64,000 nt of DNA from Brevibacillus panacihumi W25 (GTDB taxonomy: Bacteria; Bacillota; Bacilli; Brevibacillales; Brevibacillaceae). How positions within the stretch are numbered: position 1 is the first letter of the stretch; every line of letters starts with the position of its first letter. Positions 1 to 64,000 of this stretch are shown here, piece after piece. The notes beneath the pieces are model-generated. The model did not search any database. It saw nothing but the letters and a program-made list of their open reading frames with translations, and had not been told where the DNA came from. Both the position numbers and the translations under genes were made by a program. The stretch covers positions 372,001 to 436,000 of the forward strand of contig NZ_KI629785.1 of the NCBI RefSeq assembly GCF_000503775.1. The letters are read 5' to 3'.

Positions 1-132
1 ATGCATTTCGGCAATTTCGCCGAGCGACAAATCATCCAGATAGTACAATTCCAGATATTCGCGCTGCTTTCCTTTCAGCAAGGGAGCGTAAAAGTCAAAC
101 AAGAGATTGACTTGATTGGTCTTCTCGAGCAT
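1..132 (-). CDS. ylxM: YlxM, SRP-associated DNA-binding protein (5' part only)
   Basis: Only the first 44 codons are in the window; the gene runs off the left edge. The N-terminus [19 protein letters not shown] followed by a [12 protein letters not shown] stretch is typical of the YlxM family, a small sigma-70 region-4-like helix-turn-helix protein usually encoded just before ffh. The ATG at 132 is preceded by AAAGGA at suitable spacing. It lies downstream of ftsY on the same strand, as in other Bacillales, and has its own promoter at 204-232. Its role in the signal recognition particle pathway is inferred from family and neighbours. Confidence 0.85.
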
Positions 133-170
133 CGTAACCAATCCTTTGCTATGAGGTACTCGACTCCAAT

Positions 171-193
171 CTGTAAAGACATTTTCTTTACAG
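171..193 (-). promoter_or_regulatory. Perfect 9-bp hairpin in the ylxM leader
   Basis: CTGTAAAGA and TCTTTACAG pair perfectly around a 5-nt loop. The hairpin starts only a few bases after the predicted transcription start of the ylxM promoter, so it would sit at the very 5' end of the mRNA. It has no U-run. It may stabilise the 5' end of the transcript; that is inference. Confidence 0.5.
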
Positions 194-203
194 CACGTAG
201 TTT

Positions 204-232
204 ATAGTACCCAATTCCCAACCTAGTGTCAA
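204..232 (-). promoter_or_regulatory. Sigma-A promoter for ylxM(-ffh)
   Basis: On the minus strand TTGACA (227-232) and TACTAT (204-209) are separated by exactly 17 bp. The -35 is a perfect consensus and the -10 differs from TATAAT at two positions. It lies between the ftsY stop and the ylxM start, so ylxM and the expected downstream ffh can be transcribed independently of ftsY. Confidence 0.75.
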
Positions 233-282
233 GCATTTTTATTGACATATGAATTTCGCTTCATCGAATCAGACCATTCATG

Positions 283-1290
283 CTATCCCTGAGGGTTTTC
301 CGCTTCGGTCTCCTGTTGAATCAGCCCGGCAAACAAGGCGTGGACGAACTGCTCCGGATCAAACGGCTGCAGGTCATCCATTTTCTCGCCGAGGCCTACG
401 TACTTCACCGGAATGTTTAACTCATTGCGAATGGCGATGACGATGCCGCCTTTTGCCGTGCCGTCCAGCTTGGTCAGCACAATTCCGGTCACGCCAGCCG
501 ATTCGCCAAACGTCTTCGCCTGGGAAAGGGCATTTTGTCCCGTGGTCGCATCCAGCACAAGCAGTACTTCATGCGGCGCTCCGGGAAGCTCGCGGGCGAG
601 CACACGGTGCACCTTCGCCAGCTCCTCCATCAGGTTGACCTTGTTTTGCAGGCGGCCTGCCGTATCACACAGCAAAACGTCGACATTGCGCGACTTCGCT
701 GCCTGTACCGCGTCGTAGATCACGGCGGCGGGATCAGAGCCTTGCTGTTGCTTGATCACTTCCACACCGACGCGATCTCCCCAGACTTCCAGCTGTTCAA
801 TGGCTGCCGCACGGAAGGTGTCGCCTGCTGCCAGCAGCACTTTTTTTCCTTGCTGTTTGAACATATGCGCCATTTTCCCGATGGTGGTCGTTTTTCCGAC
901 GCCGTTTACCCCTACGAACAAAATGACGTTCAGGCGCCCGTCCTCGATGCGCAGCGCTGTGTCTGCTGCTTCATCGTTTTTCAGCAGAGCCACCAGTTTT
1001 TCCGAGAGAATCGGCTGCAGGTCAATGGCATTCTCGATTTTGTGTTTGCGGACTTCGCCGCGAAGCTCGTCGATCAACTCCATCACCGTATTGACGCCGA
1101 CATCGGAGGTGATCAGGATTTCTTCCAGTTCGTCAAAAAAGTCATCATCAATCTTTTTATAGCGGCGGACGAGGTCCTCTACCTTTTCTACCAGCAAATC
1201 TCTGGTTTTGGCGAGTCCATCGGTAAACTTCTGGGTTACCTCTTCCGACTTCTGCACAATCGCATCGCGAAGGCGTTTGAAAAAGCTCAT
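283..1290 (-). CDS. ftsY: Signal recognition particle receptor FtsY
   Basis: The SRP receptor GTPase docks ribosome-SRP complexes at the membrane. The 335-residue protein has the short basic N-terminus usual in Firmicutes, an N domain (about 30-110) and the NG GTPase core with GVNGVGKTT (P-loop, about 127-135), DTFRAAA, DTAGR and TKLDGTAKGG. Two ATGs lie two codons apart. An AAAGGA motif sits 2 nt from the first but about 8 nt from the second (1290), so the second is chosen. It directly follows smc (36 nt) and is probably co-transcribed with it. Confidence 0.97.
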   Translation of the reverse strand: MSFFKRLRDAIVQKSEEVTQKFTDGLAKTRDLLVEKVEDLVRRYKKIDDDFFDELEEILITSDVGVNTVMELIDELRGEVRKHKIENAIDLQPILSEKLVALLKNDEAADTALRIEDGRLNVILFVGVNGVGKTTTIGKMAHMFKQQGKKVLLAAGDTFRAAAIEQLEVWGDRVGVEVIKQQQGSDPAAVIYDAVQAAKSRNVDVLLCDTAGRLQNKVNLMEELAKVHRVLARELPGAPHEVLLVLDATTGQNALSQAKTFGESAGVTGIVLTKLDGTAKGGIVIAIRNELNIPVKYVGLGEKMDDLQPFDPEQFVHALFAGLIQQETEAENPQG

Positions 1291-1326
1291 CTTCATCTTC
1301 CTTTGACTGGTAATTTCGTGCAGGGC

Positions 1327-4300
1327 TTACGAAGCGGACTCGATGAACTTGCTGCTCTCCTCCAGTTTAACGGAAACCAGCTTGGAGACGCCACCCTCCT
1401 GCATCGTAATGCCGTACAGCACATCCGCACTCTCCATCGTTCCTTTGCGGTGGGTCACGCAGATAAACTGTGTCTGGCTGCTGAATTGGTGCATGTACTC
1501 GGCAAAACGGTTGACGTTGGCTTCGTCCAAAGCGGCTTCTACCTCGTCCAATACACAGAAAGGAACGGGCTTGACACGCAGAATCGCAAATAGCAATGCC
1601 ATGGCAGTCAGGGCACGCTCCCCACCCGACAGCAGGGCCAGGTTTTGCAGCTTTTTCCCTGGCGGCTGGGCGACGATATCAATCCCGGTCTCCAGCAAAT
1701 TCTCCGGGTTGGAGAGCACAAGATCAGCCCGTCCTCCCCCGAACAATGCAACGAAAACATCGCGGAACTGCTCCTGGATGGCATCGAAGGTCTCCTTGAA
1801 ACGTCTGGACATCTCCGTATCCATTTCCAAAATGACCTGATACAGCATTTCCTTGGCTTCATTCAAATCCGCTTCCTGCGTGCTTAAGAACTGCTGACGC
1901 TCATACAAGCGCTCGTACTCTTCAATCGCGCCCAGATTCACCGTACCCAGAGCCGCAATCTCTTTTTTCAGTCGGTTCACGATTTGCGTCTCGTCAGCGA
2001 TCTCACCGCGAGGCGGATACTTCATCTTCGCCAGATCGTAGCTCATTTCGTATTCTTCGGAGAGTTTGTTCAACAGGTGATCCAATTCTACCTCGCTGCG
2101 GTTTACCTTGACTTCTTCCTGATGCAGCTTGTCCTCCAGGGACTTAACCGCTTTGCGGATCTCTTTGACTTCCTGCTCCAACTGCTCCTGCCTGTGGAAT
2201 AGAGTGGCCCGCTCATTGCGCCGCTCCTGAATCAGTCCAGATACCCGTTCTTTATCCTGGCGAAGCTCGGCGATGGTCTCATCCAGCTTGCTTCCCGAGG
2301 ATTCATTGGTCTGCTCCAACTCATCCAGCGAGGCAAGCGTGGCATTCTGCTCGTCCCATTCTTTTTGCAGGGAGATTTTCTGTTCCAGCAACCGTTCTGT
2401 CTGCTCCTGACGAGATTGGTATTCCTGTCTCACCTGAGCATCCAATACCTTCAGGCTGGTAATCTTCTGGTTGATCTCTTCTTTTGATTCGAGCTGCTCC
2501 TGGCGCTTGGCTTCCGCTGCGGCAATCTGCTCCGTGAGTTCTTTTTCCTCTGCCACAAGCTTCGCCAGCTTTTCCTCCGTCGCCTTCTGCTTGACTAGCG
2601 CTTCTTCGGACTCGCGCAGATAGCCGTCGATTTCCTGCTCGACCAGCTTGGCCCGCTCTCCGATGGATTTCCCTTCGGACTCCACTTGCTGCAGCAGTCC
2701 TTTGACTTCCTGCTCCTTCAAGCGCAGCGCTTCACCCTGGCTGCGAAGCGTCTCTTGCTCCTGCTCTCTTAGCTGCTGTTGCTGTGCCAGTTGTTCCATA
2801 AGGGTAGTATGCCCAGAAATTGCCTGATCGATCTGTCCCATTTGCGCTTCCAGCTCTTCCGCCTGGCGGTTTCGGCCGAGAAGATTGGTCGTGTTCTTTT
2901 TCAGCGCTCCACCCGTCATGGAACCGCCGGCGTTGACGATATCCCCTTCAAGCGTAACGACCCGGTAGCGATAGCCCAAGGTGCGTGCGACTTGGTTCGC
3001 CTGCTCCAGCGTTTGTGTGACGATGACATTGCCCAGCAGAGATTCAAAAATCGGACGATACGTCGCTTCAAAGCTCACCAGCTCGCTCGCGATGCCGACG
3101 ACCCCGGCTTCTTTCTCCAGGCGGCGCTTGTCCTCTGCCTGAATGCTGCGAGAACGAATGACATCAAGCGGAAGGAAGGTAGCCCGTCCGGCATTGTGTT
3201 GCTTCAGGTACGCGATCGCTGCACGTCCCGCCGCTTCATTTTCCACGACGACGTTCTGCAGTGCGCCGCCCAGTGCCACTTCCACTGCCGTTTCCACCTG
3301 CTGCGGCACAACAACCAGTTCAGCTACTGCTCCATGAATCCCGGAAAAGCCGCGTTCACGCGCTTTCAGGATTTCTTTGACACCTTGCTGAAAACCTGCG
3401 AACTCCGACTGCATCTCGCGCAGCAAATCCAGACGCGATTTGGCGGATTCCCGCTTCTGCTCCAACTGGCGCAGCTCTTTGCGAGCCTGCTCGGATGCAG
3501 ACTGTCCCTCGCGTACTTGGTCCATGAGATCCTTATATTTTTCCAGCGTATCGTGGATCGCCTGATCGATCTCACGGAGCTGCTCTTGCAGTTCATTGCG
3601 CTTTTCTTGCCGCTGCTGTTCTTCTTGCTCCAGCCGTTCCTTTTCGACGCGTTGCCGGTCCATGCGGGCTTGGCTGGTCTGCACAAGCTGCTGCTGATGG
3701 CGAATGTCGTTGCGCAGGTTCGCCATTTCATTGAGCTTTTCGAAATAATCGCTTTTCAGCCTCTCCACATCGTCTGTCAGGGATTGGACCATAGCGTAAA
3801 ACTGGTCCTCCGCCTCCTTCAGTGCGGAACGGGCGTTACTCATTTTCTGCTTGGCTTCCTCCGCACGCTTGGTTTCTTCGGCGAGTTCCGTCTCCAAGGC
3901 ATGTTGTTTTTCCGTGATCCGGTGCATATGCTCCATCGTCTGCTGGCGGTTGGCACTCAGATTGCGCATCCGCTCGCGCAGAACCTCGCGCTGTCCCTCG
4001 ACCTTCTCCGCCTCTTCACTGACGGTCAACAGCACTTGCTGCAGCTCTTCAATCGATTGATCGATCTGCGACACATGAAAACGGGCTTGCTCCAGGTCTG
4101 CTTCCTGCTTTGAGGCTTGAGACGTTTGGCCGACAAGCTGTTCTTGTAGTTCCTGTACACGAGCCGAAGCCTCTTCCCATTTTTGGTGGGCTGCCTCAAT
4201 CTGCTGGACGTAGAGCGCTACCTCGTGTTCGACCAGTTCGCTATGCAATTCCTGATATGTGCGGGCTGTCCTGGCCTGCTCCTGCAACGGACCGATCTGC

Positions 4301-4899
4301 TCCGTAATTTCACTTACGATATCGTGGATACGGACAAGGTTCTGCTCCGTGTCCGCCAGTTTTTTCTCAGCCTCGCGCTTGCGGGTTTTGTATTTGACAA
4401 TCCCTGCCGCCTCTTCAAAGATCCCTCTGCGGTCCTCGGATTTGGTGCTGAGAATCTCCTCAATCTTTCCTTGTCCAATGATCGAGTACGCTTCTTTTCC
4501 CAATCCCGTATCCATGAACAGTTCCATGATGTCCTTCAAGCGGCAGGCACGATTGTTTATGTAATATTCACTTTCCCCGGAACGGTAGACCCGGCGCGTC
4601 ACGGACACTTCCGAATACTCCACATCGAGCGAACGGTCTGTATTGTCCAAGGTTAAGGTAACTTCTGCAAAATTGACCGGCTTTCGTGTATCGCTGCCGG
4701 CAAAGATGATATCTTCCATTTTCGCCCCGCGCAGGGATTTGGCGCTTTGTTCGCCAAGCACCCAGCGAATCGAATCGGATACATTGCTTTTCCCGCTCCC
4801 ATTCGGGCCTACAACAGCCGTTACTCCGGGAACGAATTCCAGCTCTGTCCGATCGGCAAAGGATTTGAACCCTGCCAGTTCCAGGCGTTTCAAATACAT
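1327..4899 (-). CDS. smc: Chromosome segregation protein SMC
   Basis: A 1190-residue structural-maintenance-of-chromosomes ATPase, the core of the SMC-ScpAB complex that compacts and segregates the nucleoid. The N-terminus MYLKRLELAGFKSF is followed by Walker A GPNGSGKSN (about 31-39). Two long Gln/Glu/Lys-rich coiled coils flank a hinge at about 510-670 with GGALQNVVVE and GGSMTGG. The C-terminal head carries LSGGERALTA and the Walker B VLDEVEAALDEAN. The ATG at 4899 has GGAGG about 9 nt upstream; an in-frame start 17 codons earlier lacks one. Length is normal for the family. Confidence 0.98.
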   Translation of the reverse strand: MYLKRLELAGFKSFADRTELEFVPGVTAVVGPNGSGKSNVSDSIRWVLGEQSAKSLRGAKMEDIIFAGSDTRKPVNFAEVTLTLDNTDRSLDVEYSEVSVTRRVYRSGESEYYINNRACRLKDIMELFMDTGLGKEAYSIIGQGKIEEILSTKSEDRRGIFEEAAGIVKYKTRKREAEKKLADTEQNLVRIHDIVSEITEQIGPLQEQARTARTYQELHSELVEHEVALYVQQIEAAHQKWEEASARVQELQEQLVGQTSQASKQEADLEQARFHVSQIDQSIEELQQVLLTVSEEAEKVEGQREVLRERMRNLSANRQQTMEHMHRITEKQHALETELAEETKRAEEAKQKMSNARSALKEAEDQFYAMVQSLTDDVERLKSDYFEKLNEMANLRNDIRHQQQLVQTSQARMDRQRVEKERLEQEEQQRQEKRNELQEQLREIDQAIHDTLEKYKDLMDQVREGQSASEQARKELRQLEQKRESAKSRLDLLREMQSEFAGFQQGVKEILKARERGFSGIHGAVAELVVVPQQVETAVEVALGGALQNVVVENEAAGRAAIAYLKQHNAGRATFLPLDVIRSRSIQAEDKRRLEKEAGVVGIASELVSFEATYRPIFESLLGNVIVTQTLEQANQVARTLGYRYRVVTLEGDIVNAGGSMTGGALKKNTTNLLGRNRQAEELEAQMGQIDQAISGHTTLMEQLAQQQQLREQEQETLRSQGEALRLKEQEVKGLLQQVESEGKSIGERAKLVEQEIDGYLRESEEALVKQKATEEKLAKLVAEEKELTEQIAAAEAKRQEQLESKEEINQKITSLKVLDAQVRQEYQSRQEQTERLLEQKISLQKEWDEQNATLASLDELEQTNESSGSKLDETIAELRQDKERVSGLIQERRNERATLFHRQEQLEQEVKEIRKAVKSLEDKLHQEEVKVNRSEVELDHLLNKLSEEYEMSYDLAKMKYPPRGEIADETQIVNRLKKEIAALGTVNLGAIEEYERLYERQQFLSTQEADLNEAKEMLYQVILEMDTEMSRRFKETFDAIQEQFRDVFVALFGGGRADLVLSNPENLLETGIDIVAQPPGKKLQNLALLSGGERALTAMALLFAILRVKPVPFCVLDEVEAALDEANVNRFAEYMHQFSSQTQFICVTHRKGTMESADVLYGITMQEGGVSKLVSVKLEESSKFIESAS

Positions 4900-5008
4900 A
4901 CGGATGGTCCTCCTTCTATCGCAAAAAAGCTGGTCCCTTCTCACTGGCACGATCCTTCTCGTGCAGAAGGGGTCAGGGTTTCTTTCGTGAGCTTAGAGCC
5001 GCATCCCT

Positions 5009-5042
5009 AAAAGAAAGCCCCTGTATGTACAGGAGCTTCTTT
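5009..5042 (-). terminator. Terminator-like hairpin between rnc and smc
   Basis: On the minus strand AAGCTCCTGTA pairs with TACAGGGGCTT around a 2-nt turn, with one G-U pair, and is followed by TCTTTT. It is the second hairpin between rnc and smc and could separate the fab-rnc transcript from smc-ftsY. Confidence 0.55.
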
Positions 5043-5131
5043 CACGAAGAGAGCATTCTCTATCAGTTTAACATAGAGGGAGACAACACGCAGTAGTTTC
5101 CCAGCCGTTTGCCGTGAATTATTCGGGCGTG

Positions 5132-5181
5132 AAGCAAAAAACCGTACTCCCTCTGTCCAGAGATCATACGACTTTTTGCTT
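5132..5181 (-). terminator. Long hairpin just after rnc
   Basis: Starting 2 nt after the rnc stop, the minus-strand transcript can form 15 consecutive pairs between AAGCAAAAAGTCGTA and TACGGTTTTTTGCTT (two are G-U), topped by an internal loop and CTCTG/CAGAG. The plus-strand transcript would have two A-C mismatches, so the structure belongs to the rnc mRNA. It holds a T6 run inside the right arm and may act as terminator, 3' stabiliser or RNase III substrate. Confidence 0.55.
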
Positions 5182-5183
5182 CC

Positions 5184-5924
5184 CTATTTCGCGCCCAGCT
5201 TGATCAAAGCGCGAGCCGCGGCTTGCTGTTCGGCTTCCTTTTTGGATCGGCCTGTTCCAACGCCCAACGAACGGCTATTCAGCAGAACCTCCGAGACAAA
5301 TTCGCGGTTGTGAGCCGGACCTTTCTCTTCGACGATTCGGTACTGAATATCTCCCAGATTGTCTTGTTGTACAAATTCCTGCAATTGGCTTTTGAAGTCT
5401 GTAACCTGGGCGAACTCCCCTTTATCCACACGGGGATACACGTATTTTTCCATAAAGGCGAAAACAGCGTCCAATCCTTGATCCAGATACAGGGCTCCGA
5501 CAAAGGCCTCAAACACGTCCGCCAACAGGGCTGGACGCTGTCTTCCTCCTGTAAGCTCTTCCCCTTTTCCCAGCAGAACGAGATCACCAAACTGGAGCAG
5601 TTCGGCAAACTTGACCAATGACGGTTCACAGACAATCGCTGCACGGAGTTTCGTCATTTCCCCTTCGCTCATCTTGGGGAATGTCTTGTAAAGAAACTGG
5701 GAAACAGTCAATTCCAGTACGGCATCGCCTAAAAACTCCAGCCGTTCATTATCCTGTATCCGTTTGCCACGTTGCTCGTTCACGTAGGAAGAATGGGTGA
5801 ATGCCTGCCGCAAAACGCTCTCATCATGAAAACGAACGCCTAGTTTTTCCTGCAGCCGTGCAAAATTCATCACCCTCACCACCAATTCAGGAGACTTCCT
5901 ACTTTTTCGCTCAGTAGGACTCAT
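5184..5924 (-). CDS. rnc: Ribonuclease III
   Basis: Double-strand-specific endoribonuclease that processes rRNA precursors and structured mRNAs. In 246 residues it has the RNase III signature [14 protein letters not shown] (about 59-72), the downstream acidic active-site stretch [16 protein letters not shown], and a C-terminal dsRNA-binding domain with GPAHNREF and KKEAEQQAA. The ATG immediately follows the fabF stop, with GAGG 5 nt upstream; another in-frame Met 18 codons later is possible but less well spaced. Tail position in the fab operon is typical for Bacillales. Confidence 0.96.
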
Positions 5925-7166
5925 TTAGGCCTCGTATCTTTTTAAGATAATGGTTGCATTGTGCCCGCCAAATCCGAATGTATTCGTCAGAGCGACTTGA
6001 ACTTCGGACTTGCGTGCCTGGTTGGGAACATAATCGAGATCACATTCAGGATCAGGGTTCTCCAGGTTAATGGTTGGCGGCAAAATCTGATCGCGCAACG
6101 CGAATGCTGAAGCGATTGTCTCAATCCCGCCGGTCGCACCCAGCAGATGGCCTGTCATCGATTTGGTCGAGCTGACGGCCAGCTTGTAGGCATGTTCACC
6201 GAAAACGGACTTGATGGCTTGTGTCTCGGCGACATCCCCTGCGTCTGTGGAGGTTCCGTGCGCGTTGATGTAATCGACCTCTTCTGGTGCGATCCCGGCA
6301 TCTTGCAAGGCGTTCGTCATGCAACGAGCGGCTCCTTCGCCTCCCGGAGACGGTGCGGTAATATGAAACGCGTCTGCGCTCATGCCGTATCCAATCACTT
6401 CTGCGAGAATCGTGGCTCCGCGCTTTTTCGCGAATTCCAGCTCCTCGAGAATGACAACGCCCGCACCCTCACCCATGACAAAACCATCCCGGTCCTTGTC
6501 AAAAGGACGACTTGCTTTTTCTGGCTCTTCATTGCGCGTGGACATGGCTTTCGCGGAGCAGAAACCGGCAAATGCCATCGGACGGATCGTCGCCTCAGCA
6601 CCACCTGCAATCATCGCATCCGCTTGACCAAGCTGGATCAGTCGGAACGCATCGCCGATCGCATTGGTCCCTGTAGCACAAGCCGTGATCGCACTTGAGG
6701 TAGGTCCCTTCGCCCCGTATTGGATCGATACCGCTCCAGATGCCATGTTGGCGATCAACATCGGAATGAAGAAAGGACTCACTCTGCGCGGGCCTTTATC
6801 CAACAGTACCTTGTGCTGATCTTCCCACGTGGACAAGCCGCCAATCCCCGATCCGATGTATACACCCACTCGTTCCGCATTTTCGGCCGTAATTTCCAGC
6901 TTGGCGTCTTCCACAGCCATCTTGGCAGCAGCGAGTCCAAACTGAACGAATCGGTCTGTACGTCGAATCTCTTTTTTATCCATATACTGTTCTGGATCAA
7001 AATCTGTCACTTCACCCGCGATCTTGGTCGGGTAATCAGTCGTATCGAAGGAGGTTACAGGCTTGATTCCCGATTTGCCCTCGATCAGATTGTTCCAGAA
7101 TGTTTCCTTGTCATTCCCCACCGGAGAAATGACGCCAACGCCGGTAATCACCACTCTGCGCTTCAT
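5925..7166 (-). CDS. fabF: 3-oxoacyl-[ACP] synthase II FabF
   Basis: Condensing enzyme that elongates acyl-ACP with malonyl-ACP in type II fatty-acid synthesis. The 413-residue protein begins [11 protein letters not shown] and has the Cys-His-His triad: TACATGTNA (Cys about 164), [11 protein letters not shown] (His) and [11 protein letters not shown] (His), plus the C-terminal [10 protein letters not shown]. The ATG at 7166 follows GAGGTGA. A GTG three codons earlier lies inside that ribosome-binding site and is rejected. It is the last fab gene of the operon and is separated from acpP by a hairpin. Confidence 0.97.
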
Positions 7167-7285
7167 TACGATCACCTCTATGAAAGTCAGCCCTTGGGCT
7201 ATCTCTTCTGATTATCTATTTTCAACATGTCTGCACAAGACCCGCAGACAAAATAAATCGTTCATGAAACAGCGTCAATGAAGGA

Positions 7286-7311
7286 GAAGTCCCGCATGCA
7301 AACGGGACTTC
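7286..7311 (-). promoter_or_regulatory. Hairpin between acpP and fabF
   Basis: A perfect 9-bp stem GAAGTCCCG/CGGGACTTC with an 8-nt loop lies in the 157-nt gap after acpP. There is only a weak T tract after it. It could be a partial terminator or a 3' stabiliser giving acpP more mRNA than fabF; this is inference from its position. Confidence 0.5.
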
Positions 7312-7323
7312 CAACTGATGGAT

Positions 7324-7557
7324 CTACTTGTGAGATTCTATGTATTTAACAACCTCACCAACAGTAGTGATCTTTTCAGCATCTTCGTCAGAAATCTCCA
7401 AATCGAACTCGTCTTCCAATTCCATTACGAGTTCTACTACATCCAGGGAGTCAGCGCCCAGATCTTCTTTGAAAGAAGCTTCCAAAGTAATTTTGGACTC
7501 ATCTACACCCAGACGATCGACGATGATTTTCTTCACGCGCTCCAATGTATCTGCCAT
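7324..7557 (-). CDS. acpP: Acyl carrier protein
   Basis: A 77-residue, strongly acidic carrier of fatty-acyl intermediates. The 4'-phosphopantetheine attachment motif [10 protein letters not shown] places the modified serine at residue 37. A strong ribosome-binding site, GGGGGTGAAGG, precedes the ATG, in keeping with the high abundance of ACP. It lies between fabG and fabF as in other Bacillales fab operons. Confidence 0.98.
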
Positions 7558-7625
7558 TAACCTTCACCCCCTCTCCCGTATTATAGTGGATGAGCATGTA
7601 AAAAACCAGTTTTGAGAAAGCTGGA

Positions 7626-8366
7626 TTACATATACATGCCGCCGTCTACATGCAAGGTTTGACCTGTCATGTAATTGGCTGCGTCAGAAGCCAGGAATAC
7701 CACGACATTCGCAATATCATCCGTCTGTCCGAGACGTCCCAGAGGGATTTGGCCGATAAGACCAGCCTTTACATCTTCTGGCAAGACAGCTGTCATCTCG
7801 GTGTCGATAAAGCCAGGAGCAACCGCGTTGACGGTGATGCCACGTGTCGCAAGTTCTTTCGCTGCCGTCTTGGTCAAGCCGATGACACCGGCCTTCGCTG
7901 CTACATAGTTGGCTTGGCCCGGGTTGCCCAATACTCCGACGACGGACGTGATATTAATAATCTTGCCGGAGCGCTGCTTCATCATCGGACGGGTAGCGGC
8001 CTTCAGGCAATTGAAAACACCTTTGAGATTGGTGTCGATCACCGCATCCCACTCTTCCTCTTTCATGCGCATGAGCAGGTTGTCACGCGTGATTCCTGCG
8101 TTGTTGACGAGAATGTCGAGACTGCCGAAGTGCTCCAATGCCGTCTTGAACATCTCATTGACTTCTTCGCTGTCGGATACGTTGGCACGGATCATGATCG
8201 CATCACGTCCCAAAGCTTTTACCTGAGCAACAGTTTCACTCGCCGCCCCTTCGCTCCCCGCGTAGTTGACGACGATGTTGGCGCCGGCTTCAGCCAGCTT
8301 CAGAGCGATCGCCCGGCCAATCCCGCGAGATGCCCCTGTCACCAATGCCGTTTTTCCTGTTAGCAT
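7626..8366 (-). CDS. fabG: 3-oxoacyl-[ACP] reductase FabG
   Basis: NADPH-dependent short-chain dehydrogenase/reductase that reduces 3-ketoacyl-ACP. The 246 residues carry [10 protein letters not shown] (Rossmann glycine motif, about 10-19), NNAG (about 88-91), the catalytic Ser in NITSVVG and YVAAKAG (Tyr-x3-Lys), then the C-terminal VDGGMYM. The ATG overlaps the end of fabD by 7 nt, indicating translational coupling. Confidence 0.96.
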
Positions 8367-9310
8367 ACCTTCCCTCCGTTCAATAGCTCTGTCAAGGATT
8401 CTCCATCTTGAACCGATAGAATTGTCGTCTCAGCAGGAGCGATTTTCTTGATCAGCCCTGAGAGAACTTTTCCTGGTCCGATCTCGACAAAAGTCGTAAC
8501 CCCCTGCTCCACCATCCATTGCACGGAATCTTCCCAAAGCACAGGAGCCGAGACTTGCTTGACCAGACTGTCTACAATCACAGCCGCCTCAGATACTGGG
8601 CGCGCTGTTACGTTTGCCACAACTGGCACCTTCGCGTCCGCGACCGTAACCCCAGCCAGAACGCCATGCAGTTTGTCAGCCGCAGGACTCATCAGGCTCG
8701 AGTGGAAGGGACCGCTCACATTGAGAGGCAACACCCGTTTGGCCCCTGCTGCCTTCGCCTTTTCCCCAGCTTGCTTGACGCCTTCGGCAGAGCCGGAGAT
8801 GACGATTTGTCCAGGGGAGTTGAGGTTTGCCAATTGTACAGGATGCCCCGCTGCCGTCACTTCCTCACAGACAGCATGCAGCTCGGCGCGGTCCAGGTTT
8901 AATACCGCAGCCATCGCGCCTTCTCCAGCTGGTACTGCTTCCTCCATAAACTGCCCGCGGGCGCGAACGGTTTTTACCGCATCTGCAAAAGAGAGCGCGC
9001 CTGCTGCGACCAATGCCGAATACTCACCCAAGCTGTGTCCAGCCACAAAATCCGGTGTAAAATCGGGGCGCTGCTCCCGAAACGCAGCCAGTACCGCGAT
9101 GCTCGCTGTCAAGATTGCAGGCTGTGTATTGGCTGTCAATTTCAGTTCTTCTTCTGGTCCTTGAAAGCAAAGCTCGGACAAGGAAAAACCAAGCGCTTCA
9201 TCCGCCTGCTGGAAAATGGAGCGGGCCGCTTCTGACTGTTCTGACAGAGCCTGCCCCATCCCCACAAACTGCGATCCCTGTCCAGGGAACACGAACGCTA
9301 CTTTTCCCAT
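8360..9310 (-). CDS. fabD: Malonyl-CoA:ACP transacylase FabD
   Basis: Transfers malonyl from CoA to ACP to feed elongation. The 316-residue protein opens with [14 protein letters not shown], has the nucleophile motif GHSLGE (Ser about 89-90) and the histidine in GPFHSSLM. The ATG at 9310 overlaps the fabH stop (TAATG) and has GGGAG upstream, so the longer open frame is not used. Length is as expected for FabD. Confidence 0.97.
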
Positions 9311-10338
9311 TACTCGTCGCTCCCTTCTGCCGGGGTTGTGCACCATTTCAAGAGAGTCGCTCCCCAAGTCAAGCCTCCGCCAAACCCGACGAGGATGAGA
9401 TTGTCGCCTTCTTTTACTCGGCCTTCTGCAATCGCTTCATCCAGCGCTACCGGGATGGACGCGGAGGACATGTTGCCGTAGCGGTCGAGGTTGATCGCTA
9501 CTTTTTCTTCCGACAACCCAAATCGCTGAACAGCGGAATCAATAATGCGCTTGTTCGCCTGATGAGGCACCAGCAGGTCGATATCATCCCGTGCTACTCC
9601 CGCTTTCGAGAGAACGGCTTCCGTCGCGGAGTTCATCACGCGAACCGCAAATTTGAATACTTCGCCGCCAGCCATCGAGAGGTAGTGAAGATTGTTCTCC
9701 ACGGATTCATTCGAAGCAGGGATGCGAGACCCGCCAGCCGGCAGGCAGAGCAAGGAACCGCCGGAACCATCTGCTCCCAGCTCGAACGATTGGAAGCCAT
9801 AGCCGTCTTTTACCTGACCGAGAACGGCTGCTCCAGCTCCATCGCCAAACAGGACGCAGGTATTGCGATCTTTATAGTTCGTAATTTTCGAGAGTGTTTC
9901 GACACCGACGACGAGTACGTATTTGTACAAGCCATTGGCGATAAATTGAGTAGCTGTGGTAATGCCGTACAAAAATCCAGTACACGCCGCAGACAGGTCC
10001 ATCGCCGCTGCCTTGGTCGCACCCAGTTTGTCTTGCAGCAGGCAGGCAGTGGACGGGAAGCTCATATCCGGAGTGACTGTCGCCACGATGATCATATCCA
10101 GCTGTTCTGCGCTGATGTTTGCCTTTTCCAAAGCGCGTTTGGCCGCCTCATAGGCCAAGTCGGAGGATGCTTGCTCGGGAGAACAGATCCGCCGCTCGCG
10201 AATTCCGGTACGCGATACGATCCATTCGTCCGAGGTATCCACCATTTTCTCCAAATCAAAGTTGGACAACACCCGCTCCGGGGTATACGAACCAGTACCC
10301 AATATGCCAACAGAACGCAAACCCTTCATCTGCCTCAC
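9310..10338 (-). CDS. fabH: 3-oxoacyl-[ACP] synthase III FabH
   Basis: Initiates fatty-acid synthesis by condensing acyl-CoA with malonyl-ACP; Bacillales enzymes usually accept branched primers. The Cys-His-Asn triad is visible: SAACTGFLYG (Cys about 115), VPHQANKRI (His) and GNMSSASIP (Asn). The start is uncertain. GTG at 10338 overlaps the plsX stop and has GGAAG 7 nt upstream, while ATG at 10329 has only a close GAGG; the GTG is listed. The two versions differ by three residues. Confidence 0.95.
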   Translation of the reverse strand: MRQMKGLRSVGILGTGSYTPERVLSNFDLEKMVDTSDEWIVSRTGIRERRICSPEQASSDLAYEAAKRALEKANISAEQLDMIIVATVTPDMSFPSTACLLQDKLGATKAAAMDLSAACTGFLYGITTATQFIANGLYKYVLVVGVETLSKITNYKDRNTCVLFGDGAGAAVLGQVKDGYGFQSFELGADGSGGSLLCLPAGGSRIPASNESVENNLHYLSMAGGEVFKFAVRVMNSATEAVLSKAGVARDDIDLLVPHQANKRIIDSAVQRFGLSEEKVAINLDRYGNMSSASIPVALDEAIAEGRVKEGDNLILVGFGGGLTWGATLLKWCTTPAEGSDE

Positions 10339-11339
10339 TCACTTTCTTCCGTGCTTGATTTTAGTGCTTGCTGAATCACGACGTTTACATCCTTTTGGAC
10401 ATAACGCGCCGCAACCAAGATCGCGTTTTTGATCGCTTTTTCGCCCGAAGAACCATGCGCTTTGATCACAGGACTTCCCAATCCGAGCAACGGCGCGCCG
10501 CCGTACTCTGCGTAATCCATTCTCTTTTTAAATCGGAGCAATCCCGGCTTGAGAATGGCCGCCCCTATTTTATTAATCAGGCTGGAAGTAAACTCCTGCT
10601 TCAATTCGGAAAAGATTGTGGTGGCTGCACCTTCCAGCGACTTGAGCAGCACATTGCCGACAAAGCCGTCGCAGACCAGGACGTCGCAAGCCCCATCCAT
10701 GACGTCCCTTGCCTCCACATTGCCGACAAAATGCAAGTCCGCTGCTTTCAGAAGAGGATAGACGTGTTTGGTCAAATCATTGCCTTTTCCCTCTTCTGTA
10801 CCCACGTTCAGCAAACCGACAGTCGGGCGCTCAAAGCCGAGCACTTTTTCTGCATACAAGCTGCCCATGACCGCATATTGCAGCAGGTGAGAGGGTTTGG
10901 CATCCATATTGGCACCTACGTCCAATGTCAGCGTCACCCTTCCTTTGCGGTTGGGGATATATGCAGCGAGTGCCGGGCGTTCAATGCCCTCCATCCGCTT
11001 GGCATACAATAATCCCGCCGTCATCAGTGCACCGGTGTTTCCGGCCGAGATGGCGGCATCTACTTTCTTTTCGCTCGCGAGGTTCATGGCGACGACCATC
11101 GAAGCATCCTTTTTTCTGCGAACGGCTCGCACCGGTTCTTCATCCGCACCGATTACCTCTGAAGCATGGACGATCTCCAGGTTAGCCGGCAGCTGATCCG
11201 GCACATGACTTCGAATCGCCTGCTCATCTCCAACCAGGACCACGGTGATGTCCGGGTTTTCTTTCGTGACGGCCAAGGCCCCCAAAACATTGCTGAGAGG
11301 TGCCAGGTCTCCGCCCATTGCATCTAGTGCAATTCGCAA
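10335..11339 (-). CDS. plsX: Phosphate acyltransferase PlsX
   Basis: Converts acyl-ACP to acyl-phosphate, linking fatty-acid and phospholipid synthesis. The conserved core LDAMGGDLAP, RRKKDASMV, SAGNTGALMTAG, NVGTEEGKG and IKAHGSSGEKA is intact. A TTG at 11339 is chosen as start: it is preceded by GGAGGGG with a 6-nt spacer, falls just before the family N-terminus RIALDAMGG, and gives the usual 334 residues. An upstream in-frame ATG at 11381 would overlap fapR and lacks a ribosome-binding site. Confidence 0.93.
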   Translation of the reverse strand: MRIALDAMGGDLAPLSNVLGALAVTKENPDITVVLVGDEQAIRSHVPDQLPANLEIVHASEVIGADEEPVRAVRRKKDASMVVAMNLASEKKVDAAISAGNTGALMTAGLLYAKRMEGIERPALAAYIPNRKGRVTLTLDVGANMDAKPSHLLQYAVMGSLYAEKVLGFERPTVGLLNVGTEEGKGNDLTKHVYPLLKAADLHFVGNVEARDVMDGACDVLVCDGFVGNVLLKSLEGAATTIFSELKQEFTSSLINKIGAAILKPGLLRFKKRMDYAEYGGAPLLGLGSPVIKAHGSSGEKAIKNAILVAARYVQKDVNVVIQQALKSSTEESE

Positions 11340-11361
11340 TCGTGTCCCCTCCTCTTCTGTC

Positions 11362-11943
11362 CTACCATGCTGAAGTGACATCCGTCATCCCCACTACGCG
11401 GAACGTGGCAGTGAATACCAGTTCCCCTTGAACTTTCGTCTCGACCCTTACCTTGCATTCGTCACCGTCGCGGCTCCGTACAGTCGCCTTGGCCACCAGT
11501 TTTTCTCCCAGCCTGGCAGGCCGAACGAAACGGATTCTGGCGGTAGCCGTCAGCGCAACATCTGCATTGATCACCGCAACGGCGAGAGAGTTGGCTTGGG
11601 CAAATATGTAATGTCCGCGCGCTATCTGCGTTTTGGCGAAAACATGCTCTTCCTTGATTTCCAGGACGGAGATCGCCTGGGCATCCAATTGCAGGTCGAT
11701 CACTTCCCCGATCACCTCATCGATCCCCAGGGATTTTACCGGGTCCAGATGTTGTTCAGCAACGGATTTAATCCGCTCCCTCAGCTCGGGAATGCCCAAT
11801 TCCAAACGGTCTAACCGTATTGTTTGAATACTGACGTGAAAAAACTCCGCCAAATCCTCATCGGTGGCGAAGGGATTGTCTTGTAGATACTGAACCAGTT
11901 TCGTCTGGCGATCTTTCTTCGGCAAGCGGGCGATGCTCGACAC
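11362..11943 (-). CDS. fapR: Fatty-acid and phospholipid biosynthesis repressor FapR
   Basis: Transcriptional repressor of lipid synthesis that is released by malonyl-CoA. The N-terminal helix-turn-helix contains [21 protein letters not shown], which is nearly invariant in the family (quoted here as [10 protein letters not shown] and LGIPELRER); the C-terminal hot-dog domain contains [16 protein letters not shown]. The GTG at 11943 is the only upstream in-frame start; its spacing to the G-run is poor, so TTG at 11925 cannot be excluded. It is first in the fab operon, right behind its own operator. Confidence 0.94.
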
Positions 11944-11984
11944 CCCCCCAATTATAATGGAGCTCTCATGATTACGAGCAGTTT

Positions 11985-12001
11985 TTATTACCAGGTACTA
12001 A
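11985..12001. promoter_or_regulatory. FapR operator
   Basis: TTAGTACCTGGTAATAA (minus strand), a 17-bp imperfect inverted repeat, matches the known FapR operator pattern of B. subtilis almost exactly. It begins 3 bp after the -10 element and covers the predicted transcription start, the expected place for a repressor that blocks initiation. Confidence 0.85.
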
Positions 12002-12004
12002 GTC

Positions 12005-12033
12005 AGTATAAGGGAGAAAAAGTGGATTGACAA
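12005..12033 (-). promoter_or_regulatory. Sigma-A promoter of the fapR-plsX-fab operon
   Basis: TTGTCA (12028-12033) and TATACT (12005-12010) are separated by 17 bp on the minus strand. Each hexamer differs from consensus at one position. The FapR operator lies immediately downstream. Confidence 0.85.
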
Positions 12034-12284
12034 GAAGCGATCATGAAAATGGGTCCAAACAACGCAAAAAACACCTCGCAGAACGATAGATGTAACGGCA
12101 ATTGTACACCATACCGCTACCGACTGTTTTCAACAACCTGACAGGTTACAGAAGAGAACCTTGTTTCATAGATAACTCTAGGTAAAAGTAACTATTTCCC
12201 AAATTGTAACTCTTTTGTAATCTATTAATCTTTAGATAAAGTAAAATGTAATTTGTATCCAAAAAATGCACAAGGAGGATATTT

Positions 12285-12680
12285 ATGAAAAGCATTTCTA
12301 AATTAGCAGTTTTATCAGCTACTCTATCTATTACTTTGTTAACAGCTAATGCTTCCGCAAACAGTATTTCCGGAACTGGTGAAGATTATGAGATTGTTGC
12401 GAAAGGTTCGTCTGTTCATGTTAAAGGAAACTCAGGATTTGTATCTGCATTTACTGAGGGAGAAGGCTCAGACCTGAATAGGGTCCGTGTGGAGTCAATA
12501 ATTTACGTAAACGGTCAAAAACAAAGCCCAACATTAGTAGGAAGTGGAACTAGCTATGCCAGCGTTGATTACGATGCCAATCCTACTAGATTAACCTCCC
12601 TCAGAATCTCTTCAACTCACTTTGCTTACAATAAAGTCAACGAGTATAAGAGAAGTACTTCAAGTGACCAATGGCCATAA
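12285..12680 (+). CDS. Small exported protein, unknown function
   Basis: A 131-residue protein with a clear signal peptide (basic start, hydrophobic 7-20, likely cleavage after ASA near residue 25) and a mature part rich in Ser, Gly and Thr with alternating hydrophobic residues, suggesting a small beta fold. No family is recognised. AAGGAGGAT precedes the ATG. The region is visibly more AT-rich than the flanking fab and ribosomal genes, which suggests later acquisition. It is followed by a second exported protein after 23 nt and is probably co-transcribed with it. Confidence 0.7.
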   Translation: MKSISKLAVLSATLSITLLTANASANSISGTGEDYEIVAKGSSVHVKGNSGFVSAFTEGEGSDLNRVRVESIIYVNGQKQSPTLVGSGTSYASVDYDANPTRLTSLRISSTHFAYNKVNEYKRSTSSDQWP

Positions 12681-12703
12681 TCAAATGGAGGAGGAACATT
12701 ACT

Positions 12704-13210
12704 ATGAAAAGAAATCATATCGTTGGTTTCAGTCTTGCCTTGCTTGTAGCCTGCGGAACTTTGTTTGCTGCGAATCAACTTAGTGCGAATGAGCCTAACT
12801 TGGAAATAAAAGTATACGCTCAAAATACGCTCCAGGTTTTGGGGATTGATGCAGATACGGATTCGATAACATCTTCGCATTCAGTTAAAGATAGTGTTAC
12901 CTTCACTGATAAAGACGGCAAAGAATGGGTTTATATAGATTTTACCGATAGAACAAAATTCATTGAAGACATGGAAAACTACTATGATGAGGAATTTGTA
13001 GGAACCTTTATTGACGTGCAGGCCGACATCATGAGGAAACATTCACAAGTTGGGGATTATATTCCCGTTATTCTGTTAGATAAAGAATTACAGGAAGGCA
13101 CTTTCACTTTTACCAGGGATAATGGAGAAACATTGTCCTTCCCAACCTATTATGATTCCAGAAAAGGGTGGACATACGAAGAACCAGCGCTATTTGAATC
13201 AGCTCAATAA
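12704..13210 (+). CDS. Exported or lipid-anchored protein, unknown function
   Basis: 168 residues. The N-terminus MKRNHIVGFSLALLVACG looks like a signal sequence, and LVAC at 14-17 fits a lipobox, though the hydrophobic run continues past it. The mature part is acidic, with a DKDGKEWVYIDF stretch and a long Asp/Glu-rich centre. The start at 12704 follows GGAGGAGG; an earlier in-frame ATG at 12671 inside the previous gene lacks one. A strong terminator follows 6 nt after the stop. It forms a two-gene AT-rich unit with 12285-12680. Confidence 0.7.
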   Translation: MKRNHIVGFSLALLVACGTLFAANQLSANEPNLEIKVYAQNTLQVLGIDADTDSITSSHSVKDSVTFTDKDGKEWVYIDFTDRTKFIEDMENYYDEEFVGTFIDVQADIMRKHSQVGDYIPVILLDKELQEGTFTFTRDNGETLSFPTYYDSRKGWTYEEPALFESAQ

Positions 13211-13216
13211 CGATCT

Positions 13217-13246
13217 AAGGAGCCATGTAATTCGGCTCCTTTTTTC
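13217..13246 (+). terminator. Terminator after the two exported-protein genes
   Basis: AAGGAGCC and GGCTCCTT form a perfect 8-bp stem with a 9-nt loop, followed by a T run. Confidence 0.85.
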
Positions 13247-13257
13247 TTCGAGGAATA

Positions 13258-13285
13258 TAAAAAAACGAGGTGATTGCTCACCTCG
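13258..13285 (-). terminator. Terminator of rpmF
   Basis: On the minus strand CGAGGTGA/TCACCTCG is a perfect 8-bp stem with a 4-nt loop followed by at least six T. It ends the yceD-rpmF unit and converges with the terminator at 13217. Confidence 0.88.
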
Positions 13286-13305
13286 CTTTTAGCAGCAAAA
13301 CGTAA

Positions 13306-13476
13306 TTATTTCGCTACTTTCACGCCTTTGTAGTGACCGCAGCTTGGGCAAACGCGGTGCGCGAGTTTGTACTCACTGCAATTGTCGCATTTTACCATGC
13401 CTGGAATCTCTAATTTGAAGTGCGTACGACGCATTCTTTTACGGGTTTTGGAAGTTCTCCGTTGAGGTACTGCCAT
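13306..13476 (-). CDS. rpmF: 50S ribosomal protein L32
   Basis: 56 residues starting [19 protein letters not shown], typical of L32. The C-terminal zinc ribbon is of the four-cysteine type (CDNC and CPSC), so the protein is expected to bind zinc. AAGGAGG lies upstream of the ATG at 13476; the in-frame extension of nine codons is untranslated leader. It follows the DUF177 gene, the usual order. Confidence 0.98.
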
Positions 13477-13622
13477 CTTCCTTACACCTCCTTCAACTGA
13501 CAAATGCTAAGATGCTCTATTGGGTGGATCGTATAAGCCAAAAGCTTATGCTATCCTTCAAAAATGAGAAAATCCAATCAGGTGATCGGTATCCCATCTT
13601 GAAAACGATGAAGGGAAAACGC

Positions 13623-14141
13623 TTAGTTGTTGTCCTTGAACAAATCAGCCAACCCTGCCAAACGCGGATCGATCCGTTCGTTTTTGCAGCTGCAGGGTGC
13701 TTCGTTGCGGTTTACTCCACACGTCGGACACAATCCTTTGCAATCCTCCTCACACAGTGGGAAGGTAGGCATCGCCAGCAGAAAATCCTCCTGCAGCAGC
13801 GTGTCCAACTCGATTTGATCGCCTTCGAGCGGATGAATATCGCTCTCTTCGTCCTCCTCGATCTGCGGGTCGTCTGCCAAAGCAAACGTTTCGGAAAAAG
13901 GAATAGAGGCATGCTGTGTAAAAGGAGTCAGGCAACGGGCACAGACAAAATCGATGTCCGCTTTCATTTCGCCTTTTACATAATAGAGGTTGCCCAGCTT
14001 TACGGCATCGCCCTCAACTGTTACGGGGGTCAAACCACGTATCTCATGATGGCGATTCTTCAGCTCTGCCGCATCCAGCGTTACCTGAAACGGCAATGGC
14101 TCGCCCTTTCGGTGATCCAATTCAGTTATCTTGATATTCAT
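13623..14141 (-). CDS. yceD: YceD/DUF177 family protein
   Basis: 172-residue member of the DUF177 family encoded immediately upstream of rpmF in most bacteria and linked in other organisms to 23S rRNA or ribosome assembly. It contains CARCL (about 67-71) and a C-terminal cysteine cluster CEEDC, CPTC, CSC that can bind zinc. The ATG at 14141 has GAGGTG 9 nt upstream. A consensus promoter lies directly upstream at 14173-14202. Confidence 0.9.
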   Translation of the reverse strand: MNIKITELDHRKGEPLPFQVTLDAAELKNRHHEIRGLTPVTVEGDAVKLGNLYYVKGEMKADIDFVCARCLTPFTQHASIPFSETFALADDPQIEEDEESDIHPLEGDQIELDTLLQEDFLLAMPTFPLCEEDCKGLCPTCGVNRNEAPCSCKNERIDPRLAGLADLFKDNN

Positions 14142-14172
14142 CTCTTCTTTCACCTCAAGCACAACAAGGATG

Positions 14173-14202
14173 ATTATAGACCTTGCCCCAATGCTTTGTC
14201 AA
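14173..14202 (-). promoter_or_regulatory. Sigma-A promoter for yceD-rpmF
   Basis: TTGACA (14197-14202) and TATAAT (14173-14178) are both perfect, with an 18-bp spacer on the minus strand. It starts about 30 nt upstream of the yceD ATG and suits a strongly expressed ribosomal-protein unit. Confidence 0.88.
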
Positions 14203-14231
14203 CCATTTTCCCTTGACAGCCAGCAAATCAG

Positions 14232-15305
14232 CTAGGTTTGTTTCGGTTTTAATTCGTTTAAAAAAGCAACGGCATCGTCGATGGTCTTGACTGGCACAAT
14301 CTGCATGGAAGTGCCGATTCGCTCTGCTGTTTTGACGGCGTCTTTGTAGTTGGAGTTCGGATCGTTCGGATCATCCGGTGCAAAAAAGATCTCTGCCCCA
14401 GCCGCGTCTGCCGCCACGATCTTGTGATTGATACCGCCTATCTTCCCGACTGATCCATCCAATGCGATCGTTCCAGTACCTGCGATTTGAAAGCCCTTGG
14501 TCAGATCCACTTCGGTATTGAGCTGGTCGTAGATCTCCAGCGCCATCATCAATCCAGCAGATGGACCTCCGATTCCTTGTGCTGCAATCGTTACCTTTTT
14601 GGGGATTTCGATCAATTGCTTGCTGTCGGTCCGGATTCCGACCCCGACTGACTGTGAGTTGGGCAGTGGCTTTAAAGGTAACATCGTTTTGGCAACTTGT
14701 CCATCACGAGTGTACGTAATTTCGACCTCGTCCCCCGCCTTTTTACCAGCAAGCTGCTGCAGAAGGTCTTTGGCTTCGGGTGTTTTGACTCCGTTTACTT
14801 CGATGATGACATCTCCGATTTTTAGCGCCTCTTTCGCTGGCATTCCCTCCAGCGTCCCCATCACCCAAACACCTTGATTCTCCACATGCACATCGTAGCC
14901 GGCAAGGCGAAAAGCAACTGCCTCCGCCAATTTTTGCGAATTGTCCATCACCGCTTGCTCCCGGCGAATGAAATCCTCGTTGTTTTCTCCCTGGCTTACC
15001 ACCAATTGCTTGGGCATCAGCTCCGCGTCCTGTGAGACTTGGGCATACAGATACCATGCTAGGCTCGCCTCGCCCATGCGCACTGTCGTAAGCATAAAGG
15101 AGCCTGTTTCATCCTTTTTGCCGTCTTCTACTTCGATGATGGGTCCAAGAGAGATGGCGGAGCCAGGCCGGGTGATATAATAGTTCGTCGGCACGAAGAA
15201 AGAAAGACCCAGCAAAATCACCATCAATATGATAAGCCCATTGATCCCTCTTGCCTTTCTTCTGCGGGATGCCTGGGATACGCTACCCATACGACGTTCT
15301 TCCAT
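14232..15305 (-). CDS. ylbL: PDZ-Lon-type membrane serine protease (YlbL/SepM family)
   Basis: 357 residues: short basic cytosolic start, one membrane anchor (about 21-42), an extracellular N domain, a PDZ domain (about 125-205, with GVWVMGTLEGMPA and GDVIIEVNG) and a C-terminal Lon-type (S16) proteolytic domain with nucleophile GGPSAGL and general base Lys in GGINHKIVAADAAG. Homologues cleave exported peptides in streptococci; the substrate here is unknown. The ATG overlaps the stop of the patatin gene (TAATG), so the two are translationally coupled. Confidence 0.92.
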   Translation of the reverse strand: MEERRMGSVSQASRRRKARGINGLIILMVILLGLSFFVPTNYYITRPGSAISLGPIIEVEDGKKDETGSFMLTTVRMGEASLAWYLYAQVSQDAELMPKQLVVSQGENNEDFIRREQAVMDNSQKLAEAVAFRLAGYDVHVENQGVWVMGTLEGMPAKEALKIGDVIIEVNGVKTPEAKDLLQQLAGKKAGDEVEITYTRDGQVAKTMLPLKPLPNSQSVGVGIRTDSKQLIEIPKKVTIAAQGIGGPSAGLMMALEIYDQLNTEVDLTKGFQIAGTGTIALDGSVGKIGGINHKIVAADAAGAEIFFAPDDPNDPNSNYKDAVKTAERIGTSMQIVPVKTIDDAVAFLNELKPKQT

Positions 15306-16099
15306 TATTCCTCTTCCTCCCAGTTCGCGATCATTTCCTCGATTTGTTGAACGAACTCTTTGGCTGCATGTTCGCCCCGGTCTATAATTTCTTCTACGCC
15401 GCCGTATGCAATACTACTATAGTGTCCAACATCCGGACAGATTACGAGGTCGGCCGCCAGGATCCGGTTGCGAAAAATCTCCCGTTCCATGACATCGATG
15501 GTCTGTACGATCACGTCAAAGATGGAGCCCATCTTCATCTCCGTGTCCAATTGTGCCACGTCCACCGCAATCACGATGTCTGCCCCCATCTCGCGCAAAA
15601 CAGACACCGGGACACGGTCGATTACCCCTCCATCCACCAGCAGCCGTCCGTTGACCCTCTCCGGCACGAAAATGCCCGGTATCGAGATGCTGGCCCGAAC
15701 CGCTTGATCAATCGGTCCGTCGCGAAACACGACGCGATCCCCTGTCTCGATATCAGTAGCCACAATGGCAAGAGGAATATCCAATTCCTCGATTCTTTTG
15801 CCGTGAGTCAATAGCTGAATCAATTGCTTGATCTTATCCCCAATGATAAATCCCATACCAGGCACGGTGAGATCCACCAGGTGTTTGCGCTTTAAATTTT
15901 TGGCGAGCTTGCCCATCATATGAGGCTCGATGCCATTGGCGTAGACTGCTGCGATCAAGCTTCCCATGCTGCTGCCTGCGAGCATGTCGACTTTGATGCC
16001 ATGCGCATCGAGAACCTTCAACACACCAATATGGGCGTAACCCCGGGCTCCTCCCGATCCCAATGCCAGGCCTACTATCGGCTTTCTTTTTGCCGCCAC
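15305..16099 (-). CDS. ylbK: Patatin-like phospholipase family protein (YlbK)
   Basis: 264 residues of the patatin/NTE fold. GSGGARGYAHIG is the oxyanion loop, GSSMGS holds the nucleophilic serine (about 39-40) and DGGVIDRVP the catalytic Asp. The function is probably esterase or phospholipase near the membrane; the physiological substrate is unknown. The GTG at 16099 is chosen because GGGGGG lies 7 nt upstream and the protein then begins just before the conserved KPIVGLALGSGGARG. Confidence 0.9.
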   Translation of the reverse strand: MAAKRKPIVGLALGSGGARGYAHIGVLKVLDAHGIKVDMLAGSSMGSLIAAVYANGIEPHMMGKLAKNLKRKHLVDLTVPGMGFIIGDKIKQLIQLLTHGKRIEELDIPLAIVATDIETGDRVVFRDGPIDQAVRASISIPGIFVPERVNGRLLVDGGVIDRVPVSVLREMGADIVIAVDVAQLDTEMKMGSIFDVIVQTIDVMEREIFRNRILAADLVICPDVGHYSSIAYGGVEEIIDRGEHAAKEFVQQIEEMIANWEEEE

Positions 16100-16235
16100 G
16101 CTCCATCCCCCCTGTAACCAACATATGTGGGGAGCCACCGATCTTTCTCTTTCTCGTCTGATCACGCAAGCCTGCGCATAGTTTTCATGTCCGTTACGTA
16201 GACATGTACTACTGTTGCTTGTTCAGGAGGATTCC

Positions 16236-17465
16236 ATGTCACGTCACTCTCCCGTACTAACCCTGTTACTTGCCTTCTCGACTATTGCCCTGGTCTTGAT
16301 GTTGGTGGCTCATTCCCAAATCTCATTCGAAGCTGCGGTCCGCGGCCTGAAAATCTGGTGGGAAGTCGTCTTCCCTTCTACCTTGCCGTTTATCGTTCTT
16401 TCGGAGATCTTGATGGGTCTTGGTGTCGTTCACTTCTTCGGCGTCCTTCTGGAGCCTTTGATGCGCCCGTTGTTCAACGTGCCCGGCACAGGCGGTTTTG
16501 TGCTGGCAATGGGCTTCTCCTCCGGTTATCCGGTCGCCGCCAAGCTGACCACCAGCCTGCGCGAACAAGGCAGCCTGACAAAAGCGGAAGGCGAACGTCT
16601 CGTCTCCTTTACCACTACCGGAGATCCTTTATTTGTAATGGGCGCAGTCGCCATTGGATTTTTTCATAGTGAGCAGATGGGAATCATTCTGTCGCTGACT
16701 CACTATCTATCCGCCATTCTCTTGGGGATTCTGTTCCGCATGTATGCGCCTACAGCTTCGATCAGCAAGCCGCTCGATAAAACCACGAGTTCTCTGCCCT
16801 ATCGAGCGCTTCAGGCGATGCACCGGGCACGTCTGCGTGATCGTCGTCCCTTCGGCAAACTCATGGGCGATGCCGTCCAATCTGCATTGAACACCCTGTT
16901 TATGATTGGTGGGTTCATCATTGTCTTTTCGGTTCTCATTCAGTTGTTCCAGGCTATTGAATTGACCGCATTCATTACCAGACTTCTTGCGATCATACTC
17001 GGCCCCTTCGGTGTGCCGCCCTCATTGTCTCAAGCGATCGTGTCCGGTCTGTTCGAGGTCACACTCGGAGCACAGGCAGCAAGCGATGCTCCAGCCGCTG
17101 TTCCGATCGTATGGAAAGCTGCGATCGCCAGTGCCGTTCTCTCCTGGGGAGGCTTGAGCGTCCACGCACAGGTGGCAAGCATCCTCAGCGCGACCGACAT
17201 CCGCGTCATGCCGTATCTGATCGCCCGCTCCCTGCACGCGTTGCTGGCTGCGATCCTCACGGTAATCCTCTGGAAACCGCTGACCTCCATGGCCTGGCTG
17301 CAGGAAAAAAGCGTGCCGGTTTTCTTGCCCAATCAATCGGAGCTGACACTGTCCAACTGGTGGGATGCTTTGGTCTACTCCGGTCTGCTGATGTTGATCG
17401 GCGGAGGACTCCTGGTGCTGGGGTCCCTCGTGGCCGGCTATCTGCAGACGCTTAAAACCCGCTGA
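16236..17465 (+). CDS. ylbJ: Sporulation integral membrane protein YlbJ
   Basis: 409-residue polytopic membrane protein with about 8-10 hydrophobic segments and nucleoside-recognition (gate) type sequences such as GFSSGYPVAAKL and TTGDPLF. In B. subtilis ylbJ is a sporulation (sigma-E) gene needed for normal spore formation; sigma control is not evident from the DNA here. The ATG at 16236 follows AGGAGGATTCC. It is the only plus-strand gene among ylbL, ylbK and coaD, and ends 6 nt from the convergent coaD with no terminator between. Confidence 0.93.
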   Translation: MSRHSPVLTLLLAFSTIALVLMLVAHSQISFEAAVRGLKIWWEVVFPSTLPFIVLSEILMGLGVVHFFGVLLEPLMRPLFNVPGTGGFVLAMGFSSGYPVAAKLTTSLREQGSLTKAEGERLVSFTTTGDPLFVMGAVAIGFFHSEQMGIILSLTHYLSAILLGILFRMYAPTASISKPLDKTTSSLPYRALQAMHRARLRDRRPFGKLMGDAVQSALNTLFMIGGFIIVFSVLIQLFQAIELTAFITRLLAIILGPFGVPPSLSQAIVSGLFEVTLGAQAASDAPAAVPIVWKAAIASAVLSWGGLSVHAQVASILSATDIRVMPYLIARSLHALLAAILTVILWKPLTSMAWLQEKSVPVFLPNQSELTLSNWWDALVYSGLLMLIGGGLLVLGSLVAGYLQTLKTR

Positions 17466-17471
17466 GAACGG

Positions 17472-17957
<486 letters not shown>

Positions 17958-17968
17958 CTACGCCTCCC

Positions 17969-18556
17969 TTATGTAGCCGATTCTTCGGCCTCCGTATCCT
18001 TCTCTGGCTCGTATACGTACAAGGTGACAGCCGTGTCTCCATAGATAGCTGCACGATATTGGATGCAATCGCCCACCTCTTGCGGCAACGTGATCCCCAC
18101 GTCATGCTCCGCCACGATCCAGGCACTGTCAGCAAGCAGATGCAATTCTTGCAGCAGCTCGATTTCTGCCGCAATCTTTTGATGTGCATAGGGCGGGTCG
18201 AGAAACACCAGATCAAAGGCTAATTCACGCTTGGCCAAAGCCCTCAGCGCACGGCTGGCGTCTATTTTGTACAATTCGGCCTGATTTTCCAATCGGCACG
18301 ATGCCAGATTTTGTTGTACAACCGAATAAGCCTTTGCATCCCTTTCTACAAAGACCGCACGCTCAGCTCCTCTGCTCAAAGCCTCGATCCCGAGTCCTCC
18401 CGTGCCCGCATACAAATCCAATGCCCAGCCCCCATCGAAGTAGGGACCGATCATGTTGAATATGGATTCTTTTACCTTGTCTGTTGTCGGACGCGTCCCT
18501 TTTCCAGGAACTGCCGCCAGTCTTCGTCCTCTGTGTTCGCCTGCGATAACGCGCAT
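17969..18556 (-). CDS. rsmD: 16S rRNA (guanine-966-N2)-methyltransferase RsmD
   Basis: 195 residues. MRVIAGEHRGRRL is the family N-terminus. The SAM-binding motif LDLYAGTGGLGIEALSRGA and the catalytic DPPY are intact. The ATG at 18556 has AGGTGG 5 nt upstream; a GTG three codons earlier overlaps it. It is paired with coaD. Confidence 0.95.
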   Translation of the reverse strand: MRVIAGEHRGRRLAAVPGKGTRPTTDKVKESIFNMIGPYFDGGWALDLYAGTGGLGIEALSRGAERAVFVERDAKAYSVVQQNLASCRLENQAELYKIDASRALRALAKRELAFDLVFLDPPYAHQKIAAEIELLQELHLLADSAWIVAEHDVGITLPQEVGDCIQYRAAIYGDTAVTLYVYEPEKDTEAEESAT

Positions 18557-18610
18557 ATTTTCCACCTGTCAACGATTTATGTATTCTGTCTCAAGAATGA
18601 TTTCATACTA

Positions 18611-18754
18611 TCACATCAGCACTGGGCCCGTAAAATTTTCAGATGCGCAAAAAATGCTTTCCTGATGTATAGCTGTTGCAAGAAATGGAAAGGAATATGG
18701 ATAGCGACGCATTATTGTCGCTGACAACCGCGGAGAAGACTTACGTTTCCCCAT
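18611..18754 (-). CDS. Possible 47-residue small protein
   Basis: The ATG at 18754 has GGAGG 8 nt upstream and the frame stays open for 47 codons. The product is basic at the N-terminus and otherwise nondescript, and no family is recognised. The good ribosome-binding site is the only support; it may be chance in an intergenic region. Confidence 0.22.
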   Translation of the reverse strand: MGKRKSSPRLSATIMRRYPYSFPFLATAIHQESIFCASENFTGPVLM

Positions 18755-18814
18755 AAGCTCTTCCTCCGGTTTCTCCTCTCCCATAATTGAAAGGTGTTCA
18801 CTTTTGCGCACGTT

Positions 18815-18908
18815 GTGTCTGATAGGAGCATGCCGTGCCGCCTCTGCCCTGTATGGGGCAGAAGTTGAACGCCTGCCTCATCGTCATTTAGCGATGAGGT
18901 ATTTTTTT
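18815..18908 (+). ncRNA. Candidate structured RNA ending in a terminator
   Basis: About 95 nt with a GCATG/TGC element, a 7-bp hairpin TCTGCCC/GGGCAGA (near 18843-18862) and a terminator hairpin, and no downstream gene in the first 50 nt. It could be a small RNA or an attenuator of the gene at 18958. No convincing promoter was found just upstream and no RNA family is recognised. Confidence 0.3.
18876..18908 (+). terminator. Terminator upstream of the 18958 gene
   Basis: CCTCATCG/CGATGAGG, a perfect 8-bp stem with an 8-nt loop, is followed by TATTTTTTT. Confidence 0.8.
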
Positions 18909-18921
18909 GCTATTTAGTCGA

Positions 18922-18928
18922 CATACTA
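18922..18928 (+). promoter_or_regulatory. Sigma-G-like -10 element
   Basis: CATACTA is identical to the forespore sigma-G -10 consensus and lies 30 nt upstream of the small-protein ATG. The sequence 18 bp further upstream is a poor -35, so this is a partial match. Confidence 0.35.
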
Positions 18929-18957
18929 CATACAGCGTAGAAAGGGAGGATTCGCAC

Positions 18958-19101
18958 ATGGCAGAAAAACAACCGTCCAAGCAAAAGCTCGAAGCTTCCA
19001 AAGCCCAATCCGAGGCAGATCGCACGGGGGCCGGGGTGGAGCGCGCACGCGAGATGCAGTCTGCGGCCGACCAGTCGGACATCATAAAGCACGGACAATA
19101 A
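18958..19101 (+). CDS. Small hydrophilic protein (47 residues), possibly forespore-specific
   Basis: AAGGGAGG precedes the ATG at 18958, and a strong terminator follows the stop by 12 nt. The product is made almost only of Gln, Lys, Ala, Glu, Ser and Asp, with no hydrophobic core, as in many small spore proteins. No family is recognised. The sigma-G-like -10 upstream and the Ku gene downstream hint at forespore expression; that is inference. Confidence 0.65.
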   Translation: MAEKQPSKQKLEASKAQSEADRTGAGVERAREMQSAADQSDIIKHGQ

Positions 19102-19113
19102 AAAAATGTAGAG

Positions 19114-19149
19114 GCCAGCCAGCGTCACTTCAAACGCGGCTGGCTTTTT
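19114..19149 (+). terminator. Terminator of the small-protein gene
   Basis: GCCAGCC/GGCTGGC with an inner GCG/CGC extension is followed by TTTTTG. Confidence 0.85.
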
Positions 19150-19231
19150 GTTTGCGTCCTTCATTTCCCTCCCGATTCTGTCTGTTTTCTGCGGATACTA
19201 GCGGTATATACGCTTCATCAGGAGGGATTAG

Positions 19232-20182
19232 ATGCACACGGTATGGAAGGGCTCGATCAGCTTCGGGCTGGTGAATATCCCGATTCGGATGTTTACGGCG
19301 ACCGAAGAACGCGACATCCGTTTTCGCCAGCTGCACAAGGAATGCCATACTCCAATCAAGTACGCTAAAATGTGTCCGCACTGCAATACGGAAGTAGAAG
19401 CTGCAGATATCGTCAGAGGCTTCGAATACGAAAAAGGGCATTTTGTCATCGTCGAAGATTCAGATCTCGAAGCCATCACGCCGGAAACACGCCGCGCGAT
19501 CGAGATTCTGGACTTTGTGGATCTGAAGGAGATCGATCCCGTATACTTCGATAAAAGCTACTTCCTCTCCCCGCAGGAGACAGGCGAAAAGGCGTATTCA
19601 CTGCTTCGAGCTGCTATGGAGCAAACGGGCAAGATCGCGGTTGCCCAGGTTACCATGCGAAACCGGCAAAGCCTGGCGGTGATCCGTCTATACGAACACT
19701 GCATCATGCTGGAGACGATCTATTATCCGGATGAGGTTCGATCCGTGGGCCAGGTCCCCGCTTTGCCTGAAGCAAATGTGGAGCTGGCCGAAAATGAGTT
19801 GAAAATGGCGAGCGAACTGATCAATAACATGACGACTCCATTCGATCCTGCTAAGTATACGGATGAATACCGCAGCCAATTGCAAGCTATGATCGAGAAG
19901 AAGCTGGAGGGCAAAGAAATCGCCACTTCTCCGGCAGCACCTCGTGCGAACGTCATCGATTTGATGCAAGCGCTGAAAGAAAGTCTGGCAGCGACGGGTG
20001 GAGAGGCTGCCGCACCAGTCAAAATGGCGCCAGACCCAACTCCAGAAAAGCCAAAGACAAAACCGAAAAAAGCAGGGACACGTCGAACTGCCCCGGCAGC
20101 CCCTGCGAATCCACCTGCTGCTGCGACGGGAACCACTTCGGGCACCACCAAAACCTTGCGCCGCAAAAAGAAAGCAGACTAG
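19232..20182 (+). CDS. ku: DNA end-binding protein Ku
   Basis: 316-residue bacterial Ku, which encircles double-strand ends and recruits LigD in non-homologous end joining. MHTVWKGSISFGLVNIPIR is the typical start, followed by the bridge/core region with CPHC and the C-terminal minimal LigD-contact area (about 230-256). After it comes a Pro/Ala/Lys-rich basic tail of about 55 residues ending RRKKKAD, likely for DNA binding. AGGAGGGA precedes the ATG. The matching ligase and polymerase are separate genes at 25891-26841 and 31424-32323. B. subtilis Ku is forespore-expressed; no clear sigma-G site is seen here. Confidence 0.95.
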   Translation: MHTVWKGSISFGLVNIPIRMFTATEERDIRFRQLHKECHTPIKYAKMCPHCNTEVEAADIVRGFEYEKGHFVIVEDSDLEAITPETRRAIEILDFVDLKEIDPVYFDKSYFLSPQETGEKAYSLLRAAMEQTGKIAVAQVTMRNRQSLAVIRLYEHCIMLETIYYPDEVRSVGQVPALPEANVELAENELKMASELINNMTTPFDPAKYTDEYRSQLQAMIEKKLEGKEIATSPAAPRANVIDLMQALKESLAATGGEAAAPVKMAPDPTPEKPKTKPKKAGTRRTAPAAPANPPAAATGTTSGTTKTLRRKKKAD

Positions 20183-20202
20183 GTTTCCCTTTATACAGGC
20201 AC

Positions 20203-20230
20203 AAAAAAGCCCGAGACTCTATTCTCGGGC
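20203..20230. terminator. Bidirectional terminator between ku and the CDF transporter
   Basis: GCCCGAGA/TCTCGGGC, 8 bp with a 6-nt loop. On the minus strand it is followed by T6, and its first arm is made by the last codons of the transporter gene. On the plus strand only CCTTTC follows. Confidence 0.8.
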
Positions 20231-21100
20231 CCTTTCATGTTCCGGTTCAATATGGATGTGTACATCGTAAATCTTATGATCACGTCTCATCCGGTCTTCA
20301 ATTTCTTCGGTAATCGTATGGCTTTCGACCACGTTCAGCTCAGGATCGACGTGGACCACGACATCTACCAGCACGCTGCTTCCGTGGTACCGGGCCTTAA
20401 TATCGCTGATTCTTTCCACTCCATTGATGTCGGCGATGGTAGAGCGCAAATCTTCCAGCTTGGACTCCTCGAAGCCATCTGTCAAGCGGTGGACAGTCTC
20501 TCGGAAGATTTCCCACCCCGTTTTGATGATGAGGACTCCGACGACGACTGCTGCCAAAGGGTCCAGCCATTGCAATTGAAATTGTGCGCCGGCAATCCCG
20601 ATGAACGTACCGATACTCACCAGGGCATCGGAGCGATTGTCCTGCGCTGCAGCCCTCAACGCCTGGCTGTTAATTTTCTGTGCTAGTTTCAGGTTGTAGC
20701 GGTATACCCCAAACATGATCACAGAGGTAGCCAAGGCTGTGTAGCCTGCAATCATCCCGGGAGCGACAGGATCGGGGTTGAACATCGAGGGAATCGCTCC
20801 TGTAATCACATCTATCCCTACGTACAGCATAATAAAGGAAGCGACAAGTGCAGCGATCGTCTCTGCCCGAAAATGCCCGTACGGATGATCCCGATCGCGC
20901 GGTTTGCGGGAAATGCGCAACCCGATCAGGACTGCTACGGAGGCAACGACGTCCGTCGTATTGTTCAAACCATCCGCCATCAGGGCAGCGGAGCCAGTCA
21001 AGATCGCAACGCCTATTTTTAATATAGAACAGAACACGTACGCAAAAATACTAATCCACGCCCCGCGTTCTCCTTGCTTTAAATTTGTATACACATCCAC
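20219..21100 (-). CDS. Cation diffusion facilitator family metal exporter
   Basis: 293 residues, six membrane segments and a C-terminal cytosolic ferredoxin-like domain with HIHIEPE. Metal-site motifs are ADGLNNTTDV in TM2, HPYGHFRAE after TM2 and QDNRSDALVS in TM5. The DxxxD-like pattern with Asn and Asp resembles Mn(II)/Zn(II) exporters of the MneP/MneS type, but the metal cannot be fixed from sequence alone. The GTG at 21100 has GAGG 9 nt upstream. Confidence 0.88.
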   Translation of the reverse strand: MDVYTNLKQGERGAWISIFAYVFCSILKIGVAILTGSAALMADGLNNTTDVVASVAVLIGLRISRKPRDRDHPYGHFRAETIAALVASFIMLYVGIDVITGAIPSMFNPDPVAPGMIAGYTALATSVIMFGVYRYNLKLAQKINSQALRAAAQDNRSDALVSIGTFIGIAGAQFQLQWLDPLAAVVVGVLIIKTGWEIFRETVHRLTDGFEESKLEDLRSTIADINGVERISDIKARYHGSSVLVDVVVHVDPELNVVESHTITEEIEDRMRRDHKIYDVHIHIEPEHERARE

Positions 21101-21320
21101 CCGTCATCACCTCTGGCATACTCCAACCTACTTGTGGCAAGAGCCACGTTTTCTGTAGCGACCTTCATCGTAACAGACTGGAATCATGTGGGTCTACAGA
21201 AACAGTTTTAGTCCCCTTCATGAGTATAGGGAGCAGGAAAATATGTTGCATGACAGCAATCTTTTGGCGTGAGTATCACTTTCCAGTGGCACCCTTATAG
21301 GTTACCCGTTTTTTCCCTTT

Positions 21321-21360
21321 GAAAAAAAGAAAATCCTTCCGACGATGTACGGGAAGGATT
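21321..21360. terminator. Terminator of the DUF1904 gene
   Basis: AATCCTTCC/GGAAGGATT is a 9-bp stem with an 11-nt loop. On the minus strand it is followed by TTCTTTTTTTC; on the plus strand by TTTTTC, so it can work both ways. Confidence 0.75.
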
Positions 21361-21370
21361 TTTTCTGGCT

Positions 21371-21709
21371 TTATCTGCCGCTCGATGAAGATATGCTTTG
21401 CAATGGAAGCCCTTCTTTATAATAGAGAGAAGGAGATAGCAAAACAAAAAAGATGTGTGTGTGGGGAAAACCGCGTTCTGCAAGAATGTGGTGGATCATC
21501 GAAGCGATCGCATCATGCTTCTCCTGATCCCTTGCAAACATGTAAATTTCAACCGATAACGGGCTGTTGGTTATGGCTTCTACCTGGAGTGATTCCAGCT
21601 TCACTTTTTCTGGCGCTACTTCAGCAAGTCGCGCGAATTCTTCGCTGATGACGGGAGAAATACCGTGCAGAAAATCGGATTCAAACCCTTTAAATCGAAT
21701 AAAAGGCAA
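21371..21709 (-). CDS. DUF1904 family protein
   Basis: 112 residues resembling the DUF1904 family, small proteins with a tautomerase-like beta-alpha-beta fold: PFIRFKGF at the start, a central SVEIYMFARDQEKHD, and HTHIFFVLLSPSLYY at the end. The likely start is TTG at 21709, with AAGGA 6 nt upstream, giving the family N-terminus MPFIRFKGF. The open frame continues upstream for 43 codons without homology-like sequence. The function is unknown. Confidence 0.65.
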   Translation of the reverse strand: MPFIRFKGFESDFLHGISPVISEEFARLAEVAPEKVKLESLQVEAITNSPLSVEIYMFARDQEKHDAIASMIHHILAERGFPHTHIFFVLLSPSLYYKEGLPLQSISSSSGR

Positions 21710-22132
21710 GATAATTCCTTCTTTCCCAAAGCGGATTAATAAGGCAAACAAAGGCGTTACAAGTCGAGGGGCCATAGCAGAGAATGATTTCCGACGAAAC
21801 GAAGGTGTGGTGGACGTACCACGAATGTCAGAATTCACTCAACCTGCTATAGCCCATTCGAAACGAAGAACATGTAGACACCTTGTCATTTCTTATTTGT
21901 AGTATACCCTCCTTAATTATACATAATCAACCAAAAAGTAAGGAAAAGTGTGCTCCTTTTGAAATCAGGCATGACCAATATAGGTTAGAAACCCCTGGTT
22001 GTCAAATAAAAGAGCTTTCGTCGAGTGTCGCTTACTTTCTTACCCGTGCCTGATTCAAATTCTCGTTTTAGTTCATATTAACATGTAGATATTCGTCGAT
22101 AGCTCCAGCAACTATGAACGGGGACCAGCTAG
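21710..22132. other. 423-nt gap between DUF1904 and the ABC operon
   Basis: It contains a promoter candidate for the minus strand (21901-21930), a short inverted repeat GTGGACGTACCAC near 21810-21823, and an AT-rich stretch up to the ABC operon. No gene or strong structure is seen in 21935-22110. Confidence 0.5.
21901..21930 (-). promoter_or_regulatory. Possible sigma-A promoter toward DUF1904
   Basis: TTGATT (21925-21930) and TATACT (21901-21906) with an 18-bp spacer on the minus strand. It is about 190 nt from the DUF1904 start, so a long leader would be needed. Confidence 0.4.
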
Positions 22133-23295
22133 ATGATTGAAATGAAAAATGTAAACAAATATACTCCGATGGCTTCCATGCCCTTAAAGATATTAATCTT
22201 ACCTTTCGCAAGGGTGAAATTACCGTCTTGATCGGGCCAAGCGGCTGCGGGAAATCTACAACCATGAAATTAATTAATCGTCTTATCACACCGACAAACG
22301 GTACGATTCTTATTAATGAAGAGAATATCGGAAGCATCGATCCGGTCAAGCTGAGACGGAATATCGGTTATGTCATTCAAAGCATCGGGTTGTTCCCGCA
22401 CATGACGATCGGCCGAAATGTAGCCGTCGTGCCCCATCTGAAGAAATGGGAGAAAGACCGGATAAGTAAGCGGGTCGACGAACTGATGGAGATGGTCGGC
22501 CTGTCGCCAGAAACGTATCGCGATCGTTATCCTTCGGAGCTGAGCGGTGGCCAGCAGCAACGTATCGGCGTTATCCGCGCACTGGCGGCCGACCCGGACA
22601 TCATCTTAATGGATGAACCGTTCAGTGCACTGGATCCGATCAGCCGCGAGCAGCTTCAGGACGACGTCATCCGGCTTCAGCAGGAATTGCACAAAACAAT
22701 TGTTTTCGTTACGCATGATATGGATGAAGCACTGAAGATTGCCGACCGGATCGTGATTATGAGGGCAGGCTCGGTTGTTCAGAGCGATACACCTGAGCGT
22801 ATCCTGCGCTACCCGGCCGATGATTTTGTCCGCTCCTTTATCGGCCAACAGAGGCTGGTTCCGGAAAACACGTACGATGTGCCGACCGTCGACGAGGTTA
22901 TGGTCCGTCAACCGGTCACTGTCTATCCGAACCGGGGGCTTGCGGAATCGATCGCGATCATGGAGCGTCGCCGCGTCGATACCTTGTTCGTCACAGACCA
23001 CAAAAGAAATTTGAAGGGCATCGTCTCGATTTTCAACGTCCTTGATCAATACGGTGAAGAGAACATGACTGTGGGCGATGTGATGAAACCGGTGCTGCAC
23101 AGAATCTCCTCCGGTACCCCGCTTCCGCAGGCTGTCGAATTGCTAAATTGGCATCAACTGTCCAACCTTGCCGTCGTGGACGACAAGAATAGATTGATCG
23201 GGCTGATTACAAGGGGCAGCGTCGTCCGCCATCTGGCCGAAGTTTACCCGACAATAACCGAAAGCGTCGACGCTGAACAGGGGGATAACGAATGA
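22133..23295 (+). pseudogene. Betaine/choline-type ABC transporter ATP-binding protein, frameshifted near the start
   Basis: The ATPase core is intact from 22228: GPSGCGKST (Walker A), LSGGQQQRIGV (signature), ILMDEPFSALD (Walker B), THDMDEAL, then two CBS domains (about 240-350), the layout of OpuCA/OpuAA. The natural N-terminus MIEMKNVNK starts at ATG 22133, but a single base is missing near 22160-22162; only in the next frame does the sequence continue as YSDGFHALKDINL. An ATG at 22228 could restart translation but would lose the first beta strands. It is either a decayed gene or a sequencing error. Confidence 0.75.
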
Positions 23296-23951
23296 CCGAT
23301 ATATGGAGCTTCCTTCAGTTGCGCATGCCGGATTTATTGACCGCGCTGCGCGAGCATCTCGTCATTTCGTTTTCCTCCATCTTGCTTGGCAGTCTCATCG
23401 CAATACCCCTCGGCATCGCGCTCGTGTATAACCGTATCCGATGGCTCAATACGATAATCTTTTTCATCGCAAATCTGATGCAGACGGTGCCCAGCCTTGC
23501 ACTGCTTGCCGTTCTTATACCACTGCTCGGCATCGGTATCAAGCCGGCCATACTTGCCCTTTTGCTATATTCAATCATGCCGATACTACGCAATACGTAC
23601 GATGGCTTCCAAGCCGTGGACCGCCATGTGCTTGAATCGGCAAGAGGCATGGGGTACAGTACCATGCAACGCATATTGACCATTCAACTCCCCTTGTCAC
23701 TGCCGTATATCATGTCCGGCATTCGGATTACGACGGTCTATATCATTAGTTGGGCAACGCTGGCGGCACTGATCGGAGCCGGTGGCATCGGTCAGCTTAT
23801 CATCTCGGGTATGGGTGTCAATAAGCCCGAGCTTGTATTCTCCGGAGCGTTAGGAGCCGTCATCCTGGCTTTCATCGTTGACTGGTTGCTTGGTCAACTG
23901 GAGAAATGGCTCCCCGGCAAATTCGGCCGGATGGGAGGTGCGGAAGTATGA
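23292..23951 (+). CDS. ABC transporter permease, OpuC/OsmU type (first)
   Basis: 219 residues, about five or six membrane segments, with the permease EAA-like loop (ESARGMGYSTMQ) that docks to the ATPase, and the family stretch TVPSLALLAVLIPLLGIG. The start overlaps the ATPase stop (ATGA). It belongs to a four-gene operon typical for uptake of glycine betaine, carnitine or choline. Confidence 0.88.
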   Translation: MTDIWSFLQLRMPDLLTALREHLVISFSSILLGSLIAIPLGIALVYNRIRWLNTIIFFIANLMQTVPSLALLAVLIPLLGIGIKPAILALLLYSIMPILRNTYDGFQAVDRHVLESARGMGYSTMQRILTIQLPLSLPYIMSGIRITTVYIISWATLAALIGAGGIGQLIISGMGVNKPELVFSGALGAVILAFIVDWLLGQLEKWLPGKFGRMGGAEV

Positions 23952-24849
23952 AACTTTTGCAAAACGGGAAAGTCGCAATTGTTGCTATATGCCTGCTGAG
24001 CCTAGTCATCGCGCTATCCGGCTGCGGTAAGAACGAAAGAATCGTCATTGGGGCCCAGACCTTCACTGAAGCGAAAATACTCGCAGAGATGTACCGCGCG
24101 CTTATCGAGGAACACTCTGATGCCGATGCAGTAGTTATTCCGGATCTCGCATCAAGCCCGCTCGTTGTTTCTGCCATGAAGCGAGGCGATCTCGACGTCG
24201 CTACCCTGTACAGCGGTGAAATTTTCAACAATCACTTTCCGATCGAAGACACAAGGGATCGCGAAGCCGTGCTGCAGCAAGCCAAAGAAGGGTTCGACCG
24301 GTACTTTGGCTTCAAATGGTTCGATCCGCTCGGTTTCGAGAACACCTATGCCTTCTCGGTTCGCAAGGAGGTCGCAGACCAGAGAGGCTATACGAAAATA
24401 TCAGATGTGGCACCGGATGCTGACAGCATGCGTCTTGGCGTCGATACGACATGGCTGGAGCGCCCTACCGACGGCTATCCAGCCTTTACCAAGCATTACG
24501 GCTTTACGTTCGGCTCGACCTTCCCGATGGAGCTTGCACTCGTATACTCTGCTGTCGCGAACAAGCAAGTAGACATCGTGCTCGCTTATTCGACTGACTC
24601 CCGTTTGAAAGCCTACAATCTCATCACGCTTGAAGACGACAAGCATTTCTTCCCGCCTTTTGACGCATCGACGGTTATGCGCAAGGATACGAAAAATACC
24701 CGGAGGTCGAAGCCGCGCTCTCCGTGTTGATCGGAACACTGGACGTTGACACGATGATTGATTTGAACTATCAGGTGGATATCGAGAAGAAGAGTGAGCG
24801 AGAGGTAGCACTGGCTTATTTAAAAAAAGTCGGCCTTTTGAAGGAGTGA
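23948..24849 (+). pseudogene. Glycine-betaine-type substrate-binding lipoprotein, frameshifted near the C-terminus
   Basis: Starts at ATG 23948 (GGAGG 9 nt upstream, overlapping the permease stop) with signal MKLLQNGKVAIVAICLLSL and lipobox LSGCG. The OpuAC-type domain is recognisable (GAQTFTEAKILAEMY, DVATLYSGEI). The frame breaks around 24685-24692, just after DASTVMRKD. The correct C-terminus, EKYPEVEAALSVL up to LKKVGLLKE, continues in another frame to the TGA at 24847. As read, the protein stops at 24730 with an unrelated tail and lacks about 50 residues of the second lobe. Confidence 0.78.
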
Positions 24850-24856
24850 AAAGTAC

Positions 24857-25558
24857 ATGAATCAGCCCCCATTAACGTTCGCTGATTTTATCGGATACAT
24901 CTCGCGCAATCAGGCGATGCTGTGGGAGTATTTCTTCCAACACATCGTCATGGTGCTCATTGGTGTCGGACTTGCCATTGTCGTAGGGATACCGCTTGGC
25001 ATTCTGTGCAGTCGGAGCAAGGCATTCGCCCGCATCATTCTCGCTTTGACGAATCTGCTGCAGGTAATCCCGAGCCTGGCCATGCTGGTCTTGCTGATGC
25101 TTTGGCTGGGCCTTGGTTCGACCACTGTCACGGTCGGTTTGTTCCTCTATTCGCTTAATCCGGTCGTCCGCAACACATATGTCGGCCTGACACAGGTCCA
25201 TCCCAGCTATGTGGAGGCCGGCCGGGGAGTCGGCATGAGCAGCATCCAGATGCTGTTCCAAGTCCGTCTTCCCCTTTCCATCACCTATATCGTATCGGGG
25301 ATTCGGATCGCCGCCGTGATTGCCGTAGGCGTTGCTGCCATCGCCCCACTCGTCGGAGGCGAAGGACTTGGCAGGGAAATTTACGCAGGCATCAACAACC
25401 AGAACTCGTTGCGCATTTATGCGGGCGCTATACCAGCCGCCCTGCTCGCCATTATTGCCGACATATTGCTCGGTGCCCTGCAGCGAAAAATGAACCTGGA
25501 GAACCGCCGGTCGCGAAAGAGCGATGTCGTGCCGCCCGTGCCGAAGACGCAAGGGTAA
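24857..25558 (+). CDS. ABC transporter permease, OpuC/OsmU type (second)
   Basis: 233 residues, about six membrane segments, with QVIPSLAMLVLLMLWLGLG and the loop EAGRGVGMSSIQM. The C-terminus is basic. It lies 7 nt after the restored end of the binding-protein frame, with AAGGAGTG upstream. It completes an ATPase-permease-binding protein-permease operon; because two other subunits are frameshifted, the transporter may not work. Confidence 0.88.
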   Translation: MNQPPLTFADFIGYISRNQAMLWEYFFQHIVMVLIGVGLAIVVGIPLGILCSRSKAFARIILALTNLLQVIPSLAMLVLLMLWLGLGSTTVTVGLFLYSLNPVVRNTYVGLTQVHPSYVEAGRGVGMSSIQMLFQVRLPLSITYIVSGIRIAAVIAVGVAAIAPLVGGEGLGREIYAGINNQNSLRIYAGAIPAALLAIIADILLGALQRKMNLENRRSRKSDVVPPVPKTQG

Positions 25559-25592
25559 AAGTCTAGCGACTAGAAACCCATCTGTGAGACAA

Positions 25593-25604
25593 ACTACATG
25601 TAGT
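25593..25604. repeat. 12-bp palindrome
   Basis: ACTACATGTAGT is perfectly palindromic and lies 32 nt upstream of the small gene at 25636. It could be an operator; no regulator is suggested by the sequence. Confidence 0.3.
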
Positions 25605-25635
25605 CTACATTTTCTAATACAAGGAGAAATCTGCG

Positions 25636-25800
25636 ATGACGAACAAAAACAAACAGCGAGTGGATAATAAACAATTGGAAGTTATTGGTACTCACGCAGC
25701 AGGGGCATCCGATTTATTTGAAACCAGAAAGGCTTCGGAGGGAGAGACTGTCGATCCTCCCAAGCATCCCGGAGGCGCGGGCTCATCCGGAACTTATTGA
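25636..25800 (+). CDS. Small hydrophilic protein (54 residues), unknown
   Basis: AAGGAG precedes ATG 25636 and the frame ends at TGA 25800. The product has a Lys/Asn/Gln-rich start, an EVIGTHAAGASDLFETRK centre and a Pro/Gly-rich end with no hydrophobic segment. Its composition recalls small spore-associated proteins, but no family is recognised. It converges on the ligase gene with 90 nt between and no obvious terminator. Confidence 0.55.
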   Translation: MTNKNKQRVDNKQLEVIGTHAAGASDLFETRKASEGETVDPPKHPGGAGSSGTY

Positions 25801-25890
25801 AACAGTCATTTGGTAAGCGAGGAAATGTAGTCTTCCCTTTAATGGCGCTTGGATCCGATTCACTTTGCAAATCATTCCCTTACCGAATAG

Positions 25891-26841
25891 CTATTTGGGT
25901 AGCTCCAGAACACATTGGTCAGCAGGGACGTCTACAAATCCTTGTATGCTTGGTTGTCTTAGTGAATGTCCATCTATCCAATCGGCATATTGTATCTTTG
26001 CAGTGATTTCTGGTTGAAGCCACAGTGTATCAGCAGTTCGCGGTGGTTTATTAACAAATGGCATATTTTGTTGTACGAGTGGTCTAATCCGTTCCGTTAG
26101 CTTTCGCCAGTCACTTTGCGTCAGTCTTCCTGTCCCTGCATGCCCGATATACCAGAAGCAACCACTGTTATCGAAGAGACCTAGAAGTATTGAATTCACT
26201 ATGTTATTTCTGAGAGTAACCCCGCCAACTACAGCAATGATATCTCGATAAAATTTTTTCTTCCTCCAACGCGGATCTTTTCCGTTAATCAAGTAAGTGC
26301 TCGACAGGTCTTTCATGATCACTCCTTCCATTCCTTGGGTTTTAATGACTTGGTACAAGCTTTTCGCGTTATCAAAATTCTCGACGAGTTGAACATGGTT
26401 ATTCGGAATGATGATTGTGTTAAGTAGTTCCTGCCGCTCCTTTAACGAGTAAGAAGTTACCCATTGCTTATTCACATACAATACGTCAAAGACCATGTAT
26501 GTAATCGGGACTGCTTTTTGAATCTGAGGCACTTTTTCCATTCGTCGAATTCCGTCTCTTCGCATGACTTCGTAGAAAGAGGGTTTTCCATCCGATCCGA
26601 GAGCGATCACTTCACCATCCAATATCACCGAATCTGCGTTACAGTAGGTGTACACATCGGTGATTTCCGGATAATGGAGAGTCCGCTCATTTTTTCTTCG
26701 GTTAAAGAGCCTACTTTCGTGACCATCGAAGTAGGTAAGAATACGGACACCATCCCACTTTACTTGGCTTACCCATCCGGGACCATCAGGAAATGCGTCA
26801 GTGCTTATCGGTTCAAATGGAACAACCAGGTTTAAGTCCAT
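25891..26841 (-). CDS. Stand-alone ATP-dependent DNA ligase (LigD ligase-domain type)
   Basis: 316 residues. Motif I is QVKWDGVRI, with the adenylated Lys at about 28. Then come FNRRKNE, DGEVIAL (motif III/IIIa region), MEGVIMKDLSSTY (motif IV) and RWRKKKF (motif V). An OB-fold C-terminal domain follows with LGLFDNSGCFWYIGHAGTG, the pattern of LigD ligase domains. It most likely seals ends held by Ku. AAAGGA lies 9 nt upstream of the ATG. It follows gerB by 82 nt on the same strand with no terminator seen, so it may be co-transcribed with the sigma-G ger operon. Confidence 0.9.
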   Translation of the reverse strand: MDLNLVVPFEPISTDAFPDGPGWVSQVKWDGVRILTYFDGHESRLFNRRKNERTLHYPEITDVYTYCNADSVILDGEVIALGSDGKPSFYEVMRRDGIRRMEKVPQIQKAVPITYMVFDVLYVNKQWVTSYSLKERQELLNTIIIPNNHVQLVENFDNAKSLYQVIKTQGMEGVIMKDLSSTYLINGKDPRWRKKKFYRDIIAVVGGVTLRNNIVNSILLGLFDNSGCFWYIGHAGTGRLTQSDWRKLTERIRPLVQQNMPFVNKPPRTADTLWLQPEITAKIQYADWIDGHSLRQPSIQGFVDVPADQCVLELPK

Positions 26842-26923
26842 GTATGCCCGTCCTTTTTTGGATCTATTTTAGTCAAATTTCCTCTGAACAGTTTTATATT
26901 GCTAATCAGTTGTTTTTTCATAC

Positions 26924-28276
26924 CTACGTATGTGTCCCAAATTTTTTCCTTCCCGTCTTGTGCAAGTATCGGTTGACGGTTTGCATCTGCAGATAGCTCG
27001 TAACGAGCGCGATGGCAAGCAGAACCATCACAATTACTGCCACATATTGCGATACAACCATCGACTGCTCAAAACACCATTTCCCGACCAATACCGTCAG
27101 GAGACACCCTAAAATCGACAGGTTGGAGGTCCATTCCATTGTCCCGTAAAATTGGGAATAGCGGGTTCCAGGGGGAAAATCACTCTTTATATTGCCAGTT
27201 CGTCTACGTTCTATCCTTGCTCTGATCCATAGAAAAAGCAGAAGCGGAACTTGGATGATGAGAACCACACTGGTAAAGCTGTAACCGACGAACCTCTCTA
27301 CATCTTCCACTTGCGGAAAAGAGAGCAGGGCTGTAATGATCAGAAATAGACCTAGAGACGGAATAAACGGTTTATGTTGGGTTCCTCCTGCGAAGCTGCC
27401 GATCCCCGTCAATAAGGCGAGAAAGGCAACAATGACCTTGATTGCAAAGGAAGGAAACCATATGCTGAGTAGAAAAATGTCAACCCGATCCAGAAAGTCC
27501 GTCACATGGATTTGTTGGACAAGTGCCAGGACGGGGTAATTTAGACGGCTTGCAATGATATGCCCCATTACCGTAAGGAGGGCAAGCATGACAAGACTCG
27601 TGGTAAATCCTACGATCATGACCCCGTGCTTGATTCCTGCAAAAAATAACCGAGGCTGAATGAACACCGGAAGAAAAGCACCAAAAAACAGAACGTCTCC
27701 GAACATCCCCATAGTCATGTAATTGCCGAAGAAGATTCCTTTTAGCGAAGTGCTCAGAATGGGGTCAAGGCGCTGTGCATCGTACTCGTTGATGAGAAGA
27801 CAGAGCATCAGAAACGACGAGATTACATTCATAGGAAAAAAGATCTCATTGACACGGGCCGTTACCTCTAAAGTAGAATAGGACATCATTAGCAGGACAA
27901 AAACCAGCAGAATGACTTCCAACGGTGTCTGCGGCAATAGGCTTGCCTGTATGAAATAGGACAAACCCTTCACGTCGATGACCAAGATCATCCATATATA
28001 CAGCAGCAAGATCAGGTTGATGAACCCACCTACCCATTTTCCGCATACCAGGAAAAGAATCTCGAAAAGGTTTTTCCCTGGAAAAGCATGGCCCAATTCA
28101 AATAAGACATAGGCGATGAGGACGGCATAAATGATAGGGATGATCTGGAAGGACCAAGCATCTACTCTGGATACACGAACGACCGACTGGTAGAGACCAA
28201 TCATGCCGCCTGTCATCAATACCCCGCCTACCAGCCAAGCAACTTGTCGATGGTTGATCACGTGCCTTTGAAGCAT
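26924..28276 (-). CDS. gerB: GerB-type spore germination permease with C-terminal extension
   Basis: 450-residue inner-membrane subunit of a GerA-family germinant receptor, of the amino acid/polyamine transporter superfamily. Ten membrane segments fill about residues 10-360. About 85 residues follow, with a charged linker (ARIERRRTGN) and two more hydrophobic segments (about 385-430), which the usual 360-375-residue GerB proteins lack. The ATG at 28276 follows GGAGGAGG by 8 nt. It is last in the ger operon. Confidence 0.9.
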   Translation of the reverse strand: MLQRHVINHRQVAWLVGGVLMTGGMIGLYQSVVRVSRVDAWSFQIIPIIYAVLIAYVLFELGHAFPGKNLFEILFLVCGKWVGGFINLILLLYIWMILVIDVKGLSYFIQASLLPQTPLEVILLVFVLLMMSYSTLEVTARVNEIFFPMNVISSFLMLCLLINEYDAQRLDPILSTSLKGIFFGNYMTMGMFGDVLFFGAFLPVFIQPRLFFAGIKHGVMIVGFTTSLVMLALLTVMGHIIASRLNYPVLALVQQIHVTDFLDRVDIFLLSIWFPSFAIKVIVAFLALLTGIGSFAGGTQHKPFIPSLGLFLIITALLSFPQVEDVERFVGYSFTSVVLIIQVPLLLFLWIRARIERRRTGNIKSDFPPGTRYSQFYGTMEWTSNLSILGCLLTVLVGKWCFEQSMVVSQYVAVIVMVLLAIALVTSYLQMQTVNRYLHKTGRKKFGTHT

Positions 28277-28291
28277 TCTGCCCACCTCCTC

Positions 28292-28525
28292 CTAACTCTG
28301 TTTCACCCACATCATCATTTGAGGTGAGAAATAATCATTGATGTAATTGACCGGCATCAGTTGAACGTTTGGAAACAAGGAAGCAATCAGGATCAGGAGC
28401 GTCAGCAAATAGATCAAGCCAACGATCCTTCGCTGAGATGGGTCCCACCGTTTTTTTTTCTGGTGATACCGGAAAAACATGATGAGCAGAGCACATCCAA
28501 ATACAATTTGAAAGAGCTTATCCAT
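28292..28525 (-). CDS. Small two-helix membrane protein, germinant receptor D-subunit-like
   Basis: 77 residues with two hydrophobic segments (about 4-17 and 34-52) split by a basic loop HQKKKRWDPSQRR. Its size, topology and place inside a ger operon fit the small D proteins described for several GerA-type receptors. The ATG at 28525 overlaps the gerC stop; an ATG one codon earlier is equally possible. Confidence 0.75.
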   Translation of the reverse strand: MDKLFQIVFGCALLIMFFRYHQKKKRWDPSQRRIVGLIYLLTLLILIASLFPNVQLMPVNYINDYFSPQMMMWVKQS

Positions 28526-29706
28526 CATAATCCCTCTTTCATCAAGCTGTTTGTGGTTTGTCCGATATTGGTGACCTGGACTTTGCTGTGGATCTGAAAG
28601 GTGATATGAGGAAGCTCTTTCTCCCATCTCTTCTTATATTTTTGCTCCCATAATTTCGGGTATCTCTTAGCAAAGGTTAGCCCCAAACCAGTCGGATCTA
28701 CCCGATGCTTTTTACTCTCATTCAAAATAAAGTCCACTTTTTTCGTGATCTTTTCTGCAAGCCTTCGTTCCACCTCGTTGAAGGTGCTTTTGTCATTGAA
28801 ATCAAGCGGCGACAAGGTTTCAGGTATAAAAACCGAAGCGTATAGTTGAATATCGAAATGGATCCGTCCTTGTCTTATCATCGGCTTTACTACTGCATGA
28901 CCCTTGAGAACCATCGCGCTGATAGGACCACTGTCATCCATTTCGATAACAAAGGAAAAAGGATTGAAGTAACTTTGAAACCACCGGATTCCGGCAACCT
29001 CAGAACGTTTATAGATTTTGATCAGCTTGTCACCTCGAAAGACAGCAATCCCCGTTCCTTCGATCTCTTTCGAATCACCTTTAGGCTGCGTATTTACCGG
29101 ATCGAATACTGGCAAGAACGTATCGATCCCGGGAGTAATGTTCATCTGAGCCATGTCCTTGATCGAAACCGGAATCGTAACTGCTTTTATCAGCTCTCGA
29201 ATTGCTTCGCCGGAAAAACGTTCAAAATGAGGGTGTGCATTCAGCAGATCGATCGCTTTTCCCTTCGTCATCACCACATAGGAAGTCAGACGGTTCTCTG
29301 GATATCTTGAAATGATGTCGAACGGTTTGCTAAACCCGGATCTTGCTACTTCGCTCCCGATGACGACGACTCGATAGTGAGCGAAATACAGGATGCGCGA
29401 CATCCGAGTTTGCAGAATGGCCCTGGCTTCATGCAAGGTTTTCCCTACAGCAGAGTCTACATAGAAGCTTTCATTTCCGCTTGTTCCCCCTCCACCGCCG
29501 GAAAGAGAGCCCATACTACTGACTAGCGGAATTTGTACACCAAGGCGATACTTGCCATCCTCTTCCTTATCCACCGACATCGCGATGACGATGGCAATAT
29601 CATTGACTTCCCGCCGATCCCAACATCCGCTCAGCAGAATGCTTACGATCGAGACAAGCAGACAATACCGTGTAAGTCCCTTCCGATTTCTTCTGTTATT
29701 CATCAT
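28525..29706 (-). CDS. gerC: GerC-type germinant receptor lipoprotein
   Basis: About 393 residues, with signal and lipobox LLSGCWDRREVNDIA, the hallmark of GerAC proteins; the Cys is lipidated after Lgt action. The three-domain GerC body follows, ending in the DPTGLGLTFAKRYP motif region. It overlaps the end of gerA by 11 nt. Starts at 29706 and 29703 (two adjacent ATGs) cannot be separated. GerC normally lies last in such operons; here it precedes gerB. Confidence 0.93.
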   Translation of the reverse strand: MMNNRRNRKGLTRYCLLVSIVSILLSGCWDRREVNDIAIVIAMSVDKEEDGKYRLGVQIPLVSSMGSLSGGGGGTSGNESFYVDSAVGKTLHEARAILQTRMSRILYFAHYRVVVIGSEVARSGFSKPFDIISRYPENRLTSYVVMTKGKAIDLLNAHPHFERFSGEAIRELIKAVTIPVSIKDMAQMNITPGIDTFLPVFDPVNTQPKGDSKEIEGTGIAVFRGDKLIKIYKRSEVAGIRWFQSYFNPFSFVIEMDDSGPISAMVLKGHAVVKPMIRQGRIHFDIQLYASVFIPETLSPLDFNDKSTFNEVERRLAEKITKKVDFILNESKKHRVDPTGLGLTFAKRYPKLWEQKYKKRWEKELPHITFQIHSKVQVTNIGQTTNSLMKEGL

Positions 29707-31300
29707 AACGCTCTCTTTCTTTCGCTTCCTTGTTCTGCGATTCTTCCTCAGCACGATGGTATTTTTGCAGAAATTCTGGTCCGATCCGTCTTGCCTGCTC
29801 GACCCCGAGAAAGGAGGGGCGATTTTCCAACTCAGTCCACGGGGCTCGGATCAGAACATCCTTCAGATCGCCGACTGACATCGGAGCCACGGGAGAGAGA
29901 TAGGGTATGCCAAAGGAACGGAGGCTGGCCATATGTCCTACGATGACCAAAAGTCCAATCAATATGCCATAAATACCGAGCAGTGATGCGATAATCATCA
30001 ACGGGAATCGTAGCAAGCGTATGGTAATGGCTGCGTTAAAATGAGGAGCGGTAAAGGAAGCAATCCCAGTAATCGACACGACGATGACCATAGGAGCAGA
30101 GACAATCCCTGCTTCAACGGCTGCCTGGCCCACGACCAAAGCACCCAAAATACTGACTGCTTGTCCCACGGTCTTGGGGAGACGAACACCTGCTTCGCGC
30201 AATGCCTCGAAGGCGATCTCCATGATCAAGGCCTCCACAATGGCGGGAAATGGAATCGCTTCACGCGCTGCTGCAATGCTCAGCAGCAGCGTAGTCGGAA
30301 GCATGTGTTGATGAAACGTGGTAACCGCGACATACAACGCGGGTGTCATAAGGGAAATGAGCAAAAACATATAGCGCAGCCAGCGTACCACGGTCGCCAT
30401 TTGAAATCGTTCGTAATAGTCCTCGCTTGCCTGCAACATCATCCAAAAGGTAGTCGGGACGAGCAGTACCATCGGGCTCCCGTCCACAAAAATGGCGACA
30501 CGCCCCTCCAACAGCGCGGCGGCAACAGTATCGGGGCGCTCGGTATACATCACTTGCGGAAACGGAGAATATTCATTGTCCTGAATTAACGATTCAACAT
30601 ATCCACTCTCTAGTACGGCATCGATTTCAATCCGACTGATGCGATGGGTGACTTCATCTACCAACTCTGAATTTGCGACTCCATCTAGGAAAGCAACGAC
30701 GATATTGGTGTTTGATTTTCGCCCGACGACCAATGACTTCATTTTCAACCGAGGAGTCTTTAACTTTCGCCGTACCATGGAGGTATTCGTCCGAATATTT
30801 TCGATGAAGCCTTCGCGCGGACCACGAACGACAGCCTCGCCCTCCGGTTCATTGACCGATCGTGTATCCGCACCGCGAATCCCCAGCGTAAGCGCTTCCC
30901 GATTTCCTTCTACGATGATGCCCGTATCCCCAGACAACACCGCTTGCAGCAGCCCTTTATAGTCTTGGACCCTGGATATTTGCGAGACCGGGAGCAACGC
31001 CTCTTCAATGACTCCGATCTGATCGCTTCCATCCTCAAGAACCATCAAGGTTTTTAAAGCCTCATTTACTTCATTCGTACTGATCAACCCATCGACAAAA
31101 ATGGCGATGGCGTGGACACTGTTTTTTAACTGAAATTTTCGTAAAACAAAATCAGAGCTATCGGAAAACATACGCTCCAAAAAGCTAGTATTGTCTTCCA
31201 GCTCAAGCGAGATCGGCACCCCTTCCAGTTCAATCAGATCACATACTTCAAGGGATCTGTCTGCCAAGGGGGTCTTTTGCTGTTCCGTCCATTTACCCAT
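29696..31300 (-). CDS. gerA: GerA-type germinant receptor subunit
   Basis: 534 residues: a large N-terminal cytosolic domain (about 1-270), a membrane domain of about five segments (275-465) with the conserved PFPAIVEALIMEIAFEALREAG stretch (quoted here as PFPAIVEALIME and FEALREAG) and RLPKTVGQAVSILGALVVGQ, and an acidic/basic C-terminal tail. It opens the ger operon and would detect the germinant together with gerB and gerC. The ligand cannot be inferred. A sigma-G promoter is 30 nt upstream. Confidence 0.95.
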   Translation of the reverse strand: MGKWTEQQKTPLADRSLEVCDLIELEGVPISLELEDNTSFLERMFSDSSDFVLRKFQLKNSVHAIAIFVDGLISTNEVNEALKTLMVLEDGSDQIGVIEEALLPVSQISRVQDYKGLLQAVLSGDTGIIVEGNREALTLGIRGADTRSVNEPEGEAVVRGPREGFIENIRTNTSMVRRKLKTPRLKMKSLVVGRKSNTNIVVAFLDGVANSELVDEVTHRISRIEIDAVLESGYVESLIQDNEYSPFPQVMYTERPDTVAAALLEGRVAIFVDGSPMVLLVPTTFWMMLQASEDYYERFQMATVVRWLRYMFLLISLMTPALYVAVTTFHQHMLPTTLLLSIAAAREAIPFPAIVEALIMEIAFEALREAGVRLPKTVGQAVSILGALVVGQAAVEAGIVSAPMVIVVSITGIASFTAPHFNAAITIRLLRFPLMIIASLLGIYGILIGLLVIVGHMASLRSFGIPYLSPVAPMSVGDLKDVLIRAPWTELENRPSFLGVEQARRIGPEFLQKYHRAEEESQNKEAKERERYDE

Positions 31301-31329
31301 CTTTTCACCAACCAGCCAAAATCTACCTG

Positions 31330-31360
31330 TATTATGCTTGTTAGACTGGAATAATATGCA
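31330..31360 (-). promoter_or_regulatory. Sigma-G promoter of the ger operon
   Basis: On the minus strand TGCATA (31355-31360) and CATAATA (31330-31336) with an 18-bp spacer fit the forespore consensus TGMATA-N18-CATAHTA at every position. Germination receptor operons are known sigma-G targets, so sequence and function agree. Confidence 0.82.
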
Positions 31361-31423
31361 TCATTCTTGCCTGCATACCTGGATTGACTCTGAGGGCAAC
31401 CTTTTGAAAAAAGAAGGTGTCAT

Positions 31424-32323
31424 ATGAGCCTTGTCGTACCGCAGTACGAGTTGCTATTAAATGGGCATACGGTTCCGATCAGTAATCCGGACAAGCCACT
31501 TTGGCCCGAAGCTGGGGTAACCAAGCTCGATTACATTCAATATCTGCTGCAGGTTGCCCAGCCGATGCTAGCCTATACCCGTGATCGGCTGCTTACCGTC
31601 ATCCGCTATCCTCACGGGGTCGGTGACAAGCACTTTTATCAAAAGAATACGCCTGACTACGCACCCGACTGGATTGTCACACACGAGTGGGAGAACACCC
31701 GTTACACGCTGTGCAATGACGAAGCGACATTAATTTGGATGGCCAATCAGGCCACACTGGAGTTTCACGTTTCCTTTCATTTGGCAACTGATGAAATTCC
31801 GACTGAATTGGTGTTCGATCTCGATCCTTCCACCCCGGATTTTTCTGTCGTGATTGAATCTGCTCTGCTGCTCAAAAAACTGCTGGATGAACTCGGCTTG
31901 CCGTCCTGTGTCAAAACCTCAGGCGCAAGCGGACTGCAAATTTACGTACCGATTGAACGTCGGTATACTTTTGAACAAACGCGGAAAGTGGGCCATTTTA
32001 TCGCTTCTTATCTGGTTGAAAAGCATCCATCCATGCTGACAATTGAACGCCTTGTCAAAAATCGCGGCAACAAGCTTTATATTGACTATCTGCAGCATTG
32101 GCGGGGGAAAACGCTGACCGCCCCGTATTCAACGCGGGCGAAGGAACAGGCAACCGTATCTACCCCCTTGCGCTGGGAGGAAGTTCCGACTGCACATCCA
32201 ACCCACTATACCGTCCGTAACGTGCCCGAACGATTAACGCAGGTAGGAGATTTGTTTGCGGAAATTTCTGCTCCGACCCGTCAAGTTTCCCTTGATCCTA
32301 TCCTCACTTTTTTGCGTGATTGA
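31424..32323 (+). CDS. ligD: Stand-alone LigD-type DNA polymerase (primase superfamily)
   Basis: 299 residues of the LigD polymerase domain, an archaeo-eukaryotic primase relative that fills or extends ends during end joining. Visible motifs are KPLWPEAGVTK near the start, LEFHVSFH, the metal-binding VFDLDPS (DxD) and SGASGLQIYVP. There is no ligase or phosphoesterase domain fused, so the LigD activities are split between this gene and 25891-26841. The start at 31424 has GAAGGTG 4 nt upstream. It is divergent from the ger operon. Confidence 0.93.
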   Translation: MSLVVPQYELLLNGHTVPISNPDKPLWPEAGVTKLDYIQYLLQVAQPMLAYTRDRLLTVIRYPHGVGDKHFYQKNTPDYAPDWIVTHEWENTRYTLCNDEATLIWMANQATLEFHVSFHLATDEIPTELVFDLDPSTPDFSVVIESALLLKKLLDELGLPSCVKTSGASGLQIYVPIERRYTFEQTRKVGHFIASYLVEKHPSMLTIERLVKNRGNKLYIDYLQHWRGKTLTAPYSTRAKEQATVSTPLRWEEVPTAHPTHYTVRNVPERLTQVGDLFAEISAPTRQVSLDPILTFLRD

Positions 32324-32349
32324 AAGTCTTGCCATTCGGGGTCAATCTG

Positions 32350-32380
32350 TTGGAAACCGTCCTCCTATCTGTGCTATACT
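32350..32380 (+). promoter_or_regulatory. Promoter of lgt
   Basis: TATACT (32375-32380) is preceded by TGC, an extended -10, and by TTGGAA (32350-32355) at a 19-bp spacing. It lies 34 nt upstream of the lgt ATG. Confidence 0.55.
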
Positions 32381-32413
32381 GTCCACAGATGTTTTTCAGG
32401 TCAAGGAGGAAAA

Positions 32414-33214
32414 ATGATGATTGATCCGGTAGCTATTGCAATCGGCCCCATCAAGATCCACTGGTATGGAATCATAATGGGGCTTGCCTTTTTGCTTGGA
32501 ACGTATCTTGCCCGTCACAATGCCAAGAAGTCGGGCATCGATGCAGACCATGTCTTGAATATGGTCGTAATGATTATTCCTGCAGCCATTATTTGCGCTC
32601 GCGCGTACTACGTCATATTTGAATGGGATCAGTACAAGGACAATCTGCTCAGCATCTTTTACGTATGGGAAGGCGGTTTGGCAATACATGGCGGGTTGAT
32701 TGGCGGAGTTCTGGCAGGTGCTTGGTACGTCCGCAAACACAATCTTCCATTCTTGCGCATTGGCGATGCGATGATTCCCAGCGTGATTTTGGGTCAAGCA
32801 ATCGGACGTTGGGGGAATTTCATTAACCGAGAGGCGCATGGGGATCTAGCCAGCGAACAGTTTATGTCTCATTTCCCGGCCTTTATTCGCGACCAGATGT
32901 ACATCCACGGACAGTACTACCATCCGACTTTTTTATATGAATCCCTGTGGAATCTGCTCGTGTTTGCCATTCTGCTTCTCATGCTCTACTTTTGGAAAAA
33001 ATTCGACGGCCAGGTGCTGTTCAGCTATATGATCCTGTATTCGATCGGCCGTTTCTTTATCGAGGGCATGCGTACAGACAGTCTCTTGATCGCAGACACG
33101 TTGCGTGTAGCCCAGCTTATCAGCTTGCTTTTGATTGCAATCGGTGTTATCTTGCTGATTGTGTTTGGATGGAAGAGCAAACAAGGCAAACACACCCACA
33201 ACTCCGTCGAATAA
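32414..33214 (+). CDS. lgt: Prolipoprotein diacylglyceryl transferase
   Basis: 266-residue membrane enzyme that attaches diacylglycerol to the lipobox Cys of preproteins such as the GerC and Gmad2 lipoproteins encoded here. It has seven membrane segments, HGGLIGG (essential His region, about 92) and the Lgt signature GRWGNFINREAHG. AAGGAGG precedes two adjacent ATGs (32414, 32417). Confidence 0.97.
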   Translation: MMIDPVAIAIGPIKIHWYGIIMGLAFLLGTYLARHNAKKSGIDADHVLNMVVMIIPAAIICARAYYVIFEWDQYKDNLLSIFYVWEGGLAIHGGLIGGVLAGAWYVRKHNLPFLRIGDAMIPSVILGQAIGRWGNFINREAHGDLASEQFMSHFPAFIRDQMYIHGQYYHPTFLYESLWNLLVFAILLLMLYFWKKFDGQVLFSYMILYSIGRFFIEGMRTDSLLIADTLRVAQLISLLLIAIGVILLIVFGWKSKQGKHTHNSVE

Positions 33215-33227
33215 ATACTTCTTTCAG

Positions 33228-33262
33228 ATCCGCTTTTCCCAAAAGGGAAGGCGGATTTTTTT
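33228..33262 (+). terminator. Terminator of lgt
   Basis: ATCCGC...GCGGAT plus TTCCC/GGGAA pairing around AAAA is followed by T7. Confidence 0.85.
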
Positions 33263-33375
33263 GACGTTGCAGCCTTCCTGCCACTGAGTCGAAGTCTATT
33301 CACAGCCTTGTCTGAATACTTGTAATGGAGGGAATACTGGTCTGTAAACGTAGGACGAGAAAGGAGTGATCGAGG

Positions 33376-33618
33376 ATGACTGAGGATGCTTTGCTCGAAG
33401 GCTTTCTCAATCGCAAGGTGCGCGTTCAGTTTGCCCCAGGCATGCTGGGACCTGAAGCCACTCCCTATACGGAGGGAAAACTGTATGATTATGGACCTAG
33501 TGGCATTTTACTGGAAAAACCGGACGGCTCTCTGGATTTCGTCCCTACATCCGCAATTCGGCTGGTCGAAATCCGCCCGCGCGCGGGGTGGTGGGAACGC
33601 TTCACCGGTACAGAGTAA
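33376..33618 (+). CDS. Small protein with an Sm-like barrel pattern, unknown
   Basis: 80 residues, AAGGAG 9 nt before ATG. The pattern of alternating hydrophobics, RKVRVQFAP, GKLYDYGPSGILLEK and DFVPTSAIRLVEIRP, looks like the five strands of an Sm/Hfq-like small barrel; this is inferred from pattern only. The C-terminus is WWERFTGTE. It lies alone between lgt and the phosphate transporter and shares the terminator at 33624. Confidence 0.6.
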   Translation: MTEDALLEGFLNRKVRVQFAPGMLGPEATPYTEGKLYDYGPSGILLEKPDGSLDFVPTSAIRLVEIRPRAGWWERFTGTE

Positions 33619-33623
33619 TGGAG

Positions 33624-33670
33624 AAAGAAAAAAGACACCTGCAGCAAGCAAAATCCTGAAGGTGTCTTTC
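33624..33670. terminator. Bidirectional terminator, pit and 33376 gene
   Basis: AAGACACCT/AGGTGTCTT, a perfect 9-bp stem with a 19-nt loop. The minus strand continues into TTTTTTC, so it is strongest for the phosphate transporter. Confidence 0.75.
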
Positions 33671-33688
33671 GTATGCTCATCGACCGAT

Positions 33689-34708
33689 TTACAGGAAAAC
33701 GTCAAGCACGACGTAGCAAGCCGCTGCCAGCAATCCTGTAATGGGAAGCGTAATGACCCAGGTGACGACGATTCTTCCGGCTACTCCCCATTTCACCGCA
33801 GAGACCTTTTGTGATGCCCCTACCCCGAGGATCGACGAGGTAATGACGTGTGTGGTACTTACTGGTAACTTCAAAGCCGTAAAGATGGTAATAATCAATG
33901 CTGACGACAAGTCAGCAGAGAAACCGCTGATCGGCTTGATCTTCATGATCTTGCCGCCAAGTGTTTTGATGATGCGCCAACCCCCAAATGCCGTTCCCAA
34001 AGCCATGGCGATAGCCGCCGCAAATTTTACCCAAAGCGGGATGGCGAATTCTCCTGGCTCCTGAACCAAGAATCCTCCGGAAAGCAGCGCGAGAGTAATG
34101 ACACCCATCGTTTTTTGCGCATCGTTGGCTCCGTGGCTGAATGCTTGCCAGGAGGCTGACAACACCTGCATAAAGCGGAAATTGCGGTTGGTTTTATGAT
34201 ACGCCGTGTTAGCGACAATAAACGAGACAATCTTGATGACGATAAAACCGACAACGAACGCAACGACTGGCGAGATAATCAAGGCTCGTACAATGTCAAA
34301 GAAGCCTGCGGCATTAATCGAATCAAAGCCTGCTGCACCTATCGCCGCCCCGGCGACACCGCCGATAATCGCATGGGAAGAAGAGCTCGGAATCCCAAAA
34401 TACCAGGTGATGATATTCCAGAGAATAGCGGCAATCAATGCTGCCAGGACCACGACCAATCCGTTCTCCAGCTTGAACGGGTCGGTGATGCTCCCCCCGA
34501 TCGTCTTTGCCACTCCCGTATAGGTCAGAGCGCCAATCAAGTTAAATGATGAAGCCAAGATGATCGCTGTACGCGGGCTTAACGCACGAGTCGAGACAGA
34601 GGTTGCAATCGCATTCGCTGTATCGTGGAAGCCGTTGATAAAATCAAAACTAAGCGCCATGACGACAACGAGAATGAGCAAAATCATGTCTGGCGAAAGG
34701 TCAAGCAT
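33689..34708 (-). CDS. pit: PiT-family inorganic phosphate transporter
   Basis: 339 residues, ten or so membrane segments, with the two inverted PiT signature repeats GFHDTANAIATSVSTRAL (about 26-43) and SHGANDAQKTMG (about 190). PiT proteins are low-affinity cation-coupled Pi importers. It overlaps the upstream DUF47 gene by 8 nt, the common DUF47-pit pair. Confidence 0.94.
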   Translation of the reverse strand: MLDLSPDMILLILVVVMALSFDFINGFHDTANAIATSVSTRALSPRTAIILASSFNLIGALTYTGVAKTIGGSITDPFKLENGLVVVLAALIAAILWNIITWYFGIPSSSSHAIIGGVAGAAIGAAGFDSINAAGFFDIVRALIISPVVAFVVGFIVIKIVSFIVANTAYHKTNRNFRFMQVLSASWQAFSHGANDAQKTMGVITLALLSGGFLVQEPGEFAIPLWVKFAAAIAMALGTAFGGWRIIKTLGGKIMKIKPISGFSADLSSALIITIFTALKLPVSTTHVITSSILGVGASQKVSAVKWGVAGRIVVTWVITLPITGLLAAACYVVLDVFL

Positions 34709-35318
34709 TCTTTAACACAATCCCTTCTACCAGGTTGGAGACATCCTCGGCAAAGTCTGCACAGTCCTCAAGCTTGTCGTAGATCTCTTTCAGCTTGATC
34801 GCCTCGATCGGATCTGCATTCGGGGCATTCAAAAGATCAGAAACCATTTTACGGTAGTTGGAATCCGATTCATGCTCCAAATCCTTGATCTCCCGAGCGA
34901 TTTTGGATACCACCTGATGATCGAGCTTGCGCAAGGTCCGAATCAACTCAATCAATTTGGCCGAACATTTTACCAAAATATTCGCCTGTGCCAGAACGCG
35001 GGGATCTGGCTGTTGAACCTGATAGAGATACATCCGATCCGCTACGCCATCGATGTAGTCAATCATCGAATCCATGGTATGAGCAAGCTGATGAATATCT
35101 TCACGCTCAAGCGGAGTGATAAAAGTGGAGTTCAAAGCGTTCATGATTTGCCGAACGATTTCATCTCCTTCTTTTTCGACAGCTTTAATTGCCTTTACCT
35201 TTGTTTCGACGTCCTGATAGTTCCCTACCATTTCGTAAAACAGATGAGTTCCTTTGTGCACCGTGGCAATCTGCTGTTCAAACAGATCGAAGAAGATGTG
35301 CTTTTTTGATTTTAACAT
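34701..35318 (-). CDS. DUF47 family protein, PhoU-like partner of Pit
   Basis: 205-residue all-helical protein of the DUF47 (PhoU-like) family, thought to regulate the adjacent PiT transporter. Typical stretches are EKEGDEIVRQIMNALNSTF, PLEREDIHQLAHTMDSMIDYIDG (in parts) and KLEDCADFAEDVSNLVEGI. ATG at 35318 follows AGGAG closely; a GTG five codons earlier is a poorer alternative. The promoter region carries PhoP-box-like repeats (35409-35447). Confidence 0.92.
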   Translation of the reverse strand: MLKSKKHIFFDLFEQQIATVHKGTHLFYEMVGNYQDVETKVKAIKAVEKEGDEIVRQIMNALNSTFITPLEREDIHQLAHTMDSMIDYIDGVADRMYLYQVQQPDPRVLAQANILVKCSAKLIELIRTLRKLDHQVVSKIAREIKDLEHESDSNYRKMVSDLLNAPNADPIEAIKLKEIYDKLEDCADFAEDVSNLVEGIVLKNA

Positions 35319-35408
35319 ACGTCTCCTACTCACTCCTTTGAAAAAATCGCACCTAGACGATTATATCGAACATCCTTGTGAACGTAAATTTAAAAACAAG
35401 GCGAAATA

Positions 35409-35447
35409 TGTATTTTTTTATTTAAGGTATTGTTAAGTTTTTGTAAA
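35409..35447 (-). promoter_or_regulatory. PhoP-box-like direct repeats
   Basis: On the minus strand four hexamers, TTTACA, TTAACA, TTAAAT and AATACA, follow each other with exactly 5-bp spacers (11-bp period), the architecture of PhoP binding sites in Bacillus. Two match TT(A/T)ACA perfectly and two in part. They lie about 90-130 bp upstream of the DUF47-pit start. Confidence 0.55.
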
Positions 35448-35589
35448 TGCCCTTTACAAACTTCGACAAATACCATAGTAAATCGACGTTTCGACGTGAC
35501 TACAAATTCATTTCCCCTCTTTCTTTTCTGCTTACCGTCGTATATACTTACCACAAAAAAACTTCTATCGAAAAGAGGGAATTTTCTAA

Positions 35590-36846
35590 ATGGTATGGTT
35601 CCATTCCATTCTCTCACGCTATGACCCGACGATCTGGATTCGATTCATCGGGACCGTCCTTACCACGTTTGCTGGTTTCATGCTCCGTCCCTTTCTTGCC
35701 TTCTATCTCTATGACAAAATGGATGGAAACCTGTTAGTCGCTGCCCTCGTCACTAGCCTGCATCCCTTGACAGGCATGATCTCGAATCTGTTTGCGGGCA
35801 GCCTGTCGGACAAATACGGTCGAAAGCCTTTGATGGTCGCTGCGCTGCTGATTGAATCTGTCTCCATGGCGGGTTATATCTGGGCAGAATCCATCTATGC
35901 GTTTGCTGCTTTGACTATTTTGAACGGTATCGGAGCATCCTTGTTCTGGCCAGCAGCTAGCGCTCAAGTGACTGATGTCGTGCCGGAGGAAAAACGCAGC
36001 GAGGTCTTTGCCCTTTTGCATACAGCCCTCAATCTGGGGGCAGCCGCTGGTCCTTTGATCGGTGTGGCAATCTACAAGGTGAATCCCGGCATCGCTTTTG
36101 GTTTTTGTTCTTTTATGTTGCTCATTTACTGTATGCTGATTATTTGGAAAGTACCTGAAACTTTGCCCAAAGAGAAGCGTGATCCGGAGCAAAAAATGGA
36201 AAAACAGGCAGATGACGCTCCGCGCATGAAAATCAGCGAGCATCCTATGCTGATCTGGATGACGATCGCAGCGATCCCGGTTGCTTTGTTGTATTCCCAG
36301 GTGGAGATTATTTTGCCGCAGCATCTGAGAACTCAATTCGACGACTTCCTGACGGTGTTTGCCACCCTGATGACCATCAACGGTGCCCTCGTCGTATGCT
36401 GTCAACTTGCCATCGCCAAATATGCGGATCGTTTTCCCGCGCACAAAGTCATTCTCATCGCCTACGGCTTTCTCGCCTGTGTCGGGTTCGGATACGGTTG
36501 GGCACCCACCTTGGTCCTGCTGATCATCGCTGAAGTTCTGTTTACCATTGGTGAGATGCTGTATGGACCACAGATCCAGAAATCTATCTCCCTGCTCGCC
36601 CCCGAAGCATATCGCGGCCGCTATTTTTCCATATTCGGTCTCAACTACGGTGTGACAGGGACATTGGGTCCTTCTGTCGGCGCTGTCGCGTTTCGCAATA
36701 TCGGCGGTGCGTACTGGTTTTCCCTGATCGGTGTCCTGCTTTTCATCGCTGGAGTGTTCCAGTATAGAAACGTAAAGAAAGCCTTGACTGGCCCCGCAAC
36801 AGTAACCGGGGTTGAGACAAAGCAAGAAGCCTCTCTTCAGACCTGA
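35590..36846 (+). CDS. Major facilitator superfamily transporter
   Basis: 418 residues, 12 membrane segments, with the MFS loop motif GSLSDKYGRKPLM between TM2 and TM3 and a long central loop (about 195-215). The overall layout is of the drug:H+ antiporter kind, but no substrate can be named. GAGGG lies about 10 nt upstream of ATG. It is divergent from DUF47-pit. Confidence 0.88.
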   Translation: MVWFHSILSRYDPTIWIRFIGTVLTTFAGFMLRPFLAFYLYDKMDGNLLVAALVTSLHPLTGMISNLFAGSLSDKYGRKPLMVAALLIESVSMAGYIWAESIYAFAALTILNGIGASLFWPAASAQVTDVVPEEKRSEVFALLHTALNLGAAAGPLIGVAIYKVNPGIAFGFCSFMLLIYCMLIIWKVPETLPKEKRDPEQKMEKQADDAPRMKISEHPMLIWMTIAAIPVALLYSQVEIILPQHLRTQFDDFLTVFATLMTINGALVVCCQLAIAKYADRFPAHKVILIAYGFLACVGFGYGWAPTLVLLIIAEVLFTIGEMLYGPQIQKSISLLAPEAYRGRYFSIFGLNYGVTGTLGPSVGAVAFRNIGGAYWFSLIGVLLFIAGVFQYRNVKKALTGPATVTGVETKQEASLQT

Positions 36847-36852
36847 TTCTCA

Positions 36853-36894
36853 AAAGCCTGATGCTTGCTCGTTTGCCAAGCGCCAGGCTTTTTC
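36853..36894 (+). terminator. Terminator of the MFS gene
   Basis: AAAGCCTG/CAGGCTTT with an inner GCTTG/CAAGC pairing is followed by TTTTT. Confidence 0.78.
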
Positions 36895-37047
36895 ATGTCC
36901 AACCCACACATCCCTTCATAACGCATCCAGGATGATCACCATCCGGATCGCAATCCTTCGATAGTTTGTTACTTCTTCTCTCATCATGCATGGGATTTAC
37001 TGGGTAGGGGAAAATGAGAATACCTACCAAATAGGGAAGTGAGTTTT

Positions 37048-38112
37048 ATGCCCCGCATCGAAGCCGTTGCGACTGTCGTGCCGCCACATGTAGTTCACCA
37101 GGAAGAGTCGAGGGCATTGGCACGTCATTTTTTTCAAGATGCCTTTCCGGATATTGATCGTTTGCTCGGGGTCTTTGCTCAAAGCCAAATCCGCAAACGC
37201 CATTTTTGCATGCCGCTTGACTGGTTTGCCCAAGACCAGGCATTCGCTGCAAAAAACCGCTTGTACATCGAGCATGCGGAGGCGCTGGCAGGGGAAGCTT
37301 CTTCGCTTTGTCTGGAAAAAGCGGGATTGACAGCCGACTCCATCGATTGCTTGATGTTCGTCTCCAGCACTGGAATCGCTACCCCGAGCCTAGATTCCCG
37401 ACTGGTGAACAGATTGGGACTGCGTCCGGACATCACCCGTGTCCCTTTATGGGGCTTGGGCTGTGCAGGCGGCGCTATGGGACTGTCGCGGGCGTGCGAA
37501 TATGCCCGCGCCTACCCACAGCGCAGAATCCTCCTGGTTAGCGTGGAATTATGCGGGCTGACTTTTATTCGCCAGGACATGTCCAAAAGCAATCTTGTCG
37601 CTACCTGCCTGTTTGGAGACGGAGCGGCAGCAGTATTGGTTGAAGGTGACGCCGTCGAGCGACGATCGTCATCGCCTCAGCTGCACTTCTGTGCTTCCCG
37701 CACCACGACCTGGCCCGATACACTCGATGTGATGGGCTGGGAAGTGACCGAACCAGGGTTGAAGGTGGTGTTTTCTCGTGACATTCCGACTCTGATTCGG
37801 CAATCCATGAAAGAAAATGTGGAAGACTTCCTCGACCCGTTCGAAACAAGCCTGCATGATTTGAACCATTATATCTTTCATCCCGGCGGAGCCAAGGTAT
37901 TGACGGCTTATCAGCAATCCTTGGGTCTCTCCCCAGAGGCGACGAGATTATCAGAAGAAGTTTTGCACGACTTCGGCAACATGTCCTCTCCCACCGTATT
38001 ATTCGTGCTGGAAAAGAGCCTGGAACGACAATGGAATGCAGGAGAGAAAGGGCTGGTTGCCGCCCTGGGGCCTGGTTTCAGCTCTGAACTTCTCTTGCTG
38101 GAAGCGAGGTGA
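37048..38112 (+). CDS. bpsA: Type III polyketide synthase (alkylpyrone synthase-like)
   Basis: 354-residue chalcone/stilbene synthase-fold enzyme. The catalytic Cys is in GLGCAGGAMG (about 138), His in FHPGGAK and Asn in GNMSSPTVLF. In B. subtilis the pair BpsA-BpsB makes triketide pyrones and methyl-ethers them; the same two genes lie here in the same order. ATG 37048 follows GGGAAG by 8 nt; the GTG three codons earlier is rejected. The products would be long-chain alkylpyrones fed by acyl-CoA or acyl-ACP. Confidence 0.93.
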   Translation: MPRIEAVATVVPPHVVHQEESRALARHFFQDAFPDIDRLLGVFAQSQIRKRHFCMPLDWFAQDQAFAAKNRLYIEHAEALAGEASSLCLEKAGLTADSIDCLMFVSSTGIATPSLDSRLVNRLGLRPDITRVPLWGLGCAGGAMGLSRACEYARAYPQRRILLVSVELCGLTFIRQDMSKSNLVATCLFGDGAAAVLVEGDAVERRSSSPQLHFCASRTTTWPDTLDVMGWEVTEPGLKVVFSRDIPTLIRQSMKENVEDFLDPFETSLHDLNHYIFHPGGAKVLTAYQQSLGLSPEATRLSEEVLHDFGNMSSPTVLFVLEKSLERQWNAGEKGLVAALGPGFSSELLLLEAR

Positions 38113-38117
38113 AAGAC

Positions 38118-38639
38118 ATGGCCTTTTTTTGGCTGGTCATGGGAGTCGTGCTGCTTCAACGCTTAGGAGAGCTGATTCTGGCCAATCGAAATGCCCGGCT
38201 GATACGCTCCCTTGGAGGCTACGAAATCGGCTCAGACCATTACAAATACATCGTACTCCTCCATCTGCTTTTCTTTCTCAGCTTGATCTGGGAGGTAGTG
38301 GCAGGTCAAAAAGTCCCCCTCCTTCCGAACGGATGGCTATTCCCCTTTACCTCGTTCGTGCTTGCTCAGTTCTTGCGTTACTGGTGTATCATCAGTCTGG
38401 GACGACACTGGAATACGCGCATCCTCGTCTTGCCGGGATCGAAACCCGTCAGACGGGGTCCATACCGCTTTCTTCGCCATCCCAATTATCTGGTCGTCGG
38501 CATCGAACTGCTTGCATTGCCTCTTACCTTCCAGGCTTATGCGACGGCGATCCTATTCACACTGTTAAATGCTTGGCTGCTGCTGAAGGTCCGCATCCCG
38601 ATGGAGCAGCAGGCCGTATACGCTCGCCGGGAACCATAA
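38118..38639 (+). CDS. bpsB: Isoprenylcysteine methyltransferase-like O-methyltransferase (BpsB type)
   Basis: 173 residues, four or five membrane segments and the ICMT-family C-terminal motif RGPYRFLRHPNYLVV that binds SAM. It most likely methylates the alkylpyrone made by the preceding synthase. It starts 5 nt after the bpsA stop, with GAGG inside the last bpsA codons. Confidence 0.9.
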   Translation: MAFFWLVMGVVLLQRLGELILANRNARLIRSLGGYEIGSDHYKYIVLLHLLFFLSLIWEVVAGQKVPLLPNGWLFPFTSFVLAQFLRYWCIISLGRHWNTRILVLPGSKPVRRGPYRFLRHPNYLVVGIELLALPLTFQAYATAILFTLLNAWLLLKVRIPMEQQAVYARREP

Positions 38640-38643
38640 AAAA

Positions 38644-38679
38644 ACTCGACCCCACTTTCATGGAGTCGAGTTTTTTTTT
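38644..38679 (+). terminator. Terminator of bpsAB
   Basis: ACTCGAC/GTCGAGT stem with a 14-nt loop followed by T8-9. Confidence 0.85.
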
Positions 38680-38756
38680 GATTCTTATGTTTATTTTTCT
38701 CTCAGAGCGGGTACAGGAGGAAAGACCCATATTCTATTCCTTGAGGTGGATAAAAC

Positions 38757-39077
38757 GTGAATCACTCAACCATGCATGAACCTCTGGAAGCGCGTCGGAT
38801 GATTGTCCGAGAATTTATCGAACTGATCAATACCACTCCAGATGAAGAAGGGCAAGCAGCCGTACAAAAGTTCTTGCGGTACTTGCAAAGCCTGCTGCGA
38901 ATCAAACAAGTAGTGCCCCCTGTCGTGGAGATCATGACAGTCATCAAGCATACCAAGCCTGTACTCTACCATTCAGCGCGGCGAACGGTGCTGAAGACCA
39001 GCAATCTGTATATGCTCTTCCAGGTCGACATGAGTCTTTCTCTTGCTCAGGAACGGCTGGACCAGTACAGGGACTAA
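38757..39077 (+). CDS. Conserved-looking helical protein, unknown
   Basis: 106 residues, mostly amphipathic helices without membrane segments or Cys. GTG 38757 has GAGGTGG 7 nt upstream; ATG at 38772 is an alternative. It converges on the M29 peptidase gene with 5 nt between stops. No family is recognised. Confidence 0.6.
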   Translation: MNHSTMHEPLEARRMIVREFIELINTTPDEEGQAAVQKFLRYLQSLLRIKQVVPPVVEIMTVIKHTKPVLYHSARRTVLKTSNLYMLFQVDMSLSLAQERLDQYRD

Positions 39078-39082
39078 TCTGC

Positions 39083-40198
39083 CTATTCTTTTAACTGCTC
39101 GGGATTGAGTGCATCAAGCTCAGGCAAGACAAAACGTCCATCCTTGCGAATCAGCACATCGTCAAACCAAATTTCTCCACCGCCCCAGTCAGGACGTTGA
39201 ATGGAGACCATGTCCCAGTGTACAGATGAGTGATTGCCGTTGTACGCCGTATCGTAGCATTGGCCTGGCGTAAAATGGAAGCTTCCATCAATCTTTTCGT
39301 CAAACAAGATGTCTTTCATCGGGGTCGTGATGTAGGGATTGACCCCGATCGCAAACTCTCCGATATATCGTGCCCCTTCATCCATATCCAGGATCTGGTT
39401 GAGGCGTTCTGAATCATTCGCTGTCGCGTCGACAATTTTGCCGTCTTTAAAAGTGAGACAGACGTTTTCAAACGTGAAGCCATTATAAGGTGTAGGGGCG
39501 TTATGGGTGATCGTACCGTTGACTGAATCCCTTACCGGTGCTGTATACACCTCTCCATCGGGAATATTGCGCAATCCCGAGCATTTGACTGCCGGAATAT
39601 CCTTGATCGAAAAGGAAAGGTCCGTACCGGGACCCGTGATGCGAACACGATCTGTCCGGTTCATGAGTGTGACCAGGCTTTCCATCGCTGCATCCATCTT
39701 GGCATAATCCATCGTACATACTTGGAAATAAAAGTCCTCAAATGCTGCTGTAGACATGTTCGCAAGTTGGGCCATCGAGGCATTGGGATACCGGAGCACC
39801 ACCCATTTGGTTTTGGGTACGCGAATATCCATCACCGGACGTTCGTACAGTCGGGAGTACATGCTGAGCTTCTCCCCCGGAACATCTGCCATTTCATTAA
39901 TATTGCTCGCTGCCCTGATTCCAATATAGCCATCCATTTTCTCCATGAGTTGCTTCTCGTTCTCTGCCATGACTGCCAACTGTGTCTCATTGCAGTTCAT
40001 CGCAATTGCTCTGCTGATCACAGGATCGACGAGTTGCACGTAGGGATTTCCTTGAGCTTTGTAAATTTCGCTGACCAGTGCCTGTACCAAATCAGGCACT
40101 TCTCCTTTTGCATTGATCAAGATGTTCTCTCCTGGCTGGACCCGAACCGAGTAGTTGACCAGCAAATGAGCTAACTTCTCCAATCGAGGATCTTTCAT
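39083..40198 (-). CDS. M29 family metallo-aminopeptidase
   Basis: 371-residue aminopeptidase of the AmpS/PepS type. Metal-site residues lie in GEVYTAPVRDSVNG (Glu), NDSERL, EFAIGVNPYI (Glu) and GNHSSVHWDMV (His, Asp). It removes N-terminal residues from peptides in the cytosol. AAGGAG precedes the ATG. Confidence 0.94.
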   Translation of the reverse strand: MKDPRLEKLAHLLVNYSVRVQPGENILINAKGEVPDLVQALVSEIYKAQGNPYVQLVDPVISRAIAMNCNETQLAVMAENEKQLMEKMDGYIGIRAASNINEMADVPGEKLSMYSRLYERPVMDIRVPKTKWVVLRYPNASMAQLANMSTAAFEDFYFQVCTMDYAKMDAAMESLVTLMNRTDRVRITGPGTDLSFSIKDIPAVKCSGLRNIPDGEVYTAPVRDSVNGTITHNAPTPYNGFTFENVCLTFKDGKIVDATANDSERLNQILDMDEGARYIGEFAIGVNPYITTPMKDILFDEKIDGSFHFTPGQCYDTAYNGNHSSVHWDMVSIQRPDWGGGEIWFDDVLIRKDGRFVLPELDALNPEQLKE

Positions 40199-40291
40199 AT
40201 TCGCTCACTCCTTTTTCAATTTTCTGATTCCTCTTGTATTTTTAACGATAAACACCTGTATGTCAATAAAATATTTTTTAATGATTTTTTA

Positions 40292-40314
40292 GACCAGCCC
40301 TGTTCGGACTGGCC
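40292..40314 (-). promoter_or_regulatory. Hairpin between the 50-residue protein gene and the aminopeptidase
   Basis: GGCCAGTCC/GGGCTGGTC (two G-U pairs, 5-nt loop) on the minus strand begins 7 nt after the stop at 40321. It is followed by TAAAAAAT rather than a U-run, so it is a weak terminator candidate. Confidence 0.4.
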
Positions 40315-40320
40315 TCTTGC

Positions 40321-40473
40321 CTATTCTTCCTCTGTGAGCTCCGCTTGATCGATCGTTCCCATGTTGTAGACGTCGCCGATCTGTTCCTGGACAACAGCTA
40401 CTCCTTCTTCTTCTTGCAAAGCATTCTCCGCACTCGCAACTTTTCCCTCTTGCGGATTTTGACGTTTTGCCAT
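40321..40473 (-). CDS. Small acidic protein, possibly YozQ/DUF4025-like
   Basis: 50 residues from ATG 40473, preceded by GGGAGG. The end QIGDVYNMGTIDQAELTEEE has the Y-x-x-GTIDQ pattern I associate with the YozQ/DUF4025 family of small Bacillales proteins; that match is from memory and moderate. The function is unknown. Confidence 0.6.
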   Translation of the reverse strand: MAKRQNPQEGKVASAENALQEEEGVAVVQEQIGDVYNMGTIDQAELTEEE

Positions 40474-40535
40474 CCGTTTTTCCTCCCTTCCTTTCTCTGG
40501 TCTAGTTTGTGCGGAGGCTTGCCATTTCACGCATG

Positions 40536-40571
40536 AAAAAACGCCTTGCTCACGAGGAGCAACGCGCTTTT
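40536..40571 (-). terminator. Terminator of the GW-repeat protein gene
   Basis: TTGCTC/GAGCAA extended by CGC/GCG on the minus strand, followed by T6. Confidence 0.8.
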
Positions 40572-40583
40572 TCGTTTTGATGC

Positions 40584-41234
40584 TTATTTATCGGAATCGT
40601 TGTTAGGGGCTGTCCAAGTCCAGCCGGTGCGGCTTCCGGAATTTTGGTAAGCATCGTTCTTGATCACTACACCTTCCGAATCTTCGAGTGGAGCTGCTAC
40701 CCAACCATGTGCTACTGCTGGTTGGTCTTGTTTTTTCACCAGTACGAACTCATCTTCCTTCGGCATGGTAATCCAGCCGTGTTGAGCGATGTTTTCTGCA
40801 GCAGCAGGGCTTACTACGTAGTATTCATCTTCCTTCGGCATCAGAACCCAGCCATTTTGAGTGATGTTCTCAGCTTGAGCTGGAGTAAGAATCAGGAATT
40901 CGTCTTCTTTTGGTGCTGTTACCCAGCCATTCGGAGCCACTGCTGGATCGTTGGCTTTGGGAGAGTAGATGAAGTAGTTATCTTCTTGTGGCATCGTAAT
41001 CCAGCCGCCCTGTACGGTTGCAGGAGCTTCAGGTGCTTTTGGTGCTGTTTGTTGCGCTTCAGTAGCTTCTTCTTCAACTGTCGCTTGTGAGTCTGTTGCT
41101 TCTTCTTGGACTACAGCTTGCGTTTCTGTTTGCGTCGCGGTTGTCGCGGCTTCTTCGGCACAGGCGGATTGAGCGAACAATGCCGCCCCCAAGACAAATG
41201 TTCCCATCATCAGTGTGTTACTCTTTTTCATCAT
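40584..41234 (-). CDS. Exported protein with tandem GW-x-x-P-x-ED repeats
   Basis: 216 residues: signal peptide (basic MMKKS, hydrophobic 7-22, cleavage after ACA near 26), a Thr/Glu/Ala/Gln-rich linker (about 27-75), then five tandem units of about 25 residues with consensus [NH]GW[IV]xxPKED[EN][FY]xxxxP, and a final GWTWTAPNNDSDK. No family is recognised. It has no anchor motif, so it is probably secreted or wall-associated. ATG 41234 follows AGGAG; a second ATG is one codon later. It follows a MarR gene by 68 nt on the same strand. Confidence 0.75.
   Translation of the reverse strand: MMKKSNTLMMGTFVLGAALFAQSACAEEAATTATQTETQAVVQEEATDSQATVEEEATEAQQTAPKAPEAPATVQGGWITMPQEDNYFIYSPKANDPAVAPNGWVTAPKEDEFLILTPAQAENITQNGWVLMPKEDEYYVVSPAAAENIAQHGWITMPKEDEFVLVKKQDQPAVAHGWVAAPLEDSEGVVIKNDAYQNSGSRTGWTWTAPNNDSDK
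40640..41009 (-). repeat. Five in-frame 25-codon repeats
   Basis: DNA encoding the five GW..P.ED units. The most similar copies are units two and three (NGWVTAPKEDEF and NGWVLMPKEDEY, each followed by a PAxAENI segment); the last unit is the most diverged. Confidence 0.7.
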
Positions 41235-41302
41235 GTACACTCCTGTCTCGTAATACCACCTTGCCAACCACGTTTCCCCCGCGATGCCTCAAGCAGCATT
41301 CC

Positions 41303-41731
41303 CTACAAACATTGCCTCATTTTTTCCAGACAATTGGTGAATTGTTCGAGTTCTTCGTCCGTCAGCTTTTCAGTCAGATTGGCAACCAATAGCCTTCTTC
41401 TGGCCAAGAGCCCTTCTATGACCGGAATCGCCTTCGGTGCGAGAGTTACCCATACAACTCGGCGATCCACGTCATCACGGACGCGATCCACGAGATTTGC
41501 CTTCACCAATCGATTGAGCGCAATGGTAGTTGCACTATTCGACTGCCTCAATATGCTCGCCAGATCAGACACGGTACTTCTTTTCACTTGATGAAGCACG
41601 CGCATCAAAATGAACTGTTTGGGACTGATCTCTACTTCTTCTACCAGCCACTGGCTTATAAAAAAGCGGGCCATTTCAGAAAATACACGATCCAGTTCCT
41701 CAAGTTTACTGGCGCGGGACATATCGTTCAC
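41303..41731 (-). CDS. MarR family transcriptional regulator
   Basis: 142 residues with a winged helix-turn-helix (TVSDLASILRQSNSATTIALNRLVKANLV, in parts) and the wing DRVRDDVDRRVVWVTL. The GTG at 41731 is preferred because AGG(TGAT) lies 7 nt upstream; ATG 41722 is the alternative. It is encoded directly before the GW-repeat protein, which may be its target. The ligand is unknown. Confidence 0.9.
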   Translation of the reverse strand: MNDMSRASKLEELDRVFSEMARFFISQWLVEEVEISPKQFILMRVLHQVKRSTVSDLASILRQSNSATTIALNRLVKANLVDRVRDDVDRRVVWVTLAPKAIPVIEGLLARRRLLVANLTEKLTDEELEQFTNCLEKMRQCL

Positions 41732-42107
41732 ATCATCACCTATTTTCAGAGTTACTACACTATTTATAAAAATATTATAGTTTATGTTGATAAAGAGCAA
41801 GTGTAATCTCCTCATCATTCTGAAAATGGGGGTATGTACATGATTTAACAAAGTGTTTATTACTTAATATTTTTATGGTAAAACTATTTCCAAATTCATA
41901 TTACAATAATGTGGAAAGAATGACAAGGCGAGAAATTGTCTAATTTGTGACAGTCAAAATCCTCCCTTTCACCACCCATTTTCATTTCCCATGAATTACT
42001 TTCTTCTCACTTCCCAAAGCATGTATAATAGAAGGGCAGCGAAGAACCTGCATGCTGTTGTCCGGCGTTAGCCGCACGCGAAACTACATACATAGGAGAT
42101 CAATTGG
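41732..42107. other. 376-nt divergent intergenic region, marR and lepB
   Basis: Strongly AT-rich on the marR side, with TATAAT on the minus strand near 41775-41780 but no well-spaced -35. A -10 element for lepB lies at 42024. No open frame or strong hairpin is seen between 41820 and 41990. Confidence 0.5.
42024..42029 (+). promoter_or_regulatory. -10 element upstream of lepB
   Basis: A perfect TATAAT 79 nt before the lepB ATG. The -35 position reads TTCTTC, a weak match, so the promoter assignment is tentative. Confidence 0.35.
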
Positions 42108-42668
42108 ATGGAACAGACCCCACAAGAGACAAAATGGAGATCGGAACTTTTGGATTGGCTCAAATCATTTGTCCTGATTGGTGCCATCACAGCCTTGATC
42201 TACATCTTTATCATGGCTCCCTACGTTGTACAAGGACGCTCCATGGAGAGTACGCTGCATGACCGTGAGCGAGTGATTGTCAACAAAGCGATTTATTATC
42301 TGCAAGACCCTCACCCCGGCGACATCGTGATTATTCATCCAGATGCCAGTGGCGATAACTGGATCAAGCGAGTCATCGCTGTTGCAGGTGATAAAGTAGA
42401 AGCAAAAAATGATCAGCTGTACATCAACGACCAGCCATTGGATGAGCCGTACCTCGCCGAGAACAAGCAGAAAGCTGCAGCGGCAGGGGTTACTTTGACC
42501 GATGATTTCGGCCCCATAACAGTCGAACCAGGAAGCGTGTTCGTCATGGGTGACAACCGCAATAACAGCATGGACAGCCGTATGATCGGGCCAGTCAGGC
42601 TGGATCATGTAGTCGGCCGTGCAGAAGTGGTCTATTGGCCACTGTCCAGCATTCGCATTCCGAGATAG
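42108..42668 (+). CDS. lepB: Signal peptidase I
   Basis: 186-residue SipS-type leader peptidase with one N-terminal membrane anchor (about 20-40). The catalytic Ser is in GRSMESTL (about 45), Lys in DNWIKRVIAV (about 87), and box E is GDNRNNSMDSR. It cleaves signal peptides at the outer membrane face. AGGAG precedes ATG. Confidence 0.96.
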   Translation: MEQTPQETKWRSELLDWLKSFVLIGAITALIYIFIMAPYVVQGRSMESTLHDRERVIVNKAIYYLQDPHPGDIVIIHPDASGDNWIKRVIAVAGDKVEAKNDQLYINDQPLDEPYLAENKQKAAAAGVTLTDDFGPITVEPGSVFVMGDNRNNSMDSRMIGPVRLDHVVGRAEVVYWPLSSIRIPR

Positions 42669-42707
42669 CACTACTTTTTTCCCTCTTCACACCTGGGAGG
42701 TCTGCCT

Positions 42708-42739
42708 GGAAGGTAAAATCACTAAGGCTTTTACCTTCC
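42708..42739. repeat. 11-bp inverted repeat at a convergent gene end
   Basis: GGAAGGTAAAA/TTTTACCTTCC perfect stem with a 10-nt loop between lepB and the 42731 gene, whose stop codon lies in one arm. No U-run follows on either strand, so it may be a processing or roadblock structure rather than a classic terminator. Confidence 0.5.
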
Positions 42740-42931
42740 CAACCTCCTGCGGGATTCCAAATGCGCTAGCTGCTCCTCGATTTTCTCCAGCAAAAATTCG
42801 CAATCATCGATTTCATATTGGTTGTGATCCTCCCTGTGCCACTTCAAACAAAACAAGACATGTTTCTTCCATTCTTCCAATTCTTCGTGCGTACAGCTCC
42901 TAACTTTCTCTACGGCTTGTTCGTGGTGCAT
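42731..42931 (-). CDS. Small helical protein, unknown
   Basis: 66 residues with two Cys (about 13 and 28) and a HREDH segment, predicted helical and charged throughout. GGAAGGTGAC precedes the ATG at 42931. It begins 40 nt after the 3' end of the group II intron. No family is recognised. Confidence 0.6.
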   Translation of the reverse strand: MHHEQAVEKVRSCTHEELEEWKKHVLFCLKWHREDHNQYEIDDCEFLLEKIEEQLAHLESRRRLGR

Positions 42932-42971
42932 CCTGTCACCTTCCCACTTTTGTTTATGTTTGTCGTGTCGA

Positions 42972-44872
42972 ATCGGGTAGGAGGCTACCCATTATTTGGG
43001 CAGCCGACCTCCCACACCACCGTACGTACCGTTCGGTATACGGCGGTTCCTAAGTTTACGCAGTGACTTGTCGATAATAATCTGAAAAGAATATGAAACC
43101 GAGTCCTTTGATCGTGTTGTTTCCGAGGGATTGGGCGAGGATGGGACTATTGGAGGTTCTCCAGTAGCTCTTTCTTGTGTTTGCGTATTCCCATGCCTTC
43201 TGGTCTTGGACTCCGAATAATTTCAGCATTTTAAACCTTGTCCTTATCCGTTTCCATTGCTTCCAGTAGATCATGCGAATTCGCCTTCGCATCCATTCAT
43301 CCGTGGTTTGGAGCAGTTTCTTCATGTCGGCAATTTTGAAATAGTTCACCCAGCCCATGATATATCGTCTGAGCTTCACGGCTCTGTCTTCGTTTCCTAT
43401 TCCGTTGCTTCTTGCGGTCAACTCCTTAACCTTGGTTTTCATCTTCACGATGGATTTCGGATGGATTCTGACTCTCGTCTGCCCCTTGAGGGAGTAAAAT
43501 GAGAAACCAAGAAATTTGACCTTCCTCGCCTCATCCACGACCGTCTTCTCCCGATTTACTTTGAGGAAGAGTTTCTTCTCGATAAAGGGGAGGATGTTCC
43601 TCAGCGCTCGCTCAGCACTTTTTCTGCTCTTGCAGAAGATGAGCAGATCGTCCGCATAGCGGACGAACCTATGACCTCTGTTTTCCAGTTCTGTGTCCAA
43701 TTCGTTCAGCATGATATTGCTAAGTATTGGACTCAGATTGCCCCCTTGCGGTACACCGACTTCCGTTTCTTCAAACTTATGCTTCACGATGACGCCAGCT
43801 TTTAGGTACTTGTGTATGAGTGAGATGACCCGCCCGTCCTTGATGGTTCTCGATAATACCTCGACGAGTTTACTTTGATTCACGGTGTCGAAGTATTTCT
43901 CCAAGTCCATATCCACCACGTATTTGTACCCTTCTTGTATGTTCGCCTGACTTCTTCTGATTGCATCATGTGCGCTTCGTTTGGGGCGGAAGCCGAAACT
44001 ATTCTCGGAGAACTCTTTCTCATAGATCGGCGTAAGCACTTGCGCTATGGCTTGTTGGATGACTCGATCAACAACCGTCGGGATTCCCAGGTTTCTTTTC
44101 TTTCCATTCTCTTTGGGGATTTCTACCCTCCGAACGGGGTTCGGACGGTATTTCCCGTCCAGGATTGATTGCCTGAGTGTCTCCCCATTCTCTTTGAGAT
44201 GTTGTAGAAGTTCATCCACTCCCATCCCATCAATTCCGTGGGAGCCTTTGTTCGCTTTGACTCTCTTGAACGCTTCGTTCAGATTGTTCCTGCTCACAAT
44301 TTTCTCGAGCAATCCATCCTTCGGCAAGTCTGTGTTGGTGTTATCCGTTTCAGTTATCCTCGCAGGAATGTGCGCTCCCGCATATCCTTCGTGTTCCGCA
44401 CTATCTTTCTGCGTGAAGCCTTCCGTTGGAAGTTGGCTGCCCTTTGCTCCTGTTTTGGTAACTTTCATTGACTCACACCTCCTTAGGTTCGGCCCTTCCC
44501 GCATGTTGTCGACTGCATGCGGTACTATGGCGTCTGCTGACTTCTCATGATAAATCTTGTTTCAACCGTGATTCGAAGTGCATCTCCTCACGTCCATGAG
44601 ACCTCCCACGGTAAGACGATTCACTTTCCTTCCATATACCCACATCATTTACATTGGTACGTCCGTGTAGTTAATTGGACTTCGTCTTGTTTGGCAGACT
44701 CATCCCGTATCCTATGCCTGATGATGTTCGTGTTCCTTGGGCCGGAAGTTTGCCTCCAGCTTCCTTTGGATTCCACCTCGCGGTGGACACCCTTGCTCTT
44801 GGCTAGTGGTTGGTAACTACAAACCCCCACAGTGGACTTTCACCACCTAGTTAATCGCCATGCGTGGCACAC
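42972..44872 (-). mobile_element. Group II intron with encoded reverse transcriptase
   Basis: The 5' boundary GTGTGCC (from 44872) leads into a conserved domain-I sequence (AACTAGGTGGTGAAAGTCC and on). The ORF lies in domain IV. Domain V at 43014-43049 is GAACCGCCGTATACC..GGTACGTACGGTGGTGTG with a CGC triad, and domain VI ends in CCTACCCGAT at 42972. The 5' exon is a Rho-independent terminator ending one base before the intron. Insertion behind terminators, a reverse transcriptase without endonuclease domain and the CGC triad suggest class C; boundaries are accurate to a base or two. Confidence 0.88.
43056..44468 (-). CDS. ltrA: Group II intron reverse transcriptase/maturase
   Basis: 470 residues. 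Reverse transcriptase blocks include RRVEIPKENGKKRNLGIPT, FGFRPKRSAHDAI, YVVDMDLEKYFDTVN, GVPQGGNLSPILSNI and the active site RYADD, then the maturase X/thumb domain (about 360-450). There is no C-terminal HNH endonuclease. It helps splicing and copies the intron RNA into new sites. AAGGAGG precedes ATG 44468. The N-terminus has about 45 extra residues before the RT fold, and the frame is intact, so the intron may be active. Confidence 0.93.
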   Translation of the reverse strand: MKVTKTGAKGSQLPTEGFTQKDSAEHEGYAGAHIPARITETDNTNTDLPKDGLLEKIVSRNNLNEAFKRVKANKGSHGIDGMGVDELLQHLKENGETLRQSILDGKYRPNPVRRVEIPKENGKKRNLGIPTVVDRVIQQAIAQVLTPIYEKEFSENSFGFRPKRSAHDAIRRSQANIQEGYKYVVDMDLEKYFDTVNQSKLVEVLSRTIKDGRVISLIHKYLKAGVIVKHKFEETEVGVPQGGNLSPILSNIMLNELDTELENRGHRFVRYADDLLIFCKSRKSAERALRNILPFIEKKLFLKVNREKTVVDEARKVKFLGFSFYSLKGQTRVRIHPKSIVKMKTKVKELTARSNGIGNEDRAVKLRRYIMGWVNYFKIADMKKLLQTTDEWMRRRIRMIYWKQWKRIRTRFKMLKLFGVQDQKAWEYANTRKSYWRTSNSPILAQSLGNNTIKGLGFIFFSDYYRQVTA

Positions 44873-44904
44873 CAAAAAAGGCTGCCGAGACTCCTCGACA
44901 GCCT
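44873..44904 (-). terminator. Terminator of the VanY-type gene and 5' exon of the intron
   Basis: AGGCTGTCGAG/CTCGGCAGCCT with a 4-nt loop and T6 on the minus strand; the group II intron begins right after it. Confidence 0.88.
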
Positions 44905-44945
44905 GAAGCCGCGTGATCGCAGCTATTTTTTTGATAGGGAACTCT

Positions 44946-45797
44946 TTAGGAAGAACGGCTCTCTTGAAAATACTCTTCCAATGTAATGCCCCGCGACATG
45001 ATTTCCTCAGCCATCTCTTTCCCGACATAGCGCAGATGCCACGGCTCATAGGCATAGCCCGTGATGTCCTCCTTGCCCTTCGGATACCGGATGATGAAGC
45101 CGAAAGCAGCGCATTTTTCTGCAAGCCACATTCCCTCCGGCGTATCCGCAAAGGTCTGTTCCAGACGGGTAGCTTGATCCAAGCCGGACACATCCATGGC
45201 CAATCCCGTTTGGTGCTCGCTTTTTCCGGGAACCGCACTGAAGGCTGCCGCATGTGCCTCTCCTTGTGTCCTCACATACGTTTCATAAAGTGATTTTTGC
45301 GTTTTATACGAGCGGTACCCCGAGACCGCGTACAGTTCAATCCCGTCTTGCTTCGCTTGGGAGAACAACGCTTCCAGCGCTCTTGCCGCAGGCTCCCGCA
45401 GCAAGCGCTTCTCTACTTTATCCTTAAAAGGAAACGGCACATTCGGCTCTGTCAGATCCGATGGCACATAATCGGAAGGAAGGGCACGCTGTTTGTTGAC
45501 AATGACATACAGCTCCTCCGGATTCGTCACTGTCGGGATGCCATCCACTGTCCGGATCGTCTCTTCCATGGTTGGCTTGTGCGGTGCATTGCTGCCTTGG
45601 TCTTGGCCTTGGGGGGCTCCCGTCGCCGGCTCTTCGGCAGGTGTTTGCGCCCCGGTGTTATCCCCACTTGAAGCAGGTTGTGAGACCTGTTCCTTCTTTC
45701 CAGACAAAAAGTCCAGCGATGGCGCTTCACACCCGCTCATCACTGTCGCCATGCATACGGCTGTCGCCATCGCCAAACCCGAAACCTTCTTGTTCAC
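44946..45797 (-). CDS. VanY-type D-alanyl-D-alanine carboxypeptidase lipoprotein (M15B)
   Basis: 283 residues. Lipobox VMSGC (Cys about 23), an Ala/Pro/Gln/Gly-rich linker to about 85, then the M15B domain with SGYRSYKTQ, the zinc ligands in SEHQTGLAMDV and EPWHLRYVG. It trims peptidoglycan stem peptides outside the membrane. GTG 45797 is chosen with GGGGGA upstream; the longer frame lacks a signal-like start. Confidence 0.93.
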   Translation of the reverse strand: MNKKVSGLAMATAVCMATVMSGCEAPSLDFLSGKKEQVSQPASSGDNTGAQTPAEEPATGAPQGQDQGSNAPHKPTMEETIRTVDGIPTVTNPEELYVIVNKQRALPSDYVPSDLTEPNVPFPFKDKVEKRLLREPAARALEALFSQAKQDGIELYAVSGYRSYKTQKSLYETYVRTQGEAHAAAFSAVPGKSEHQTGLAMDVSGLDQATRLEQTFADTPEGMWLAEKCAAFGFIIRYPKGKEDITGYAYEPWHLRYVGKEMAEEIMSRGITLEEYFQESRSS

Positions 45798-45859
45798 TGT
45801 AATTCCCCCTGTTTTGCAGGTCCTTATGTAGGTTGTTTGTTTTATCATGTCACGCCTGT

Positions 45860-45888
45860 AAAAAAAAAATGGCCAACTGCCGTAGCCA
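45860..45888 (-). terminator. Terminator-like site after the phosphodiester glycosidase gene
   Basis: A TGGC/GCCA element with a further CCGTA/TACGG pairing overlapping the stop, followed by T9 on the minus strand. The stem is weak but the T tract is long. Confidence 0.5.
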
Positions 45889-45896
45889 CACCACGA

Positions 45897-46967
45897 TTAC
45901 GGCAGAATGACCAAATTGCTGACCACGGGCCGTTCACGTCCACCCGATGGCTTGTTCAACAGCTTTCCGTTGTAGTAAAAAGCACTGGATCCGCCCCCAT
46001 CCAGGTTGTAGGCGTCTACTACGTGAAACTCTTGCAGTTTTTTCTGTGCTTCCTCTAGTGTTACCCCATTGCTCCAGCCCTCTCTTCGTCCGTCGATGAC
46101 GATGACGAGCAAGTCCCCATTGTCAAAATGGCCGATCAGCGTGCGCGGTTGACGGCTGTTCGCCCATTGGCGCGGGATTGGCAGGCGTTTGCCGTTCTCC
46201 AGCAGTCTCGGCAAAAAGCTCGCACCCTGCAGGATGCCCTGCTGTGTGATCTGCTCCTGCGTGGTGATTTTGGTTCCAACCAGATGCCCTTTATTGTTGA
46301 AGCCGACAAAGCTGAGGTTTTGGTCATTGGAAAAGGTGCGGATCTTCCCGTCGACTACCGTGATTCCAAGCGGCACCAGGTATCCGTCGTTATCGGTCCG
46401 AAAACCTCCCGCATTGACCGCAAGCACAGCGTTCATCCGTTTCCCGGCCTTACTGGTCGTCTCCCCTTTGCTTTTCACCGAATTGTTCGCCAAGACCATT
46501 TTCAAGGCATTCGGGTCCTTCAGCCTCACTTTTGCCATATAACCGCGATAGCCGGCCTCGGTCAGCGAGTACACCTTCACAGTCGAGTTGGCGCCAAAGT
46601 GTTGACCGATCGGTTTGCCCAACATATTTGACAATATCGTATCCAATACATCTTCAGACTGTTTGGTCTGCGAGATGCTGGCTGCAAGCAGTGTATCGAG
46701 TTTCTTATTTTGCTGCTCGTATTCCTGCTTTTCCTGCTCTGCTGCCTCACGGATTTGCTGGAGAGCAAGCTCTGTGCCCGCCAATTGTTCCTTCGTTTCA
46801 TCGAGCTTTTCCTGCAGCATCGCGACTTGCTCATGAGGCTGTTCGACGGGAAGAGCCAGTCCCTCGAAGGAAAGCTTGTCCACTGGATTGGTCTGGGAAA
46901 AGGCGACTAAAAACCCAAGTGCAGGCGCCAATAAAAAGGCGAAAAATCGATTGACCTTACCAAGCAC
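45897..46967 (-). CDS. Membrane-anchored phosphodiester glycosidase (NAGPA) domain protein
   Basis: 356 residues: N-terminal hydrophobic segment (about 8-25), coiled coil (about 45-105), then an NAGPA/DUF2233 domain with VNAGGFRTDN, GHFDNGDLLVIVIDGR and the signature NLDGGGSSAFYYNGK. Such domains hydrolyse phosphodiester-linked sugars, often in the envelope. GTG 46967 has GGAGG 9 nt upstream and overlaps the end of the preceding gene. It probably forms a complex with that coiled-coil protein. Confidence 0.85.
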   Translation of the reverse strand: MLGKVNRFFAFLLAPALGFLVAFSQTNPVDKLSFEGLALPVEQPHEQVAMLQEKLDETKEQLAGTELALQQIREAAEQEKQEYEQQNKKLDTLLAASISQTKQSEDVLDTILSNMLGKPIGQHFGANSTVKVYSLTEAGYRGYMAKVRLKDPNALKMVLANNSVKSKGETTSKAGKRMNAVLAVNAGGFRTDNDGYLVPLGITVVDGKIRTFSNDQNLSFVGFNNKGHLVGTKITTQEQITQQGILQGASFLPRLLENGKRLPIPRQWANSRQPRTLIGHFDNGDLLVIVIDGRREGWSNGVTLEEAQKKLQEFHVVDAYNLDGGGSSAFYYNGKLLNKPSGGRERPVVSNLVILP

Positions 46968-47475
46968 GGGCTGCGTCCTCCAGCTTTTTCAGTGAGGTTT
47001 TCAGCTCCACCAGCTGCTTGTTCAACTGATCAATTCGCTCCTGCAGGGCTTGTTTGGTCTTGTCGGTTCCCCCGATGGTCTCACCGGTCATTTGCAGCTC
47101 TTCGTGAATGCTCGCCAAACCGCTGGCTACCTTTTCCATTTCATCCTGGACGAGCGTAATCTGCTCCCCCATCGCCTGCATCTGGGCTTCATTTTCCTTT
47201 TGCACTTGTGCGATGCGCAGATCGACAGCCTGTTGCTGCTTGTCCAACGTATGCATGGCAAAGGCGTATCCGCCATAGGCAAGACCCGCCCATAGCAGCA
47301 CCGCCAAGCTCGTCGGCAGCCAATTTCGATTTCCCTCTGTTTTGGAGGGATTCAACGTGTTGAACAGACTGCTGAACAGTCCGCCCCGTCTGCGTCTTCT
47401 CTCCTGCTTCCCATCCGCGGGAAGCGGCAGTGTGGGTGACGTTGTCGATGAAGCATGTATGTACTTGTCCTTCAT
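46957..47475 (-). CDS. Single-pass coiled-coil membrane protein, unknown
   Basis: 172 residues: polar N-terminus with a basic patch ERRRRRGG (about 26-33), one membrane span (about 54-74) and a C-terminal coiled coil (about 78-170) outside. AAAGGAGGGG precedes ATG 47475. Coiled-coil partner genes overlap, suggesting a two-protein envelope unit with the glycosidase. Confidence 0.75.
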   Translation of the reverse strand: MKDKYIHASSTTSPTLPLPADGKQERRRRRGGLFSSLFNTLNPSKTEGNRNWLPTSLAVLLWAGLAYGGYAFAMHTLDKQQQAVDLRIAQVQKENEAQMQAMGEQITLVQDEMEKVASGLASIHEELQMTGETIGGTDKTKQALQERIDQLNKQLVELKTSLKKLEDAARAW

Positions 47476-47555
47476 CGGAGCCCCTCCTTTCGATGACAAA
47501 GTTTGCGCTCCTATTATAACATATAACAAATTTCGCGCACTTCTTTGCGAATTTT

Positions 47556-47597
47556 GGAAAAATAAGGGGATGCCTCCCTGATGTCGGACATCCCCTT
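47556..47597 (-). terminator. Terminator of the RDD gene
   Basis: AAGGGGATG/CATCCCCTT perfect 9-bp stem, then ATTTTT on the minus strand. Confidence 0.8.
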
Positions 47598-47610
47598 TTG
47601 TTTGCCGTAT

Positions 47611-48459
47611 TCAACTTTTTCCGCCCAACTGCCACTCCTTTTGCAGCTGCCAGTAGAGTCGCTGCAAAAAAGCGGCCGGTTCCTTCTCGACTGAATGGTG
47701 ATCGGTCCATTCCAGCTTTTGCACAAACCGGGCTGCGATCTGCCCAGCCAGCTCTCGTTTTTTCTCCCTGGACAATGAGTCCTGACGTGCGATAAAGGTA
47801 GAGAGCAATTGCCAATCCTCCCGGGTAATCGCTTGTCTTTGCCGATCGTCCAGCGGCAAGAGGATTCCCATCGCCTGGCTTTGCATCGCTCGCTGCTTGC
47901 GTGACATTTTTCCTTGTTCATTTTCCGACACAACGAGGGTTCCCGCAACCAAATCGCCAATCCGTTTGTCCTGAGGATGGAAAAACGAGACGAGCGCCCC
48001 GAGAAAATAACCGCTGGGAATCGCGTCGATCAGTCGGAACAAATTGCGAATCGCTGCTGACAAGAAGGTGATCGGTTGCCCATTGTCGCGAATCACCCGA
48101 ATTTTCATCAGCCTTTTCCCCACGGTTTGCCCCGTCCAAAACGCCTCGAGGAAAAAGAAATAGCCCGCATTGAGGATAAAAAGAAAGAGGAGCAGGAGCG
48201 CGATCGCAAAATCCTTCATATCTTCTAGCCAAAATTCATTTCTGTCCAATACGACTATACTGAACAGCACAAATACAGTAATATTAACCAATAACAGGAT
48301 TCCTGTGTCTATTAGTTGAGCAGCAGCACGACTGCCCAAGCCTGCTGTTTGGAAGCGAAGCTGCACATGTTCGGGGGTTACGACAGACGCTTCCCGATCA
48401 GCCTGTTGACTCGGTGTCCATTCGTTCATTCCTGTTGTCTTCACCCTCTCGTGATTCAT
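47611..48459 (-). CDS. RDD family membrane protein
   Basis: 282 residues. RDD domain (about 30-180) with GLGSRAAAQLIDTG, FWTGQTVGKRLMKIRVI and RLIDAIPSGY, two or three membrane segments, then a cytosolic C-terminal region with KRIGDLVAGT and a helical tail. The start is uncertain: ATG 48459 or 48429, neither with a good ribosome-binding site. It is divergent (47 nt) from the SpoIIM-like gene; the two families often occur together with MoxR/DUF58 genes. Confidence 0.87.
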   Translation of the reverse strand: MNHERVKTTGMNEWTPSQQADREASVVTPEHVQLRFQTAGLGSRAAAQLIDTGILLLVNITVFVLFSIVVLDRNEFWLEDMKDFAIALLLLFLFILNAGYFFFLEAFWTGQTVGKRLMKIRVIRDNGQPITFLSAAIRNLFRLIDAIPSGYFLGALVSFFHPQDKRIGDLVAGTLVVSENEQGKMSRKQRAMQSQAMGILLPLDDRQRQAITREDWQLLSTFIARQDSLSREKKRELAGQIAARFVQKLEWTDHHSVEKEPAAFLQRLYWQLQKEWQLGGKS

Positions 48460-48506
48460 TCTCTATTCAAGATACCTTTTTTTTCGTCTGTAAAGGAGGC
48501 CATTTC

Positions 48507-49493
48507 ATGGATATAACATCGTTTTGGCATACGCATAAAGCTTCTTGGGCTGAGCTGGAACAATTAGTCGAGCGATTTCAGAAAAAGAACCGCGGCATTC
48601 AGGCTGCCGACATCGACAGGCTGACGCTGCTTTACAAGAAAACTTCTGCGCATCTTGCATACGTGAGGTCATATTATCCAAGCGATGAACTGACCCAGTA
48701 TTTGAATCAGTTGGTCTCTCGCGCACACAACCTGACGTATAAGCAGCAAGCGACAAGCTGGCAGCAAATCACCTATTTTTTCGGCACCTATTTTATTCTC
48801 TTGATCCAGAAAAGGCTCACGTTCATGGCGATTGCCGCCTTGTTGTTCGTGATCGGTGGGATCTTCGGATACGCTGCAGTCATGATAGACCCGTTAAATT
48901 TGTACTACGTCCTGCCGGCTGGAATGGCGGAGCAGATCGACCCGGCACGCCTGGGTGAAGGTCATGATGCCATCAACAGCCCTGTCGTCTCTACCATGAT
49001 TATGACCAATAACATGCGCGTTGCCATTCTCGCGTTTGTCAGCGGCGTTACATTCGGGCTGGTTCCGATCTATCTGCTCTTGTTTAACGGGCTTCTCATC
49101 GGTGCTTTGGCTGCCGTCTACCAGCAGGCAGGAAGCAGCTACGCCTTCTGGGCTTACATCCTGCCGCATGGAGTCATTGAGTTGACCGCCATTTTCATCG
49201 CAGGCGGAGCCGGTTTGTACATGGGCTACCGTATGCTGGTTCCCGGCCGTTACGCCCGGAAGTACCAATTCTTGGAGGCTGTCAAAGAATCCGCGCAGCT
49301 GCTGCTTGCGACCCTGCCGCTCTTCTTTATCGCCGGTGTGATCGAAGGCTTTATCACTCCTTCCACCACCCTTTCTCTAGAGACGAAGTATGGTGTTGCG
49401 ATCATCACCCTGCTATTGCTCGTAATCTGGTATCTTTTCGGACAAAGAAGACGCCGGACTCAGAGCGCCTCTCTCGATTTAATCTCCAAATAA
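48507..49493 (+). CDS. SpoIIM-like stage II sporulation protein M family (DUF95)
   Basis: 328 residues: cytosolic helical N-domain (about 1-100) and five membrane segments with GVTFGLVPIYLLLFNGLLIG and PHGVIELTAIFIAGGAGLYMG (in parts), hallmarks of the SpoIIM/DUF95 family. It is longer than SpoIIM itself, so it is a paralogue of the type linked to MoxR-DUF58 clusters rather than the engulfment protein. AAAGGAGG precedes ATG. Its 3' end overlaps the convergent DUF58 gene by 34 nt. Confidence 0.87.
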   Translation: MDITSFWHTHKASWAELEQLVERFQKKNRGIQAADIDRLTLLYKKTSAHLAYVRSYYPSDELTQYLNQLVSRAHNLTYKQQATSWQQITYFFGTYFILLIQKRLTFMAIAALLFVIGGIFGYAAVMIDPLNLYYVLPAGMAEQIDPARLGEGHDAINSPVVSTMIMTNNMRVAILAFVSGVTFGLVPIYLLLFNGLLIGALAAVYQQAGSSYAFWAYILPHGVIELTAIFIAGGAGLYMGYRMLVPGRYARKYQFLEAVKESAQLLLATLPLFFIAGVIEGFITPSTTLSLETKYGVAIITLLLLVIWYLFGQRRRRTQSASLDLISK

Positions 49494-50830
49494 GTGTTGA
49501 CTACACTTAGTGTCAATTGATCGGACGGGACATCCAACACCTGGATGCCTGCTCCGGTCATTTTTTGTTGGAAGGCTTTGCGATCCAGTCTAAATCGCTG
49601 TGCCAGTGCTTTTTGATAAGCCAACCGGCTGTTCTTTACCTCTGCCTGGCTCCAGCCTGCCAAGAGCGGGTCCGCTAGAGAGAGCAGCAGCAACAGATGG
49701 GAACGGCGCATGCGCCAGAGATAGCCGCTCAACTGATCCTCAATCAGATAGTTCTCCATGTCGGAGAAGAGCGCGATCATGCTCCTTCTCTTCTGCTGGC
49801 GGTGAAGATAGGTGAGCGCTTTGGCTGGATCCGATTCCACGAAATCGCTTTTGAGATCGTACGTGGCTTCGACTAGCGTGTGCAGATGGGCAAGACCGCG
49901 TCCCGGTGGAATATACAGCTTGATCTCGTGAGAATAGGCCATCAACGCTACCTGATCACCTTGTTTGAGAGCAACTGCCGCGAGCGTCATCGCAGCTTCC
50001 AGAGAAATATCCAGCCGTGTGCGGTTGTCCAGCTCCACACCCATGAGCCTGCCGCAGTCCAGTACAATCGTGACGACCTTCCCTTGTTCCGGCCGATACT
50101 GATTGGTCATCAACCGACGCGTGCGTGCAGATGCAGACCAGTTGATCGTCCGCGGATCATCGTCCGGCACATAGTCTCGAATCGCATGAAACTCCGAGCC
50201 GCTGCGAGCTCGCCGCAGAATTTTTTTCCCGTCCACGATCAGGCTTTCTTGCAGCGAAGCCAGATACCCGCGAACCGCCGTTAAATCCGGGTAGATCTTG
50301 ATGGTCTGCTCACAAGAAAAACGGCTCTGCCTGGACCAAAGTCCAAGCCGGCCCTGCCAGCGGGCATACAGCCAGGAAAACTTGTACTTGCCCCGCTCCC
50401 GTGCCCGAGTCGTGTATACGACTGTACTTTTTCCACGGTTCCATACCCCGCACAGCCTGCCGCTCTCATCAAAAGAAAGCGGCAGGTCATCTGTCAGCTC
50501 ATAAGGGACTTTCCTCCCCGTCTGCTGTTCGATCTCGATCTCAACCTGAAATACATGGCCAATGTCTGCTTGTTGTGGAAGAATTCGTCTGATCGAAAAA
50601 TCCTTTTTTCGCGGCATAGTGATCCAATCAACGACGCTTGCGATGAGGAGCAAGCCATTATAAATCCAGAAAGCACGGTATCCCCAGCCCAGCACGAAGC
50701 CTCCCATGACCAGCGGCAGTCCGACCGCGATGAGAAGCAGCAGGCGGCTGGTCGGCAAGACAAAGCGGTCTTGCAGAAAATCAGCGAGGTACTGGAATGG
50801 CCGCCAGCGTTTCGTCGATGATGTGGTCAC
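49460..50830 (-). CDS. DUF58 domain protein
   Basis: 456 residues: two membrane segments near the N-terminus (about 28-70), a beta-rich middle and the DUF58 domain with SGSEFHAIRDYVPDDDPRTINWSASART (in parts), followed by a von Willebrand A-like fold (TIVLDCGRLMG). DUF58 proteins pair with MoxR ATPases. GTG 50830 has GGAGG 9 nt upstream although it overlaps moxR by 50 nt. Confidence 0.9.
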   Translation of the reverse strand: MTTSSTKRWRPFQYLADFLQDRFVLPTSRLLLLIAVGLPLVMGGFVLGWGYRAFWIYNGLLLIASVVDWITMPRKKDFSIRRILPQQADIGHVFQVEIEIEQQTGRKVPYELTDDLPLSFDESGRLCGVWNRGKSTVVYTTRARERGKYKFSWLYARWQGRLGLWSRQSRFSCEQTIKIYPDLTAVRGYLASLQESLIVDGKKILRRARSGSEFHAIRDYVPDDDPRTINWSASARTRRLMTNQYRPEQGKVVTIVLDCGRLMGVELDNRTRLDISLEAAMTLAAVALKQGDQVALMAYSHEIKLYIPPGRGLAHLHTLVEATYDLKSDFVESDPAKALTYLHRQQKRRSMIALFSDMENYLIEDQLSGYLWRMRRSHLLLLLSLADPLLAGWSQAEVKNSRLAYQKALAQRFRLDRKAFQQKMTGAGIQVLDVPSDQLTLSVVNTYLEIKSREAL

Positions 50831-51713
50831 TGGTACCGCCCTCCAATTCCACCTGTGGTGAGAGAATCAAGCGATGGCGCAAGGCCGGCCTGGCCACAAT
50901 CTTGACATCATCGGGTGTGACGTACATGCGGTCGTCCAGCAAGGCCCAAGCCTTGCTCGCCATCAGAATGGCGATTCCGGCCCGTGAGCTTGCTCCTAGC
51001 AGCAGACGTTTTGTCTCCCGCGTTTTCCGGATCAGGGTGGTGATATAGTCCAGGATGGATTCCTCCACGACCACTTCTCCGAGCTTTTGTCTTGCTGCCA
51101 CGATTTCATCCAGCCCGACAAGCTGCTCCGTTTTTTGGGCGGAAGCCCCTCCGTACGGGATGTGCTGTGCCAGGATCTGTCTTTCCTCCTCATGGGAAGG
51201 ATACTTGACATGCAGTTTAAACAGAAAACGGTCAAGCTGAGCTTCCGGCAGCACATACGTACCTTCGTACTCAATCGGGTTTTGGGTCGCTACGACAAAA
51301 AACGGATCAGGCAGCGGATAGGTGACACCATGGATCGTCACCTGTTTTTCTTCCATCGCCTCCAGAAGAGCTGCTTGCGTTTTGGGAGGGGTGCGGTTAA
51401 TCTCATCTGCCAGCAGCAGGTTGGAGAAGACAGGTCCCCGTACCGTCTCGAATTGGTTCTGCTGCATATTGAATACGACATGTCCGATGATATCGCTCGG
51501 CATCATGTCCGGAGTAAATTGTACACGTCTGCTCTCCCCGCCGATCAAACCAGACAAGGTGCGCACCATTTTGGTTTTCCCAATCCCGGGAACCCCCTCC
51601 AGCAGAACATGCCCACCTGCCAAAAGGGCTGCGACCAGCAGGCGAATATTCTGCTGTTGCCCGACCAGTTCCTTCTCCATCTCTTTTATCAATCGTTCCA
51701 CGTATCTTGTCAC
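50781..51713 (-). CDS. MoxR family AAA+ ATPase
   Basis: 310 residues with Walker A GVPGIGKTK (about 40-48), the RVQFTPDMMPSDIIG stretch, Walker B LLADEINR, the sensor ATQNP and the C-terminal lid. MoxR ATPases act as chaperones, usually with DUF58/VWA partners. The GTG start overlaps the DUF4350 stop (GTGA). Confidence 0.94.
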   Translation of the reverse strand: MTRYVERLIKEMEKELVGQQQNIRLLVAALLAGGHVLLEGVPGIGKTKMVRTLSGLIGGESRRVQFTPDMMPSDIIGHVVFNMQQNQFETVRGPVFSNLLLADEINRTPPKTQAALLEAMEEKQVTIHGVTYPLPDPFFVVATQNPIEYEGTYVLPEAQLDRFLFKLHVKYPSHEEERQILAQHIPYGGASAQKTEQLVGLDEIVAARQKLGEVVVEESILDYITTLIRKTRETKRLLLGASSRAGIAILMASKAWALLDDRMYVTPDDVKIVARPALRHRLILSPQVELEGGTSDHIIDETLAAIPVPR

Positions 51714-52834
51714 TCCTTCTCCAGGCGTTTGATGATCTCATCCAGCAAAAGACTGTCTGCCAACAGCTGCTTCGGTGTATACTTCATTCCGGACTTGGCC
51801 TGCTCCAGCCGATGCAGAACACTTGCCATCTGTTCGCTATCCCTGATGCTCCATTTGCTCCTCGCCATGCTGACGATCTCATGCAGCTCTGCACGTTGCT
51901 GAATCCCCCAGCGCTCATAGAGCATCTGTCGAAGATACGCCTCCCGATGACGCAGGGCATCCAGTGCCAATCGTCTTCGTTCGTACCAGCTCGCCACCGC
52001 AAGCAATGTCTCGTCACCGCGGCGAACGGTCCACTCCCGCAGCGTATAGATCGGACCGAATCTTTTCCCGCGCCACCAGATTCCGATCAAAAGGAGCAGT
52101 CCAAGCTGGGCAAAGCCTGCTATCAGCCATCCAGGATAAAGAGCGAAGATGCTGGGCTGTTCCCGATAGCCGTGATGATATTCGTCCATCCAGACGACAG
52201 ACCAATTCTCTTGCAAGAATGGCCAGACTGCTTCGAAATGAGAATGCTTCGCAATCTGTCCGTTGCTCATCCACTCCGGAACCAGAAAAAGCGTAACAGA
52301 GCCATCCCCGACCAGTGTACGCCCTGCGAGAATGCCTGCTTCATCATATAGGAGCGTTTCCATATCCGGGTCCGCTTCCAGCCTCGCCCTCGTACTCGCT
52401 ACACCGACCGCGTCATGGGCGAGATGAGCCCCCTGAATCTTGCGCTGCTCATTCCCTTTTTCAAGTTCGTGTACGTAAAAGGAGGCTTCCTCCCAATCCT
52501 GCGGATCGTCGTCGAACAGAATCAGATCATTCCCTGCGGCGACCCAATCCAGCAGATCCTCCCGTTCACTCTCTCCCAGTCCGTTGGGTTGAAGCGAGAT
52601 CAGCACCTGTCCCTCTTGAGGGGGTAGAAACTTCATTGGCTGCCGCCATTCCCTGACACGCATGTCCTTTTCCTGCATCAACAAGACAACGGCTTTGCTC
52701 CCATCGGCCTGGGCAGACGCCGAGACGTACGGCGGATAAGTCGGAGCTCCCGGCTTGACCACAAAGACTCCGATCAGCAGCAAGAGCAGCAGCGCAACGA
52801 CAAGGGCCACGCGATAGGTACGTAGACTACCCAT
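51710..52834 (-). CDS. DUF4350 domain membrane protein
   Basis: 374 residues: an N-terminal span (about 9-26), an extracellular DUF4350/GATase-like domain with the NDLILFDDDP region, a second span (about 235-255, LGLLLLIGIWW) followed by the conserved RFGP motif, and a helical cytosolic end. ATG 52834 follows GAGGAGGG and overlaps the DUF4129 stop by 8 nt. It belongs to the MoxR cluster. Confidence 0.82.
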   Translation of the reverse strand: MGSLRTYRVALVVALLLLLLIGVFVVKPGAPTYPPYVSASAQADGSKAVVLLMQEKDMRVREWRQPMKFLPPQEGQVLISLQPNGLGESEREDLLDWVAAGNDLILFDDDPQDWEEASFYVHELEKGNEQRKIQGAHLAHDAVGVASTRARLEADPDMETLLYDEAGILAGRTLVGDGSVTLFLVPEWMSNGQIAKHSHFEAVWPFLQENWSVVWMDEYHHGYREQPSIFALYPGWLIAGFAQLGLLLLIGIWWRGKRFGPIYTLREWTVRRGDETLLAVASWYERRRLALDALRHREAYLRQMLYERWGIQQRAELHEIVSMARSKWSIRDSEQMASVLHRLEQAKSGMKYTPKQLLADSLLLDEIIKRLEKE

Positions 52835-53453
52835 GATGTCCCTCCTCACGCCAGATCTGTTCCAATTCATTTACATGCTTCCAAAACACCTCTTCATCGA
52901 TCGTCTTCTGTCCGTACCAGATTTGATCGAAGATACGCGCATGTCTGCGAAAAACCTCTTGCATGGCCGGGTGATTGTGCCGGATTTCCTCCATATACTC
53001 CCAGTTCGTTTTCCACTGTTCGATCCGAATCCATGACTTCTCTTGCAAATAAACCAGCAAGGCGAGAAAGAGATGGCGTACGGCTTCCCGCCACTCTTCG
53101 GTTTGCGCAAGCTGTCTTGCCTCCAGGAGATAGTCCGTATGTCTGCGAATTTTTTCACCTTGGGTAAATAATGCCCGCTCTTTTTTGGAGTGGAGCATCA
53201 GCTTGCGGGAGGTCCAGTAAATGACCGCGAGCAAGGCGAGGATCGCGACCACGACAACCGTCGTAGAGACGGTCCCGGCGGCTTCCGTAGGCAGGTCCAC
53301 TCGTTCGAACACCCGGGCAATCAGCTCCAGCAGATAATCCAACGCCTTTTCGATCCATCCCTCTCCTGCTTTGGACGATTGAGTAAATTCTTCTGTGGAG
53401 AGGATGTCAACGAGCCGCTCCTTGTCCTCTGACCACATGGGAACATTACTCAT
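52827..53453 (-). CDS. DUF4129 domain protein
   Basis: 208 residues: short N-terminal helices, one span (about 60-80, VVVVAILALLAVIYW) and a C-terminal cytosolic DUF4129 domain with REAVRHLFLALLVYLQEKSWI and ILDQIWYG-like RIFDQIWYG. It overlaps its upstream neighbour by 8 nt. A usual member of DUF4350-MoxR-DUF58 clusters. Confidence 0.85.
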   Translation of the reverse strand: MSNVPMWSEDKERLVDILSTEEFTQSSKAGEGWIEKALDYLLELIARVFERVDLPTEAAGTVSTTVVVVAILALLAVIYWTSRKLMLHSKKERALFTQGEKIRRHTDYLLEARQLAQTEEWREAVRHLFLALLVYLQEKSWIRIEQWKTNWEYMEEIRHNHPAMQEVFRRHARIFDQIWYGQKTIDEEVFWKHVNELEQIWREEGHHG

Positions 53454-54468
53454 GCGGCTCTCCCGACATTTGAGCAGGAACAGTTGCCGGCTCCGCTATT
53501 GGCTGCTGATTCAGCAATGCCTGCAGATCAGTCCCCTCTTTTCTGACGCGAAGATCCAAGTAAGCAAGCGCGTATACAATCATCATCCAAGGCATCAGCA
53601 GGCAAGCTACCAGGATCTGCAGCAGACTGCTTACCAGAGATGTCCCTAAAGCTCCTGCCAGCATGATTTGCATGCCGCCGGATAGTGTGGAATAAATCAC
53701 CATCAGAACAAAATACAAGGCAAACAAACGCCAGAAATTCCCCTTTGTCAAATTCCAGCTTTTGCCAAGTCCAACTCCCTCTTCCTCCAACAGCACATAT
53801 GGCAGGTAAAAACCCCAGCGCAGGATGAAAAAGCCCGGAACGAGCATGACTCCCACAAGAAAAACCAGATAGGCAACCAGAATCAGCAGTACAGCCAATA
53901 TGGAGCCGACTTCATCCGTGCCTGCAAAGACCCCTTCAAACGAAACGCCTATGGCGACTGCACACAGGAAAAAGAATAAAACGCAAAAAAGTGTAAAGGC
54001 AAAAAAGATCCCGATCATGATCAATATGTAGAGAATCGTACTTCCTACCAGGGGCCAAAAACGGCTAAAGGATTGGCGCAGGGCCGGCATAATCCCGATC
54101 GGACGGCCCTCGACCACTGCCCTGGTCATCAGCAAGCTTGATCCCATTAGCTGTGGATAGGAGACCAGTGTCGTGATGGGCAGAATGAGAAATAAATAAA
54201 CGAGGACCAAGGCAATGCTCTCTGTTAAAAAAGCATCCGAGCTGGTAAAGCGCTCCGCGAGGGCTTCCCAGAATGCTTCTTCTGATGTCTCTTGGTACAG
54301 AAACGGCATGCTGGTAAGGTCCATCAGCATCAGATTTTGCAGCAGCAGCAAAGGACCGAACAACAAGAGTGCTAACAGAAAAAAGGCACCGAAGTGTTGA
54401 CGGTACACAGAAAAACTTCGGTCCAGCAGCTTCCCTACTCCCATAGGTGCTAGCGGTGTTTGATTCAT
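53446..54468 (-). CDS. Polytopic membrane protein, glycerophosphodiesterase membrane-domain-like
   Basis: 340 residues with about six hydrophobic segments, the start MGVGKLLDRSFSVYRQHF and the end AYLDLRVRKEG, a pattern seen in membrane-domain proteins related to GdpD/YciC and common in front of DUF4129 genes. ATG has GGAGG upstream. It is the first gene of the operon. Confidence 0.75.
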   Translation of the reverse strand: MNQTPLAPMGVGKLLDRSFSVYRQHFGAFFLLALLLFGPLLLLQNLMLMDLTSMPFLYQETSEEAFWEALAERFTSSDAFLTESIALVLVYLFLILPITTLVSYPQLMGSSLLMTRAVVEGRPIGIMPALRQSFSRFWPLVGSTILYILIMIGIFFAFTLFCVLFFFLCAVAIGVSFEGVFAGTDEVGSILAVLLILVAYLVFLVGVMLVPGFFILRWGFYLPYVLLEEEGVGLGKSWNLTKGNFWRLFALYFVLMVIYSTLSGGMQIMLAGALGTSLVSSLLQILVACLLMPWMMIVYALAYLDLRVRKEGTDLQALLNQQPIAEPATVPAQMSGEPHE

Positions 54469-54662
54469 TGCGAAACCTCCATGTCTCTATTTGAGATTAC
54501 CCGACCATTATACACGATTTTCCTTTCTTTTTTATAAATTCCTTCCACTCTCCACGAAATTTGTCAGAATGAGGAAAATCGTCCCATTCTTCTCTAGACG
54601 TGTTTTGCAAGATGCCGTACTGTTAGTTCATCCGAAAATATTCCAAACACGGAGGTGGAATG

Positions 54663-55286
54663 ATGGACCTCTCTCACGTCCTATCTTTCTTAACTGTCTC
54701 GATTCTGCTCACCCTGGCCCCAGGTCCTGACATCCTGTTCGTCATTGCGCAAAGCATGTCCAATGGCCGCAAAGCAGGGATCTGGACCGCCCTCGGTTTG
54801 GCCAGCGGAGTCATCGTTCATACCCTTGCGGCAGCCTTGGGGATTACAGCCGTCCTCTACAGCTCTGCCTTTGCTTTTCAACTGATGAAGTATGCGGGGG
54901 CGGCCTACCTGCTATACCTGGCCTATCAAGCTATCCGCGAAGGCAATAGCCCGCTTGCTGCTGCCGCTGTGAGCAAGCAAAGCGGCTTCAAGCTATATCG
55001 AACAGGGATTCTTATGAATGTGTTGAACCCCAAGGTCTCATTGTTCTTCCTGGCCTTTTTGCCTCAATTCATCACGCCTGGCACAGGCGACGAACCCTTC
55101 CAGATGATGGTTCTGGGTATTGTCTTTATGCTGCAAGCGGTGGCACTGTTCTCCCTTGTCGCTGTATGCGCCGGCCTGTTCGGCAAGAAGCTGCTGGGCA
55201 AACCTCGCCTCGGCAAATACGTCAATTATGGAAAAGCTCTGCTGTATGCTGCCATTGGTATACGGCTTGTCCTGTCAGAAAAATAA
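54663..55286 (+). CDS. LysE family amino-acid exporter
   Basis: 207 residues, six membrane segments, with TLAPGPDILFVIAQSMSNGRKAG near the start (in parts APGPDILFV, GRKAG) and FQLMKYAGAAYLLYLAYQA, typical of the LysE/RhtB family. The substrate is unknown. GGAGG lies 7 nt before ATG 54663 and 4 nt before ATG 54660; the former is listed. Confidence 0.93.
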   Translation: MDLSHVLSFLTVSILLTLAPGPDILFVIAQSMSNGRKAGIWTALGLASGVIVHTLAAALGITAVLYSSAFAFQLMKYAGAAYLLYLAYQAIREGNSPLAAAAVSKQSGFKLYRTGILMNVLNPKVSLFFLAFLPQFITPGTGDEPFQMMVLGIVFMLQAVALFSLVAVCAGLFGKKLLGKPRLGKYVNYGKALLYAAIGIRLVLSEK

Positions 55287-55387
55287 GAAAAGTGTCTACC
55301 CCCAATTTTGCCCGTACCGGGTATATGTCCATGACTGCTCCTGCCTTGTTGAATAGGATATAGCATGCATAGAAGGAGGTGTCACGA

Positions 55388-55921
55388 ATGAAAACGGCCA
55401 AGGCCGGCATCAAAAAAAACGCCCGTTCCTCTAAGCGTTCGTCTCGTATCATCCGCGCCCCTTCATTCACAAAGGGCGGCAAACCCCGTCCTTTTCGCAT
55501 CCATGTTCGTGCTCCAAAGGTTCATGTAACGACCCCTGCTCCACATCTGACGGTCACGCCTTCGACACCTGCGGTACAGGTAGAGGCCCCTACCGTTCAT
55601 GTTGAAGCGCCGAAACCACTCGTGATTCCCGCTCCGATCGTCAAAGTCGAAGTGGAGGCAGAAGAGAACCCGGCTGTCGAATGCATCAAAGCGCTTCGCA
55701 AAGAACTTAGCAAATGCCAAAAGCAAAATCAGAAGGTTGAGCTGTTGTTTTCTGCCGACCTTGGTTCGCAAGGCAGACAGTATCGGATCGGACACTTGAT
55801 ACGTGTAGAAGAAGGCATCATCGTACTGCGCACATTGTCCACAGAGGAAAGGCAAGGAATGACTGTCTTGATTCCCTTGAATCGAATCGTAGCTGTCATT
55901 CCTGATACACCCTTCTCCTAG
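55388..55921 (+). CDS. Basic, Pro/Val-rich protein with C-terminal beta domain, unknown
   Basis: 177 residues. The N-terminus is strongly basic (KKNARSSKRSSR). A low-complexity middle (about 40-90) repeats V-H-V or V-x-V pairs with Thr/Pro/Ala such as VHVTTPAP and VEAPTVHVEAP. The last 60 residues (LFSADLGSQGRQYRIGHLI, LIPLNRIVAVIP) look like a small beta barrel. No signal peptide. It may be a spore-surface or nucleic-acid-binding protein; that is a guess. AAGGAGG precedes ATG 55388. Confidence 0.65.
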   Translation: MKTAKAGIKKNARSSKRSSRIIRAPSFTKGGKPRPFRIHVRAPKVHVTTPAPHLTVTPSTPAVQVEAPTVHVEAPKPLVIPAPIVKVEVEAEENPAVECIKALRKELSKCQKQNQKVELLFSADLGSQGRQYRIGHLIRVEEGIIVLRTLSTEERQGMTVLIPLNRIVAVIPDTPFS

Positions 55922-55954
55922 TTGCACTCTCCTCGCGGCATATAGAACCCGTTT

Positions 55955-55993
55955 GCCCACTTCCTAATTAAGCTATAGGGAAAGTGGGCTTTT
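55955..55993 (+). terminator. Terminator of the 55388 gene
   Basis: GCCCACTTCC pairs with GGAAAGTGGGC (one bulge), followed by TTTT. The minus strand also ends in AAAA-GCCC pairing, so weak bidirectional action is possible. Confidence 0.6.
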
Positions 55994-56010
55994 GGATTCT
56001 ATCAGGTAAT

Positions 56011-57156
56011 TCAACGAAGTGCATCCCAGACCGCCTGGACTTCATTCGCTACCCGTTCCCAAGTAAATCGTTCGAGCGCCAATTTTCGACCGGCAGCTCC
56101 CATTTTTCTCTGTAGATCCCGGTTGGATAAGAGTTGATGAAGCTTCTCGGAAAAAGCCAGGGGATCTTCTGGCTGCTCCACCAAAAGGCCATTGCCTCCG
56201 ATGATAACCTCCGCATTTCCTCCTCTTTTCGTGGTCACGAAGGGAAGTCCTGCAGCCATTGCCTCGTAGTGAACACGTGCCAATGGCTCCTCCCATTGCG
56301 ATGGACAGACGAAGATGTCTCCAGCCCAAAACCAGTGATGGATCTGTTCAGCTGGTACAAAGCCGGTCGTCACTACCGGAATAGGAGAGCGGTCAGCAAG
56401 GGAACGGACGTAAGCTACGTAGTCACTCACTTTTTCCACACCGTACCAGGATCCTCCAACGAGCACGAGGGCGATGTTGGAATGCCTTTTGCTCAAGTCA
56501 TTCATAGCGCGAACCAGAATATCTGCGCCTTTTTTCGGTGTCAATCTGCCGACGAACAAGATGACTTGCTTTCCGTTTAACTGATGCTGGCTTCTTAATT
56601 CCTGGCGAACCTGACGCGCTTTCTGCGACTGCTCCCAGGGGACAAACGTCTGCAGATCGACGCCCGAGTAGATCGTCCTTAACTTGCTCGCCGCTTCGGG
56701 AAACAGAGAAGCTATGACGCTACCTACGTAGTCACTGACCGTAATGATCCGCTCAACTTCCTGGATGGCCTTCACGGCTTCTTCTCGTGCAATTTTCGAA
56801 GCGTCGAACATATCATTGTGCATGCTCAATACCAATCTCGCTTGGGGACAGATTTCCCGAATGAGAGGGATCAGACGAGGACGATTGAAGACGTGAATCA
56901 TGTCAAAGGTTTGTGTTTGCAGCAATTGCCTGATTTCCTCTGCGTAAATTTCAAACACGCCCTGACCGTTCACCCGTATATAGCGCACATTGCGAACCCG
57001 TTCATCAGCAGGAAGCGTGGGATCTGTCGTCCCAATCACGGTAACATCATGGTATTTGCCTAACTGATCGACAATTCCTGAGATATAGGTTTGAATGGCA
57101 CCGCCGCGGACTGGAGGCACGGGCAATTTTTCCGTACATATCATAGCTACCTTCAT
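56011..57156 (-). CDS. Glycosyltransferase family 4, CotSA-like
   Basis: 381 residues of the GT-B fold: PPVRGGAIQTYI near the start, the linker VGRLTPKKGADIL, and the GT4 donor-site EEPLARVHYEAMAAGLPFVTTKRGGNAEV (in parts). It resembles spore coat protein SA of B. subtilis, which lies beside cotS. It probably transfers a sugar onto a coat component. ATG 57156 follows AAAGGGG. It lies 25 nt after the CotS-like gene and is probably co-transcribed. Confidence 0.88.
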   Translation of the reverse strand: MKVAMICTEKLPVPPVRGGAIQTYISGIVDQLGKYHDVTVIGTTDPTLPADERVRNVRYIRVNGQGVFEIYAEEIRQLLQTQTFDMIHVFNRPRLIPLIREICPQARLVLSMHNDMFDASKIAREEAVKAIQEVERIITVSDYVGSVIASLFPEAASKLRTIYSGVDLQTFVPWEQSQKARQVRQELRSQHQLNGKQVILFVGRLTPKKGADILVRAMNDLSKRHSNIALVLVGGSWYGVEKVSDYVAYVRSLADRSPIPVVTTGFVPAEQIHHWFWAGDIFVCPSQWEEPLARVHYEAMAAGLPFVTTKRGGNAEVIIGGNGLLVEQPEDPLAFSEKLHQLLSNRDLQRKMGAAGRKLALERFTWERVANEVQAVWDALR

Positions 57157-57181
57157 GCTGATACCCCTTTCCTCATGCGGT

Positions 57182-59287
57182 TCATCGCAGACCACCCGAT
57201 GTTTTCACACCGCGCTTCGCACTTGGTCTTCGGGCTGGATTCCGCGTCACGCGGTGCTTGGGACCTGCTGCTTTGCTGTAGGAGAGACGCCTTGCGGAAG
57301 AGGTTTTTCGCGCCTTGTTGACAGACTTTGTTGCTTGTTTTGGTCTGGACGCAGATTTCCCTGACACCGTCTGCTTTCTTGCAGCTTTTTGCGGTTGATT
57401 GGTCCTGCTCTTGACTGTGCGAAGTGTCGACTTCGCTGCAGTTGCTGCCCGTTTCGTCCTACTGGATGCGGCAGTCTTTTTTCTCTTTACGGATGAAACA
57501 CCGCTTTTGGTCCTGGCACTTGCGCTCTTTTTCTTCAGCTTTGATTTTTGTGTCGAGCTGGCCAAATACGGAAGCAGATCAATTACATTGGTTACGGGTG
57601 CCATGCTTTGAGACCTTTGCGAGCTCCGTGACAAAATCCGTTCGCGTTTCTCTGCGGAGGAAGCTGTAGAAGCTGCGGCGCTCTTGGTGTCACGCTCTGG
57701 AAGCGCGGTTGGCTTCGCTTTGGGTGCCTCGGTTGCTTTGACTTTTGTTTCTTTCTTCGGTTTGACCATTGCTTTTTTGTCCGCAGTCGAAGCAGTTTCT
57801 CGTTTTACAGGGGCACTTTTTTGTTCGGCTTTCTTCTTGCCAGACTCCACGGGATCGGCTTTCTTCTTGCCAGACTCCATAAGATCGGCTTTCTTCTTGC
57901 CAGATTCCACGGAATCGGCTTTCTTCTTGCCAGATTCCACGGAATCGGCTTTCTTGCTGGTCTCCATGGATTTCGTTTTCTTGGCGATCTCCATGGATGT
58001 CGTTTTCTTGCTGGCCACCGCAGGTGCAGCTTTCTTGCCACTTTCCACTTTCGCATCTTTCTTGCCAGCGTTGTTTGTTGCTGTTTTTTGCGGCAGCAGG
58101 ATCCATTTTTTCGCTTCCCACGTAATCTTGGATGGTACTTTTTCCGACGTATCCGGCACGCTGACCTGATCGTAAGCTCCTGCAGCATACTTGGATTTGT
58201 CTTTCGCCAGTTCGGCCAAAGCCTGCCATTTGGTTTGATCGGTCGCCACGACACGCTGCAGGATCGCTTCTGCCTCTGTGTTCAAAAAGGTAACCGGGTC
58301 GAAAAACATTTCTTTCAAGTGCTTGTAAAATTCATTTGGCATCGCCATGTCGATCAGCAGAACCTCGAAGGACTCGGCGTCCAATGGATTCGCCCGATGA
58401 TAGGCGTCGATCATGCCGCGCATCCAGGTGAGATCCCATACACCCATGTCGTCCATCGTACTTGTAATCAACTTGCGCAAATCACGGAAGGGCAGGTCAT
58501 ATGCTACCCCATCGAGGTCGATAACCCATAGTCCGCCGGGTCCATTTTGTCCATTTGACCAGCCGTAATCCTGATGCACCAGCCCCCAATAAGGCTCTCC
58601 TTTTGCCACCATCCGAGCATAAGCGGATTCCTGCAATCGCCTCATCGCATCCATGGCATGTTGTTCATACTGATCAATGACGGAGAGAATGGAAGCGCTC
58701 GCCGCTGTGTCCTTGTAAGCCTTGGCTACTTCTCGCATCCAGCCTATTTTTTTGGTGATTTTTTGATAGTAATTGGGCCAGCGATACAGACGCGAAGAAT
58801 TTTTCGCACCTGCTGGTGGAATGTAGCCTTTGGTATGCACATGAAATTCGCCTAATCCATAGCAAAGCTCTTCCGCACCGACCAAATCCACCTTTGTAGC
58901 CGGTTGGAGCGCGATCCAGTCCGTAACAATCCAGAGCTTACCGCCTTTCTCGACGAACATTTTCCCATCCTGGGCTGGGATCAAGGCCGGGACTCTGGCC
59001 CCTTGCTTGACCACGTACTCCTGCAGACCCACACTAAACAAGCTGCGTTCTGGTCTGCGATGCAGAAGCTTGAGACTGCGCGGTCCTTTGTTGGTCTCGA
59101 TTCGCCAGATTGCTCCACCTTTATCTGGCTTGGAAGTAATCAATGTCTGACTGCTGACTGCCATATCGTAGTGCTTCATGACTTCTTCTGCCAACACGTC
59201 TATTTCCGGCGGGACGTGCATATCCCAGTCTACAGGCGTAGTGGCACTCTGTCTGGTGTCCCACGGTTGGATCAGATACTCTTCCAT
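57182..59287 (-). CDS. CotS-family spore coat kinase-fold protein with long Lys-rich tail
   Basis: 701 residues. The first 370 form a CotS/YutH-type aminoglycoside-phosphotransferase fold: HRRPERSLFSVGLQEYV, HQDYGWSN (catalytic loop, about 235-245) and VIDLDGVAYDLP (metal-binding DLDG). From about 395 to the end the sequence is almost only Lys, Ala, Ser, Thr, Arg and Val, with four 10-residue repeats ADSVESGKKK (about 445-490) and later Arg/Lys/Ser-rich stretches. Ordinary CotS proteins stop near 350 residues. GGGAGG precedes ATG. It is upstream of a CotSA-like gene. Confidence 0.9.
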   Translation of the reverse strand: MEEYLIQPWDTRQSATTPVDWDMHVPPEIDVLAEEVMKHYDMAVSSQTLITSKPDKGGAIWRIETNKGPRSLKLLHRRPERSLFSVGLQEYVVKQGARVPALIPAQDGKMFVEKGGKLWIVTDWIALQPATKVDLVGAEELCYGLGEFHVHTKGYIPPAGAKNSSRLYRWPNYYQKITKKIGWMREVAKAYKDTAASASILSVIDQYEQHAMDAMRRLQESAYARMVAKGEPYWGLVHQDYGWSNGQNGPGGLWVIDLDGVAYDLPFRDLRKLITSTMDDMGVWDLTWMRGMIDAYHRANPLDAESFEVLLIDMAMPNEFYKHLKEMFFDPVTFLNTEAEAILQRVVATDQTKWQALAELAKDKSKYAAGAYDQVSVPDTSEKVPSKITWEAKKWILLPQKTATNNAGKKDAKVESGKKAAPAVASKKTTSMEIAKKTKSMETSKKADSVESGKKKADSVESGKKKADLMESGKKKADPVESGKKKAEQKSAPVKRETASTADKKAMVKPKKETKVKATEAPKAKPTALPERDTKSAAASTASSAEKRERILSRSSQRSQSMAPVTNVIDLLPYLASSTQKSKLKKKSASARTKSGVSSVKRKKTAASSRTKRAATAAKSTLRTVKSRTNQPQKAARKQTVSGKSASRPKQATKSVNKARKTSSARRLSYSKAAGPKHRVTRNPARRPSAKRGVKTSGGLR
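57825..57956 (-). repeat. 30-bp tandem repeat inside the CotS-like tail
   Basis: Four copies of a 30-bp unit plus a partial fifth, starting at 57825, 57855, 57885 and 57915. They encode the ADxxESGKKK decapeptide. Copies three and four are nearly identical, indicating recent slippage or unequal exchange. Confidence 0.85.
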
Positions 59288-59345
59288 TTGCTTCCTCCCG
59301 TCCTACAAATGTCATGCTGTAGTGTTCCTTCCCTATTCCTATTCA

Positions 59346-59369
59346 GTCCGTTTTCATCAGGAAACGGAC
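59346..59369 (-). promoter_or_regulatory. Hairpin in the CotS-like leader
   Basis: GTCCGTTT/AAACGGAC, perfect 8 bp with an 8-nt loop, lies 59 nt upstream of the ATG. No U-run; it may be part of the mRNA leader or an operator. Confidence 0.4.
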
Positions 59370-59500
59370 AAATAGCCATAGCTATTCGCCAGTTCTTAAA
59401 CAATTGCGGAGGTACAGTTGGCATCGTCAAGCCTATTGATGATGACTCTCACTGAACCTTTCTACCTTTATCTCCTTACCGAAAAGAACCTCCGAATACA

Positions 59501-59530
59501 GAAAAAAAGACGCGTCCCCGACGCATCTTT
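59501..59530 (-). terminator. Terminator of the polyacidic protein gene
   Basis: AAGATGCGTC/GACGCGTCTT with a 3-4-nt loop, followed by TTTTTTTC on the minus strand. Confidence 0.82.
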
Positions 59531-59566
59531 TTCCAGATCGATGTTCTCTCTCTTCAATGATTAGGA

Positions 59567-59938
59567 TTAGGCTTCGTCTTCGTCTCCATCTTCCTCTTCG
59601 TCTTCTTCTTCGTCCTCTTCTCCGTCTTCCTCTTCGTCCTCTTCTCCGTCTTCTTCTTCATCATCCTCTTCGTTGTCTTCATCCTCTGCTGCATCTGCCT
59701 GAAATGCTTCGTCCTCGTCGTCCTCGTCGTCTTCTTCGCCGTCTTCTTCGCCGTCTTCTTCGTCTTCGTCGTCTTCGTCGTCTTCCTCATCGTTGTCTTC
59801 CAGGACAGGATCTTCATCGCCGCGGAAAAGCCATTTTCTCTTGCCGCCGTCTTCGTATTCTACTTTTACCTCTACTTCCTCGATGTCATCGTCATCGTCA
59901 AGAATGTTTCTCAACTGCTCCAGCCATCTGTTTCCCAT
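59567..59938 (-). CDS. Polyacidic protein, possible spore coat component
   Basis: 123 residues. The first 50 have a short helical start (GNRWLEQLRNIL) and a beta-like EEVEVKVEYEDGGKRKWLF. The rest, from about residue 55, is almost only Asp and Glu with a few Gly and Ala. There is no signal peptide or membrane segment. ATG 59938 follows GGAGG by 7 nt. It lies directly upstream of the Lys-rich CotS-like gene, with its own terminator and a sigma-K-like promoter (59995-60022). No family is recognised. Confidence 0.75.
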   Translation of the reverse strand: MGNRWLEQLRNILDDDDDIEEVEVKVEYEDGGKRKWLFRGDEDPVLEDNDEEDDEDDEDEEDGEEDGEEDDEDDEDEAFQADAAEDEDNEEDDEEEDGEEDEEEDGEEDEEEDEEEDGDEDEA

Positions 59939-59994
59939 AACCACACCTCCGGTACCCAATAATGTCATGTCAGCGGAGTCACCGTTGACTGTAG

Positions 59995-60022
59995 TACTAT
60001 ATGACAAATCATTGAGCTTTGT
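59995..60022 (-). promoter_or_regulatory. Sigma-K-like promoter of the polyacidic protein gene
   Basis: On the minus strand CATATAGTA (59995-60003) fits the mother-cell consensus CATANNNTA exactly, and an AC dinucleotide lies 17 bp upstream (60021-60022), the sigma-K -35. The short consensus makes chance matches possible, but it is correctly placed about 57 nt before the ATG. Confidence 0.55.
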
Positions 60023-60172
60023 ATGAGCAGTTGTCCCTCCTTACAATTGTTTTTTCACTCAGTTTCCGCCTATTGCTCGATGACATAAGGTACATATTTG
60101 GAAACAATCTGGACAAACTTTTCATGATCAATCCGGTCTCACTTACAAAGGAGAGGAGGTGAGTATTTCGTT

Positions 60173-61009
60173 ATGGAGATCCAAGCGGAGAAAGGATTTG
60201 CGTACCGCCGAATAACCCTGCTGATTTTCTGCCTCTTTTTGCTTGGCATGCTGCCGCTGCAAGCAGCTTGGGCCAATCAGGATCACTCCTACCACTTCGG
60301 GTTCAAGAAAAGCAAGAACGGCCGGCTCCCTTCCATTACGGAAGAAGGCTTTAAACATGTGATCGACCGCCATGGCGCCGTTTTTCTTGGCGATACATCC
60401 CAAAAGGAACTGTATCTGACTTTCGACAACGGCTATGAAAATGGCTACACGCCGATGATTCTCGACACGCTTCATTCTCGCCATGTCCCCGCCATCTTCT
60501 TCGTCACCGGACATTATGTGAAGGATCAGCCTGAACTTTTGAAGCGCATGGTGGCAGAAGGACATCTGATCGGGAACCATTCGTGGAGTCATCCCGATAT
60601 GTCACGCATTTCTAATGAAAAAATCCGGGAAGAACTCAGCAAAGTGAAAGATGCTGTTGCGCAGGTAACGGGACAAAAGGAAATGCGCTACTTGCGTCCA
60701 CCTCGCGGGATATTCAGCGATCGCATGCTTGGATACAGCAAGGAACTAGGGTATACCAATGTATTTTGGTCTGTCGCTTACATGGATTGGGATGTGAAAA
60801 GACAACGCGGCTGGAAATATGCCTACGACCAGCTGATGGCCCAACTGCATCCTGGTGCCGTGATCCTGCTGCATTCGATATCCAAAGACAACGCAGAAGC
60901 ACTCGGAGCTTTTATCGACGAGGCTCACAAGCGCGGGTATGTATTTAAAAGCCTGGATCAATTGCCCCGAACACAGCCCCCCCCTGCCGCTCCTTCACCT
61001 GCATCGTAA
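60173..61009 (+). CDS. pdaA: Delta-lactam-biosynthetic de-N-acetylase PdaA
   Basis: 278 residues: signal sequence (about 10-34, AWA at the end), then a NodB-type polysaccharide deacetylase. TFDNGYENGYTP holds the catalytic and metal Asp, HSWSHPDMSR the metal His pair, and YLRPPRG and LLHSISKDNAEAL further motifs. PdaA removes the acetyl group from muramic acid so that muramic delta-lactam of the spore cortex can form. The ribosome-binding site GGAGG is 13 nt upstream, longer than usual. Confidence 0.95.
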   Translation: MEIQAEKGFAYRRITLLIFCLFLLGMLPLQAAWANQDHSYHFGFKKSKNGRLPSITEEGFKHVIDRHGAVFLGDTSQKELYLTFDNGYENGYTPMILDTLHSRHVPAIFFVTGHYVKDQPELLKRMVAEGHLIGNHSWSHPDMSRISNEKIREELSKVKDAVAQVTGQKEMRYLRPPRGIFSDRMLGYSKELGYTNVFWSVAYMDWDVKRQRGWKYAYDQLMAQLHPGAVILLHSISKDNAEALGAFIDEAHKRGYVFKSLDQLPRTQPPPAAPSPAS

Positions 61010-61020
61010 TGAAAAAAGCA

Positions 61021-61058
61021 AATCCCGCCACCTTTCGATGAAAAAGGGGCGGGATTTT
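61021..61058. terminator. Bidirectional terminator between pdaA and aspA
   Basis: AATCCCGCC/GGCGGGATT, 9-bp stem with a loop of 18 nt, TTTTTG on the plus strand. Confidence 0.75.
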
Positions 61059-61072
61059 TGCGATTGCGCTTC

Positions 61073-62497
61073 TTATTCTCGATCCAGCAAGGAGGCACCA
61101 GCGATGCCTGGATGCGTCATTTCAAACGGATCCAAAATCAGATCCAGCTCTTCCTCTGTCAGGACATTATGCTGCAAGCACAGCTCACGGACCGATTTTC
61201 CGGTCAGAATCGCTTCTCTGGCGATGCGGGCAGCTGTCTCGTACCCGAGATGAGGGTTGACAGCTGTGATTACCCCAACACTCTTTTCCACGTATTCCTT
61301 CATCCGCTCGCGATTGGCTTCAATACCTACGAGGCAGTACTCGGTGAAGGCGCGGAAAGCGTTGTCCATAATGCTGATGGACTGCAGCAGATTGAAGACG
61401 AGCACAGGCTCCATGACGTTCAGCTCTAGTTGACCTGCTTCCGATGCGAGACAGATCGTATGGTCGTTGCCGATCACTTGGAAAGCGACCTGATTGATGA
61501 CCTCTGCCATAACCGGGTTTACTTTTCCTGGCATGATCGAAGAGCCTGGCTGGCGTGCAGGCAGGGAGATTTCCCCGAGACCAGCGCGCGGACCGGATGC
61601 CATCAGACGCAAATCATTGGCGATTTTGGACATGTTCATCATGCAGACCTTCAATGCTGCCGAAACCTCTGTATAGGCATCCGTATTTTGTGTCGCATCG
61701 ACGAGATGTTCGGCGCCTTGCAGCGGGAAGCCGCTGATTTCTGCCAGGGTTTGCACGACTTTCGTGATATATTTGGGGTCTGCATTTAATCCGGTACCTA
61801 CTGCAGTCGCCCCCATATTGACTTCATACAGGTGCTGGCGGGATTGCTTGATCCGCTTCATGTCGCGTTCCAGGACACGGCGATACGCTTCAAATTCCTG
61901 TCCCAGACGAATGGGAACAGCGTCCTGCAAATGGGTGCGTCCCATTTTGATGACATCATCGAATTCACGTGCTTTTTCTCCAAACGCGTCATGCATCGTC
62001 TGCATGGTCACCAGCAATTTGTCCAACAGTGTCAGAGTAGCGAGATGAATGGCGGTTGGAAAGGCATCATTCGTCGATTGGGACATGTTCACATGCGTGT
62101 TCGGGCTGAGGTGGAAGTAATCCCCCTTCTTCTCGCCCAGAAGCTCCAATCCCCGATTCGCAATGACTTCATTGGCATTCATATTAATGGAAGTACCCGC
62201 GCCACCTTGGATCGGATCCACGATGAACTGGTCATGCCACTGTCCGGCAATAATCTCTTCTGCCGCTTGCACAATGACATTCCCCAACCGAGGATTCAAT
62301 CGGGATACCTCCATGTTGGCAATCGCTGCTGCTTTTTTCACCATTGCCATAGCAATGATCAGCGAAGAATGAAGACGGTAACCGGTGATGGGAAAGTTCT
62401 CTGTCGCCCGCATGGTTTGGACACCATAATAGGCATTCACAGGAATCTCTTTTTCACCCAGAAAATCCTTTTCAATTCGAAACGATTGTTGTTCCAT
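61073..62497 (-). CDS. aspA: Aspartate ammonia-lyase
   Basis: 474 residues of the fumarase/aspartase superfamily: aspartate to fumarate + ammonia. The signature GSSIMPGKVNPVMAEV is present, as are SINMNANEVIANRG, SQSTNDAFPTA and GRTHLQDAVP. Aspartase rather than fumarase is favoured by the N-terminus RIEKDFLGEKEIPVNAYYG. AGGAAAG is the only ribosome-binding-site candidate and lies far upstream. Confidence 0.95.
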   Translation of the reverse strand: MEQQSFRIEKDFLGEKEIPVNAYYGVQTMRATENFPITGYRLHSSLIIAMAMVKKAAAIANMEVSRLNPRLGNVIVQAAEEIIAGQWHDQFIVDPIQGGAGTSINMNANEVIANRGLELLGEKKGDYFHLSPNTHVNMSQSTNDAFPTAIHLATLTLLDKLLVTMQTMHDAFGEKAREFDDVIKMGRTHLQDAVPIRLGQEFEAYRRVLERDMKRIKQSRQHLYEVNMGATAVGTGLNADPKYITKVVQTLAEISGFPLQGAEHLVDATQNTDAYTEVSAALKVCMMNMSKIANDLRLMASGPRAGLGEISLPARQPGSSIMPGKVNPVMAEVINQVAFQVIGNDHTICLASEAGQLELNVMEPVLVFNLLQSISIMDNAFRAFTEYCLVGIEANRERMKEYVEKSVGVITAVNPHLGYETAARIAREAILTGKSVRELCLQHNVLTEEELDLILDPFEMTHPGIAGASLLDRE

Positions 62498-62654
62498 CTT
62501 GTTCGACCAGCTTTCCTAGTAATTGTTGGTTGTATGCCACCCCCATTCTACCATAGAAACAAGAAAAAGGGCTGTCGAGATGAAACGCGGTTTTCTTTTC
62601 TCCGTCCAATTGGGTAGAATGTGTATCATCATCTACAAAATCGAGGGGGATACC

Positions 62655-63155
62655 ATGAAGAAATTTTTACTCCTTCTGTTGACTGCTGCTATCTTGCATG
62701 GATGCAGCAGTACATCAGCACCCGCCGAATCTAATGAAACGCAGCCGCCTGCTGCGAATGAGCCAGCGACTCCCGCGCCGACACAGCCGCAAGAACCTGC
62801 TCCCGCACCAGAGGCCGGGCAAGAAGAACCCGAACCGACTTCCGATATGACGTATGGAAACGATATTTTCCAAAAGGTGACTGTTCGTAAAACGGGCGAA
62901 GATACTTTCGAGGTAAAAGGACAGGCGAAGGTCTTCGAAGCTGTCGTCAGCTATGTCGTGGAGGATGGTCACAACGAATTGGCTGAAGGCTCCTTCACCA
63001 CTTCGGCAGGCGCTCCCGAATTTGGAGATTTTACCTACACCTTGAAAGTAAAAAAAGCGGAACCGAATTCTACCCTTTTGCTCATCCTCTTTGAAAAAAG
63101 CGCCAAAGACGGCAGCAGACAGATGGAACTGATCATTCCTTTGCCTGAAAAATGA
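62655..63155 (+). CDS. Gmad2 (immunoglobulin-like) lipoprotein
   Basis: 166 residues: lipobox LHGCSS (Cys about 16), a Pro/Ala/Glu-rich linker to about 65, then a Gmad2 domain (FEVKGQAKVFEAVVSYVV, GSFTTSAGAPEFGDF, FEKSAKDGSRQMELIIPL), a fold found in spore-germination-associated and other Bacillales surface proteins. ATG 62655 follows GAGGGGG; the long upstream frame is not coding. Divergent from aspA. Confidence 0.85.
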   Translation: MKKFLLLLLTAAILHGCSSTSAPAESNETQPPAANEPATPAPTQPQEPAPAPEAGQEEPEPTSDMTYGNDIFQKVTVRKTGEDTFEVKGQAKVFEAVVSYVVEDGHNELAEGSFTTSAGAPEFGDFTYTLKVKKAEPNSTLLLILFEKSAKDGSRQMELIIPLPEK

Positions 63156-63228
63156 AGATTTATTACGACGTAATTCTCTTGAAAAACAGCCTACTGCCTG
63201 ATGCCCTTTCATGCTGAAAAGACCAAAC

Positions 63229-63276
63229 GCCCCCTCAGACGCCAGTGCTTCGCTTTGCGTCCGTGGGGGCATTTTT
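63229..63276 (+). terminator. Terminator of the Gmad2 lipoprotein gene
   Basis: GCCCCC...GGGGGC and inner GACGC/GCGTC pairings form a long hairpin followed by ATTTTT. Confidence 0.8.
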
Positions 63277-64000
63277 ACATTTGTTCTTCTACGTGTTTTA
63301 CCCGTTTTTTTCCAAGCTTGTTGGCTGCCAGGGTGATCAGGAAGGAGCCGATCAAGCCGCTAGCCATCGCCAGAATAAACCCTGCCATGTTGTTGGAGAG
63401 AAGCGGCGCCATAATCGATGGTACATATGCTGTTCCTCTGACATCGAAGAAGCCGACAAGCATACCTGCAACACCCGACGAGATGATGGCCCCGGCGAAA
63501 ACGATCTTGTTTGAAAACATAAACGGATAGGCGGCTTCGACAAACGTACCAAAGCCCATGTTGATCAAAAAGCCCGGTGTCGCCAAGGCAGCTTCGCTTT
63601 TTTCACGCGGCGCCACGATATTCGCCAGCGTAATCCCTGCGGAGACCATCACCAGGCCAACCATATCCACTGCTCCAAGGAAGCTGTTGCCCGTCTTCTC
63701 CATCTCCAGCAATACAATCGGGAGGATCGCGGCGTGATAGACTCCGCCGATGATGGCGGGCCAGATGAGCAGGCCCGCAACCAAGCCTGCCAGAACCGGA
63801 CTGTAGGCGACAGCACCTTCGATCAGCACTTTTACCCACTCACCTGCCTGCAGGGCAATGGGCGCCAACAGATAATACACAATCAGTCCAGCTGCGAGAC
63901 CAGAGATCCCCCCGGCAATAATATTGACCGTCGTAGTCGGAAAACGCCACTCAATGCATTTGCGAAACAGCAGATTCACGAAAAGACCTGCGCCGATCCC
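63275..64000 (-). CDS. PTS EIIC-like (PfoR/EIIC_2 type) membrane protein, C-terminal part
   Basis: The last 241 codons; the frame is open through the right edge, so the start lies outside the window. Membrane segments alternate with VYHAAILPIVLLEMEKTG, AGITLANIVAPREKSEAA, GFGTFVEAAYPFMF and VRGTAYVPS, which resemble the EIIC_2/PfoR family of PTS-like permeases. No phosphorylatable EIIA/EIIB domain is visible here. Substrate unknown. Confidence 0.7.
   Translation of the reverse strand, partial: GIGAGLFVNLLFRKCIEWRFPTTTVNIIAGGISGLAAGLIVYYLLAPIALQAGEWVKVLIEGAVAYSPVLAGLVAGLLIWPAIIGGVYHAAILPIVLLEMEKTGNSFLGAVDMVGLVMVSAGITLANIVAPREKSEAALATPGFLINMGFGTFVEAAYPFMFSNKIVFAGAIISSGVAGMLVGFFDVRGTAYVPSIMAPLLSNNMAGFILAMASGLIGSFLITLAANKLGKKRVKHVEEQM

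Follow-up and report, generated by a model that had tools for sequence, protein, structure and literature searches.

In the accessible text of the account of the bacterial spore kinases, the ytaA/cotS cluster is described with cotSA, ytcC, ytcA, ytcB and ytdA, and CotSA of Bacillus subtilis is reported to need CotS (Scheeff 2009, PMC2860764). At the exosporium, BclA docks through a short N-terminal domain, as given in a source of which part was available (PMC10470788). Both the cluster of cotS, cotSA and nucleotide-sugar genes and N-terminal docking of BclA are, on these partial texts, already known (PMC2860764, PMC10470788). In the available parts of two further reports, CotB, CotG and CotH of B. 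subtilis form a phosphorylation module with phosphate on Ser repeats (PMC7821199), and F-ENA spore fibres belong to another family, DUF4183 (PMC11952670). The openly searchable literature, mostly in the form of titles and abstract openings, yielded no account of the head domain described below or of acidic proteins at the CotS locus.

The window, which is the whole 64-kb stretch of DNA that was analysed, contains a CotS-family kinase-like gene of 701 aa (57182-59287, minus strand). Its product scored 277 bits against TIGR02906 (cut-off 173), which places it in this family, and it carries an HQD...N...DLD motif. The putative catalytic Asp, Asn and DLD are present (HQDYGWSN, IDLDG), the residues being named as in the available text on bacterial spore kinases (PMC2860764). 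A CotSA-like GT4 glycosyltransferase (56011-57195, minus strand; PF00534) adjoins it. The original prediction had placed a polyacidic 123-aa open reading frame 5' of the CotS-family gene, and this was confirmed: the acidic gene (59567-59938, minus strand) starts with an ATG at 59938, with a GGAGG ribosome-binding site 7 nt upstream (59946-59950, minus strand). Asp and Glu make up 78 of its 123 residues (35 D, 43 E) and 79% of the final 82, and among the reading frames of at least 40 aa in the window it is the only one to reach 16 or more D/E per 25 residues. The downstream protein had been described as ending in 300 residues that are nearly all Lys, Arg, Ser and Ala. The basic tail exists (57182-58192; 336 aa, net +63), but its composition was overstated: over the final 300 residues, K/R/S/A account for 58% and K/R for 28%.

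Like the ytaA/cotS cluster, the locus combines CotS with a CotSA-type glycosyltransferase, and in the Paenibacillus and Desulfosporosinus loci that were read, nucleotide-sugar genes (assigned by sequence look) are present as well. Unlike that cluster, as set out in the accessible part of its description (PMC2860764), the present loci include the acidic gene and its head domain. CotB-CotG-CotH, as far as the available text goes, is similar in being a kinase-linked coat system with highly charged repeats; there, however, Ser repeats are phosphorylated, whereas the charge of the window protein is encoded as Asp and Glu (PMC7821199). This protein contains no Ser or Thr at all that could be phosphorylated or O-glycosylated. 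It matched no Pfam or NCBIfam model, including those for the collagen repeats and C-terminal domain of BclA/BclB-type proteins.

Alignment of orthologues revealed that the conserved part of the acidic protein is a head of about 45 aa and not the acid run. In the window it spans residues 1-47 (59798-59938, minus strand) and is predicted to form a helix and a beta hairpin; L6, L9, V24, Y28 and G31 are among the positions invariant in 16 aligned sequences. With the first 52 residues as query, a head match was obtained in 23 of the 26 genomes of the genus. Each of these 23 has the acidic gene 5' of CotS and CotSA, all three in the same orientation, with CotSA adjoining CotS. The tail (59567-59797 in the window, minus strand, stop codon included) varies in length, and its net charge spans -9 to -106 across the 23 orthologues while the head is kept. 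PdaA/AspA lies near the module at 21 of the 23 loci; in the other two genomes (G003, G025) PdaA is located elsewhere and the module is still together. A 180-aa gene (55379-55921, plus strand), without family match in Pfam or NCBIfam, is kept with the module at 22 of 23 loci and is convergent to the acidic gene, CotS and CotSA.

In the three genomes of the genus without the head, CotS had no match at E 0.001, the 180-aa gene was unmatched, and the glycosyltransferases found were only 28-35% identical; PdaA was present. In a PdaA tree built from 27 sequences these genomes form one clade, and joint absence of the module is accordingly read as a single event. The head was also undetected in 13 other genomes of the family, where CotS relatives were 19-25% identical or lacking. 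The profile A2 found 22 Brevibacillus heads among 398 genomes of the window's class. As a side observation, the 180-aa gene, lost along with the module, encodes a basic start and repeated HVxAP segments.

Named genomes outside the genus were then covered by a CotS-domain scan, which gave 79 loci, 64 of them non-Brevibacillus, with CotS at 56-68% identity. Polyacidic reading frames recur near CotS in the non-Brevibacillus loci, with differing position and strand. Heads (called below E 1e-6) were found within 7 kb of CotS at 41 of the 64, comprising 32 Paenibacillus or Cohnella loci and nine of Desulfosporosinus type, and 39 of the 41 carry acidic tails of net -11 or lower. The head was undetected at the other 23, which include Tumebacillus, Alicyclobacillus, Shimazuella and Robertmurraya loci and some that end at contig ends. 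The original prediction had named conservation of the neighbourhood as a test, and the neighbourhood is indeed kept, both at every Brevibacillus head locus and beyond the genus. At the four Desulfosporosinus-type loci that were read (L141, L144, L160, L167), the CotS domain and the CotSA glycosyltransferase form a single long fusion protein, which agrees with the dependence of CotSA on CotS in B. subtilis reported in the accessible text on these kinases (PMC2860764). A short conserved end, for example KVNVINR, follows the acid run in the acidic proteins of L141, L144, L145, L160, L167 and L190.

Since the heads are short and rich in Glu, and Brevibacillus-Paenibacillus cross-matches are weak (E 0.005-0.33 among 16,067 reading frames of the 79 loci), look-alike heads might have arisen near CotS in three separate families. 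Profile comparison with hhalign argues against such convergence, with 91.6% for Brevibacillus and Paenibacillus, 93.1% for Brevibacillus and Desulfosporosinus, and 87.1% for Paenibacillus and Desulfosporosinus, against less than 5% in 179 of 180 column-shuffled controls. The sole outlying shuffle, one of 60 in its set, was a 13-column alignment at 99.8% and was taken as an artefact. In the same 16,067 reading frames, the Brevibacillus HMM found a Desulfosporosinus head at E 1.6e-5 and the reverse search gave E 3.5e-4; moreover, 10 of 11 matches of the Brevibacillus HMM outside the genus with E below 1 are head genes. The locus and the promoter type described below are also common to the three lineages. 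Convergence is consequently rated as quite improbable and, judged by profile comparison, the head is one family common to Brevibacillus, Paenibacillus and Desulfosporosinus, with linkage to CotS-CotSA.

Whole-genome searches extended this linkage. A Paenibacillus profile, built without L168, L176, L183 and L188, was applied to 35 of these 64 genomes, most of them known head carriers, and matched 33 of them with 61 matches in total. The head lay inside the CotS locus in 32 of the 35, which shows that it is rare away from that locus in these genomes and is not to be read as a linkage frequency. Among 104 genomes of one family, that of Paenibacillus, which were not selected for CotS, 16 matched, nine known and seven new. 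The best head match stands beside CotS (60-63%) and CotSA (51-56%) in six of the seven new genomes; in the seventh, where the contig is short, it is a collagen-like protein. In the window's class the Paenibacillus profile matched one of 398 genomes, at a threshold that misses Brevibacillus heads. That match (G137) is an 88-aa acidic-tailed head gene, and CotS was absent from the surrounding 18.7 kb. The Brevibacillus profile gave three weak partial matches beyond the genus (E 0.002-0.006).

The leader of the acidic gene had been predicted to hold a sigma-K-like promoter. For this analysis we took the sigma-K consensus to be AC-N16-18-CATAnnnTA. The window leader holds the -10-like CATATAGTA (59995-60003, minus strand) with a -35-like AC 17 nt upstream (60021-60022, minus strand), and conservation in the orthologues indicates that AC-N17-CATATAGTA is not there by chance. 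Across the 23 orthologues the -10 reads CATATAGTA in 19, CATATAGTG in three and CATACCATA in one. The full motif occurs within 260 nt upstream of 11 of 13 head genes from named Brevibacillus and of 14 of 42 others, compared to 18 of 699 controls (p 8e-11 for 14/42, relatedness ignored), the controls being upstream regions of other long reading frames at the same loci, some of them perhaps spurious. All nine Desulfosporosinus-type head genes are among these 14. CATAnnnTA alone occurs in 28 of the 42 non-Brevibacillus leaders against 64 of 699 controls (p 1e-17, again ignoring relatedness) and is absent from the remaining 14; it also precedes 17 of 24 head genes from the further Paenibacillus places, the unselected genomes and G137. 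The promoter type thus recurs outside Brevibacillus. Upstream of the -35, GGACAACT (60029-60036, minus strand) is conserved in many orthologues; we take it to resemble a SpoIIID box.

A dyad just 3' of the -10 (59969-59989, minus strand) may be a leader hairpin or a DNA operator, for which there is modest support. As an RNA stem, 88.8% of its cells are paired across 19 leaders, the other four of the 23 having been left out (three identical to others, and L038, which differs outside the stem). One pair is changed on both sides in seven sequences, with a covariation score equalled by three of 500 shuffles, and the numbers of changed pairs and of pair types were no higher than in shuffles. Between the acidic gene and CotS (279 nt, 59288-59566) lies a terminator-like hairpin (59498-59535, minus strand; -17.7 kcal/mol, z -5.0). 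The sigma-K-like motif was found upstream of none of 23 CotS genes and none of 22 copies of the 180-aa gene. CotS upstream regions share by eye another element, ATATTTGTCC...CGAATA (in the window within 59288-59400, minus strand, and in orthologues). With no copy of the acidic gene's motif and an element of its own, CotS may differ from the acidic gene in timing and may not be co-expressed with it; co-transcription of the two genes is disfavoured by the hairpin and the differing elements.

A putative leader hairpin and a terminator-like hairpin of its own mark the acidic gene as an independent unit, and its place beside CotS could in principle be incidental, the protein having no spore role. 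Linkage across several genera despite differing gene order, the six of seven CotS-linked heads in unselected genomes and the recurrent sigma-K-like promoters all speak against this, and it is considered very improbable.

Structure prediction with AlphaFold2 gave a helix-strand-strand unit for the window head (pLDDT 76.5, pTM 0.51) and the same unit twice for the Paenibacillus head (pLDDT 84.5, pTM 0.70). The unit is single in Brevibacillus and Desulfosporosinus and doubled in Paenibacillus; we infer that the single unit may form a dimer. No clear structural relative emerged: Foldseek gave no match at E 0.001 or better, a sequence search of the PDB had a best E of 0.044, and the best VIA-align scores were Z 6.6 for a designed protein and then 5.8-6.4 for Clostridioides difficile SlpL, a range which the tool's own note calls uninformative.

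The same head also opens proteins with different tails. At 12 further places found with the Paenibacillus profile, it starts collagen-like proteins, which are 201-904 aa long and in one case include a beta-propeller, and the other tails seen on the Paenibacillus head are a polybasic end (L230), a His/Cys-rich stretch (L232), an acidic stretch (L233) and none (L231). Four collagen-bearing head proteins were scanned: all four have collagen repeats and two (L222, L228) a C-terminal TIGR03721 match above cut-off. Over the head, Pfam gave no match in 11 head proteins scanned; near the head of the collagen-like proteins, NCBIfam gave collagen adhesin models below cut-off and nothing above. The TIGR03721 domain is shared with BclB-related exosporium glycoproteins, from which the window protein differs in having neither this domain nor collagen repeats. 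As with BclA, known here from part of its description, an N-terminal part is proposed as the attachment for a displayed and sometimes collagen-like polymer; unlike the BclA segment, the head is a predicted folded domain of 45-85 aa without NCBIfam match, its tails vary, and its docking is a proposal (PMC10470788). Collagen-like GXT proteins opened by the head in Paenibacillus were seen at L222-L229, L233, L263 and L270.

The original prediction had the acidic and basic tails forming an electrostatic, coacervate-like complex, which could be the main function of the pair. In the window the two tails are opposite and similar in size (about -65 and +63), and the two genes are neighbours in the genus. 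However, the charges of the acidic and CotS tails are uncorrelated in Brevibacillus (n=12, rho -0.47, p 0.12) and Paenibacillus (n=32, rho 0.20, p 0.28); an earlier Brevibacillus comparison had included the broken CotS frame of L026, and the later one excluded loci without a CotS tail. In the nine Desulfosporosinus-type loci they do correlate in the direction expected from the prediction (rho -0.72, p 0.03), the "tail" there including the fused glycosyltransferase. Each tail also occurs without the other: at the Desulfosporosinus-type loci the acidic gene is present although the CotS tail is not strongly basic (net -22 to +21), and basic CotS tails of +36 to +53 occur without a detected head at three Shimazuella loci and in Paenibacillus sediminis. 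Together with the different upstream elements of the two genes, this leaves such a complex possible but not favoured, and we regard it as unlikely to be the main function.

Calcium binding by the acidic protein, also proposed, is possible. A tail whose main task on the spore is to store cations or nucleate minerals (calcium, manganese) would fit the Asp runs of up to about 100 in some relatives and the His/Cys-rich tail of L232. It would be harder to reconcile with orthologues whose tail is 8-10 residues long and with head-only proteins at two Paenibacillus loci, and as the principal role it seems doubtful, if somewhat less so than the electrostatic complex.

We consider it probable that the acidic protein is a late mother-cell spore-envelope protein. 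The observations behind this proposal are the family itself, the conserved head, linkage to CotS-CotSA, recurrent sigma-K-like sites and tail exchange; its timing, spore location, head docking and tail role are what we infer from these sequences. The acidic gene would be expressed late, in the mother cell, and the alpha-beta-beta head would dock the protein in the layer, coat or exosporium, that is built with the CotS-CotSA module, where the disordered polyanionic tail would be displayed. The fixed negative charge of the tail would hold cations and water, and might offset the charge of nearby basic partners, the CotS tail among them. A place at the spore surface is suggested by the linkage to coat genes, by promoters of the late type and by the presence of the head on collagens of the exosporium kind; that the head stays stable while the tails change suggests docking as its role.

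An unnamed head family with interchangeable tails points to a novel type of anchor at the spore surface. In the broadest form of this idea, to which we give slightly less than an even chance, the head would be a docking domain of the spore surface, made of one or two alpha-beta-beta units and portable between proteins, which Brevibacillus, Paenibacillus and Desulfosporosinus use to display a polyacid, collagen-like, His/Cys-rich or polybasic polymer or none; its home would be the CotS-CotSA glycosylation locus, and the product of that locus its dock. If so, a component so far missing from the cotS-cotSA cluster would be supplied in several groups of spore formers, and there would be a candidate anchor for the collagen-like exosporium proteins of Paenibacillus that differs from the short N-terminal segment of BclA. 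Attachment of such proteins to spores would be directly testable, and the head could anchor spore display. The acidic protein would also be an example of a coat candidate whose head is stable while the Asp/Glu runs that carry its charge change fast.

Further features of individual loci were recorded. An SNF2-type helicase gene of 1085-1099 aa, named by sequence look, stands between the acidic gene and CotS at L027, L028, L030, L031 and L042. The interval between the two genes is at least 3.5 kb at 17 of 23 loci, and the helicase gene was present at all five of these that were read. A function tied to the helicase was rejected, as six of the 23 loci (the window and five others, by gap size) are without it. 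The CotS reading frame is broken after 198 aa in L026 and L119 (B. reuszeri NIT02). Finally, the record NZ_CP064048.1 (L124), titled Anoxybacillus sediminis, contains the Brevibacillus module with B. thermoruber as its closest relative, and its title may be wrong.
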